41,844 bases of DNA from a virus: positions 1 to 41,844 of the IMG/VR virus record IMGVR_UViG_3300042876_000109, one strand, 5' to 3'. How positions within the stretch are numbered: the first letter of the stretch is position 1; each line of letters starts with the position of its first letter. A program made the position numbers and the translations under genes. The notes below the pieces were generated by a model. The model did no database searches. It was given only the letters and a program-made list of their open reading frames with translations, and was not told the DNA's origin. This document shows, piece by piece, positions 1 to 41,844 of this stretch.

Positions 1-99
1 GCAGCAAGACGCAATTACTGGTATCAACTCGATGTACGATAATCTACTAAACCAGATTAATAAAGATAATTCAAGTAGACTTGGCTCTACTGCTTCGAT
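1..99. repeat. Terminal direct repeat, left copy (contig closure)
   Basis: These 99 bases are identical to 41746-41844. The same gene reads in one frame through both copies, so the overlap marks closure of a circular assembly rather than a biological repeat. The unique genome is therefore 41,745 bp. A length of exactly 99 is typical of an assembler k-mer overlap; a true packaging repeat of a podovirus is usually longer. Confidence 0.95.
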
Positions 100-991
100 T
101 AATGCTCTTTCAGGTCAGAGAGGTTCTGCATCTGGTGCAGCTAACGAAGTTGCAACTCAAGACGCGAATCAGAAGGTTGTTGCTGCAAATGAAGCTGAAC
201 GTAATGCTAAGATTTCTGGAATCATGAATAACTATACTAACCAGACAAATGCAGAACTTGCTAAAGCAAAAGAATTACGAACTACAGATGCAAATGCTTG
301 GTTAGAATATAAAGCAGGAGAGATCGATAGAAATAAAGTTCGTGCTTCAAACTTACGTGCATCATTTATTGCTGCTAATATGAAACCAGAAGAGATTGAT
401 GATAATACATACAAAGCAATTGCTGCTGCAGGTGGTTATACAGTTGAACAAGCTAAAGCATTGTACAAATCAGAATACGATACTAACCAAAAGAAATTCG
501 TTAATGAAGAAGCAAAGAGGGTAGCTGACTTAGCAAAGACTGCAGCAGAGACAGAAAAACTTAAAGCAGAAGCAGGTGCTAAATCTCAAGAAAATCTCTT
601 GATCAATAAAGGTTACGTATACGTATCTACTCCAGCTGAAAGAGATGCATTGAAAGCACAAGGTAAGTTATTGATAGAAAAAGACGGTAAGACATACGTT
701 GCACCGTCAACGATGAAGACTAAAGTAATTACTAAAGGTAATAACCAAGTATTGATTGATATGTCTACAGGAGAAGAAGTAAAGAATCTGGGACCGAAAC
801 CTGCATCTACAAAAGCTGGTGGAAGTGATAAGAACTATACTGCTACGACTATACCTCAAAAGATTAAAGCAGATCTTCTCTTCGATAAGCAATCAGGTGG
901 TTCTCTCGATCAATTGATGGGAGCATATCCTGAAGTATCTACTTCATACATTCAATCATTATTCGCTGATCCAGATAGATTAGCTTACTAA
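1..991 (+). CDS. Internal virion / ejection-type protein, C-terminal part (continues from 41330)
   Basis: This is the 3' part of a gene that starts at 41330. Joined across the circle it encodes 468 residues; codons here begin at base 2 and the gene ends with TAA. The ATG at 32 is internal. The protein is rich in Ala, Lys, Glu and Gln, has long predicted helical stretches, and shows no enzyme motif. The N-terminal part at the other end of the window is Pro-rich. Its place directly before the 1367-residue hydrolase-bearing protein, with a 9-base gap, suggests an internal virion or DNA-ejection protein like those encoded in tandem by podoviruses. That role is inferred from position and composition only. 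Confidence 0.8.
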   Translation, partial: QQDAITGINSMYDNLLNQINKDNSSRLGSTASINALSGQRGSASGAANEVATQDANQKVVAANEAERNAKISGIMNNYTNQTNAELAKAKELRTTDANAWLEYKAGEIDRNKVRASNLRASFIAANMKPEEIDDNTYKAIAAAGGYTVEQAKALYKSEYDTNQKKFVNEEAKRVADLAKTAAETEKLKAEAGAKSQENLLINKGYVYVSTPAERDALKAQGKLLIEKDGKTYVAPSTMKTKVITKGNNQVLIDMSTGEEVKNLGPKPASTKAGGSDKNYTATTIPQKIKADLLFDKQSGGSLDQLMGAYPEVSTSYIQSLFADPDRLAY

Positions 992-1000
992 CAAAATATT

Positions 1001-4000
1001 ATGCCAGGAAGACTTAATCAAACGAATACTCAGACAACTGGCTCTGGCAGATTAAATGCTGGAACTCCACAAGCAGTCACTAAGACTGCTACTGTGAGTA
1101 GATTAAAGACTACACCAGAAGTTAAAAAGAAATTAACACAAGCAGAAATTGATGCAATTATAAAAGCAAAGAATGCTCAACAGTTAGAAGAAGAAAAGAA
1201 GCAAGGTATTAAGCAAGGTACATTTGCTAACTATGGTAAGTCTCTTGGAGAGACATCGTTAGACTTTCTTAAAGGTGCAGCTAAGGGTGCTGGTCAATCT
1301 TTAGAATTCTTTTCTGGAGTAGGAGAGAAAGTACTTCAGACTCCTTTGAAACTAGCAGGTGTTAAAGTACCAGAGAAAACATCTGCACAGAGTCTTCGAG
1401 AAGTTACAGAAAAGAAACTTGGAGTTAAGAAAGGAGAACTCTTCAAAGCAAATACAACAGGAGAGAAGATCGGAAAGACTACAGAACAAGTAGCAGAGTA
1501 TTTGATACCAGGTACTGCTGGATACAAAGTTGGTAAAGCAGCACAAGCATCGAAGTTACTTACGAACGCACCTAAGATCGTTGGAAGACTTGCTCCATAC
1601 GTAATTGAAGGTGCAGTTGATGCTGCTACTTCGTTACCGTTATTATATTCACAAGCAGAACCAGGAGAACCAGTAACAGGTAAAGATGTTGCTATAAATA
1701 CTGCAATTTCTCTTGCTGCTCCAGGTGCTACAAAGTTACTTGGTAAAGCTGGAAGACTATTCAAGAATAAGAGTATACAGGAAGCAGCACTAGCAACAGA
1801 AGAAACTGTAGCAAAAACACTTGCAAGAAATGCAGAGAAGAAGACTGCTAAAAGCACGTTAATGCAAGACATTATTCCTCCTACTAATAAACCTACAGGT
1901 ATTGCAAAAGAAGTTCAAGGCACAGCCTTAAATGCAGAAATACGAGCAGATAAAAGCATGCCTATTGGTACAAAAGAAAGCAGATTTGCTAAAGGAGTAG
2001 CTGGTAGTGATATAACAGCCCCAGAAGTCTCTAAAGGGTTAACAGACAATGCTCCTACGTACGAAGTAAAGCGTAATATTGATATACAGAATAAAGCAGT
2101 ACAGATGGTTAAAGAGAATGCTTCTGAAGCAGAGAACTTTGTACTGAACGAAAGTAAACCATCTGCTGAGCATACTGCTACTGCTGTTGAGTTAATTAAG
2201 AAGATGCAGAATGAAGGAAACTTCGAAGGTGCTATACGTATCGCAGACGATGTATCTAAGAAACTTACAGAAGCTGGTCAAGCTATTCAAGCTGCTAAGC
2301 TATACGAGAACTTATCTCCTGAGAGTGTTCTTGTTAAAGCTAAGTCGTTTATAAACAAAGAAAATAAGAAAGCAAATATCTTCCAGAAGACTAAGCAGTT
2401 AACAGAAGCAGATGCACAGACATTATATGATACTGCGAAGAAGATGCAGAATGCTACTGGAGATGCTAAGCAAGAACTCTCGAATGAAATTGCTTCGATC
2501 TTAGCTGGGTATCAAAACAATTCTGTTCTAAAGAAATTATCTTCTATACAAACTCAAGCACAGTTATTGAATCCTAAGACAACCACTAGAAACGTTATTG
2601 GTAACGAATTATTCTACAGAGTAGAAAGACTTACTAAGATGCTTGCAACCCCAATTGATATCGCTAGAAGTACATTGACAGGTACAGAAAGAACAGTAAC
2701 GATGAAGAAAGGAAATCAGAAACAATACTGGTCAGATTGGTTCAAAGGTGCTCAAGCTGGTTGGAAAGGAGTTCAACTAGGTCCAGATACTCAATTCCAA
2801 TTACCTGTTAAGACTTTCAATAACAAATGGAATCCATTCTACTGGGGAGAGAAAGCAGTTGGTGCTACATTAAAGTCTTTCGATTATGCAGCTTATAATA
2901 GAGCTAGATTAGAAACTCTTTACGAGATGGGTTGGTTAAGAGCTAAGAGAGAAGGTGCTAAAGGAAAAGAATTAAAACAACTAGCACAGAAGTATGCAGA
3001 CAATGCTGACAATACTATTTTAGAGATTGCAGATCAGTACGGTAAATATACGACATTCCAAGATGATAACGTAATCTCGAAGATGGCTATCGGTCTTAAG
3101 AAAGGTTTAAATGTTAGTAAAGATTTTGGTCTAGGAGATCTTGTCCTTAAGTATCCTAAGACTCCTGGAGCATTGATGTCAAGAGCTTTAGAATATTCTC
3201 CAGCTGGATTCCTTAAAGCTGCTAAAGAAGTTGCTACACCAATCTATATGGGTAGAGCAAAGACTCTAGCAGAGAATAAAGAATTAGCAATGACAGTCTC
3301 CCGTGCTATTACAGGTACTCTTGGCTTTACTGGTCTTGGTTATTACTTTGCAGATAAAGGATTCTTAACAGGAAGACAGAGTAAAGATAAAGATGTTGCT
3401 AGTTTACAAAAGAGTGTTGGACAAGGTAAGTATCAAATGAATCTCTCTGCTATTAAGAGATGGGTATTATCAGGCTTTAAGAATACATCGATTAAAGCAG
3501 GAGACTTACTTTATACTTACGACTGGGCTCAACCAATTGCTGTATCGCTCTCTGTTGGTACTAACATGAATCAGACACCAACTGATAACGTTTTAAGTGT
3601 AGGAGAACAAATAGCATCGGGAGCTCAAACGATTACTGAGCAACCATTACTCTCTGGTCTAACTAGACTCTTCGGTTACGGAGATCCTCTTGGAGGTTTA
3701 CAAGCAACAGCAGAAGGTGCTGCTAGTTCATTCTCTCCTACAATTCTAAATCAGTTCAGACAATACACTGATAATCAAACACGTTCTACTAAATCTGATT
3801 CTTCTGTGCAAACTGCTATTAATCTTACGAAGAATAAGATTCCAGGATTAGACGATACACTTACTCCTAAGTACGATGTACTCGGAGAACCAGTACAGAA
3901 TATGGAGAAGAATAACATCTTTAACGTATTCTTTAGTCCAGGTGCTCAATCTACCTTCAAAGAGAATCCAGAAACTAAGTTGATCTTAGATCTTATCTCT

Positions 4001-5104
4001 TCTACAGGAGAAACTAAACAAGTACCCAGAGTTATACCAGACAAGCAAACAATCCTAGGAGAACAGATCACAGTAGATCCAAATGATTATGCTGCACTAC
4101 AAAGATATGCTGGTCAAAGAACGATGCAAGGTATGTCTAGATTATTAGAGCAACCAGCATTCAACGAACTTGACGACGCAGAGAAGATCAAAGTACTTAC
4201 GAATAATCTTACAGACGTTGGTGTTGGAGTTAGAGGATTACTTACAGCTAAGAAATTGATTGAAGTACGAAACACAAAGGGAGACGCTGCTGCAGCTGCT
4301 TTAGAGAAAACATTAAAGCCAGCAGATCTACGTAATGTACAAAATGCAATCAATTACTTGAAAGCAAATCCTACATTCTTTAATATTGATATGAATCCCA
4401 AGATAGAAGAGAAACCTAAGAAGTCATCGATGCTAGATTCTCTTAAGATTAAAGAAGCAAATGCTTCTGAACTTAGTAAAGAAGAATTAACACAGAGAAG
4501 AGATGCATTGAACAAAGAGAATGCTCAGTTAGAACAAAAGATAACAGATCTACGAAGATCTAAGATGACAGAAGGAGAAACAGAATTCGACGTATCTACT
4601 GGAAAGAAGTATAAGATGATTAATGGAACACGTATCGAAGTTAAATCTAAAGGAATCAAGAGGGATACTCCAGTAGAACAGAAAGGTTCTGGAGAACTTA
4701 AAGAACCAGATCTGAAAGTTATCTCTACTGTTGTAGCAGAAGCACTCGGAGAAGGAGAAGAGGGAATGCAAGCTGTCTTAAACGTTATCAATAATCGAGC
4801 AGCTAAGAATAATACTACACCTTTCGATGAAGTAGCTAAACCTGCACAGTTCTCTGCTTTTTCTTCTGATAACAAAATCTACCAAAGGGTTAGAGATTAC
4901 CTAAGAGGTAAGAAAATAGAACTAACACCTGACGAAAAGAAAGCAGTAGAATTTGTAAAGAATATGGTTACAAATGGTACGAAAGACATTACAGGTGGTG
5001 CTACACATTACGCTAATATTAAAGACTCAACAGATCGATCATGGTTTGATAAGATACCTAAGACTGGTAAGATTGGAAGACATACATTTTTTAAAGAATC
5101 TTAG
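1001..5104 (+). CDS. Large internal virion/ejection protein with C-terminal SleB-like cell wall hydrolase
   Basis: The product has 1367 residues and a TAG stop. Residues about 1240-1367 match the Hydrolase_2/SleB pattern: a VVAEALGEGEEG segment carrying the likely catalytic Glu, then LNVINNR, a GGATHYAN segment and a final HTFF. Such domains cut peptidoglycan. The rest is mostly helical: a basic N-terminus with LTQAEID-type helices, a central region containing TTRNVIGN and several hydrophobic helices near residue 800, and a coiled coil near 1165-1195. Length and a terminal muralytic domain resemble T7 gp16, although T7 has a transglycosylase at the N-terminus. The likely role is ejection from the capsid and local wall digestion during DNA entry. 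It is the last gene of the late operon and is followed by the terminator-like repeat at 5112-5203. Confidence 0.85.
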   Translation: MPGRLNQTNTQTTGSGRLNAGTPQAVTKTATVSRLKTTPEVKKKLTQAEIDAIIKAKNAQQLEEEKKQGIKQGTFANYGKSLGETSLDFLKGAAKGAGQSLEFFSGVGEKVLQTPLKLAGVKVPEKTSAQSLREVTEKKLGVKKGELFKANTTGEKIGKTTEQVAEYLIPGTAGYKVGKAAQASKLLTNAPKIVGRLAPYVIEGAVDAATSLPLLYSQAEPGEPVTGKDVAINTAISLAAPGATKLLGKAGRLFKNKSIQEAALATEETVAKTLARNAEKKTAKSTLMQDIIPPTNKPTGIAKEVQGTALNAEIRADKSMPIGTKESRFAKGVAGSDITAPEVSKGLTDNAPTYEVKRNIDIQNKAVQMVKENASEAENFVLNESKPSAEHTATAVELIKKMQNEGNFEGAIRIADDVSKKLTEAGQAIQAAKLYENLSPESVLVKAKSFINKENKKANIFQKTKQLTEADAQTLYDTAKKMQNATGDAKQELSNEIASILAGYQNNSVLKKLSSIQTQAQLLNPKTTTRNVIGNELFYRVERLTKMLATPIDIARSTLTGTERTVTMKKGNQKQYWSDWFKGAQAGWKGVQLGPDTQFQLPVKTFNNKWNPFYWGEKAVGATLKSFDYAAYNRARLETLYEMGWLRAKREGAKGKELKQLAQKYADNADNTILEIADQYGKYTTFQDDNVISKMAIGLKKGLNVSKDFGLGDLVLKYPKTPGALMSRALEYSPAGFLKAAKEVATPIYMGRAKTLAENKELAMTVSRAITGTLGFTGLGYYFADKGFLTGRQSKDKDVASLQKSVGQGKYQMNLSAIKRWVLSGFKNTSIKAGDLLYTYDWAQPIAVSLSVGTNMNQTPTDNVLSVGEQIASGAQTITEQPLLSGLTRLFGYGDPLGGLQATAEGAASSFSPTILNQFRQYTDNQTRSTKSDSSVQTAINLTKNKIPGLDDTLTPKYDVLGEPVQNMEKNNIFNVFFSPGAQSTFKENPETKLILDLISSTGETKQVPRVIPDKQTILGEQITVDPNDYAALQRYAGQRTMQGMSRLLEQPAFNELDDAEKIKVLTNNLTDVGVGVRGLLTAKKLIEVRNTKGDAAAAALEKTLKPADLRNVQNAINYLKANPTFFNIDMNPKIEEKPKKSSMLDSLKIKEANASELSKEELTQRRDALNKENAQLEQKITDLRRSKMTEGETEFDVSTGKKYKMINGTRIEVKSKGIKRDTPVEQKGSGELKEPDLKVISTVVAEALGEGEEGMQAVLNVINNRAAKNNTTPFDEVAKPAQFSAFSSDNKIYQRVRDYLRGKKIELTPDEKKAVEFVKNMVTNGTKDITGGATHYANIKDSTDRSWFDKIPKTGKIGRHTFFKES

Positions 5105-5111
5105 ACACACA

Positions 5112-5203
5112 AAAAGCTGCCAAATGAGCATTTTACGTGATAGAAAATATACAAAGGTATATTACATTAACTATTACATTAAAATGTCAATATGGCAGCT
5201 TTT
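5112..5203. terminator. Imperfect inverted repeat between convergent operons
   Basis: Arms 5112-5135 and 5180-5203 are 24 bases each. Their outer 11 bases (AAAAGCTGCCA / TGGCAGCTTTT) pair perfectly and the inner parts pair partly. The loop contains a smaller AATATA/TATATT hairpin. A second short hairpin, GAGCT/AGCTC, lies at 5216-5231. The repeat sits where the late plus-strand operon meets the early minus-strand operon, and A/T runs flank both arms, so a bidirectional terminator is likely. The right arm overlaps the start of the micro-ORF at 5192. Confidence 0.5.
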
Positions 5204-5260
5204 ATGCAGAAATTTGAGCTGTTAAAAGCTCTTATTCTAATGGCAATTCTGGGTGGGTAG
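5192..5260 (+). CDS. Putative micro-ORF (22 aa), paralogue of the one at 22296-22352
   Basis: ATG to TAG encodes 22 residues beginning MAAFMQ and ending in a hydrophobic ALILMAILGG segment. It is worth listing because bases 5188-5211 match the minus strand of 22333-22356 at 23 of 24 positions, and both open with a MAA(F/Y)MQ peptide in the same frame. It lies after the late operon, overlaps the right arm of the inverted repeat, and is antisense to the possible extension of the 5319 gene. Translation is unproven; the shared DNA could instead be regulatory. Confidence 0.3.
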   Translation: MAAFMQKFELLKALILMAILGG

Positions 5261-5321
5261 GAGTAGTCTCTTCAACTTGCTCTTCTTGCACGGTTTCTTC
5301 TTCTTTTACATCACCCCATCA
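5232..5321 (-). other. In-frame extension beyond the TGA stop of the 5319 gene
   Basis: After the TGA at 5319-5321 the same frame stays open for 28 codons and closes with TAA at 5232-5234. The extension starts WGDVKEEETV and is Glu-, Pro- and Thr-rich, much like the acidic tails of other proteins in this genome. Stop-codon readthrough, a strain-specific nonsense mutation and a sequencing error (one base would restore sense) all remain possible. Confidence 0.4.
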
Positions 5322-5636
5322 TGGTCTTCGTAACTGATCTTTTTGGAATTGTAACCAATCCCAAGAAACGAGACCGTAACTTTCTCTTTTATTATTAACA
5401 TTATACACAGAAGTGTAATGCCTCGTTTCGTAGTCCATAAAGACTGCTACGCTAATTAGTTCTTCCGTGTGTACGTTAGTAATGATCCCAGGGAATGTGT
5501 GCTTAAGACCATTAATGTCGTCTTTAACTGTTACTTGAACAATTCTGCCAATAGTAGGCATAATGACTTCGTTCATATGTTTTACTTTACTGGGAGTAAG
5601 TTCTCCCTTTGTCTGGGCTCTTATGGGTCGAAACAT
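5319..5636 (-). CDS. Small phage protein with 'IGRIV ... WDW' signature, function unknown
   Basis: Up to 105 residues. ATG starts are possible at 5636, 5576 and 5561; the last gives MPTIGRIV, which resembles the usual N-terminus of a small beta-rich phage protein family of unknown function whose members end in a W-x-W segment (here SWDWLQFQ). The stop is TGA at 5319-5321, but the frame continues in an acidic 28-codon segment to TAA at 5232, described separately. It is the last gene of the minus-strand operon and is separated from the upstream gene by a strong hairpin at 5697-5717, so it may have its own promoter. Confidence 0.6.
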   Translation of the reverse strand: MFRPIRAQTKGELTPSKVKHMNEVIMPTIGRIVQVTVKDDINGLKHTFPGIITNVHTEELISVAVFMDYETRHYTSVYNVNNKRESYGLVSWDWLQFQKDQLRRP

Positions 5637-5696
5637 AAGAGATATAGAGTGAGCAAATTATGGAACTCTTTTCTATATACTTCCCAGGCAAAGGGA

Positions 5697-5717
5697 GAGG
5701 ACGAATTACTCGTCCTC
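5697..5717 (-). terminator. Hairpin downstream of the Cys-rich gene cluster
   Basis: An 8-bp perfect stem (GAGGACGA / TCGTCCTC) with a 5-base loop follows the stop codon of the 5731 gene. On the minus strand it is followed by TCCCTTT rather than a clean U-run, so it may terminate weakly or stabilise the 3' end of the transcript. Confidence 0.5.
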
Positions 5718-5730
5718 CCGTATCAAAGAG

Positions 5731-5958
5731 CTATAGATCATCATCTGTGTATCCATTTTTGTTAGCACAGATAATACATTCACCTTCAGTCTTAATATTG
5801 ATGCAACCTCTTTCTAGCATCTTAAGTGGAAGACAACCAGTTTCAATGTATTGTTCTTGACATCTTTCGCATGTCTTTTTAACAATTCCATTTCTCATTG
5901 GTAGTTCTCTCTCGCATCCGTAAAGACCACCGCATGCTTTACAAAATACAATTACCAT
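5731..5958 (-). CDS. Cys-rich zinc-binding miniprotein
   Basis: 75 residues with three Cys pairs: FCKAC at the N-terminus, CERC in the middle and CIIC near the C-terminus, plus further Cys. This spacing predicts one or two zinc knuckles or ribbons. The start overlaps the end of the upstream gene by 7 bases, so the two are translationally coupled. It belongs to a run of four adjacent small Cys-rich genes. The function is unknown; DNA or RNA binding, or interference with host proteins, is typical of such early phage proteins. Confidence 0.7.
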   Translation of the reverse strand: MVIVFCKACGGLYGCERELPMRNGIVKKTCERCQEQYIETGCLPLKMLERGCINIKTEGECIICANKNGYTDDDL

Positions 5959-6143
5959 GTCTTTCCTTCCTCCATTCTTTTAATAACACAAGATTTACAA
6001 ATACATCGTATTTCCTCTTTAGCATTTTCTGGTACTTCGCAGAATCTTGGTAAACAATCAATGCATTCTATAGTACCTGGTATACACGACCAAACTCTTG
6101 GCGGATTACAATAGTAACACACGATAGCTATTGGCTCATTCAT
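5952..6143 (-). CDS. Cys-rich zinc-binding miniprotein
   Basis: 63 residues from the ATG at 6141-6143. Cys pairs CYYC, CIDC and CICKSC suggest two zinc sites. The start lies inside an ATGAATGA overlap with the stop of the upstream gene, which favours it over an upstream ATG at 6188. I recognise no family; it is probably co-translated with its Cys-rich neighbours. Confidence 0.65.
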   Translation of the reverse strand: MNEPIAIVCYYCNPPRVWSCIPGTIECIDCLPRFCEVPENAKEEIRCICKSCVIKRMEEGKTW

Positions 6144-6309
6144 TTTGATCGACCAACTTCCATTGCTTAAAGAAAAGATCATAGGCAATCTTTCCTATGC
6201 AACCTTCTTTGTTCTTGTAGAAGCAACTATTACATGCGTAATGTTCGCATCCTTCAAGTCGTGGTAACTTTGTTTTCTTATCTACATCAGTTTCAATCGT
6301 TATTCTCAT
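6136..6309 (-). CDS. Small Cys-containing protein
   Basis: 57 residues from the ATG at 6307-6309 (MRITIETDVDKK). Cys residues in a CEHYACNSC cluster and a later GCIG could hold one metal ion. The stop is TGA within the start of the next gene. The start overlaps the 3' end of the HNH-like gene by 17 bases. The function is unknown. Confidence 0.6.
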   Translation of the reverse strand: MRITIETDVDKKTKLPRLEGCEHYACNSCFYKNKEGCIGKIAYDLFFKQWKLVDQNE

Positions 6310-6553
6310 CGTATCCCCCTCTGAGAAATTTAAAGATAATCTGTACATAATCGTCTTTACTAAGTCTGAATCTCTTTCCTTTCTTTGTCCCCTCTTCAGA
6401 CTTAATTACCTCTTCAAGCTCTAAATGACAACTAGCACAAAATCTAGCAAGTTCAGAATCCTGTTCTCCTTTATAATGTGCTAATGGGTAAATGTGATGC
6501 TTAGTCAATAGGCTTTTCTTATGGCACTTAAGACAATATCCTCGTTCTGGCAT
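6293..6553 (-). CDS. HNH endonuclease-like protein
   Basis: 86 residues. A CLKCH pair, a KHHIYP segment and a CASCH pair give the Cys-Cys / His-His / Cys-Cys-His layout of compact HNH nucleases with a structural zinc. The C-terminal third is basic and ends in a short acidic tail. HNH proteins in phages cut DNA as free-standing homing nucleases, packaging helpers or anti-host nucleases. This one lies in the early operon after the metallophosphoesterase. The short length leaves room for a pure zinc-binding role. Confidence 0.65.
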   Translation of the reverse strand: MPERGYCLKCHKKSLLTKHHIYPLAHYKGEQDSELARFCASCHLELEEVIKSEEGTKKGKRFRLSKDDYVQIIFKFLRGGYDENND

Positions 6554-6561
6554 ATTACCTC

Positions 6562-7374
6562 CTACAATGAAAAATGAACGTCATGACTGTTTGCCATGAA
6601 CTTAGCTTTAGGACTACCAAGTTTAGCAATTGGTAACCCCTTCTGTTGAGCATATCCTCCTTCCCAGTTCAAGTATGAACCAGTCATGACGATATACTGT
6701 TTCCTTTCGATTATGCATCTACTCCTAAGATCAACCTGTTGAATGATTCTCGTAGCAGTAGAGAGTTCATGTGTATGCCCATAAGCAATAATGTCGCTAT
6801 TAAGAAAGTATCCAATCTTAATCGCAGCATTAAGTTTCGTATAACTCTGAGTTGAGTTTGAACTTCCGTGTGTTGAATATAAAGTATATTTCTGCTTCCC
6901 TACGTTTATCAAATGCCAGCATGCATAACTGCAGTATGGAATCTTTAGTAGTTTAGCGATAAACTTTGTGATGTCAATACCTGTACCTTTTGTGATACGT
7001 TGTTCATGGTTACCTTCGTGGATACCAACTAGTAAATTTGCTTCTGCTAAAGGTGTTAGCAATTCTATCATTGCTTCTACCTGTTCTTGCGGATTAAGTT
7101 TCTGCTGGTATACACCGTGACCTACACTATCTCTTAGAGCGATCTCCATTAGATCACCCATCAGCAGAGTAGGTACATGTTCTCGTAATGCCCAGTCTAA
7201 CATTGCTAATGCTTGTTTCGTTGCACATTGCTCTGAGCCCCAATGTAAGTCTCCGAAGAATAACAGAGGAGCGTAACCCTTATCGTTAGCTTCTAAGTTA
7301 ATCCTGTTGAGTTTCATTGGTCTCCCAATTAACTTGTCCTTCCCAGAGAATGCTTCCAACTGAGATTTCTTCAT
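6562..7374 (-). CDS. Calcineurin-like metallophosphoesterase
   Basis: 270 residues. All five family motifs are visible: GDLHWG (residues 41-46, Asp42 and His44), MGDLME (72-77), GNHE (121-124), THG (168-170) and GHTH (199-202). These bind a two-metal centre that hydrolyses phosphodiesters or phosphomonoesters. Phage members are often annotated as DNA-repair exonucleases, but substrate cannot be told from the motifs. It lies between the large glycosyltransferase and the Cys-rich cluster in the early operon, so a nucleic acid or nucleotide substrate is likely. Confidence 0.9.
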   Translation of the reverse strand: MKKSQLEAFSGKDKLIGRPMKLNRINLEANDKGYAPLLFFGDLHWGSEQCATKQALAMLDWALREHVPTLLMGDLMEIALRDSVGHGVYQQKLNPQEQVEAMIELLTPLAEANLLVGIHEGNHEQRITKGTGIDITKFIAKLLKIPYCSYACWHLINVGKQKYTLYSTHGSSNSTQSYTKLNAAIKIGYFLNSDIIAYGHTHELSTATRIIQQVDLRSRCIIERKQYIVMTGSYLNWEGGYAQQKGLPIAKLGSPKAKFMANSHDVHFSL

Positions 7375-7419
7375 TATAACCCCTTGATAAATTGTTAAAG
7401 AACCATCGTTAACCTATAT

Positions 7420-10287
7420 CTATTCAGCTAACTTCTTTTTAAGCAACTCTCTGTCTTCTTCTGCTTTGCACCATCCAAGTGTATAAACTGCATCCATCTT
7501 ACCTCCTTTACTGAAATGGTAATGATGTACTATAGCTAACTCTGCTCTTGTCTTTCTTTTACATTTACTCCATAGCAGATTATCTACCCCTACATGATTG
7601 AAGTCTTCGTCGAAGATCTTTCCATCTAATTCTAATTCGACATAATCTCTTCGTATCATAAAGTGTTCGCAGATATTACCTTCATCTGGTAGTACATCTC
7701 CTGTATTGAATGCTACAAGATTGTTCTCTTTACTTTCTGCAACTGCGTGTATGATACTGTTCGGAGTAAATTCAATGTCATTCGAACCATATACATAACG
7801 ATCTGCTACTTCACTCTCTTTGTAGATCTTGTTTAATCGTTTAGCAACACCTAGTCTTGGTTCATCCTCTTCTGTGTTAACAATCAAATTTGGGTACTTT
7901 ATCTTCTTAATCGATTCTAGAACTCTTCGTAAACCACTCGGTCTCAAAAGAGTTGGTATCAAAATATTTACTACTGGTAAAAAGTACTTATACATAAAGA
8001 GAATGTCGTCTTGAGTAATCTGGTACGTTCTTGTTTGACCTATAATTGGATCGAATGAACTACCGATATCAATGTATGTAGCATTCTGTTGTTTAAGCAT
8101 ACATTCGTGTATCATTGCTTTAGCAATCATACCGCAACTAAAGATAAAGATAGTATCTGATTTAAGCATAGACAGTAACTTGTCAGTAATTTCTCTGTAT
8201 TTACTGAAACCATCGATTGCAGGTACTTCTACGAATTCTGCTCCTAAGATGTATGCTACAATCTTTAATTCTTTCCTACCAACATATATCTTCTTTCTGT
8301 TGTCTCTGATTATGGTATCGTAGAAGTTATATACTTTGTTCAAATCGTTATCTGTTCTGTGGAGAAGAGTATTATATTCCTTCTGGTTCTCGAATCTAAC
8401 TACGTGAGCTTTATCAGATTCAGCAAAGAATTCAAATGCAGCATTAAGTTTGTCTCCGAGTTCCTTGTGATAGATACTTCCATCACAGTTAGCACCTTGT
8501 TCGTAATTCATGCATGCTTCTTCTCCGTCCCCACTTTTGATAAAACTGAAGTCTTCTCTCTTCTTGAGTTTCTCAGTAAGCACTTCGTTAATCTCTTTAC
8601 TCTCTTGTTCAGTAACGTACTTATACCAGATGCTTCCTACTACACCATCGATCTTACCTACTACTTCATTTACTGCTTTCATTACTCCAGGCCACCCTAT
8701 TTGATAATCGTGACCACATAGTAATACTCTTGCTTTATCTTTCCACATCAATATGTCTTTCTTAACTCCTTCGTATGTATGTTCAGCATCAATGAATACC
8801 ATATCAAACTTAAGACCTTCTAATGCTCTAGCAGCTAAGTCAGAAGATACTTTATGTATTCTCAGGTTCTTGTAGTGTCCTACGTTCTCTATAAACTGAC
8901 TGTAGACGTCTTCTTTCTGTCCGAGTTCTTTTGTAGAATCATTAACATCGTCTGAACCTTGAAAGTGATCAACTGCTGTGACTGTACCTTTGCACCCAGA
9001 AAGTAGAGCATCAGTACTTCTACCTTTCCAGCTACCTACTTCGATAACTGTTTTCATCTCCTTACTCTTTTGATATAAGAATTCTAATTCTTCTGGTGTC
9101 ATCCATCCTTCGATTCCTTTGTCTTCGTATTCGTTCTGATAAAAGAACTTAGCTTCTGCTTGGTAGACAGGATTACCTGGTTCCATCTTAATAGCTATAT
9201 CATAATACTCTTTAGCTTTCTCTTTGTCTCCTAACCACCAGCAAGCAACGTAAAGCATACCGTATGGTAAAGACCCGTAGTGATTAAGATCGTCTGCGTA
9301 GAATCCAGAGTATTGGATTCGTAAGCATCCTTCTAAGAAGAATACACATCTTGCCCAGTCTTTCTTGTCAAAGTAATACCTACCTAGTTTGATTAATGGT
9401 TCTCTCTTGTTAGAGAATTCAATGTATGCTTTCAGATACGATTGTATAGCTTTCGAATCTTTACCTAACATCATATAGCAGTCTCCTATAAAGATTAAGG
9501 ACTGACTTCTTTCTGCATCCCACTGTCCAATCGTAAGATGTCTTTCGAATTCTTCTATTGCTGAATGTAAGAATCCTCTGTACATTAACTCTCTAGCAAA
9601 GTAATGACTGTTTCTGTCTTTCTTAGGATTCTCGTAACAATCAATTGCTAGACCTATTAGATAACCTTTCCTGTCTGTAGATTCGTTCTGATAATGCTCG
9701 ATCTTAAAGATGTTCTCTGGTAAGAAGATTCTGTTAGCATTACCTACTAGTACTTCGTGAATGATACCTTCCCAATGCATTACAGTTCTATCGTAGAACT
9801 TGCACTGTACAAACTTAATTGTTTCTTCACCATTCGGTCCGTGTGCAAATACGAAGTTAAACTCTAATTGATTGTAACCTTGTTTAATCTTATGTTGTAC
9901 TGCATCAATATCTAGTTTAGTAAAGATCTCGTCACAGTCAGGCATACTTACCATATCGTTTGATGCTAGACTTGCACAGTAGTTTCTAGCAGATGCAAAG
10001 TCGAAGTTCTTATCTCCTGCGTGTACGATACTCTTACCAGTATCTATACAGAACTTATCGTTAATGTTATCTGCTAGATCTTTACTAACTACTCTTACGA
10101 ATTTATCTCCTACTTCTTCTACTTTGCATCCCCAGTCTCTCGCTACTTTAGCTGTAAGATCAGTAGATCCAGTATCTAGAAGTACTACTTCACCTCCTCT
10201 TTGTTTAAACTCTTCTAGAGTATGTAATAATCTGGGCAGAGTCTTCTCTTCGTTTCTTGCAATTAAGCAAATTGAAAAGTTTATCAT
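7420..10287 (-). CDS. Multidomain glycosyltransferase / TPR / SAM-methyltransferase protein
   Basis: 955 residues, unusually large for a 42-kb phage. Residues 1-200 are a family 2 glycosyltransferase domain: ICLIARNEEKTL, LLDTGSTD and a DxD-like D117-C-D119. Residues about 210-385 form TPR-like helices. Residues about 405-560 are a class I SAM methyltransferase of the Methyltransf_24 type, with VIEVGSWKG (414-422) and FIDAEHTYEGV. Residues about 578-765 contain SGDGE (585-589) and resemble the GT-D (DUF1792) glycosyltransferase fold. Residues 772-950 look like a second GT-A domain (NILIPTLLRPSGLRRVL). The protein should transfer several sugars and perhaps a methyl group. Its early-operon place and the hydroxymethylase gene suggest DNA as acceptor; the Thr-rich collagen-like fibre or a host glycan are alternatives. 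Domain calls are firm for GT2 and methyltransferase, weaker for the last two. Confidence 0.85.
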   Translation of the reverse strand: MINFSICLIARNEEKTLPRLLHTLEEFKQRGGEVVLLDTGSTDLTAKVARDWGCKVEEVGDKFVRVVSKDLADNINDKFCIDTGKSIVHAGDKNFDFASARNYCASLASNDMVSMPDCDEIFTKLDIDAVQHKIKQGYNQLEFNFVFAHGPNGEETIKFVQCKFYDRTVMHWEGIIHEVLVGNANRIFLPENIFKIEHYQNESTDRKGYLIGLAIDCYENPKKDRNSHYFARELMYRGFLHSAIEEFERHLTIGQWDAERSQSLIFIGDCYMMLGKDSKAIQSYLKAYIEFSNKREPLIKLGRYYFDKKDWARCVFFLEGCLRIQYSGFYADDLNHYGSLPYGMLYVACWWLGDKEKAKEYYDIAIKMEPGNPVYQAEAKFFYQNEYEDKGIEGWMTPEELEFLYQKSKEMKTVIEVGSWKGRSTDALLSGCKGTVTAVDHFQGSDDVNDSTKELGQKEDVYSQFIENVGHYKNLRIHKVSSDLAARALEGLKFDMVFIDAEHTYEGVKKDILMWKDKARVLLCGHDYQIGWPGVMKAVNEVVGKIDGVVGSIWYKYVTEQESKEINEVLTEKLKKREDFSFIKSGDGEEACMNYEQGANCDGSIYHKELGDKLNAAFEFFAESDKAHVVRFENQKEYNTLLHRTDNDLNKVYNFYDTIIRDNRKKIYVGRKELKIVAYILGAEFVEVPAIDGFSKYREITDKLLSMLKSDTIFIFSCGMIAKAMIHECMLKQQNATYIDIGSSFDPIIGQTRTYQITQDDILFMYKYFLPVVNILIPTLLRPSGLRRVLESIKKIKYPNLIVNTEEDEPRLGVAKRLNKIYKESEVADRYVYGSNDIEFTPNSIIHAVAESKENNLVAFNTGDVLPDEGNICEHFMIRRDYVELELDGKIFDEDFNHVGVDNLLWSKCKRKTRAELAIVHHYHFSKGGKMDAVYTLGWCKAEEDRELLKKKLAE

Positions 10288-10297
10288 ATAATATATA

Positions 10298-10474
10298 TTA
10301 ATTAATCAGTTGTCCGTAATGCCCGAGACACCCTTGCCCCACTTTTTGGTGATTATTTATAAAATCGACCATGTCGTTAACAAACTCTACATCACTATTG
10401 TTTTCAATTTCCTTAGCAATGTCTACCAATGCTTGATGCAAAATCTTTGATTGTCTCTTGTTTGGTGCACTCAT
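10298..10474 (-). CDS. Small protein, unknown function (58 aa)
   Basis: ATG at 10472-10474 to TAA at 10298-10300. It begins MSAPNKRQSK and then has an amphipathic helical, acidic middle and a HGH-free polar end. It fills the gap between the 77-residue gene (stop at 10479) and the glycosyltransferase (start 10287) with the tight spacing typical of this operon, which supports it as a real gene. No family is recognised. Confidence 0.6.
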   Translation of the reverse strand: MSAPNKRQSKILHQALVDIAKEIENNSDVEFVNDMVDFINNHQKVGQGCLGHYGQLIN

Positions 10475-10478
10475 ATAT

Positions 10479-10712
10479 TTATTTCTTAATACTCTTTAAA
10501 AGAGAGATGGCTTTATTAACTTCTTCGTCTGCTTTCTGGCAAGACATACTTCTTAAAAGAGTTGGCTCTAAAATATTAATCACATCGCCAATAACATCTT
10601 CCTCTTCTTGCTCTTGGTTGTGAGCATCTATTAGTTCATTAATCTTGTTATAGGCAACGCTAATAGCTCTAATAATATCTATTGGTTCTCCATCTAACTT
10701 CTCGATTTTCAT
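10479..10712 (-). CDS. Small acidic helical protein, unknown function
   Basis: 77 residues, mainly helical, with an acidic stretch (QEQEEEDVIGD) in the middle and a Lys-rich end. It starts just downstream of the tRNA gene on the same strand. No catalytic motif or family is recognised. Confidence 0.65.
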   Translation of the reverse strand: MKIEKLDGEPIDIIRAISVAYNKINELIDAHNQEQEEEDVIGDVINILEPTLLRSMSCQKADEEVNKAISLLKSIKK

Positions 10713-10736
10713 ATGTTTTCTTTAGTTAGTTAAGTG

Positions 10737-10807
10737 AGCTGAATAGAAGAATCGAACTTCTACCTATACGTTACAAATGTATTATTCTACCGTTAAACTA
10801 ATTCAGC
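10737..10807 (-). tRNA. tRNA-Thr (anticodon UGU)
   Basis: The minus strand folds into a cloverleaf. The acceptor stem GCTGAAT/ATTCAGC has 7 bp, the D arm is GTTT/GAAT with GG in the loop, and the T arm AGAAG/CTTCT has 5 bp with loop TTCGATT. The anticodon loop is TTTGTAA, giving anticodon UGU for ACA (Thr) codons. The anticodon stem ATACA/CGTAT has one A-C mismatch at its loop end. The discriminator is T and CCA is not encoded. ACA is common in the AT-rich late genes. It lies inside the early operon between a hairpin and the 77-residue gene, so it must be cut from a long transcript or have its own promoter. Confidence 0.88.
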
Positions 10808-10808
10808 T

Positions 10809-10827
10809 AGAGGAGAAAGTCTCCTCT
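10809..10827 (-). terminator. Hairpin just upstream of tRNA-Thr
   Basis: AGAGGAGA and TCTCCTCT pair over 8 bp with a 3-base loop, one base from the 5' end of the tRNA. It may end or slow transcription after the small basic gene, or act as an RNA-processing site that frees the tRNA. No U-run follows. Confidence 0.45.
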
Positions 10828-10830
10828 ATA

Positions 10831-10941
10831 TTAACAAGCTTTCTTCGATTTCTTCATTGTTACAGCAATGCTTCCTGTAGCTTTCATTGCCTTTGTTGGT
10901 TTCTTAGATACCTTTGAAACCTTAGTTACTTTCTTCACCAT
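10831..10941 (-). CDS. Very small Lys-rich basic protein (36 aa)
   Basis: ATG at 10939-10941 to TAA at 10831-10833. The peptide begins MVKKVTKVSKVSKKPTKAM and is nearly one third Lys, with Thr/Ser between, like a histone-H1-type tail. It overlaps the 3' end of the resolvase gene by 20 bases, which suggests coupled translation. It may bind nucleic acid. Confidence 0.5.
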   Translation of the reverse strand: MVKKVTKVSKVSKKPTKAMKATGSIAVTMKKSKKAC

Positions 10942-11476
10942 AAATCTTATAGCAATACGTAGCAATAAGTACAGCATCTGCCATACCATCGCTCTCTACT
11001 TTGCTTTTCTTAGATTTCTTAAAATCAAAACTTGGATATAATTCCTGAGCAACTTTGACGGAATCGGCCTTTAGTTGTTTCCGTCTGTGTCGTCTCAGTT
11101 TTGATGCAACGAATGTTCTTTCAGTGATCATCTCATCTTGCCAGTCTTTGCATTTTACTAGCTTAAGTTTATGTTCTGGAAAATGAATCGCAAGAAGAGC
11201 AAGTATGATACCGTGACTCTTACCGTTATTAAATGTACTTGAAACGTGTTGACCTGGCATCAGTAATGGTTCTTCGATTGCTATTGCACTTAATTCAAAC
11301 TTCTTTAATTCACTAAGCCCCTTTGATAATGCATTGATATCTGTAACACTTAATTTTCTTCCACTCTTAGATAACTCCTTTACAGATGGAAAGACGAAGC
11401 ATCTAACTAAGACACCATCATCTGTAACGATAGCACATGCACCTTTAATACCAGGGTCGATTCCCATGAAGTACAT
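10922..11476 (-). CDS. RuvC-like Holliday junction resolvase
   Basis: 184 residues. An RNase H-fold nuclease of the RuvC type is indicated by MGIDPG at the N-terminus (Asp7), AIEEP (Glu68/Glu69) and SDGMADAVLIA near the C-terminus (Asp163, Asp167), the acidic residues that hold two magnesium ions. A basic patch LRRHRRKQLK lies before the last motif. The length fits RuvC enzymes. In a phage with headful packaging it would resolve branched replication intermediates before packaging. It lies downstream of the DNA polymerase in the same operon. Confidence 0.9.
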   Translation of the reverse strand: MYFMGIDPGIKGACAIVTDDGVLVRCFVFPSVKELSKSGRKLSVTDINALSKGLSELKKFELSAIAIEEPLLMPGQHVSSTFNNGKSHGIILALLAIHFPEHKLKLVKCKDWQDEMITERTFVASKLRRHRRKQLKADSVKVAQELYPSFDFKKSKKSKVESDGMADAVLIATYCYKIYGEESN

Positions 11477-11477
11477 A

Positions 11478-11876
11478 TTATTCTACGATTAGCCAATCTA
11501 CTAAAGCCATGATTCTTGGTTCTAGTTTAGCATCACCAAACTCTGCAAGTTTGATTGGTACAATCTTAACGAGATTCTTTTGATCAAGTAGTAGATTAAT
11601 TTCTTCTTGTGCTTTCTTTTCGTTCTCTCCTTCGAAAGAATATGTATTCTTCTCTGCATCTAAAGTACCGAGTTCATTTAGAATTGCCTGTCTCTTCTCG
11701 TAGAAGTCTGTAGTAATAACATCTAGCCTCTTAATAACTGTAGAGATCTTGAAGCTAAGAATTACTGGAAATAACATTCTAGATAATTCTTGAAGAGGAC
11801 CATTAGATGTAATGATCTGACTAGTAGTTAATACGATCTCTTTGTTAGAATGAGCTATGATGTCTTTAGCTCTCAT
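11478..11876 (-). CDS. Conserved-looking phage protein, possibly DUF1617-like
   Basis: 132 residues from the ATG at 11874-11876, which overlaps the polymerase stop as ATGA; an ATG 15 bases upstream is also possible. It starts MRAKDIIAHSNKEIVL and has helices, an acidic middle and a C-terminal ALVDWLIVE. Organisation resembles the DUF1617 family of small phage proteins, a weak resemblance by eye. Translational coupling to the polymerase suggests a replication-related role. Confidence 0.6.
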   Translation of the reverse strand: MRAKDIIAHSNKEIVLTTSQIITSNGPLQELSRMLFPVILSFKISTVIKRLDVITTDFYEKRQAILNELGTLDAEKNTYSFEGENEKKAQEEINLLLDQKNLVKIVPIKLAEFGDAKLEPRIMALVDWLIVE

Positions 11877-14257
11877 TTGTTTTCCTTGCATACTCTTTGT
11901 TTCCTAACTCTACGAACTTCAACTAAGTATTCTGACCAATCAACTTCTGGGAATGCTACTTCAAGAACTCTTTGCATCATAGCAAAGACTTTAACGTTCC
12001 AGTAGTAAACTCTATCATATTCTCCTTCAGAGACTTGGTAGACACTAGCAGCTTGTAGTTTAGGATATTGGTTAATTATAATGTATTTAACGTAGCATCC
12101 TTTCTCCCAAGAATTAGAACCATTCTCTTTGATTCCATTTTCCTTAAGATAGTTTGCAACCTTGATGTGAGCAAGTACAGAAGGAAGTAAGATCTGGTTA
12201 CCAGCTTCGTCAAGAAGAGGTTCTTTTGTTTTCTTATCTTTAGCTTTCTTTTGATACTCGTCTACGTGTTTAGATAACTTGATTTGAAGCATAACTTCTT
12301 CTTTTGTCATCTTACCTTCTAGAACGTAATCTTTTAGTTCTTCAACCCATTCGATAATTTGAGAAGATGTATATTTCTTCAAAAGAAGTAAGTCTAGAAG
12401 TTCTGTTTGTTTCTTTGCAGAGAAAGGTAATGTTTCTCTTCGTCTTGCTTCGAGTCCTACGATCTTTAACTTTCCGTGTTCGTTCTTGACATACTTCTTC
12501 TTACCCATAAGAAGAAACGAATCATAGACGGCTTCAACTTTAAGATCCATATGAGAATCGTGTATCCTAAAATGTTTGAACAAGTGGTAAGCAATAAACG
12601 AATTAATCTGCTCATGAATAGTATCTGCATCGATAGGTCTTTCCGATGTGACGAATACCGAGTCTGTGTCTCCATATAAGACTTGAATGTCCTTCGCCTC
12701 ACACCAGTGTTCGACAAGGTGAAGCATATAGTGACCAGAAAGAGTAATTGCTTCCGCCATTTCTTTTCTGTAGTATCTAGTAAAGCTTGCACCGAGAATT
12801 CCATAGAACGAATTCGAGATCGTTTTGAAAGCATATTGTTTGAAGTAAGCTACCTCGTATTCCTTAGTACCCTCCTTTAATGATTTAAGTAGACCATTTC
12901 TGATCTCGTTTCTAGCGTCAAGTAACCCTCCGATAACTCTTGGGATAATACCTTTAGTTCGTAAGAAGACTTGATTGTTCGGAGTAAAGAGATATTTATC
13001 TTCGTCGTACTTAGTATTCTTAGCTCTTTCTGAATCCCAAGTCTCTGGTGAGATATTGAAAGTCTGAATGATCGAAGGATACAAAGAAGTAAAGTCGAAG
13101 TGAAGTACGTTATAGTGAATACCTTTAACAGGTTCTAGAACTAAACCTCCAACGTATCCTGCTTTCTTGTTAGGATCAAAATCATTCTCTTCTCTTGGTG
13201 GCTTAGATCTAAACCTAACACCAGATCCTACTGCACTCTTTAGAATGTAGATATCTAGGATACGAGAGACACTGAATTCGTTTAGGAAACAACCAGATAC
13301 TAAATGTTCAGCAACTTTCTGACCTACGATCTTTAGTTTATCTTCTAACTTCTTTAGCAGTATACAATCTTGAATATTGTATTCCTTAAGCTTTTCTGGA
13401 TTCTTAGTAAAGAGTTCCCAGATTGTTTCAGTATGCTCGATCTTTGTTTCACCAGCTAGAAAATGTGTTGATACAGCTTTCAACGAGAATGATCTTACCT
13501 CTTTGATCAAGTCAATGTTTCTCTTATGGATTTCCATTAACTTCTGCATCATGTCTACCTGAACTATCTGCCTCCAATTAAACCACGGTATTTCGCTTTT
13601 ATACTTATCTGCTCGTGCTTTAATATACGGGATGTCAAACTTCTCAGAATTCCATCCGGTGATGAGATCGTAATGTACAACTTTCTGAAAGAATTTCCGT
13701 AAGATCTCCTTCTCATCTGGATCTGACCAATAGAACGTATGACCTTCGTCATCGACCGCAGCAATTGATACAATTCTTCTTGCACCAATAACGATTCCTT
13801 TACCCCTATCGTCAGTTTCGATATCAAAGTAAAGTATTCGATACTCGCTTGCAACTTTAATCTGAAGATCAATAACGAGTCTTTGATACGACGTAAGATC
13901 TGCTTCATATGTTTCTATCTTAGCACTTTTGAAACTAGCAAGAACATCTTTCTTGTCATCGTCTCTATAGTTTCGATTAGATGTTTTAACAAATACCTTA
14001 ACGTAGATACCTTCTTCTTCGAGCTTTTGTATCTTCTTCCTTGTCTTTAAGATTCTAAAGAGATCTTTGTTTTTTAGTACATCTCTCTTTAAGATACAAA
14101 AGTAATACGGGAAGTCTTTGATCTCGTAATAGATTCGAGCATCGTTCTCTCTTGCAATCATTGTTACTGTCTGTTCGTTGTCATATCCGATAACGAACTC
14201 TTTCTTTGAATGAAGATCTTTGAAATCTTCGTAAGAAATTGTGATATTTTCGACCAT
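11873..14257 (-). CDS. Family B DNA polymerase with 3'-5' exonuclease
   Basis: 794 residues. Exonuclease motifs: Exo I FDIET (144-148), Exo II GWNSEKFDIP (201-210), Exo III YNIQD (293-297). Polymerase motifs: A is DFTSLYPSII (Asp388), B is KTISNSFYG (478-486) and C is YGDTDS (528-533, Asp530 and Asp532). KKKY near 587 fits the following conserved KxY. All catalytic residues are present, so it should be an active proofreading replicase. It has no protein-priming insertions that I can see, in keeping with the separate primase-helicase in the operon. The stop is TGA, overlapping the next start. Family B is uncommon among small podoviruses, which more often carry family A enzymes. Confidence 0.97.
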   Translation of the reverse strand: MVENITISYEDFKDLHSKKEFVIGYDNEQTVTMIARENDARIYYEIKDFPYYFCILKRDVLKNKDLFRILKTRKKIQKLEEEGIYVKVFVKTSNRNYRDDDKKDVLASFKSAKIETYEADLTSYQRLVIDLQIKVASEYRILYFDIETDDRGKGIVIGARRIVSIAAVDDEGHTFYWSDPDEKEILRKFFQKVVHYDLITGWNSEKFDIPYIKARADKYKSEIPWFNWRQIVQVDMMQKLMEIHKRNIDLIKEVRSFSLKAVSTHFLAGETKIEHTETIWELFTKNPEKLKEYNIQDCILLKKLEDKLKIVGQKVAEHLVSGCFLNEFSVSRILDIYILKSAVGSGVRFRSKPPREENDFDPNKKAGYVGGLVLEPVKGIHYNVLHFDFTSLYPSIIQTFNISPETWDSERAKNTKYDEDKYLFTPNNQVFLRTKGIIPRVIGGLLDARNEIRNGLLKSLKEGTKEYEVAYFKQYAFKTISNSFYGILGASFTRYYRKEMAEAITLSGHYMLHLVEHWCEAKDIQVLYGDTDSVFVTSERPIDADTIHEQINSFIAYHLFKHFRIHDSHMDLKVEAVYDSFLLMGKKKYVKNEHGKLKIVGLEARRRETLPFSAKKQTELLDLLLLKKYTSSQIIEWVEELKDYVLEGKMTKEEVMLQIKLSKHVDEYQKKAKDKKTKEPLLDEAGNQILLPSVLAHIKVANYLKENGIKENGSNSWEKGCYVKYIIINQYPKLQAASVYQVSEGEYDRVYYWNVKVFAMMQRVLEVAFPEVDWSEYLVEVRRVRKQRVCKENK

Positions 14258-14346
14258 ATGAATCTTCGTTTATTAACTCTCATTGTAGAGCATCCCCAAC
14301 ACATGTCTATGATCTTGTTTGTTCTCTCCCATTTGTGCGTGTGCAT
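14164..14346 (-). CDS. Putative small zinc-finger-like protein overlapping the polymerase start
   Basis: 60 residues. It starts one base after the hydroxymethylase stop (TAA-T-ATG), the same spacing as other coupled genes here. The N-terminus MHTHKWERTNKIIDMCWGC has an HxHxW and CxxC layout seen in small phage zinc proteins. Its last 94 bases overlap the 5' end of the polymerase gene in another frame, which is a long overlap. The tail is basic. It could be a real short gene or only its first half could matter. Confidence 0.42.
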   Translation of the reverse strand: MHTHKWERTNKIIDMCWGCSTMRVNKRRFIWSKISQFLTKISKIFIQRKSSLSDMTTNRQ

Positions 14347-14347
14347 A

Positions 14348-15061
14348 TTAGTAGTTTTTAAGCTTCTCCCAATCTCTCTTGTATACGTGCAGACTAGATA
14401 CGAACATAAAGAACTTACCTGGTTCTATCATCAGCATCTTAGCGATATGCTTTCTAAGTTCGTCAGCAAGCCAGATGTCATTCTGGAAGTGAGTAGCAAA
14501 GTCAGAAGATCTCATTACGTAGATAACATCTAACTTACCGTCTCTTATCATAAAATGATAGAACATAGAGCAAGGTATTCGATTCTTACCCATCGATGAA
14601 GTATCTCTTGCTCTGTCATGTACTTCTATGATCGCTTGACGAGTGTCTGGATTCTTTCTTAGTTCTGCAATGATTGGAGAGATCTGCCACTGGATTCTTT
14701 CGTTGTAAGTATAATCGAATACATCAACTGATTGCTGAAGAGATGGATTATATTTATCAACTAGGAATTCATCCCAGACTTCAGGTCTTAGCTTGTATGC
14801 ATTACCTGGATTCATAAAGTCTGATTGAATTCTTTCTTTGAACTCAGCATTGCACCATTCTAAAGTAACTCCTGGCATCTGGTCTTTGTTACCCATATTG
14901 ATAACACAGAATTCAAATGCTTGGATCTCCTTAGTAAGAAAGTCTGGATCGTCTTTGATGTCCTTGTTCTGATACGTTTGCGTATGTACTTCTGTAGAAC
15001 ACTTTTTAAGTTCTCTCCCGATGTCTGTAATAGCTTCTACAGGATCTAAGTATATTCTCAT
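14348..15061 (-). CDS. dCMP hydroxymethylase-like enzyme (thymidylate synthase fold)
   Basis: 237 residues. The thymidylate-synthase fold is shown by PDTRQAI (phosphate-binding Arg region), the nucleophile Cys164 in RIPCSMFYHF, RSSD (184-187) and SLHVY (223-227). Aligned on RSxD, the synthase motif RSADVFLGLPFNI has Asn where this protein has Asp195 (RSSDFATHFQNDI). T4 dCMP hydroxymethylase (gp42) has Asp at the same place, in FRNDY, and this change sets preference for dCMP. T4 also shares the MRSxD and SLHVY contexts. The enzyme should add a hydroxymethyl group to dCMP using methylene-tetrahydrofolate. It lies beside an NTP pyrophosphatase and a nucleotide kinase, as needed for a modified dCTP pool. 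Ordinary thymidylate synthase or dUMP hydroxymethylase are less likely alternatives. Confidence 0.82.
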   Translation of the reverse strand: MRIYLDPVEAITDIGRELKKCSTEVHTQTYQNKDIKDDPDFLTKEIQAFEFCVINMGNKDQMPGVTLEWCNAEFKERIQSDFMNPGNAYKLRPEVWDEFLVDKYNPSLQQSVDVFDYTYNERIQWQISPIIAELRKNPDTRQAIIEVHDRARDTSSMGKNRIPCSMFYHFMIRDGKLDVIYVMRSSDFATHFQNDIWLADELRKHIAKMLMIEPGKFFMFVSSLHVYKRDWEKLKNY

Positions 15062-15062
15062 A

Positions 15063-15338
15063 CTATTTCCTTTTGTTAGAGAATAAGATTGGAAGATCTG
15101 AAAAATCAGTAGTTCTTTTCTTCCTTAAATACTCTCTCTCTAAGAAATTAGGCTTTCCAATTGTGAGAGTACACTCGAACTTCTCTTTAGCGAACCCGTT
15201 CTTATACGCTTTACGAGTTAACCTGATTCTTTCCTTCTTCGAAAAGAATCCAGTTATACTGTGCATAGTATTTGATGCACGTAACATTTGAACACAAGAG
15301 AGAATTGCTTTCTCTTGTTTATCAGTTAATTGAATCAT
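15063..15338 (-). CDS. Small basic protein, unknown function
   Basis: About 91 residues from the ATG at 15336-15338, two bases after the upstream TGA; an in-frame ATG at 15365 would overlap the upstream gene. It begins MIQLTDKQEKAILSC and is rich in Lys and Arg. It lies between the NTP pyrophosphatase and the hydroxymethylase, so a link with nucleotide metabolism is possible. No family is recognised. Confidence 0.6.
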   Translation of the reverse strand: MIQLTDKQEKAILSCVQMLRASNTMHSITGFFSKKERIRLTRKAYKNGFAKEKFECTLTIGKPNFLEREYLRKKRTTDFSDLPILFSNKRK

Positions 15339-15339
15339 A

Positions 15340-15759
15340 TCAATATTTTGAACGAACACGTTCATGATTAACAGCAATCTTCTTTAAGACTGTTGTAGTC
15401 AATAGCTTCGGATCAATACCGGAAGCTAGACATAAATTAATAAAGTAGATTTGTATATCAGCAACCTCGTCGAGATATTCGTTAAGATCTGTTAGATACT
15501 TAGATTGTCTCCAAGTCTTAGCATTCCTTAAAGCAACTACTGCTTCGTTAATCTCTTGAACCATTCTCCAGAGTATGCGATCATTAATATGCTGGCAGAC
15601 CTCTGGATGATGTAGATTCTCAAGTTTACCAAATGCTAGTCTTTCTGGAATACCTTCTACAAGAGCAAACTTCTTCTCTACTTCTGTTTGCTTTTCAAAC
15701 ATCTGTTCTAGGAGATCTTTACCTTGTTCGATTGCAACATTTTGATTAGAGATATCCAT
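15340..15759 (-). CDS. All-alpha NTP pyrophosphatase (MazG / dimeric dUTPase-dCTPase type)
   Basis: 139 residues, entirely helical. The metal-binding pattern of the superfamily is visible: ExxE at Glu69-Glu72 (QEINEAVVAL) and ExxD at Glu98-Asp101 (DEVADIQIYFINL), followed by a K...NHERVRSKY end typical of the group. Members hydrolyse dUTP, dCTP or other NTPs to the monophosphate and pyrophosphate. T4 gp56 of this class turns dCTP into dCMP for the hydroxymethylase. Beside a dCMP-hydroxymethylase-like gene, a dCTPase role is likely; dUTPase is the main alternative. Confidence 0.85.
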   Translation of the reverse strand: MDISNQNVAIEQGKDLLEQMFEKQTEVEKKFALVEGIPERLAFGKLENLHHPEVCQHINDRILWRMVQEINEAVVALRNAKTWRQSKYLTDLNEYLDEVADIQIYFINLCLASGIDPKLLTTTVLKKIAVNHERVRSKY

Positions 15760-15764
15760 AGTAG

Positions 15765-16304
15765 TTACCTACTTCTTCTAGCTGTCCAGAAGTGTAGATT
15801 ATTAAGTTGAATTACTAATTGAGAAAGCATTCTTTGTCTGTCGTGAGAACCATCAATGTATACGAAAGAAAGTTTACTCTTCTTGAAGTATTCTTCGTAC
15901 TTCTTTGCAATAAGTTCGATCTCCTTTTCTTTGACGTATTCTTCTTTGTCAGTCTTAAATCTTTCTTTGACTGTTTCTAATGGAGCATCGACATAAACTA
16001 CAACGACATAGTGCTTATTTAATTCCTCCCATTTAAGCCAGAAGTTCTTTGAAGGTTTGTATCCTCTTTTTACTTCTGCGTAAGCAATTTCTGTTATATG
16101 AGAACGATCAAAGATTAGATCTTGTTTTCCAACTCTTGCTGCTTCGTAAGCACCAAAGTAAGTACCATTTACAAAACCTCTGTCGTACATCTTATCAGTA
16201 GGCTTAATAGGATTCTTAAATACATCGATACCAGAAAGATCAACGAAGTTCTTGATAAGTGTAGTCTTGCCACTTTTGTCTAAACCTTCAAACAAGAATA
16301 ACAT
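15765..16304 (-). CDS. P-loop deoxynucleoside monophosphate kinase (thymidylate kinase-like)
   Basis: 179 residues from the ATG at 16302-16304, which gives MLFLFEGLDKSGKTT with the P-loop at the usual place; an earlier in-frame start would only add a Lys/Arg-rich stretch overlapping the SSB tail. Other motifs are DRSHITEIAYAE, like the DR motif of thymidylate kinases, and YVDAPLETVKERF with the lid following. It phosphorylates a dNMP. In this context the substrate may be dTMP or hydroxymethyl-dCMP, the step performed in T4 by gp1, which has a different family origin. Confidence 0.87.
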   Translation of the reverse strand: MLFLFEGLDKSGKTTLIKNFVDLSGIDVFKNPIKPTDKMYDRGFVNGTYFGAYEAARVGKQDLIFDRSHITEIAYAEVKRGYKPSKNFWLKWEELNKHYVVVVYVDAPLETVKERFKTDKEEYVKEKEIELIAKKYEEYFKKSKLSFVYIDGSHDRQRMLSQLVIQLNNLHFWTARRSR

Positions 16305-16305
16305 A

Positions 16306-16794
16306 TTATTTCTTAGCAAATAAGTCTTCGTCTTCCTCTTCGTCTTCTTCCTCGTCATCTTCTTCGTCTTCCTCTTCTTCCTCTTCGACTACTTTCTTAG
16401 CTTTCTTTACTTTCTTAACAACAACTTCTTCTTCCTCTTCTTCGTCTTCCTCTTCGTCTTCGTCGACATCCTTAGGCATAGATGCAACCTTTAAGACTTT
16501 GACAGAAAAGTCAGTCTTCTGTCCTTCACCAAGTTTAGTGATTTGAACTTTACTTCCTGGAATAACACTCGCCATCTTAGCTCCGAATTTCTTAGCACCA
16601 GTTCCAAGTTGTTTCTCTTCACCGTTCTCGTTCTTAAAGAGATAGACAGGTTTAATCTTATCGTATTTCTCGTCTTTCTCTGCTCTCCAAGTTAAGTAAG
16701 TGCCGACGAATGAATCACCGACATCTAACTTCAAATACTTACCATTACCTTTAGTAAGTTTTAGAAGTCTCTTGTCTACGTATTTTTCTGACAT
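16306..16794 (-). CDS. SSB-like DNA-binding protein with long acidic tail
   Basis: 162 residues. The first ~105 form a small beta-rich basic domain (KGNGKYLKLDVGDSFVGTYL, then KVLKVASMP). The last ~50 are almost only Glu and Asp with a short Lys/Val patch between, ending EDEDLFAKK. An OB-like domain plus acidic C-terminal tail is the plan of single-stranded DNA-binding proteins such as T7 gp2.5, whose tail recruits polymerase and primase-helicase. It sits directly between the primase-helicase and the nucleotide kinase. No fold-level proof is available by eye. Confidence 0.65.
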   Translation of the reverse strand: MSEKYVDKRLLKLTKGNGKYLKLDVGDSFVGTYLTWRAEKDEKYDKIKPVYLFKNENGEEKQLGTGAKKFGAKMASVIPGSKVQITKLGEGQKTDFSVKVLKVASMPKDVDEDEEEDEEEEEEVVVKKVKKAKKVVEEEEEEDEEDDEEEDEEEDEDLFAKK

Positions 16795-16806
16795 AGTTTT
16801 GTTGTA

Positions 16807-18348
16807 CTAGTTCTCTTCGAACTGAGTAGTCATTAAATTAAAATTAAGATTTAATCTGCCAGTCTCGCCTTTGCGATTCTTAGCTACGATTATGTTTGTT
16901 TTATCCTTATCATCTCCGTCTGGTTTACGATGTAGAAGGATAACTACATCAGCATCCTGTTCTAGATTACCTGAATCTCTTAAGTCAGCAAGTCTTGGTT
17001 CTCTAACTCTACCTCCTTCTTCTGATTTACGATTTAATTGAGTAGGACATAATACAGGAATCATTGTAGCTCTTGCTAGTGATTTAAGATTCCGAGAGAT
17101 ACCACCAACTCTGTTTGTATCGCTTCCGTTCTTAGTACCTTTATCACTTAAGAACTGTAAGTAGTCAACTACAATCAAATCGATCTCTTTATCCATTAAC
17201 CTAGATTCTACGATCTTTACAATATCTTTAGATGTTGCACGAGATAGTTCAGCTACTGCAATTTTCATCTTAGAAAGATTTTCGTATCCTTCTGCTATTT
17301 TCTTCTTGCTAGCAGTCCCATTGATAATAGATGTACAAGGTACTCCCGTATCAAATGAGAGTAATCTTTCGTATAAGTCTAACGATGTCATTTCAATCGA
17401 GAAGAATAATACTTTCTTACCTGCTTTAGCTGCATTGTAAGCAACAGATAAAGCAAACGAAGATTTACCAACAGATGGTCTTGCACCGACTAGAACTAAG
17501 TCACCTGGTCTAAATCCACCATTGAGGTATGAATCTAGAACAGAGAATCCTGTTGGTACAACTTTGATTTTCTCTTCCTTCTTGCTCTCTTTATGCCTAG
17601 ATGCAAGATTTTTTAGATCTAAGATTTCTTTCTCAGTATCATTTTGAGAGAATAATACTCTACCACAGATACTGTCGAATGTTAATCTTAGTTCGTCTTC
17701 TTCTAAAGGAGGTTTGTTATATGTATTCCAATCTCTTACTGCTGGCCATGCAATATATTCCCACATAGACATCGGAGTCTTTGTTAGAATCATACCGCAT
17801 ACTTTAGCAGCAGTTTCATTTCTTCTACCAGATGGTGCTCCTTTCATTAACTCTGGCCAATCGTTTTTCTTTTGTTTTAGAATCTGTGTTAGGAAAAGAT
17901 GTTCTGGAAATTGAGCTATCTTCTTTCTACTAGAGTATTCGTAATTCTTTCCAGACTTATGTAACGATGGTGGAGCTATACAATAACCAGAATCGTTTCT
18001 GATGTCTGTTAGTTCCTTGATCCTTACTGCGTTCTTGAATTTGTCAGAGTACCTATAATAGAAGTGATAGCCTCCTCCTCCAGTTTTAACAGTAAGAGTT
18101 TCAGGAAGGTAGTTTGTAATACCACCTTCTTCGATATCAACTACTGTTAAGTCTGAGATCTTCCCTGTTACGATAGCTAAGTTTGCTTCTGGATATTTCT
18201 CCCACCATTTCTTGATCTCTTTCCTTGTAGCAATTCTTTCAGTGAATTCTTTCCAAGCGAATAGTGGTTTCTTGTCTTGTCCTACTGGTATTACTGAGAT
18301 ACCTTGTTCTCTAAGTCTTAGAGCTGCTTTCTTGCATTTGTTTGCCAT
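16807..18348 (-). CDS. Primase-polymerase / DnaB-type replicative helicase fusion
   Basis: 513 residues from the ATG at 18346-18348 (MANKCKKAALRL). The N-terminal ~200 residues are a bifunctional primase-polymerase (Prim-Pol, AEP) domain: VVDIE (Asp71, Glu73), TGGGGYHFYYR (His95) and DIRNDSGYCIAPPS. After a linker comes a RecA-type helicase of the DnaB family with Walker A GARPSVGKSS (288-297), Walker B IDLIVVDYLQF (389-399), PTQLNRKSE and an Arg-rich DLRDSGNLEQDADVVILL end. One chain thus makes primers and unwinds DNA, as T7 gp4 does with an unrelated primase. The start lies inside the preceding HTH gene, a 38-base overlap. Confidence 0.93.
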   Translation of the reverse strand: MANKCKKAALRLREQGISVIPVGQDKKPLFAWKEFTERIATRKEIKKWWEKYPEANLAIVTGKISDLTVVDIEEGGITNYLPETLTVKTGGGGYHFYYRYSDKFKNAVRIKELTDIRNDSGYCIAPPSLHKSGKNYEYSSRKKIAQFPEHLFLTQILKQKKNDWPELMKGAPSGRRNETAAKVCGMILTKTPMSMWEYIAWPAVRDWNTYNKPPLEEDELRLTFDSICGRVLFSQNDTEKEILDLKNLASRHKESKKEEKIKVVPTGFSVLDSYLNGGFRPGDLVLVGARPSVGKSSFALSVAYNAAKAGKKVLFFSIEMTSLDLYERLLSFDTGVPCTSIINGTASKKKIAEGYENLSKMKIAVAELSRATSKDIVKIVESRLMDKEIDLIVVDYLQFLSDKGTKNGSDTNRVGGISRNLKSLARATMIPVLCPTQLNRKSEEGGRVREPRLADLRDSGNLEQDADVVILLHRKPDGDDKDKTNIIVAKNRKGETGRLNLNFNLMTTQFEEN

Positions 18349-18583
18349 CTTTTTTAGTGATAGTAACTTTCTGGCTCTCAGCAAACTTTACTAGTTCTTT
18401 GCCTTGAATGAAATACTTCTTCTTCTCTTTGTCTCCTCTTGCTACGACACTTATTTGTCCAGAGTGTATGATCTTATAAAGAACACCCAATGACTTGAAC
18501 GGAGAATAACCTTGTCTAGCTAATTGAACGACTTGAGTAGTAGTATACCATTTTTCAAGATCAAAGATAATATCTTCTCTCAT
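18311..18583 (-). CDS. Small HTH / excisionase-like DNA-binding protein
   Basis: 90 residues from the ATG at 18581-18583. WYTTTQVVQLARQGYSPFKSLGVLYKIIHSG, written here only as a position range of residues 12-42, looks like a MerR/excisionase-type winged helix: a TTTQ-VVQLA helix, then SLGVLYKII as recognition helix, then a wing (SVVARGD). The tail is Lys- and Ser-rich. It ends 38 bases inside the helicase gene. It could load the helicase or act as a regulator; both are inferences. Confidence 0.6.
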   Translation of the reverse strand: MREDIIFDLEKWYTTTQVVQLARQGYSPFKSLGVLYKIIHSGQISVVARGDKEKKKYFIQGKELVKFAESQKVTITKKDGKQMQESSSKT

Positions 18584-18584
18584 A

Positions 18585-19346
18585 TTAAACTTTGAGCATC
18601 TCTTCGTACAAAGTACAATCGCAGAAGTATTCATTTTCGTTATGTCTCTCGTAATATTTCTTATCCTGTATCTTAAAGACAACAGCTTGAAGCGATGCAA
18701 GTAAGTCTGAGACTTGCTTCATCGTTCTCTGTGTTTCTAAGATCTGAATAGGTACCTTCTTGATACCTTTACGGAAGACAATATAAACGAATCCTGCTGG
18801 GAGTTTCCCTCTTTCGATTAAATGCCATAAATAATAAAACGTTGGCTGATCAGAAGTATCTACCATTTCCTGTGAATACTTCTTTGAACTTGTTTTGTAA
18901 TCACCTATCTTACCGTTATCTGTAACGAAGTCAACGAATCCTTTGATTGGTGGCAAGTTCAATTTTTGTTTAGTAAGAGGGTCTTGATCGACTCGAAGAT
19001 CGAATGGAACTTCGTGCTCTGTAATTTTAAAGCCTTGCTCTTTAAGCATTTCTGCTTTGTTCTCAGACCAATACTTTAATAATCGTAAAGCTTCTTCCTT
19101 CTCCATTGCGTACTTCTCAACACTCACTTGCTTAACTTTATCTTTTGTGAATTCTTTTTCGAACACATTCACGATGTTTGCTTTATCTCTTTCTGATTGT
19201 TCTAATGCACTATGAAATGCTTTACCAAGTACCAATTGAATTGGATCGTCTGGTAATTTCAAGTACATGATACGTCTGTAGAAATAAAGAAGTGGACATT
19301 TTAAATAATCTCTATAGGCGCTGTAAGAGATTGACTTCGGATGCAT
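18585..19346 (-). CDS. PD-(D/E)XK nuclease (RecB/Cas4-like)
   Basis: 253 residues from the ATG at 19344-19346 (MHPKSISYSAYRDYLKCP). Motifs in order: SxSAYRDYLKCPLLYFYR with Cys17, a GKAFHSALEQ helix with His45, GFVDF (Asp139), IGDYKTSS (Asp149, Lys151) and a DQPTFYYL helix with Gln167. This is the RecB/Cas4-type exonuclease fold. Two Cys at 242 and 244 near the C-terminus together with Cys17 could hold an iron-sulphur cluster, although only three are evident. Likely role: DNA end processing for recombination or degradation of host DNA, next to the replication genes. Confidence 0.88.
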   Translation of the reverse strand: MHPKSISYSAYRDYLKCPLLYFYRRIMYLKLPDDPIQLVLGKAFHSALEQSERDKANIVNVFEKEFTKDKVKQVSVEKYAMEKEEALRLLKYWSENKAEMLKEQGFKITEHEVPFDLRVDQDPLTKQKLNLPPIKGFVDFVTDNGKIGDYKTSSKKYSQEMVDTSDQPTFYYLWHLIERGKLPAGFVYIVFRKGIKKVPIQILETQRTMKQVSDLLASLQAVVFKIQDKKYYERHNENEYFCDCTLYEEMLKV

Positions 19347-19359
19347 CTTAATGTGCAAG

Positions 19360-19854
19360 CTAAGAAGCAATAGCCTCTTTGCGTTTTAGATAGTACGCAG
19401 AAAGGTATTCCTTTTGAGTTGACGAGAAATTCTTCGAATTCTCTTTGATACTAGTGACAGCAGCCTTCAAGTCACTCGTAGTCTTAGCCATCGTCAGATC
19501 ATTAACGAAAGATTGAATCTCTTCGAACTCTTCTTGTTCGACTTTAACACCAACATCTAGTATTTTCTTTTTCTTAGTAGGTTTTACTTCTTCTGCTTGT
19601 ACTTCTGCTTCTTCTGCATCAAATGCATCGATAGTCTTTTGTACCTCTGCGATACAAATATTATCTAGCTTACCAGATAAGACTTCAATGTCTGTACCTG
19701 TTCCAGTGACTGAGCAAAAGATGTCAGCAGTTTCGTATTGTTTCCCACCGTGTGCAGCCATGTTAAGCTTTCTAGCAAATGAACGAGTAACTGTAAAGAC
19801 ATCGTTTGACTCTACATTCTCGTCATTAGCTACAGCTTTCTTTTTCTTTGCCAT
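19360..19854 (-). CDS. Unknown protein of replication operon
   Basis: 164 residues. A Lys-rich start (MAKKKKAVA) is followed by a small domain with FTVTRSFARKLNMAAHGG and YETADIFCSVTG, then a Glu-rich linker with KKKK, and a helical C-terminal part. The central motif resembles small phage proteins of unknown function often found by recombination genes. It lies immediately upstream of the nuclease and may be its partner. Confidence 0.6.
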   Translation of the reverse strand: MAKKKKAVANDENVESNDVFTVTRSFARKLNMAAHGGKQYETADIFCSVTGTGTDIEVLSGKLDNICIAEVQKTIDAFDAEEAEVQAEEVKPTKKKKILDVGVKVEQEEFEEIQSFVNDLTMAKTTSDLKAAVTSIKENSKNFSSTQKEYLSAYYLKRKEAIAS

Positions 19855-19869
19855 AGTATTATAAGTTAA

Positions 19870-20175
19870 TTAGTTAGATAGAACTACTCTTAGTTCTTTT
19901 TCATGTAATAGGCACTGAACTGAGTGCTTCTTATTTTCGTAGACTTTTTGGATTACTAAGTCAGCACATGTTGCGTCTTCTTCTAGAAATGCCTTGATAC
20001 CAGCTTCTAAGAATTTATCATCTACTTTCTCTATAAAGAATTCTTGCAACTTGAACGAACCTTTCCTAGTATGTTGTACACCAGTAACCCTAAACTCTTT
20101 CGGGGATAAAACTAGACTTGTCGGGTTGTTGAAAATACGCGAGAGAATTTTTGTAACGATAGATCGCTTGTTCAT
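19870..20175 (-). CDS. Small protein, unknown function, long overlap with upstream gene
   Basis: 101 residues with a single ATG at 20173-20175. The gene overlaps the 3' end of the 20090-20515 gene by 86 bases in another frame. No later start exists in the non-overlapping part except poor ones, so the overlap appears real. Content is mixed alpha/beta with no known motif. Confidence 0.5.
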   Translation of the reverse strand: MNKRSIVTKILSRIFNNPTSLVLSPKEFRVTGVQHTRKGSFKLQEFFIEKVDDKFLEAGIKAFLEEDATCADLVIQKVYENKKHSVQCLLHEKELRVVLSN

Positions 20176-20515
20176 AGTTATCCAGACCAGATACGTAGAA
20201 ATTCATTTCACCAAGATATCTTTTGTATTCTCCGATATATCCAGCTGTACCGTAGACAGAATAGACTTCTATCAATAGTGCAGCGTTGATGATATCTTTG
20301 ATCTTGAGCAGTTCGAAGAAAATCTCGTCGTGAATGAACTGCCTCTTCAGATATTTAATTTTGATCAACGGTAAGATTGCTTCGAATTCGTCTTGTCCTT
20401 TAGCTTGCACTTGAGCTTTAACTCTTAGCTCGTAATGCTTATATGCTAATGTAACTTTCTTACGAACGTTTCTCCGCATCCTTATCATCGTTGTTTCTTC
20501 TCGTACCCCTGCCAT
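20090..20515 (-). CDS. Basic helical protein, unknown function
   Basis: 141 residues. The N-terminus is strongly basic (MIRMRRNVRKKVTLAYKHYELRVKAQ within residues 10-35), then helices and a Tyr-rich C-terminal part. It starts two bases after the TAA of the upstream gene. Nucleic-acid binding is possible; no family is recognised. Confidence 0.55.
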   Translation of the reverse strand: MAGVREETTMIRMRRNVRKKVTLAYKHYELRVKAQVQAKGQDEFEAILPLIKIKYLKRQFIHDEIFFELLKIKDIINAALLIEVYSVYGTAGYIGEYKRYLGEMNFYVSGLDNYEQAIYRYKNSLAYFQQPDKSSFIPERV

Positions 20516-20516
20516 G

Positions 20517-20930
20517 TTATTTCTTTTTCTTAATAACTATCTTAGTCTTTCCTTCTTTCTTTTTCTTAGGGTACCTTGCTAAGCTTAGCTTCTGAAGTGC
20601 TCTACGTAGATTACGAATACACTTCTTATTAGCTACTTCAGCATCGAATACTCCAAGCGCATCTCCAACCTCATCGAGGAGATCTTGAGTAACTGTTCCA
20701 AGCACTCTAGGTGTTCTCTCTTTCTTTTCTCTCTTTGACTTCGATCTAGTTTTCTTACGTTCAGCAAGTTCATCCTCTGGAAAGATACCTACGTGGTCTT
20801 TAGTTCTTTCCTTAGCATGTTTGATTTGCTGTTCAGTGATATCAAGAATTGGAGTGTCAGAAGTTTCTTCTACTTCTTCGACTTCCTCTTCTTCGATTTC
20901 ATCTTCGAATAAGTCAGCTTTGTTTGACAT
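20517..20930 (-). CDS. Acidic-head, basic-tail protein, unknown function
   Basis: 137 residues. The N-terminus MSNKADLFEDEIEEEE is acidic and carries the LF motif shared with several other proteins of this phage. The middle has basic KKTRSKSKREKKER, and the end is RYPKKKKEGKTKIVIKKKK. The opposed charges suggest a nucleic-acid-binding protein with an acidic regulatory head. Confidence 0.6.
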   Translation of the reverse strand: MSNKADLFEDEIEEEEVEEVEETSDTPILDITEQQIKHAKERTKDHVGIFPEDELAERKKTRSKSKREKKERTPRVLGTVTQDLLDEVGDALGVFDAEVANKKCIRNLRRALQKLSLARYPKKKKEGKTKIVIKKKK

Positions 20931-20933
20931 ATG

Positions 20934-21014
20934 TTATAGCATGATTAACACTCCTACTAATACACCAAGGATGTATGCTAGGAGAATGAGTAAAGCATTA
21001 AATTCGAATCTCAT
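20934..21014 (-). CDS. Single-span membrane micropeptide (26 aa)
   Basis: ATG at 21012-21014 to TAA at 20934-20936. After MRFEFN it is a continuous hydrophobic helix (ALLILLAYILGVLVGVLIML). It fits exactly between the neighbouring genes (stop at 21020, start at 20930), as expected for an operon member. A small inner-membrane protein of the early operon; the function is unknown. Confidence 0.55.
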   Translation of the reverse strand: MRFEFNALLILLAYILGVLVGVLIML

Positions 21015-21019
21015 AGAAA

Positions 21020-21355
21020 TTACTTAGAATGTAACTTCTCTGGGAGTTCTTTAGCAACCTTGACTTTCTTTGACTTACGTAACTCCTTTTTAGAAAGTTT
21101 CTTGCTAGGAGTCTTAGCAACTTCCTTAGCATGTTTGTCGATTGCTTTCTTCACAGCTTTCTTATTCACTTTGATCTCTTTCTTAGAAGCTGCTTTAACT
21201 TCTACCTTGACTGCTGATAAAGATTTCTTGAACGAATCACCTTCTGTAATTCGTAATGTAGCTTTATCAGATGACTTACGTCTGATACGACGTAATGCCA
21301 TACGACTTTCACTTTCTCGAACGAGTTCATCGTTCTTGTTCACTAAGTAGAACAT
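21020..21355 (-). CDS. Histone-H1-like Lys/Ala-rich basic protein
   Basis: 111 residues. After an N-terminal FYLVNKNDELVRESESRM segment and an RRIRRK patch, the chain is a Lys-, Ala-, Ser- and Val-rich low-complexity tail resembling histone H1 or bacterial Hc1-like proteins. It probably coats or condenses DNA. No defined domain is visible. Confidence 0.6.
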   Translation of the reverse strand: MFYLVNKNDELVRESESRMALRRIRRKSSDKATLRITEGDSFKKSLSAVKVEVKAASKKEIKVNKKAVKKAIDKHAKEVAKTPSKKLSKKELRKSKKVKVAKELPEKLHSK

Positions 21356-21408
21356 ACTCTGTTGTTTCTCTGTTAGACTTACAGACTAACGAGATAACGA
21401 TTAGTTAA

Positions 21409-21624
21409 TTATTTCTTCTTTTGTTCAATCTTTGTAGCAACGTATTTTGTACGTATTGCTGATTCACCGAATACATTACGTGCAATGTACTCCTCTTCAG
21501 TTATCTTTATTCCTAGATATGCTAAGACAGCTGATAACTGTTTCTCTGTCTTATTATCGTTCTCGTGAATCTTGTCTCGTAAGAGATCTAATTTGTGTAG
21601 AATCTCTTTTGTTCTTGTAAACAT
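21409..21624 (-). CDS. Small helical protein, unknown function
   Basis: 71 residues. N-terminal coiled-coil-like helix (LHKLDLLRDKIHENDNK), a middle AVLAYLGIKITEEEYIARN segment and a Lys-rich end. It is preceded by the inverted-repeat-rich leader at 21625-21756, so it may be the first gene of a sub-operon running down to 5319. Confidence 0.6.
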   Translation of the reverse strand: MFTRTKEILHKLDLLRDKIHENDNKTEKQLSAVLAYLGIKITEEEYIARNVFGESAIRTKYVATKIEQKKK

Positions 21625-21756
21625 AGTTTTGATAGCCCTAAGGCTTTAATTGTAATGTATCGTATTGTTCTGTATAGATACATTATAATACGATTAGATA
21701 GAAATGTAAATAGATTATGTTTGTTACTGTTTAGATAGTTATTAACATGCGATCTT
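21625..21756 (-). promoter_or_regulatory. Intergenic leader with nested inverted repeats (candidate promoter/operator)
   Basis: 132 bases without a gene. Two interleaved inverted repeats are present: ATCGTATT (21659-21666) with AATACGAT (21687-21694), and AATGTATC (21654-21661) with GATACATT (21677-21684). Between them lies GTATAGATAC (21672-21681), the same motif found four times at 24968-25048. AGCC-CTAA-GGCT forms a small hairpin close to the downstream start. A promoter with an operator is likely. Confidence 0.45.
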
Positions 21757-22068
21757 TTATCGTAGCATTAAAGATGGAGTATCGTAATGGTGTCTATACT
21801 GCCATCCACATCTACAGCAATCGCATTCGTGTACTAAGCATTCTTGCATCTTGACTTCTCGTATCTTGCTAGTACCCTTAATCTGTACGTAACGTATCTT
21901 GTCTCTCATAACACATCCTTTCCTAGTATGGTGATAGAACTGACTAGTATTCTCTAAGTCTCTTGCTTTACTTAACTGTTCATCAGAGACAGATACAGTA
22001 TCATTACCGAACTTAGGAGTAGGTTCCTTAGCTCCTATGAACATCTTCTTCTTTTTCTTGCTCTTCAT
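21757..22068 (-). CDS. Small protein with C-terminal Cys/His cluster
   Basis: 103 residues. A Lys-rich start (MKSKKKKKMF) is followed by a polar segment, and a C-terminal CLVHECDCCRCGWQYRHH cluster that probably binds zinc. No family is recognised. The upstream gene is two bases away. Confidence 0.6.
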   Translation of the reverse strand: MKSKKKKKMFIGAKEPTPKFGNDTVSVSDEQLSKARDLENTSQFYHHTRKGCVMRDKIRYVQIKGTSKIREVKMQECLVHECDCCRCGWQYRHHYDTPSLMLR

Positions 22069-22069
22069 G

Positions 22070-22285
22070 TTATTTACGTATTAGCCAGAGAGTTCTAAGA
22101 ACAAGTCTCAGTGCTTCTCTAGAAGTAATTGATGTCCTAAACAGTCCTCTGATATCATCACTAAGGTAGAACTTCCTTCTGAGACGATTATGATGTAATT
22201 GTCTCTTAATAGGATTTCCTAGTTTATCGAATGTTAGAACGTTAGCATACCTACCGTTTCTAACTGTTTTTAGTACTTTATGCAT
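22070..22285 (-). CDS. Small basic protein, unknown function
   Basis: 71 residues, rich in Arg and Leu (HHNRLRRKFYLSDDIRGLFR), compatible with a small nucleic-acid-binding protein. It begins 10 bases after the micro-ORF at 22296. No family is recognised. Confidence 0.55.
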   Translation of the reverse strand: MHKVLKTVRNGRYANVLTFDKLGNPIKRQLHHNRLRRKFYLSDDIRGLFRTSITSREALRLVLRTLWLIRK

Positions 22286-22295
22286 ATTGTAAGAA

Positions 22296-22352
22296 TTATT
22301 GAACCATTGGTATTAAAAATTTCAGCTGTTTATTCTGCATATAAGCTGCCAT
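22296..22352 (-). CDS. Putative micro-ORF (18 aa), paralogue of the one at 5192-5260
   Basis: ATG at 22350-22352 to TAA at 22296-22298 encodes MAAYMQNKQLKFLIPMVQ. The minus strand of 22333-22356 matches 5188-5211 at 23 of 24 bases and the peptides share the opening MAA(F/Y)MQ. It fits the operon spacing (10 bases before the next start). The 57-base leader upstream, 22353-22408, includes a GATAGT/ACTATC hairpin. Coding is plausible but the element could be regulatory. Confidence 0.35.
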   Translation of the reverse strand: MAAYMQNKQLKFLIPMVQ

Positions 22353-22408
22353 ATTGGCTCGTAAATATAAAAGATGATAGTATACTTAACTATCCTATTT
22401 TGGATTGG

Positions 22409-22777
22409 TTAGGCTGTCAATTTAGCTCTTCGTTTCTTAGCGTATTCTTTAGCATACGCTTTCTGATACTCTGCTAGTTCTTTACCCATCAATTGTATCT
22501 TACGTTTCTTAGAGTCTGCACGTAACTTTCTGAAACGTGCTTTATCAGCGAAGTATCTCTTCTTAAAGTTCTCAGATGCTTGAACGATAAATCGTAATCT
22601 GTATTCTTTGTTTGTATGATATGCAACTGTAACGTAAGAACAATCAAAGATTTTAGCTATCTTAGCAAGAGTATGCCCGTGCTTACGTAGTTCTCTCATC
22701 TCTGACTTCTGTGCTTCAGAGAATCTTCTGTTTAAGCAGAGATGCTTTGGTGTTCTAGGAAATTTAATCGTTGTCAT
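22409..22777 (-). CDS. Helix-turn-helix DNA-binding protein
   Basis: 122 residues. Residues about 18-60 (RFSEAQKSEMRELRKHG, then TLAKIAKIFDCSYVTVAYH) form a homeodomain-like/resolvase-type HTH: helix, turn (GHTLAKIA), recognition helix (CSYVTVAYH). The C-terminal half is a long Lys/Arg/Ala-rich helix. It may be an early transcriptional regulator or a DNA-binding partner of an HNH-type enzyme. The last codons overlap nothing; the start overlaps the previous gene by 14 bases. Confidence 0.7.
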   Translation of the reverse strand: MTTIKFPRTPKHLCLNRRFSEAQKSEMRELRKHGHTLAKIAKIFDCSYVTVAYHTNKEYRLRFIVQASENFKKRYFADKARFRKLRADSKKRKIQLMGKELAEYQKAYAKEYAKKRRAKLTA

Positions 22778-22946
22778 AAATTTTTCTTGTTAGTTTCAAA
22801 ATAGATTTGATATCTTTTAACCAACACCATTGAAGACAGTTACCACATTTTACTATTCGATGATGTGAGTCCTCTTGAGATGTAACGAAGAGAGTATGTT
22901 CTCCGCATCTGTTACATCGATACTTACGTAAATCAATATTGTTCAT
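22764..22946 (-). CDS. Zinc-ribbon miniprotein
   Basis: 60 residues. CNRC at residues 10-13 and CGNC at about 34-37 make a two-knuckle zinc ribbon (YRCNRCGEHTLF ... KCGNCLQWCW). The start codon overlaps the preceding stop as ATGA. Such ribbons bind nucleic acids or proteins; the role is unknown. Confidence 0.68.
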   Translation of the reverse strand: MNNIDLRKYRCNRCGEHTLFVTSQEDSHHRIVKCGNCLQWCWLKDIKSILKLTRKIYDND

Positions 22947-23188
22947 AGAGATGACATTAGTCTAACGATTCGTTTTACTTCTGTGAGTATTCTTGACTTA
23001 GCTAATTGAAGTTCTTCTTCAGTGTCTTCTGTCATCAATAACTTAAGTTCAACTTCTTCTTCGAGTCTATCGTCTAGAAGCATTTGCATCGTTGCCACTA
23101 AGTTGTCTGCTACTTTAAGGCATGCAACTTCTTGCTCTGGAGAGAGTACATGCTCTCTGTGAGGTATTAGGTATTTGATGTTTGTCAT
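22943..23188 (-). CDS. Small acidic helical protein, unknown function
   Basis: 81 residues from the ATG at 23186-23188 (MTNIKYLIPHREHV), which forms an ATGA overlap with the preceding gene; an upstream non-ATG start is unlikely. Mostly helical, rich in Glu and Leu. The stop TGA overlaps the next start. No family is recognised. Confidence 0.6.
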   Translation of the reverse strand: MTNIKYLIPHREHVLSPEQEVACLKVADNLVATMQMLLDDRLEEEVELKLLMTEDTEEELQLAKSRILTEVKRIVRLMSSL

Positions 23189-23307
23189 AAGAGTCGTTGA
23201 TGTTCTGCGAGGTAGAGTAAGAACTTCCAAGCTAGAATCGTTAAGATTAAAAGAAGAATGACTTCAATTGTGAAATGTTTAAATCTTTGTTTCATAATAG
23301 TTTTCAT
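23185..23307 (-). CDS. Small single-span membrane protein (40 aa)
   Basis: Starts at the ATG 23305-23307, or 12 bases later at 23293-23295. A basic N-terminus (MKTIMKQRFKHF) leads into a hydrophobic helix (IEVILLLILTILAWKFLLYL) and a short polar end. Positive-inside topology puts the N-terminus in the cytoplasm. It ends with an ATGA coupling to the next gene. Confidence 0.55.
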   Translation of the reverse strand: MKTIMKQRFKHFTIEVILLLILTILAWKFLLYLAEHQRLL

Positions 23308-23311
23308 TCTG

Positions 23312-23557
23312 CTATGCTTTAACTCCGTAAGAGGATTCGAAGTCTTCGAAACTGTCCCATAGATAATCACTATCGTGGTCAGTAACATTTAAGCAAGACG
23401 AATCGATCTCATATGCTTGCTTAGAGAGAATGTACTTCTCAACTCCTATTCCTAAGACTCTTCGATACTTACCACAATTGTTGCGATATGTTTCTCCTAC
23501 CTTGTACTTAGCAGTTGTCTGCTCTGCAAAAATCTTTGCAAAGAATTCTTTTATCAT
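23312..23557 (-). CDS. Small protein, unknown function
   Basis: 81 residues with a mixed composition: basic N-terminal half (KYKVGETYRNNCGKYRRVLGIG) and an acidic, aromatic C-terminal half (DHDSDYLWDSFEDFE). A compact beta-rich fold is possible. No family is recognised. Confidence 0.58.
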   Translation of the reverse strand: MIKEFFAKIFAEQTTAKYKVGETYRNNCGKYRRVLGIGVEKYILSKQAYEIDSSCLNVTDHDSDYLWDSFEDFESSYGVKA

Positions 23558-23568
23558 ACGATTGTTTC

Positions 23569-23829
23569 TTAGCCTTCTTCGTTACATTTGCAAATACCAT
23601 CTGTATCGATTGTACTCTTGCAAAGTAAACAAGAAGAATTAGTTAATAATAGGTTTGTAAATTCATCGATGTCCATTGCATCTGCAAAGTCATCTCCGTT
23701 ATGTAGACAGAGTAATGAACTCTCTGTCTTTAATGCTAATACGTTCATCTTAGTCTCATTACAACGTACTATCATCAATTCGTGCATTCTGTTCGATTCT
23801 ATGAATGCTCTAGCGATGTCATTGTGCAT
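23569..23829 (-). CDS. Small protein with C-terminal Cys cluster
   Basis: 86 residues from the ATG at 23827-23829, just after the upstream TAA. The C-terminus has CLLC and CKC (SSCLLCKSTIDTDGICKCNE), a probable zinc site. The rest is helical. The function is unknown. Confidence 0.58.
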   Translation of the reverse strand: MHNDIARAFIESNRMHELMIVRCNETKMNVLALKTESSLLCLHNGDDFADAMDIDEFTNLLLTNSSCLLCKSTIDTDGICKCNEEG

Positions 23830-23830
23830 A

Positions 23831-24313
23831 TTATTGTAACTGTGCTTGCAAATAATGTCTATATGCATTAACAGTTGATTTGATATTTGTAAAGTCTAAA
23901 TTCTTTGCTTTGCTCTTAGCATAGTTTGGGAATGGTGTTCGTTTACTAAATGGTATGCGTTCGTATATTTCAAATCTACAGTATAAGTTATTGTATGCAC
24001 TACCTTCAATCGGGAAGTGAGAGCGTGGGTATTGTAACCTCCAAGAGATGTTCTCGAGGAATATACAAAACCATTCGAGATTTGATGCAGATGTCAATAA
24101 CCATTCTTGAAATACCTTCGGGAAGTTACGTTGCATGTAGTATCTACCGTCTTTAGTCTTCGGACGTGGCTCTGTAAGTATCCCTAGACTGATACAGCAA
24201 TTGTTTAGTAACTGTATTCCTTCTAGCAATTGTTTCTGTGCTCTACGTTTGTCTAAATGACAGAGCATCTTAGCTGCATGCTCTGGATTGTTATGTAAAA
24301 AGAATATCTGCAT
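23831..24313 (-). CDS. Phage protein of the 'pyrimidine-dimer glycosylase-like' family
   Basis: 160 residues. The N-terminus MQIFFLHNNPEHAAKMLCHL followed by DKRRAQKQLLEGIQLLNN resembles a widespread phage family beginning M(N/Q)IFYLDxNPxxAAxxxCDKH and having a helix ending in AQLL, then a Lys/Pro-rich turn and a W-rich helix (here NLEWFCIFLENISW). Members are often labelled pyrimidine dimer DNA glycosylase, though no function is firmly shown for most. The family's usual CDKH is CHLDKR here. I place it by pattern memory only. Confidence 0.6.
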   Translation of the reverse strand: MQIFFLHNNPEHAAKMLCHLDKRRAQKQLLEGIQLLNNCCISLGILTEPRPKTKDGRYYMQRNFPKVFQEWLLTSASNLEWFCIFLENISWRLQYPRSHFPIEGSAYNNLYCRFEIYERIPFSKRTPFPNYAKSKAKNLDFTNIKSTVNAYRHYLQAQLQ

Positions 24314-24314
24314 A

Positions 24315-24539
24315 TTAGTTCAGAGATTTGACATACTTCTTTGCAATACGTCGTATCTTTGTTAGGAAGTCTAGTAGTTCTTCTTCACTCATAGACCAGT
24401 TAAGTACTAAGTCTGCTGCTATCTCGTAGACATCAATATCGTAGAGTTCTAGTACTATATCAGCTGGTAAGTTACTAGTTTCTGATATAATACGTTCTTG
24501 AAGTGCTACTATGTCTAGTTTTGTTTTCTTATTAGGCAT
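24315..24539 (-). CDS. Small acidic helical protein, unknown function
   Basis: 74 residues, helical, with an acidic centre (VLELYDIDVYEIAADLVL) and a Lys-rich end. Two bases separate it from the next gene's start. No family is recognised. Confidence 0.58.
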   Translation of the reverse strand: MPNKKTKLDIVALQERIISETSNLPADIVLELYDIDVYEIAADLVLNWSMSEEELLDFLTKIRRIAKKYVKSLN

Positions 24540-24546
24540 ATTATTA

Positions 24547-24903
24547 TCAATTACTAAATAGAGTTTCAGATACTGTACGTCCTGGTTTCTCTATTAGTTT
24601 CTTCTTATTCTTCTTACTAGTATTCTTGTTCTTACTAGTAGTCTTACTAGTACTAGTATTCTTTGCACTACTTGTTCTCTTACTAGTAGTATCCTTGGTC
24701 ATACTAGTAGGAGTACTAGTATTCTCTCTCTTCTTCTTATAAAGATTCGTAGCTTCTTTGTAGTCTTCTCCTTCTAGTATGATATAGCTCTTAGCTATCA
24801 TGTACTCTTCTCTATACTCTCTTCTAGCTCTTATACGTAGTCTTCTTCTATTCTCTTCTTCTACTATGCTCTTCATAGTACTCTTCTCTACTAAGTAGTT
24901 CAT
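24547..24903 (-). CDS. Basic Thr/Ser/Lys-rich protein encoded over an ACTAGT cluster
   Basis: 118 residues, the first or second gene of the early operon. Residues 1-58 are a charged helical region with an Arg-rich patch (RRRLRIRARREYREEY). Residues 60-102 are a low-complexity tail of repeated Thr-Ser plus Lys/Asn. Seven of its eight Thr-Ser pairs are written as ACT-AGT, giving a dense series of ACTAGT palindromes that continues into the repeats downstream of the 25064 gene. The end is VSETLFSN. The protein is likely DNA-binding. The fixed codon choice hints that the DNA sequence itself matters, or that the tail grew recently by repeat expansion. Confidence 0.6.
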   Translation of the reverse strand: MNYLVEKSTMKSIVEEENRRRLRIRARREYREEYMIAKSYIILEGEDYKEATNLYKKKRENTSTPTSMTKDTTSKRTSSAKNTSTSKTTSKNKNTSKKNKKKLIEKPGRTVSETLFSN

Positions 24904-25052
24904 ATACTTGTATGCTAGTAGTAGATAGCTTAGATACTATACTGTACTACTATGCATCTTAAAGTTCGTATCTATACTAGTACTAGTACTAGCTAGTATA
25001 GATACGTATCCTAAGCTTCTTAAAGTTCGTATCTATACGTATCTATACTAGT
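24616..25052. repeat. Cluster of ten ACTAGT palindromes
   Basis: ACTAGT occurs seven times within 24616-24720, inside the 3' half of the 24547 gene, and three more times at 24977-25052 in the adjacent non-coding repeats. CTAGTA steps fill several of the gaps. A 6-base palindrome at this density in 437 bp is far above what neighbouring DNA shows. Confidence 0.85.
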
Positions 25053-25065
25053 AGTATCCTAAGCT
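24957..25065. repeat. Tandem module with 38-bp palindrome (candidate origin / operator array)
   Basis: Two adjacent copies of one module: TCTTAAAGTTCGTATCTATA at 24957-24976 and 25018-25037, each followed by CTAGTA-type sequence and closed by GTATCCTAAGCT at 25006-25017 and 25054-25065. Copy one holds a perfect inverted repeat, GTATCTATACTAG (24968-24980) with CTAGTATAGATAC (24993-25005). GTATCTATAC occurs at 24968, 25029 and 25039 and reversed at 24996. The array lies at the head of the early operon beside the divergent control region, the usual place for an origin, partition site or operator cluster. Confidence 0.8.
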
Positions 25066-25240
25066 AGTCTGGTTGCACTTCTCTGAACTCTATACCGAAT
25101 GCTTCCTTCATAGTGAACATCTCTCTAGCAGAGACTGTCTTCTTGTTCGTTAGAGATTCGATGAGTAATGCAATCTTATCATCTTTGATGAACATATACG
25201 TAGTACCGTAAACGTTCTTTCTGTAATACTCGATAATCAT
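25064..25240 (-). CDS. Small protein, unknown function; first gene of the early operon
   Basis: 58 residues from the ATG at 25238-25240 (MIIEYYRKNVYGTTYMFI); the frame opens further upstream only with a TTG. Mixed beta/alpha, polar. It is the gene nearest the divergent control region, so it is probably transcribed first. Its stop codon overlaps the end of the tandem repeat. No family is recognised. Confidence 0.55.
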   Translation of the reverse strand: MIIEYYRKNVYGTTYMFIKDDKIALLIESLTNKKTVSAREMFTMKEAFGIEFREVQPD

Positions 25241-25873
25241 ATTGTTAATGTTAAAGCTCAATCATATTCGTACAGTGTAATATGCTGTAATGTTAAACCA
25301 TTTCTAATCTAATTCGTATCTTATTGATGAGTTGTAGCATCTTGATACGTTATAGAAGAGTAAGAGTTTATGTGTACATATTGTTATGTACGAATATGAT
25401 GTGAGTTGTTAATGAATGTTTGTAAGTATGCTTTCACTATATCACGAAACTATTTATTTGTAAATGAAGCAAGTAAACATTGCTCGAAACAGAGTTATTA
25501 ACAGGTACGTAAAAAGAATAGGTATCGAAATGTGCAAAGTTATTAACAGGTATGTAACACGATACGTCTCGTAGAAATGTAATGCACGTGTACGTGTATG
25601 TATGCGCACGTTGTAGTATGGAAGGTAATGTTTTGCTACGTTATATTTATTCTGTGCTGTGTTGGAGAACGAATACATACCCTCACTTCGAGGAGGACAC
25701 AACTATTAAAACCTTCATAGTAAATCTATAGAAAATATACAAACTATCGACTCATCCTCAATCCCCAACCCAAGTGTAATCCTGCAAAACATATATTTTT
25801 CCTGCAGTAAACTATCGATCATTTACAGAAAGACCTAAAAGTATTATAATTCAAATTGATAAAACATAAGCAT
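25241..25873. promoter_or_regulatory. Divergent control region between early and late operons
   Basis: About 630 bases with no convincing gene; an 82-codon minus-strand frame here begins only at TTG and looks non-coding. It must hold promoters for both arms. Visible structure: a perfect 14-bp inverted repeat ATCATATTCGTACA (25261-25274 and 25387-25400), a GTACAT-N6-ATGTAC palindrome (25374-25391), a direct repeat AGTTATTAACAGGTA-YGTAA (25493-25512 and 25538-25557, 19/20 identical), an ACGTG-rich stretch near 25580-25612, and AAACTATCGA twice (25741 and 25809 regions). No sigma-factor element could be assigned with confidence. Confidence 0.6.
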
Positions 25874-26344
25874 ATGCCTGGATCTCCAACGATCTTCAAT
25901 ACTGGAAAGAGAGAAGTAGTAGCAAAGAGACTTGATAAATACTTTGAACTCTGTAAGAAAGCAAAGAAAGTTCCATCACTAACTGGTCTTGCTCTCTATC
26001 TCGGTACTACTAGAATGGCTTTAACAGAATACAGTAAGACAGATGAATACGGAGATCTAGTGATACAAGCTAAGTTACGATGTGAGAATGTACTAGAAGA
26101 ACGAATGATCAATGGCACTCCACCTACCGGAATCATATTTATCCTAAAGAATAATTACGGCTGGAAAGATAAAGTTGAAGTTGATCAGACTATCAACGGT
26201 ACTATCTCTCTGGCTTCTTTATTTGATCAAGCATCTAAAGTACGTCAATTACAAAACACAAGTAACGTTATTGATGCAGAAGTAGTAGAGCAACCTGCAT
26301 TGATAGATGAACATACTGGTTCATTACCAGAAGAACTATTTTAA
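25874..26344 (+). CDS. Terminase small subunit (P22 gp3-like)
   Basis: 156 residues from the ATG at 25874 (MPGSPTIFNTGKREV). The body matches the DNA-packaging protein gp3 family: PSLTGLALYLGTTRMALTEYSKTDEYGDL is a region of residues 35-64 with the HTH-like part, followed by VLEERMINGTPPTGIIFILKNNYGWKDK in residues 77-104. It binds the packaging start site and delivers DNA to the large subunit. The C-terminal tail is acidic and ends in PEELF. It is the first gene of the late operon. The gene order resembles P22 and fits headful packaging. Confidence 0.87.
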   Translation: MPGSPTIFNTGKREVVAKRLDKYFELCKKAKKVPSLTGLALYLGTTRMALTEYSKTDEYGDLVIQAKLRCENVLEERMINGTPPTGIIFILKNNYGWKDKVEVDQTINGTISLASLFDQASKVRQLQNTSNVIDAEVVEQPALIDEHTGSLPEELF

Positions 26345-26363
26345 TACACATAATCAATTCTCT

Positions 26364-26999
26364 ATGCCTTACGCAAATGCAAACAGCGAGATGTTAACCT
26401 ACGAGAAGGATACATCTGGCTTAATCAAAGCTGCTACCATTCCCAATGGTACTCCAGTTACAACTGCATCGATGTTCGCACCTGGTGCATTAGTCACTTC
26501 TCTCGAAGATTCTAAGATCTATCGTAACAGTGGTACTACTGCTGTTCCAGTCTGGGATTCAATCTCTGCAATCACTTCAGACGAGATCGACACTGGATTG
26601 ATCAGAGTCTTACAAGTTTCATTAACAGCTGCTCAGATCAACGGGATGGCAGCTGCTCCTGTTGAAATCATTCCTGCTGTTGCTGGTAAAGCAATCATCT
26701 TAGACGATGTTGTTTTAGATCTCACTGGTACAGCTACTCAATTCGCTAACGGTGGTGTCGTTAATCTCCAATACAAAAACACAGCTACAGGTGCTGGTAC
26801 AACATTGCATGCAGATATTGCTGCTTCTGTCGTTACCGGTGCTACAGCTAGAGTTCTAACAAAACGAATTGCTAAAGATCTTTCAGCGATAGCTACTGCT
26901 GACATCACAGGAGTCGGTGTCTTCATCTCGAATAAGACAGCAGCATTTGATACAGGTACAGGTACAGCAGTCGTTACAGTTCGATATCACTTAGTGTAA
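26364..26999 (+). CDS. Capsid decoration / head-fibre-like protein
   Basis: 211 residues from the ATG at 26364 (MPYANANSEMLTYEKD). An extended Ala/Gly/Thr-rich N-terminal half leads to a beta-rich C-terminal domain starting VSLTAAQINGMAAAPVEIIPA, a pattern found in phage head-decoration and fibre domains (LTAAQI...IPAVAGKAI). Composition (Ala, Gly, Thr, Val; no Cys) and late-operon place suggest a virion surface protein. It is unusual for such a gene to lie between the two terminase genes. Assignment is by pattern only. Confidence 0.55.
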   Translation: MPYANANSEMLTYEKDTSGLIKAATIPNGTPVTTASMFAPGALVTSLEDSKIYRNSGTTAVPVWDSISAITSDEIDTGLIRVLQVSLTAAQINGMAAAPVEIIPAVAGKAIILDDVVLDLTGTATQFANGGVVNLQYKNTATGAGTTLHADIAASVVTGATARVLTKRIAKDLSAIATADITGVGVFISNKTAAFDTGTGTAVVTVRYHLV

Positions 27000-27020
27000 T
27001 TTTAATTAATTTTCAGTGAA

Positions 27021-27092
27021 GGGAGACTCTTCCCAATACATTCTGACTTTATGAATGATATAGATTTATTTCTCAAGTGGCAAGAGTCTCCC
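27021..27092 (+). promoter_or_regulatory. 11-bp inverted repeat enclosing the large terminase start codon
   Basis: GGGAGACTCTT at 27021-27031 is the exact reverse complement of AAGAGTCTCCC at 27082-27092, with the ATG of the large terminase (27051) in the 50-base loop. In mRNA this stem could limit initiation; in DNA it could be part of a packaging site. It is a candidate only. Confidence 0.4.
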
Positions 27093-28598
27093 CTAAAATG
27101 GGTTTGTGATATCTTCAAGTTACGACCTCAAGGTGTCAAACCCGAATATCAATTACAATATGATCAAGCAATTAAAGACTGTCGTTTCCAAGATTTTAAG
27201 AAAGGTTGGTTCTTACCGTTCACGAAAGGCGAAGAAGTAACATGGCAACAGCTGGCTATACTTCTTTCTGTAGAAGCTGCTATTACAAAGAGATCTCAAA
27301 ATAGAATATCGATTAGATCTGGTCACGGTATAGGTAAGTCAACGACTCTGTCCTGGTTATTACTCTGGTTCTTGTTCTGCTTCAAAGACGCCCAGATACC
27401 ATGCACAGCTCCTACCTCTGACCAGATCCACGATATTCTTTGGAAGGAAGTTCAGATCTGGTTGAATAAGATGCCAAAGGAGATCAAGCAACTTTACGAC
27501 TGGTCATCTGATTACATCAGAATGATCGAATCACCTCAGACTTGGTTTGCTCGAGCACGTACTGCTAGGAAAGAATCACCAGAGGCTCTTGCAGGTATCC
27601 ACGCTGATCACGTTCTTTACTTAGTCGACGAAGGTTCTGGTGTACCAGATGAGATCTACAATACAGGAGAAGGTGCTCTTACTGGAGGCTTCTTCTTATT
27701 CGTTATGATTTCTAACCCGACTAGGTTACTAGGTTACTTTCACGATTCACATACAAAAGACAAAGACAATTGGCAATGCTTAGCTTTCAACTCAGAAGAG
27801 AGTCCAATAGTCAACGAGAAATACGTACAACGCATTATTGATAAACATGGCATGAACTCGGACGAATATCTCGTTCGTGTCAAGGGAGAATTTCCAAGAG
27901 AAGATTCAATGGATGATGGAGGTTACTTACCACTTCTACTCGAACAAGACTTGCGAATTATTATCGACGGAGAATTCGTTGGTAGAAAAAGATTAGGAGT
28001 TGATCCAGCAGGAGAAGGTTCAGATACAACATCTTGGGTAGTTCGAGATAACTATAAAGCTAAGATCGTTGCTAGAGAAAAGATTTCGAATTCAAAGTCT
28101 ATAGCACAGAAGACAAGAACATTGATGGAACACTACGGAGTTGAACAGGAAGATGTTACAGTCGATAACTTTGGAGAAGGAGCTAACGTTGCTCAAGAGT
28201 TAGCTTTAGTTGGTGTCAAAGTAAATGCTTTAAACGTTGGAGAGAGAATCAACAAAGAAGAAGAAGAAGCAGCTAAGACATCTGGAGATAAATTATTTTT
28301 AAATAAAAGAGCAGCATCGTACTGGTCACTGAGAAGATGGTTACGTTCAGGTGGTGAACTAGTACAGAATACTGCTTGGAAGGACGAAGCTTTAAATATC
28401 AAATACAGAACAGAAGTAAGTGGAAGAATTAAGATCATGAGTAAAAGAGACATGAAGAAACAAGGTATCAAGTCTCCTAACAATCTTGATGCTCTTATGC
28501 TTACATTCGTCGATGGAGAATATATCGATGACATTGCATATAACAATGAAGACGAAGATGAAGAATACGAACCGATGTATCCTTCTGTAAATATATAA
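27051..28598 (+). CDS. Terminase large subunit
   Basis: 515 residues. ATPase: Walker A SGHGIGKST (90-98), Walker B VLYLVDEG (188-195, catalytic Glu194) and coupling segment MISNPTR (219-225). Nuclease of RNase H fold: GVDPAGEGSD (Asp318), VDNFGEGANV (Asp372) and SPNNLDALM (Asp480). All key residues are present. The enzyme pumps DNA into the procapsid and cuts it. The C-terminal tail is acidic. The upstream small subunit and downstream portal are separate genes in the usual order. Confidence 0.97.
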   Translation: MNDIDLFLKWQESPLKWVCDIFKLRPQGVKPEYQLQYDQAIKDCRFQDFKKGWFLPFTKGEEVTWQQLAILLSVEAAITKRSQNRISIRSGHGIGKSTTLSWLLLWFLFCFKDAQIPCTAPTSDQIHDILWKEVQIWLNKMPKEIKQLYDWSSDYIRMIESPQTWFARARTARKESPEALAGIHADHVLYLVDEGSGVPDEIYNTGEGALTGGFFLFVMISNPTRLLGYFHDSHTKDKDNWQCLAFNSEESPIVNEKYVQRIIDKHGMNSDEYLVRVKGEFPREDSMDDGGYLPLLLEQDLRIIIDGEFVGRKRLGVDPAGEGSDTTSWVVRDNYKAKIVAREKISNSKSIAQKTRTLMEHYGVEQEDVTVDNFGEGANVAQELALVGVKVNALNVGERINKEEEEAAKTSGDKLFLNKRAASYWSLRRWLRSGGELVQNTAWKDEALNIKYRTEVSGRIKIMSKRDMKKQGIKSPNNLDALMLTFVDGEYIDDIAYNNEDEDEEYEPMYPSVNI

Positions 28599-28600
28599 CT

Positions 28601-30679
28601 ATGAAGAAAAATAAACAACAACTAGAAGAAGATCTCTTTGACGACACAGAAACTGTAGACGAAGAAGAAGCATCAGACACTTCAAAGTTGTTTCTTGGTT
28701 TGACAGATGAAGAGATTCTATCAAGAATCGAAATAGAATATACAAACGCATACGAATTTCGTAAACCACAAATCGTTGAATGGCATGAGAACGAGAATCT
28801 TCTTTATGGTAAGAAACCTAAGACACTCAGTAAGAGATCGAACATCATGGTTCAATTGATGGCAGGATTCGAAGATACTTTACTGTCGAAGATTAAACAA
28901 CCGATCTACGTTGTCTATACTCCAACAGAAAATGCTGATGTTATTCGAGCACGTAAGGTTACAAATGCTTGGCAACTAGAGAGTTCAGTCTCTCACGAAG
29001 ACTGGGAATACAAAGATCTATTGGTTAAGAAATTAGCTATGATCTCTGGAAGAGGTATTCTAAAGGTTTATGCTTCTTACCCATACTCACACAGATTAGA
29101 TCCTATCGATCATTATGATTTCCTAATCGATCCGATGGCTAATGGAATGAGTATCGAATCTGCTAGATACTTAGGACAAGATAACATTATCAAATCTAAG
29201 TACGATCTAGAAGAAGGAAGTTACGACCAAGAGAAAGTTAAGGAGTTAATCAATTCATACGCAGAGAACAATACAGAGAAGCCAGATAATATCGATCAAC
29301 AGAAATCTAACAGGTTCGCTGTTGTAGGTTTAAACTACTCTGACTTCTTTCAAGCTGGAGATTCATCTTACAAGTTACTTGAATGGTATACTACAATTAA
29401 AGGTGCACGATGCGTATTCTTACTCGATAGATCTAAAAAGATTATCGTTAAGAAAAATAAACTGGAAGAGATTACAGGAGAACTAGAAAGAGAAGGTAAA
29501 CCATTCTGGCCTTACGAATCTTGGGCATACTATCCTGACTTGTTTAACTTCTGGAGCCCAGCTCCGATGTCACGAGTCAGAGAGTTATTCATTCTAAGAA
29601 ATATTTCTCTGAATGAGATGTTCGATAACAATGAAGCAAAGAACAGACCGATGAGAGCATACGACCCGAAGGTCTATACGAATCCTGCTTTGTTATCTTT
29701 CCAAGCAGACAGATTAATCCCTGTTGCTTCTGGAAGAGAACCAGAACGAGCATTATACACTCTACCTGTTAATGATATTATTGAACCACAACAGTTCCAG
29801 AAGATTCTAGAAGATCTCACTGGAAAGATTACAGGTGTTACAGCATCAGGTGCTGGTCTATCAGATACAGAAAAAGTTGGTATCTACTACGGTGACCAAC
29901 AAGAGGTTGAGAAGAGAATGACTCTCTTCGAGATTTCTTATAACAGATGCCATTTAAAACTTGGACAGAAATATCTTATCTATCTTTCGGAGAGACTTGA
30001 TGAAAAGAGTTCGATAAAGATACTCGGAGAAGATGGTGCAGAATACGAAGATCTAACACAAGACGATCTAGCTGAATTCGATATCACTCTTACTGGTGGT
30101 CTATCTCAAGCTACTAACGATGCTTTAGAAAAGAAACAGAAGAATGAATTCCTAACAGCACAACTTCAGAATCCTGTCTTCAATAAGAAATTCCAATTAG
30201 AACTTGGTATGGCATTAAATGGTTTCAGTCAAGATGATATCAAACGAGCATTGAGTCCAATTGATGTTGACGAGAAACAATCGATTAGAGCTTCTCAAGA
30301 CATACAAAAGATTCTTCAAGATATTAAGTTCAGACCGTTCCTTAAAGCTGAAGTTACTTACATGCAGAAGATCTTCGATTATGTATACGAGACTGAGTTA
30401 CCAAAAGAACAAGAAGATAAGATTCTTGCTTACCTACAGATCGTTCAACCAATCGTTCTAAAGAACATGATCAACAAGGCAAGATCTGCGATGGCTCTTA
30501 AAGGTATGCTTAAAGTACCAGAAGAATTTGCAAATGATCAAGCACAGGTACCAACAGCAGGAACAGAACCATCACCAGAGAACCCAAATAATCCATTATT
30601 AAATTCTCAGCAAGGACTCGATCAACAGAGAGTTCAAGAGATTCCAGCTGAGTCACAAGCATCATATGAGAGGAGCTAA
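28601..30679 (+). CDS. Portal protein (P22-like)
   Basis: 692 residues, the size of large P22-type portals. It starts two bases after the terminase stop. The core has AYEFRKPQIVEWHENENLLYG, written here as residues 46-66, a clip/wing region with DHYDFLIDPMANGMSIESA, and an amphipathic C-terminal region after residue 560, ending in a Pro/Gln/Ser-rich tail. The N-terminus is acidic with EEDLFDD. Portals form the dodecameric DNA channel and docking site for terminase and tail. Placement after the large terminase and before scaffold and coat supports the call. Confidence 0.9.
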   Translation: MKKNKQQLEEDLFDDTETVDEEEASDTSKLFLGLTDEEILSRIEIEYTNAYEFRKPQIVEWHENENLLYGKKPKTLSKRSNIMVQLMAGFEDTLLSKIKQPIYVVYTPTENADVIRARKVTNAWQLESSVSHEDWEYKDLLVKKLAMISGRGILKVYASYPYSHRLDPIDHYDFLIDPMANGMSIESARYLGQDNIIKSKYDLEEGSYDQEKVKELINSYAENNTEKPDNIDQQKSNRFAVVGLNYSDFFQAGDSSYKLLEWYTTIKGARCVFLLDRSKKIIVKKNKLEEITGELEREGKPFWPYESWAYYPDLFNFWSPAPMSRVRELFILRNISLNEMFDNNEAKNRPMRAYDPKVYTNPALLSFQADRLIPVASGREPERALYTLPVNDIIEPQQFQKILEDLTGKITGVTASGAGLSDTEKVGIYYGDQQEVEKRMTLFEISYNRCHLKLGQKYLIYLSERLDEKSSIKILGEDGAEYEDLTQDDLAEFDITLTGGLSQATNDALEKKQKNEFLTAQLQNPVFNKKFQLELGMALNGFSQDDIKRALSPIDVDEKQSIRASQDIQKILQDIKFRPFLKAEVTYMQKIFDYVYETELPKEQEDKILAYLQIVQPIVLKNMINKARSAMALKGMLKVPEEFANDQAQVPTAGTEPSPENPNNPLLNSQQGLDQQRVQEIPAESQASYERS

Positions 30680-30986
30680 TCGAGAAGAACAATTCGAGAA
30701 CGCAGAAGAAGAATTTTCATCTGCAGAAGATCAAGAGGTTATTAAAGCTAACAAGAGATCTTATATCGATGCAAAGAACTTAGAGGATCTTGCAGTTTCC
30801 CCTGGTGGTATTCTATTGATCAAGAGTCTTAAAGAAGAAATCTCTCGAGCAATGTTACTTCTAATTGAAACAAGGAAGGGAAGATACGTTTCAGATATCG
30901 AAAGCAATCTTGCTTTATTAAATAAATTAACTAATGCTAAGAACCAGACAGATGCAATAGCGTCCTGGCTAGATTCTTTAGGTTAA
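30666..30986 (+). CDS. Small head-region protein, unknown function
   Basis: 106 residues. The start overlaps the end of the portal gene by 14 bases. The N-terminal 30 residues are acidic (REEQFENAEEEFSSAED); the rest is a helical pair (LLIKSLKEEISRAMLLLIETRKG, as positions 50-72, and NLALLNKLTNAKNQ). It may be a portal- or scaffold-associated factor. No family is recognised. Confidence 0.6.
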   Translation: MRGANREEQFENAEEEFSSAEDQEVIKANKRSYIDAKNLEDLAVSPGGILLIKSLKEEISRAMLLLIETRKGRYVSDIESNLALLNKLTNAKNQTDAIASWLDSLG

Positions 30987-30990
30987 ACCT

Positions 30991-31284
30991 ATGGCTAAAC
31001 AAAAAGAAGAGCTCTTCGAAGACGAGATGATAGATCATGTCGTTACTGAAGAGGATCTAATAGTTCACCCAGAACTAAGTGAACAAGGAATCGAAGAAGG
31101 TGATACAATTGGTATTCCTAAAGATCACCTTGATCGTTACAATTACGAAACAAAGGAACCAGAAGTAGATGTTGCAGAACAACCAGAAGCACATGTAGAA
31201 GCAGAAGCTGAACAAGAAGTTTCACAAGAGGTTACTCCTACACCAGTCGTAGATGCAAGTCTACCAGATTGGATGAAGGCTTAA
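30991..31284 (+). CDS. Acidic low-complexity head-region protein
   Basis: 97 residues, strongly acidic, with KEELFEDEMID at the N-terminus, repeated Glu/Val/Ala stretches and a final LPDWMKA. It looks disordered, as expected for an assembly factor or accessory scaffold. It is separated from the scaffold gene by a structured 90-base gap. Confidence 0.55.
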   Translation: MAKQKEELFEDEMIDHVVTEEDLIVHPELSEQGIEEGDTIGIPKDHLDRYNYETKEPEVDVAEQPEAHVEAEAEQEVSQEVTPTPVVDASLPDWMKA

Positions 31285-31311
31285 TAATAAACTGGACCGC
31301 CACGTCCACTA

Positions 31312-31359
31312 TCTAAACTAGCTTTATGAGGTTGCTACTTTGATAGCAAGCTGTTTAGA
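31312..31359 (+). promoter_or_regulatory. Stem-loop upstream of the scaffold gene
   Basis: Nested pairing within the 90-base gap: TCTAAAC (31312-31318) with GTTTAGA (31353-31359), AGC (31320-31322) with GCT (31350-31352), and TTGCTA (31332-31337) with TAGCAA (31344-31349). A 9-base bulge, TTTATGAGG, sits on the 5' side. A second small stem, TGGAC/GTCCA, precedes it at about 31293-31308. It could be a leader that tunes scaffold and capsid translation, or an RNA-processing site. Confidence 0.45.
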
Positions 31360-31374
31360 GCTTTATCTAAATTT

Positions 31375-32160
31375 ATGCCAGGTAAGTCTGACAACATCGA
31401 CGAAGACATCTTCGAAGATACAAACGAGGATGCCAATGACTCGGAAAAAACAGAAGGCGAAGATACAGAGGATGATACTTCAGATGACACTCCTCCTGCA
31501 AAAGATTCTGCAGAAGAAGATCTAGAATCTTCTACATATCGCCCTTCTGATGGAGAGAAGGAAGAGAAAGGAGAAAAATCAAAAGAGACTGTACCTCTAG
31601 ATAAGTATCTGAAGGTAAAGAAAGAATTGAAACGACTCCAATCTGAACAAGATTCTCCCCTTAATAATCAAGCATTAGAAGAATTTGCTGAAGAATCTGG
31701 TCTCAAGTTAGAAGTTGTAAAAAACTTAGCTAAGATCATTACTTCTCAAGCTACTGCTGAAGCTACACGTGTTGCAGAGGAAAGAGTAAAACCAATCGTT
31801 CTCGAAAAGATGTCTAGAACAAATCTGGAGGCATTCGAAAAAGACTTCAATAAGTCTATCGTTGCTAAATATCCAGAACTTGCTTCTAAGATCGATATCT
31901 TTAAGAAAGTTGCTTTCTCTAAAGAATTCCTACACCTCAAAAATCTAGAAGAAATCAAGAATGAATTCTTCCCAGATGTAAAAGCTCCCTCTAAGGAAGT
32001 TAAGAAAGAAACACCAGAAGGTGGTTCTATCGGAGGTAATAAAGAAAACGAGAAGGTTGATTTTGCTAAGTTGAAAGACAATCCAGAGCAATACGAAAAG
32101 GTGCTGAAGGATCCAGTTGCAAGAGAAGCTTATTATTCATGGCTAAATTCTAATGTGTAA
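31375..32160 (+). CDS. Scaffolding protein
   Basis: 261 residues. The N-terminal ~65 are acidic and disordered (DEDIFEDTNEDANDSE). A Pro-Leu-Asp-Lys-Tyr-Leu-Lys hinge leads to a long helix, VPLDKYLKVKKELKRLQSEQ, and the C-terminal half is helical with GGSIGGNKENEK before the last helix. This composition is typical of phage scaffolds, which guide coat assembly and then leave the procapsid. Its place directly before the capsid gene (12-base gap) supports the role. Confidence 0.85.
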   Translation: MPGKSDNIDEDIFEDTNEDANDSEKTEGEDTEDDTSDDTPPAKDSAEEDLESSTYRPSDGEKEEKGEKSKETVPLDKYLKVKKELKRLQSEQDSPLNNQALEEFAEESGLKLEVVKNLAKIITSQATAEATRVAEERVKPIVLEKMSRTNLEAFEKDFNKSIVAKYPELASKIDIFKKVAFSKEFLHLKNLEEIKNEFFPDVKAPSKEVKKETPEGGSIGGNKENEKVDFAKLKDNPEQYEKVLKDPVAREAYYSWLNSNV

Positions 32161-32172
32161 TAAAACACAGTT

Positions 32173-33363
32173 ATGAGTTTATCACAATTCCGTACAGCGT
32201 TTTCCCCAATGTTCCAGGACATCTTGACAAAGAGTTTAATTGGTATGAAAGTTGCCAATACTCGTTTGCAAGCTGAACTCTCTTGGGGTACTACTGTACA
32301 ACGTAACATCTTGGACATGAGCAATACTCAAGTTCGTGATGTAGTTCGTTATTCTGATCGTACTATTGGTTCTATCTCTGATAGTTCTGAAACGATCGTT
32401 GTCAACAAACAGAAAGCTGTTGACTTTGCCTTAGACAACTGGGATCAGCTCCAGATGAAACCTTTACAGGTCGGTGAAAATGCTGGTAAGCAATGTGCTC
32501 TTAAGTTACGTCGTTATATCGACGCTGACATCTTGGCTGAGACATTGAACGGTTACGATTCTTTCGATGACGGTGACATTGCTGGTACTGCTGGTAATGC
32601 TATCGCTTTGACTACAACTAACATGGCTCAGGTTTTCTCTGAACTCCAAGCTAAGTTGCTAGCAAACAACATCGAAGAGAACGGTGACTTATGTTTGGTT
32701 ATTGACCCATACGTTGCGTCAATCATCAACCAGACCATTATCGGTAAGGAAATTGCACTTACTGACTTGACCTTAAAGAACGGCTATGCCGGTCCTTTAT
32801 TGGGCTTCAAGACTTACATCAGCAATAACTTGACCTTCACTGGTATCCTGACCTTGACTGAAATCCCTGTCGATGGTAATACTGTTACTATTGCTGGTGT
32901 TACATTCACATTCAAAGATACTCTAGGTGCTTCTGCTGGTAACGTCCATATCGGTAGTAGCGCTGCTGATGCCCAAGCAAACCTGATCTTAGCTGTCAAC
33001 GGTGGTGCAGTCGGTACAGAATATGTTGCATTGAGTGCTGCAGACAGAGCTAAGTTGACTGACTTACGTGTAGTTGCTACATCAGTCGGTACAACTATGG
33101 TGATCAAAGCTACTGGCTCTGGTCGTTTAGCTGTCAGTGAGACTATCACTCATGCTACAGATGTCTGGAGCAAGAAGATGTTGCATTGCTATGCTGGTAA
33201 AGCAAAGTCTATCGACGTTGTTGTTCAGCAAGATGTCATGCCAGAACCTCGTAAAGAGGCCAAGCAGAAAACTGTTAACATGCTCACTGATGCATTATAC
33301 GGTTTGAAGACATTCGCAGACGGTGCTCAGAACTTCCTCGACTTACAGATTGCTATTAGTTAG
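32173..33363 (+). CDS. Major capsid protein with inserted beta domain
   Basis: 396 residues. The HK97-like coat framework is seen at both ends: SLSQFRTAFSPMFQDILTK at the start and SIDVVVQQDVMPEPRKEAKQ near the end, with the P22-type order of genes. Residues about 222-335 are an inserted beta domain, VDGNTVTIAGVTFTFKDTLG followed by GNVHIGSSAADAQANLILAVNGG, a module found in many phage coat and tail proteins and probably exposed on the capsid. Codon use differs from neighbours: Arg is almost always CGT and Leu often TTG, in contrast to the AGA/CGA of other late genes. This fits very high expression. Confidence 0.92.
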   Translation: MSLSQFRTAFSPMFQDILTKSLIGMKVANTRLQAELSWGTTVQRNILDMSNTQVRDVVRYSDRTIGSISDSSETIVVNKQKAVDFALDNWDQLQMKPLQVGENAGKQCALKLRRYIDADILAETLNGYDSFDDGDIAGTAGNAIALTTTNMAQVFSELQAKLLANNIEENGDLCLVIDPYVASIINQTIIGKEIALTDLTLKNGYAGPLLGFKTYISNNLTFTGILTLTEIPVDGNTVTIAGVTFTFKDTLGASAGNVHIGSSAADAQANLILAVNGGAVGTEYVALSAADRAKLTDLRVVATSVGTTMVIKATGSGRLAVSETITHATDVWSKKMLHCYAGKAKSIDVVVQQDVMPEPRKEAKQKTVNMLTDALYGLKTFADGAQNFLDLQIAIS

Positions 33364-33369
33364 TCTATT

Positions 33370-33393
33370 CTGCCCTGACTCTACTCAGGGCAG
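33370..33393 (+). terminator. Hairpin after the major capsid gene
   Basis: CTGCCCTGA (33370-33378) pairs perfectly over 9 bp with TCAGGGCAG (33385-33393), with a 6-base loop, followed by TATTAGTTTAATT. It lies 7 bases after the capsid stop. It is a GC-rich stem in AT-rich DNA, so it is a likely terminator or mRNA 3'-end stabiliser that keeps capsid mRNA abundant relative to the genes after it. Confidence 0.75.
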
Positions 33394-33420
33394 TATTAGT
33401 TTAATTAGTAAGTTATCTCT

Positions 33421-33627
33421 ATGAAAAACATTTTAGAACTACTACGAAACAGAAGGATCTGGGTTTCAATCATTGCTTTAGTAATGTTTGGACTTACGAT
33501 CACTGGTCATCAACTTGATGTTGATCAAAACACACTTGCAGATCAACTTACTACTGTTGGTTCTGCATTAGCAGATTTAACTATTGCAGTCTTATCTGTC
33601 TATTCATTCTTAAAACCTAAAGCATAG
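33421..33627 (+). CDS. Holin-like small membrane protein
   Basis: 68 residues. A basic start (LLRNRRIWVS) leads to a hydrophobic helix (IIALVMFGLTITGHQL), a polar loop (DVDQNTLADQLT) and a second helix (ALADLTIAVLSVYSFL), ending in Lys. The two-helix layout and NRRIW start resemble class II phage holins. Holins open the inner membrane at lysis. It starts a cassette of small membrane genes after the capsid. Confidence 0.65.
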   Translation: MKNILELLRNRRIWVSIIALVMFGLTITGHQLDVDQNTLADQLTTVGSALADLTIAVLSVYSFLKPKA

Positions 33628-33630
33628 AAT

Positions 33631-33939
33631 ATGAATGAAGAACAAACTACAAAGACAAATGAGATACAGACAGAGAACATCGTAAAGAAAATTTTAACAT
33701 CAGAAGTAAAATACTTAATCGGTATTGTTCTCTTCATCTTCGGTGTTGTTACTCCATATAACCAGATTAAGACAGACATTGAATTGATTAAGCAGAATCA
33801 TCTAGCACATATCGAAACAATGCAAAGAGATATCGAGAGTCAACAGAAAGAATTAAACGATATTAAAGTTACAGAAGTAAAATTGATGGAAGCAATAGCT
33901 AAACAATCTGCTCAAATCGATGCTTACTTAAAGAAATAG
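33631..33939 (+). CDS. Membrane-anchored coiled-coil protein (lysis or spanin-like)
   Basis: 102 residues. A polar 25-residue N-terminus, one transmembrane helix at about 29-46 (YLIGIVLFIFGVVTPYN), then a coiled-coil to the end (IETMQRDIESQQKELNDIK). This topology fits inner-membrane spanin subunits or holin-associated proteins of other phages. It overlaps no neighbour. The exact role is not clear. Confidence 0.55.
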   Translation: MNEEQTTKTNEIQTENIVKKILTSEVKYLIGIVLFIFGVVTPYNQIKTDIELIKQNHLAHIETMQRDIESQQKELNDIKVTEVKLMEAIAKQSAQIDAYLKK

Positions 33940-33941
33940 AT

Positions 33942-34052
33942 ATGAAGACATTAACATTCATTAAAGAAACACTACTATGGACAATATTAATCTCAGCATC
34001 AGTAAGCCTATTGATAGTATTAGTACTACTAATGTTAGCTTGGCTGGGTTAA
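33942..34052 (+). CDS. Single-span membrane peptide (36 aa), overlaps next gene
   Basis: ATG to TAA: MKTLTFIKETLLWTILISAS followed by a Leu/Val-rich helix and AWLG. It starts two bases after the stop of the previous gene, the normal spacing here, and overlaps the start of the 33977 gene by 76 bases. A third small membrane protein in the lysis-like cassette is plausible; the overlap means one of the two starts might be wrong. Confidence 0.45.
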   Translation: MKTLTFIKETLLWTILISASVSLLIVLVLLMLAWLG

Positions 34053-35032
34053 TACCTGGAAGAGGTAAATATGACTGGCAAGCAGGAGCAAATAGTCCAA
34101 TCAAGAGAGTAGTTTTAATGGAAGACACACATTGGAAGTCAGTATCGATACCAAACGAGATCCAAGTAGTACATTCTGGATACGATGATGCATATGATAC
34201 TTCAATGTGCGTTACATTTAATGGTAATTTAGATGCTATCGAATACATAATGATGCAACAGTTACGTTTAGGAATGATTCCGAGAGAAAAAGTACTCTGG
34301 TTAACAGAAAATGGTTACTTCGAAAATGGAGTCTTAAACTTTAACGAGAGATTTACTGGAGTAGTAGGAGAAACAAACGAATATGGAGCGTATCAATATC
34401 TAGTTGCAAATGGAATGAGAAACTTTGGGGTCATTCCACAAGCAATGTTTCCATTCGCAAAGACGTTTAAAGAAAATATCGATAAGAAATTTATTACACA
34501 GGAGATGTATGATCTCGGTAAAGAATTCGTAAAGAGATTTCCAATCAACTTTGAATGGGTTAATCCTTCAGACACGAAAGAATTCATGCAATATTCACCG
34601 TTATCTTGCTTCGGTCATTATGGTAACCAAACAACAGATGAACCAATCGATCCAAAGGGAGGGGGTTACCATTCGATGTTACAAGTTGAAGAGACAGACG
34701 ACTACAGAGAAATAGATGATTCTTATTGGCAACAGTTTAAGAAATATAAGAAGTCAGCATTAGATGGTTTTATGGCCTTCTATGTCGATGCTTCAAACAC
34801 TACTATGTTCGACAGAGAGAAATTTATCAGAGAAAATGATAATAAGATCATTAGAAACAAAGGTAACGGTGCATACGGTGTTATCTATAAAGGTACTCCT
34901 ATGCATATCTCTGCAGAACGTGCTGGACTCTTTATGATTGACAGAGATGCAAGAGGATTACTTGGTAAATTACAAGAAGAACAGCTAACAGCTGCAGAAT
35001 GGGATTTACTACAGGTAACTATAGAGTTTTAA
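33977..35032 (+). CDS. Papain-like cysteine peptidase-type protein
   Basis: 351 residues from the ATG at 33977; the next Met in frame is 47 codons later. The central part has SGYDDAYDTSMCVTFNGNLD with Cys78, then a helix IEYIMMQQLRLGM, and a GGGYHSMLQVEE with His232 followed by an aromatic DGFMAFYVDAS. This Cys-helix then His order fits papain-fold peptidases found in many phages. It follows the holin-like genes, so it could be a lysin acting on peptidoglycan peptides, or a structural peptidase. Catalytic roles of these residues are inferred. Confidence 0.6.
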   Translation: MDNINLSISKPIDSISTTNVSLAGLIPGRGKYDWQAGANSPIKRVVLMEDTHWKSVSIPNEIQVVHSGYDDAYDTSMCVTFNGNLDAIEYIMMQQLRLGMIPREKVLWLTENGYFENGVLNFNERFTGVVGETNEYGAYQYLVANGMRNFGVIPQAMFPFAKTFKENIDKKFITQEMYDLGKEFVKRFPINFEWVNPSDTKEFMQYSPLSCFGHYGNQTTDEPIDPKGGGYHSMLQVEETDDYREIDDSYWQQFKKYKKSALDGFMAFYVDASNTTMFDREKFIRENDNKIIRNKGNGAYGVIYKGTPMHISAERAGLFMIDRDARGLLGKLQEEQLTAAEWDLLQVTIEF

Positions 35033-35112
35033 CAGCTCGTTATTGCTGCTTAAACGCTCAGTATAGGAATTTTAATTACAAATAGGTATATTCATACATA
35101 ATAAATAAAAAT

Positions 35113-35658
35113 ATGACTTTCGAAGACATATATAGCATCTTTAAGCTAGAACTAGATGGAGAAGAATTTGACACAGATGACGATGCTGTTCTAGCTTGTA
35201 ATATAGCTTTCAGAGAAGTCTTAGATGACAGAGATTGGAAGTTCTTAATCAAGACTGTAACATTGACAGCTGGAACTCTATCTCTTGCTAGTATTCTAGA
35301 CTTAGATAAAGTAACGAATGTCTATGTTGCTGATTCAATAGAACCATTAAAGAAAGCAACGTACGAGAATAGATTCGACACAGATTATGATTATTATATC
35401 GATCTAGCGAATAACTCTATTGGGTTGATTAATTCAGAATATAATAATTCAGATCTGATCATAGATTACAAATATTATCCAGCTGACTTTACATTAGTGA
35501 ATACATTAACACTGAACGAGAGATTAAAACCTTGTATTGCTTATAAGATGTGCTTAACATACTATAGGAAAGATCAAGATCTCTCTACGTACGAGAAATT
35601 AGAAAATCATTACGATTCTAGTATGAATCAATTGATCATGCATAACGAGAATTTATAA
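35113..35658 (+). CDS. Head-tail adaptor (P22 gp4-like)
   Basis: 181 residues, TFEDIYSIFKLELDGEEFDT at the start, AFREVLDDRDWKFLIKTVTL in the middle and a helical end (CLTYYRKDQDLSTYEKLENHYD). This matches the layout of head-tail connector/adaptor proteins that bind the portal base. Its place directly before the gp10-like nozzle repeats the P22 order. An 80-base AT-rich gap precedes it and may contain a promoter (TATATTCATACATAATAAAT). Confidence 0.7.
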   Translation: MTFEDIYSIFKLELDGEEFDTDDDAVLACNIAFREVLDDRDWKFLIKTVTLTAGTLSLASILDLDKVTNVYVADSIEPLKKATYENRFDTDYDYYIDLANNSIGLINSEYNNSDLIIDYKYYPADFTLVNTLTLNERLKPCIAYKMCLTYYRKDQDLSTYEKLENHYDSSMNQLIMHNENL

Positions 35659-35662
35659 TCTT

Positions 35663-37534
35663 ATGAAGAAAATAGAAGAACAACTCTTTAACGTCTATGG
35701 TAAAGGAATTGTTAATACAATTGAAGATACATTGATCGATGAAGGTGCTTCTAGTGAATCTATTAATTTCTTAACTTTACCAGACAGAATAGAGTTAATT
35801 AAAGGCAGACGATTAATTGGTGCAGAAGAATCTACAAATAAAGGTGTTCTTGGAATGGGAAAGATCGAGAAAGTAGATGGAACAGAGTTAATCTTACGAA
35901 AGATCGGAACTGTTCTCCAATATTATAACACTACTACTGAACTTTGGGTTAATGCAAAAACTGGATTACTACCAGACGAACCATTATACTTTTCGAATTC
36001 TTTTACACCAGCTGGAAGACAGGTTTGGATGTGCGGTCAAGATGGTCTCTTTAAACTTTACCCAAGCAGTCCAGCAAGCGTTATTGATTTAACAGATTCA
36101 ACGAAGAATTATAAAGGACAAATTAGTATTGATAAGTCTAGAATGTTTTGCTGGGGAATGAAAGAAGATCCTACAGGATTACGTTTCTCTAAGATCGATA
36201 AAGATTCAAATTATACTTTAATTGCTGCTGAAGCAATCTCTTCTGCAACTGCTAGCCATTATACTGGAACATTAACTAAAGGACAAGTCTTCGGGTTAGT
36301 CTTTACTAAAGGTGCTCAAGTACTGAGAGACGATAAGAACGGAAATCTAACAGGTGATGGTACGGGTACAATTAATTATGCTACTGGTGCTTATGTATTA
36401 GATTTTACAACTAGTAATGCAACAGCAGTTACTTGTTCATACCTATGGGAAGATCCACTTACGAATGGATTAGCTGACTTTAGATATTCTGCAACAAGAC
36501 TTGCTGGTGAAGGTAATGTCTTACGTCAAGATTCAATCGGTACTAAATCTCAGATAGTTCTGAACTTTAACGATTCGTATTATACTTTGCAAGACAAAGG
36601 AAGTTGGATTGTTAAGATTGCTACTACAGACTTAACATTTGATAATCAGATCTACAGACTTAATATTGGTTGTCCTTCTGCTAACGGTGCAGTAGTAACT
36701 GCAGATGGTATTGTCTTCGTAGATACATATAATCCTGAACTACCAAAATTAAGAGTTCTAGAATTCAATCAGATCGGAGATCGTATTATACCAACAGATC
36801 TTTCTATTAACTTTAAGATGGAAGACTACACATTCGATTCTGATACTTTTCTATATAAGAAAGGAGATTGGATCTTAATCTTCTGCAAGAAAGATAGTCC
36901 GAACAATAATACAATTATCGTTTACAATATTAGACAAAGATCTTTCGATATTGCACTCTATCCTGGAAATAATGCTGTAGAATTACTCAATAAGATAATT
37001 GCTGGAGACAGTCAAACACCGAATACGTACGAACTCTTTACAGGTGTAGATGATTTAGATTATGAGATTACAGCTCACTGGATTGGAAATAAGAAGAAAC
37101 TCAAAACAGAATACTTAAAGAAATTTAAGAAATTGCGATTAACTGGTTACATTGACTTAGAACAATCATTTGATATTTATATAAGTTACGATAACGAAGA
37201 ATTTGTAAGAATCGGTACAATCTATGGTGATGGTCAATACGTTGATCCTGTTAAGACATCTTTAATCGGTACTGCAATACTAGGAGATGAAATTATCGGT
37301 CTAGCAGATTCTTCTAAAGCTGGATACTTCGAAACAGAGATTAAGGTTAGAACACCAAAATTCAAACGATTTAAGTTAAAGTATGTACCACTCGGAGTGG
37401 GTTATCTTTCAATCTTAGAACAGAAGATCTCAGATATTAGAATCAAGAGTTCTAAGATACCGAAGAAGTATAAAGCAGGTACAGGTACTGGAGTTGGATT
37501 CTCTAGTATAGATGATGCATTCATAGTAAATTAA
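35663..37534 (+). CDS. Tail nozzle / stabilisation protein (P22 gp10-like)
   Basis: 623 residues, beta-rich with repeated blade-like segments (YFSNSFTPAGRQVWMCGQDG, MFCWGMKEDPTGLRFSKID, IVFVDTYNPELPKLRVLEF) that suggest a propeller. A short helical N-terminus (MKKIEEQLFNVYGKGIVN) precedes the core. The C-terminal region has two beta-sandwich-like parts. In P22, gp10 forms the nozzle below gp4 and seals packaged DNA; the gene order here is the same. Assignment rests on order and beta-propeller-like repeats, not on a clear motif. Confidence 0.7.
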   Translation: MKKIEEQLFNVYGKGIVNTIEDTLIDEGASSESINFLTLPDRIELIKGRRLIGAEESTNKGVLGMGKIEKVDGTELILRKIGTVLQYYNTTTELWVNAKTGLLPDEPLYFSNSFTPAGRQVWMCGQDGLFKLYPSSPASVIDLTDSTKNYKGQISIDKSRMFCWGMKEDPTGLRFSKIDKDSNYTLIAAEAISSATASHYTGTLTKGQVFGLVFTKGAQVLRDDKNGNLTGDGTGTINYATGAYVLDFTTSNATAVTCSYLWEDPLTNGLADFRYSATRLAGEGNVLRQDSIGTKSQIVLNFNDSYYTLQDKGSWIVKIATTDLTFDNQIYRLNIGCPSANGAVVTADGIVFVDTYNPELPKLRVLEFNQIGDRIIPTDLSINFKMEDYTFDSDTFLYKKGDWILIFCKKDSPNNNTIIVYNIRQRSFDIALYPGNNAVELLNKIIAGDSQTPNTYELFTGVDDLDYEITAHWIGNKKKLKTEYLKKFKKLRLTGYIDLEQSFDIYISYDNEEFVRIGTIYGDGQYVDPVKTSLIGTAILGDEIIGLADSSKAGYFETEIKVRTPKFKRFKLKYVPLGVGYLSILEQKISDIRIKSSKIPKKYKAGTGTGVGFSSIDDAFIVN

Positions 37535-37541
37535 TTAATAT

Positions 37542-40085
37542 ATGCCATTACAATCAAGAGCTACTCTCAAGAAATATTTTGAGACTAGAGACAAACCAAC
37601 TCAGGGTCAATTTGCTGACTTAATCGATAGTCTTCAGAATATCACTGACGATGGTTTCAATAATGTTCTATATCCTAAAGGTGAATATGCTCTTGCAGTA
37701 GATTATGTATTCGGAGATACTGTATTGTATCAAGGATCTACATACTACTGTGTTCTAGATCATACTTCAGAAGCAGGTAAAGAACCACCTACTCTTCCTA
37801 CATTATCAAATACTTGGTGGTATGTCTTAGCAGAGAAAGGAAACGAAGGTGCAACTGGTCCGACTGGATACACTGGTCATACAGGGTACACTGGATACGG
37901 TGCTACAGGATACACTGGTAATACAGGATATACTGGTCCTATCGGTCAGACAGGATATACTGGTCCAGAAGGACCTACAGGCTATACGGGTCCAATTGGT
38001 TCTACTGGTCCTACAGGATATACTGGAACGATTGGAACGACTGGATATACTGGAGCTACTGGATATACTGGATACGGAGCAACTGGCTATACTGGTCCTA
38101 TCGGATCTACAGGGTATACAGGATACACTGGAGCTGGAACTACAGGATATACAGGTCCCGTCGGATCTACAGGATACACTGGTTATACAGGAGCAGGTAC
38201 AACAGGATACACTGGCTATACTGGTCCTATCGGAGCTACTGGTTACACCGGAGTTGGTTCAACAGGCTATACTGGTTATACGGGACCGATCGGAGCTACT
38301 GGGTACACAGGAATGGACGGTGCAGATGCTGTTGCTGGTAAACTACCAAGTTCATACGTAGAATTATCAACACCTCAGTCTGTAACGTCTGCAACACTTA
38401 TTGATGTACCTGGGTTATCAACTACAATTACACTAGACGAAGCAGTAGAGATTGCAGTATTCGCATCTTTCGAGATAGCAACTCAATCTGGTGCTTCGTC
38501 ATCTGTTATTGGTGTAGCGATCAATATTAACGGAACAGATTACGATATCTATGAAAGATACCTCTCTGGTTCTAATGACCAGGGTATCGGTGCAATCTCT
38601 CATCGTTCTCTCGAATTACCTGCTGGAACATATACAGTAAAACTCAGGTTCCAACGATCGTCTGGACTAGCTACTCCTGGATTGAATCATGCTGATTTAT
38701 TGGTTATGGCTATGCAAGGTGCTAAGGGAATACAAGGTGCTACAGGATATACAGGCTATACAGGTCCTGTTGGCCAAACAGGGTATACAGGCCCAATTGG
38801 TACAACAGGTTACACTGGACCAGCTTCGACTATTACCGGCCCTACTGGTTACACAGGAAGAACAGGGTATACAGGCTACACAGGAGCTGGTGCATTTACT
38901 GGTTACACTGGACCGATAGGCCCGACAGGATACACAGGACCTGGAGGTTCTGGTTCTATAGGTGCTACTGGCTATACTGGTTACACAGGTCCAGCATCGA
39001 CAGTTACTGGACCGACAGGATATACAGGACCTACATCAACAGGACCTACAGGATATACCGGTCGTACTGGTTACACTGGCTATACTGGTCCATCAATTAC
39101 TGGTTACACTGGTTACACTGGTGCGGGTGCTTTTACAGGATATACTGGTCCAATAGGTCCGACAGGATATACTGGTCCTGCATCGACAGTAACAGGTCCT
39201 ACTGGTTATACTGGTCGTACAGGATATACAGGATACACTGGTGCTGGAGCATTCACTGGCTATACTGGTTACACAGGACCGATCGGTCCTACTGGGTACA
39301 CTGGAGCTGGTAACTTCACTGGGTATACAGGTCCAATCGGCCCGACTGGATACACAGGACCTGCTTCTACGATTACTGGTCCTACTGGGTATACTGGTAG
39401 TACAGGGTACACTGGATATACAGGGGCTGGTGCTTTTACGGGACCAACAGGATACACTGGTCCACAAGGATCTGCTTCGACAGTAACAGGATATACTGGC
39501 TACACCGGATATACTGGACCTCAAGGTAATGCGTCGACAGTTACTGGTCCGACTGGATATACAGGTCCAATCGGCCCGACTGGTTATACAGGTGCAGGAG
39601 CATTTACTGGGCCTACTGGATACACTGGATACACAGGTGCTGCAGGTGCAACAGGATACACTGGCCCCTCTGGAGCTGGTTCATTTATTGGTTGCAGTGT
39701 TAGTAAGACTGGCGATCAAAGTGTCTCTGCTAATTCAACTACTCTCGTTACTTGGGGTACAGAAATCTACGATACAGATACAATGCACGATAATGTAACA
39801 AATAACGGCAGAATTACAATTAAGACCGCTGGAAAATACTTGATCGAGTTTAATATCAGACACGACAGAACAGTAGTTGCTAATAGTAGGTTAGTTAAAA
39901 ACGCAGAAGCACTCTTGTATAATTTCCCGTCGTATGGTGATAACGCATCGTTTACTGCAGTACATGGAAGTATCGTATTAGATCTTGCTGTTAACGATTA
40001 CTTATATCTAGAATTTAGGCATGCTTCTGGTACTGCTACTCTTAGCTACCAGTATTCAATGTTTTCTGCTACAAAAATAGGTTAA
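37542..40085 (+). CDS. Collagen-like tail fibre / receptor-binding protein with C1q-like tip
   Basis: 847 residues. N-terminal virion-attachment segment: [20 protein letters not shown] (12-31), then a [20 protein letters not shown] carbohydrate-binding-like module (49-68). Collagen region one, about 103-260, and region two, about 393-713, are Gly-X-Y triplets, mainly GYTG, GPIG, GPTG and GAGAFTG. A beta domain, 265-391, interrupts them. The C-terminal 134 residues (from [20 protein letters not shown]) look like a C1q/TNF-type trimer head with YDTDTMHD and AGKYLIEF. The triple helix should form a long stiff shaft ending in a trimeric tip that binds the host surface. Y positions are very often Thr. 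Synonymous codons vary between repeats. Confidence 0.93.
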
Positions 40086-40099
40086 AATAACTAAAATAT

Positions 40100-41305
40100 A
40101 TGATTAATGTAATAGCTCAATTCCAGACAACACTTGTCAGTGGTATTTCTTCTACTGCTGCTGGAGGTACTCTGGAATCTAATGCTTCAGCAGATACTGA
40201 TGGAGCAACATTACCGAACGGTGACTATGGTATAGTTATCGATGAAGGTAACAGTCGAAGAGAATACGCAACAATTACTCTAACAGGTTTTGATTTCGTA
40301 TTTATAAAGAGAGGGTTAAGTATGATCGATGGAGATACTGTTAAAGCAGGTAATCAATTCTCTCACAGAAAGGGTGCTGTAATTAAGATTGTGAATCATC
40401 CCGTATTAACACTGATGGTTAGAATCTTTAATGGACTCTTACCAGTAACAGGCATTCTATACAACGATGCTGCAAGAACATATACTTCAGACTATCAATA
40501 CGTTGATAAGAAATACGTAGACGATGTAGCTATTGCTGGAGGTGCTAAAGCATCTGAAACTGTCTACGGTATCTCGAAGTTAAGTTCAGCAGCAGCAGAT
40601 CCAACAGCACCTGTTGCTTTAAACTCTGAAGAAGTTTCTGCTGCAGGAGGTACTGGTGCTGGAGAGGATAAAGTCATACGTGCTAATGCTTCTGGTTACA
40701 TTGATAAAGACTTTTTAGAGGTAACAGCAGACAAGGGTATTATCTTTACTGGTAATGCATTAGAACTCGAAGCAGGAGAAGGTATCGTATTAGATGCAAA
40801 TGGTATTAACGTAGATGTAGGTGTAACAGACGGAAAGATAGTTCAGATGACTACAGGAGATAAACTACCAGCTGTCGATGGCAGTAATCTTACGAACTTA
40901 GTAGTAGCGATGGCAACCCCTAGTGATAACCTAAGAGTAAGTGCAGATACAGACAGGACTACGTCTTCTAATTCTTATGTTTCTGTTAAGAAGTTTACAA
41001 TGCCATTCTCTGGTTCGTTCAGAATAAAATTCGACCTTTTTGCTCAAGCATCTTATTCGTCTCAAGCAAGAATATATAGAAACGGTATTGCAATCGGAAC
41101 AGAAAGAACTAAAACAGCAGATGGTTCTTATACGACATATTCTGAAGATCTTTTATTTGCATCTGGAGATACTCTAGAGATCTATTATAAGGGAGATGGT
41201 TCTGGTCACGCAGCGTATTTAAAGAATGCTAGAATCTATTACGATCTCGGTGTTCAAATGCCTGCAACTGGAAGTACAGTCTTACCGTTAATGGTTACAG
41301 ATTAA
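40100..41305 (+). CDS. Tail appendage / fibre-like protein with beta-sandwich tip
   Basis: 401 residues. The N-terminal half (AQFQTTLVSGISSTAAGGTL, DYGIVIDEGNSRREYATITL) is beta-rich. A KKYVDD and GAKASETVYGISKLSSAA segment, common in phage fibre stalks, follows near residue 140. The last ~125 residues (from TPSDNLRVSADTDRTTSSNS) form a jelly-roll-like domain with FTMPFSGSFRIKFDLFAQAS. It probably assembles as a second fibre or a base of the collagen-like fibre. It lies between that fibre and the internal virion proteins. Confidence 0.7.
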   Translation: MINVIAQFQTTLVSGISSTAAGGTLESNASADTDGATLPNGDYGIVIDEGNSRREYATITLTGFDFVFIKRGLSMIDGDTVKAGNQFSHRKGAVIKIVNHPVLTLMVRIFNGLLPVTGILYNDAARTYTSDYQYVDKKYVDDVAIAGGAKASETVYGISKLSSAAADPTAPVALNSEEVSAAGGTGAGEDKVIRANASGYIDKDFLEVTADKGIIFTGNALELEAGEGIVLDANGINVDVGVTDGKIVQMTTGDKLPAVDGSNLTNLVVAMATPSDNLRVSADTDRTTSSNSYVSVKKFTMPFSGSFRIKFDLFAQASYSSQARIYRNGIAIGTERTKTADGSYTTYSEDLLFASGDTLEIYYKGDGSGHAAYLKNARIYYDLGVQMPATGSTVLPLMVTD

Positions 41306-41329
41306 TATAATTAAAATAACAATATCAGT

Positions 41330-41844
41330 ATGCCAAAGTATTTAGAAGGAAATACGTACGTCATCGATGGTAAGAAACAAATCTACCAGCCTGATGGAAC
41401 GTTTCGAGATGCTTCTATCGTAGCTCCACCTAAACCTGTAGACTACGTAGAACCAACACCTTCTCCAGTTGCTAAACCTGTACCTTCTACAGTACCTGGA
41501 GAATTTAATACACCAGAAGGTAAAGCATGGGCAGCTGCTCATCCAATAACACCAGTAACTCCTGGAGCATCTCCTGCAGTACCAAAACCTATTGATACAA
41601 CTGGTGTACAATACAATCCAGATGGTACTCGAGTTCTGTCTGGAGCAGAGAAGGAAATTAGTGATTACTATGCACAGAATAAACCAAAGACAGCAGAAGA
41701 GATTGCTCTAGAAGAACAGACAATCAGAGAGAGACAATTAAGACAGCAGCAAGACGCAATTACTGGTATCAACTCGATGTACGATAATCTACTAAACCAG
41801 ATTAATAAAGATAATTCAAGTAGACTTGGCTCTACTGCTTCGAT
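41330..41844 (+). CDS. Internal virion / ejection-type protein, N-terminal part (continues at 1)
   Basis: This is the 5' part of the gene that ends at 991; the complete product is 468 residues. ATG at 41330 gives MPKYLEGNTYVIDGKKQIYQ. A Pro-rich linker follows (PPKPVDYVEPTPSPVAKPVP), then charged helices (EEIALEEQTIRERQLRQQQD) that continue into the other part. The last 99 bases repeat the beginning of the window. Confidence 0.8.
   Translation, partial: MPKYLEGNTYVIDGKKQIYQPDGTFRDASIVAPPKPVDYVEPTPSPVAKPVPSTVPGEFNTPEGKAWAAAHPITPVTPGASPAVPKPIDTTGVQYNPDGTRVLSGAEKEISDYYAQNKPKTAEEIALEEQTIRERQLRQQQDAITGINSMYDNLLNQINKDNSSRLGSTAS
41746..41844. repeat. Terminal direct repeat, right copy (contig closure)
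   Basis: Identical to 1-99 over all 99 bases. See the left copy; only one copy belongs to the circular genome. Confidence 0.95.

Follow-up and report, generated by a model that had tools for sequence, protein, structure and literature searches.

SunS and ThuS are peptide S-glycosyltransferases that modify a cysteine of a bacteriocin, and streptococcal GT-D enzymes extend the glycans on a serine-rich repeat adhesin. Glycosylation of collagen by a GT-TPR enzyme is already known from Clostridioides difficile: the gene sgtA adjoins bclA3, and its product SgtA (358 aa, GT-A plus TPR) adds beta-O-GlcNAc to Thr of the BclA3 collagen repeats in vitro, in a system whose initiating enzyme is known but whose enzymes for extension and capping still have to be found (PMC7157674). 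Virion glycosylation is likewise already known from mycobacteriophages, whose capsid and tail tube are glycosylated according to Freeman 2023, as cited in PMC12619734. Phage glycosyltransferases (GTs) are usually explained by DNA protection or by modification of the host surface. Isolated freshwater actinophages carry a GT, and collagen-like proteins are reported from their genomic islands; the GT was explained by the authors as serving DNA protection or superinfection exclusion (PMC10202952). A literature search covering mainly open-access papers turned up no phage GT family linked with fibres of the collagen-like type, and no single chain in which starting, extending and methylating a glycan are combined.

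The window analysed here is the whole IMG/VR record IMGVR_UViG_3300042876_000109 (41,844 bp), whose 99-bp terminal direct repeat fits with these ~42 kb being a complete genome. Its minus strand holds PolB, a primase-helicase, an exonuclease and a nucleotide cassette, and its plus strand the terminase small subunit, the fibre gene and other presumed head and tail genes. An intact minus-strand ORF with an uninterrupted frame encodes a 955-aa protein and takes up 6.85% of the record, in agreement with the earlier estimate of about 7%. The gene had also been placed in an 'early operon', which is fair as regards position alone, given that it shares a strand with the replication genes and sits at the distal end of their cluster. 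The protein and its domains are as follows.

7420-10287, minus strand: 955-aa multi-domain glycosyltransferase/methyltransferase (ORF, domain scans, model)
9685-10287, minus strand: GT-A (GT2) domain, residues 1-201 (PF00535 1.7e-12, PHROG 13126 4e-66, SunS fold)
9133-9684, minus strand: TPR superhelix, residues about 202-385 (TPR_2 1.3e-8; helical in the model)
8608-9120, minus strand: SAM-dependent O-methyltransferase (MTase) domain, residues about 390-560 (PF13578; sugar-MTase folds)
7990-8601, minus strand: GT-D fold glycosyltransferase domain with SGDGE motif, residues about 563-766 (DUF1792 4phr fold and profile)
7423-7980, minus strand: C-terminal GT-A domain, residues about 770-955 (GT2 structures found by family profile)

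This arrangement, GT2-TPR-MTase-GT-D-GT in a single chain, is the one given in the original prediction and is borne out by Pfam, PHROG, family profiles and structural models. The N-terminal GT-A domain carries the motifs DTGSTD (38-43), R101-N102, H177-E178 and the D117-C-D119 element that had been singled out before; its catalytic-type residues, D117 and D119 included, are invariant in an alignment of 13 diverse relatives, and D38, D117, D119, H177 and E178 are invariant in relatives of the GT2-TPR core. The match to PHROG 13126 (E 4e-66) spans residues 93-389 and, with the acidic motif intact, places the protein in the GT2-TPR family. In the model, SunS can be overlaid on residues 1-305 with a Z of 22.1 (261 residues at 2.5 A), and ThuS similarly; the closest solved folds to the predicted structure are these peptide S-glycosyltransferases (PDB 7msn, 7msp, 7msk). 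They share the GT2 plus helical-repeat fold and a peptide acceptor, but are only 13-16% identical and have no MTase or GT-D domain. The Listeria flagellin enzyme GmaR is also among the sequence matches, and the TPR superhelix is the predicted part for binding an acceptor protein.

The remaining domains were supported by profile searches and, for the MTase and GT-D, by structure prediction, the domain-by-domain checks that had been proposed. Methyltransf_24 (PF13578) matches residues 415-520 (E 6.8e-13), and the domain has a Rossmann SAM fold with the motif E-x-G-x-x-x-G, in which E25, G27, G31, D109, H112 and D136 (domain numbering) are invariant. Its fold (residues 385-562) is closest to MeT1 (Z 21.5), followed by others among which are SpnH (17.9), NovP (17.6) and MycF (16.6), enzymes that act on sugars of small molecules or polysaccharides and are not fused to GTs. 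The GT-D region scores 0.056 in a single-sequence Pfam scan, below the cut-off. Its assignment is nonetheless firm, since a profile built from its relatives matches streptococcal GalT1 (PDB 4phr, E 7.8e-7) and the domain modelled alone (pLDDT 92) matches DUF1792 4phr (Z 15.3, 3.0 A over 181 residues); D25-G26-E27 (domain numbering) is invariant in 11 relatives. The streptococcal GalT1/DUF1792 proteins (PDB 4phr, 4pfx, 5v4a) are alike in the GT-D fold and D-G-E motif, but are bacterial and are fused neither to a GT2-TPR unit nor to a methyltransferase. For the C-terminal ~190 residues, a profile of the family finds GT2 structures (9jma, E 1.4e-8) and D837 is invariant. The full-length model has a mean pLDDT of 84.6, with low confidence confined to parts of the GT-D region; structure comparison of the full model is dominated by methyltransferases and therefore says little about residues 770-955, which are backed by the sequence profile only. 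It is extremely improbable that the fusion is decayed or inactive and has no enzymatic function: phage accessory genes do vary and some relatives of this one are split, but the catalytic-type motifs are invariant in diverse relatives and the 955-codon frame is intact.

Two further features bear on the acceptor.

37542-40085, plus strand: collagen-like tail fibre with a C1q-like C-terminus, the predicted acceptor (PF01391 4.2e-39, PF00386 7.6e-7, PHROG tail fibre)
10736-10807, minus strand: tRNA-Thr(TGT), the sole tRNA of the genome, just upstream of the GT gene (tRNA search)

The fibre contains 142 G-X-Y triplets with Thr at Y in 97, mainly as GYT (60) and GPT (17), and 163 of its 848 codons (19%) encode Thr, 71 of these being ACA. 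The tRNA, the only match in an Rfam scan of the whole record, could possibly support synthesis of this Thr-rich protein, a weak inference; among 50 relative loci a tRNA-Thr did not recur as a partner of the GT, the exceptions being two larger tRNA sets. The 955-aa protein is probably a single-chain assembly enzyme for glycans on Thr of the fibre, which it would start, extend and O-methylate. This would resemble the way in which some spore-formers decorate the hairs of their spores. The N-terminal GT-A/TPR unit would recognize the Gly-X-Thr repeats through the TPR groove and put the first sugar on the Thr hydroxyl, as beta-O-GlcNAc by analogy with SgtA; the GT-D and C-terminal GT-A domains would attach more sugars, and one of the sugars would be O-methylated as a cap by the Methyltransf_24 domain. 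The domains, their conserved catalytic-type residues and the link to Thr-rich collagen genes in phages and bacteria are observations; we infer that the fibre is the acceptor, which sugars are used and in which order the steps run, as well as the biological role, for which fibre stability, shielding from proteases or antibodies, and receptor binding are candidates. Counting against the fibre, and the main weakness here, is that its gene lies ~9 kb from the GT gene and on the opposite strand, the GT being in the replication-side cluster.

The fibre is favoured as acceptor by the company that the GT family keeps elsewhere. Among 73 viral loci gathered by GT sequence alone, 54 hold a collagen-like ORF (defined by at least 8 G-X-Y triplets), compared with 4 of 120 viral loci drawn with a random 14-mer, the loci being 17 kb long in the GT set and ~8.5 kb in the sets drawn by pattern or at random, with some contigs shared between sets. 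The association persists after dereplication (43 of 57 loci; Fisher P 3e-24). The nearest collagen-like ORF lies within 1.5 kb in 42 loci (median gap 0.7 kb) and on the same strand as the GT in 51 of 54. Whole records often hold collagen where the local stretch has none (for example those of loci L001, L007, L015, L017, L022 and L024), and most of the larger whole records without a local match nonetheless carry it; several other MTase-bearing relatives likewise have a collagen gene at a distance. In the reverse direction, a GT was found in 28 of 120 loci retrieved with a pattern that codes for GYTG, at least 6 of these 28 lying on contigs that the GT set also includes, and in none of 120 random loci. 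The pairing is threonine-dependent: a GT relative is found with 30 of 115 Thr-rich phage collagens but with 1 of 81 Thr-poor ones (P 5e-7). No GT was found near 11 Thr-rich collagens drawn by another pattern.

The conserved core of these relatives is the GT2-TPR unit, with the C-terminal GT-A domain present in most phage members. MTase and GT-D are optional; these two and the C-terminal GT may be fused to the core, stand in another order or be encoded by separate genes next to it. Such shuffling about one GT2-TPR core suggests that the MTase, GT-D and C-terminal GT belong to a single pathway with it. Three relatives have a GT gene broken right after the conserved active-site IHEVL codons (L006/L007 10555-11080, L048 8305-8505, L073 10561-10624); the interruption is ~525 bp with an HNH-endonuclease-like ORF in L006, contains the start of a similar ORF in L048 and is a short gap in L073. 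No intron model in Rfam matched these interrupted genes, whose pattern looks like that of a homing-element target inside the GT active site.

The same GT profile, searched against one genome per species, recovers 80 cellular homologue loci, nearly all in Clostridia and other Firmicutes and typically with a GT of ~360 aa. A collagen-like ORF is present at 53 of the 80, mostly at a gap of less than 130 bp. This clostridial arrangement is that of sgtA/bclA3. SgtA and the phage protein are alike in layout, size and context: GT-A is followed by TPR in both (358 aa vs residues 1-385), both families stand beside Thr-rich collagen-like genes, and the phage acceptor would be Thr in G-X-T repeats. They differ in that SgtA is a stand-alone initiating enzyme for a spore protein, whereas the phage unit is fused to an MTase and two more GTs. 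A neighbouring collagen gene, as sgtA has, occurs in 42 of 73 phage relatives (within 1.5 kb) and at most of the 53 cellular loci; in this phage the fibre gene is in the same genome, ~9 kb away. Close relatives of the GT (50-52%) also occur beside collagen-like genes in bacterial bins (L423, L424, L425). These bins may contain phage contigs, because the GT and collagen ORF lengths and the gap between them in L424 are identical to those of the phage locus L031.

A rival reading is glycosylation of a virion protein other than the fibre, such as the capsid or another tail protein. It has a precedent in the mycobacteriophage virion glycans, which are attached to capsid and tail tube C-termini rather than collagen-like repeats in the account of Freeman 2023 given by PMC12619734, and it would accommodate both the non-adjacent fibre gene of this phage and a 102-kb relative record (G011) in which the GT-MTase core occurs with a homologue of thymidylate synthase and no collagen match was found. 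It is unlikely, since in both phages and Clostridia the GT pairs closely, and in a Thr-dependent way, with collagen genes. The possibility that the enzyme modifies the host surface (LPS, teichoic acid or capsule), thereby excluding other phages or changing serotype, is remote. Homologues are annotated as beta-1,4-glycosyltransferase or LOS glucosyltransferase, and pelagiphage authors favour this role for phage GTs (PMC7029224). However, no GtrA/GtrC-like partner was found among the scanned proteins of this phage, the GT2-TPR layout speaks against it, and the cellular homologues adjoin collagen-like genes. Fibre glycosylation thus remains the preferred reading.

The original prediction had instead assigned the sugar to DNA, proposing that a methylated multi-sugar decoration is built on hydroxymethylated DNA. 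A gp42-like enzyme, as that proposal presupposed, is present in the genome within a compact hmC-type cassette (14348-16358) that adjoins PolB.

14348-15061, minus strand: dCMP hydroxymethylase-type thymidylate synthase homologue (Asp195 at the Asn/Asp switch)
15340-15759, minus strand: MazG/PRA-PH-like nucleotide pyrophosphohydrolase of the hmC cassette (domain scans)
15765-16358, minus strand: thymidylate-kinase-like NMP kinase of the hmC cassette (domain scans)

At the switch, thymidylate synthase has Asn whereas dCMP hydroxymethylase of the T4 type has Asp, and Asp is common to all 81 aligned viral relatives of this homologue. Hydroxymethylcytosine in the DNA of this phage is therefore plausible on the strength of Asp195. 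A methylated oligosaccharide on 5-hydroxymethylcytosine would further agree with the GT gene being on the strand of the replication cluster and with TAGT of T6, a GT-A enzyme near GT2 that acts on DNA (PMC13216743). Given that TAGT is GT-A, fold alone cannot settle between a DNA and a protein target, and the earlier statement that phage DNA glucosyltransferases belong to other families is mostly true, with TAGT as an exception. The T4/T6 DNA glucosyltransferases (PF11440, PF09198, PF20691) are comparable as agents of phage sugar transfer in hmC phages, but none of these families was matched by the 955-aa protein at E 0.1, and the family of the latter does not co-occur with hydroxymethylase.

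Co-occurrence fails in both directions. A thymidylate synthase/hydroxymethylase homologue was found in 3 of 49 GT-bearing records other than this phage, and a GT relative in 1 of 50 whole records with relatives of this hydroxymethylase and in none of 80 loci; many records are fragments, so absences weigh less than presences. Homologues in phages lacking any hydroxymethylase had been named beforehand as evidence that would tell against a DNA target, and the enzyme went undetected in 46 of those 49 records. The sister phage G063 shares PolB (52%), hydroxymethylase (60%), pyrophosphatase (67%), kinase and helicase, and the hmC cassette is common to both genomes, yet neither a GT nor a collagen-like gene was found in this closest sister; both are missing from a genome that keeps the cassette. 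(The close relatives of this PolB in IMG/VR came to one distant locus only.) With the TPR and the closest solved relatives pointing to peptide acceptors, DNA hypermodification is very unlikely and was set aside as the target. Of the earlier proposal, glycan building and methylation stand; DNA as acceptor is unsupported, the GT tracking Thr-rich collagen genes in phages and Clostridia. The sole hydroxymethylase record with a GT relative is G068 (L503 15126-17391), where the GT overlaps the gene of a repetitive, beta-propeller-like protein; for this reason, distant GT members may have a non-collagen acceptor.

The many loci that link one GT family to Thr-rich collagen-like fibres offer a concrete and testable acceptor for phage GTs. 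It is an evenly balanced proposition that they represent a widespread phage system, in which one modular enzyme initiates, elongates and caps methylated multi-sugar glycans directly on collagen-fibre Thr, with shuffled domains, a core in common with spore-formers and the heavily glycosylated collagen rod as a host-contact device. If true, many phage tail fibres would be glycoproteins, with effects on phage host recognition, stability and immune visibility; single-chain enzymes would be on offer for making glycosylated collagen, and the decoration of collagen-like proteins in Clostridia would be easier to explain.

Two other genes on the record merit mention. A calcineurin-like metallophosphoesterase (PHROG 7339) is encoded at 6562-7374, on the same strand as the GT gene and directly downstream of it. 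A 1367-aa protein without a PHROG match (1001-5104) ends in a cell wall hydrolase domain (PF07486) and may be a virion-borne lytic protein.
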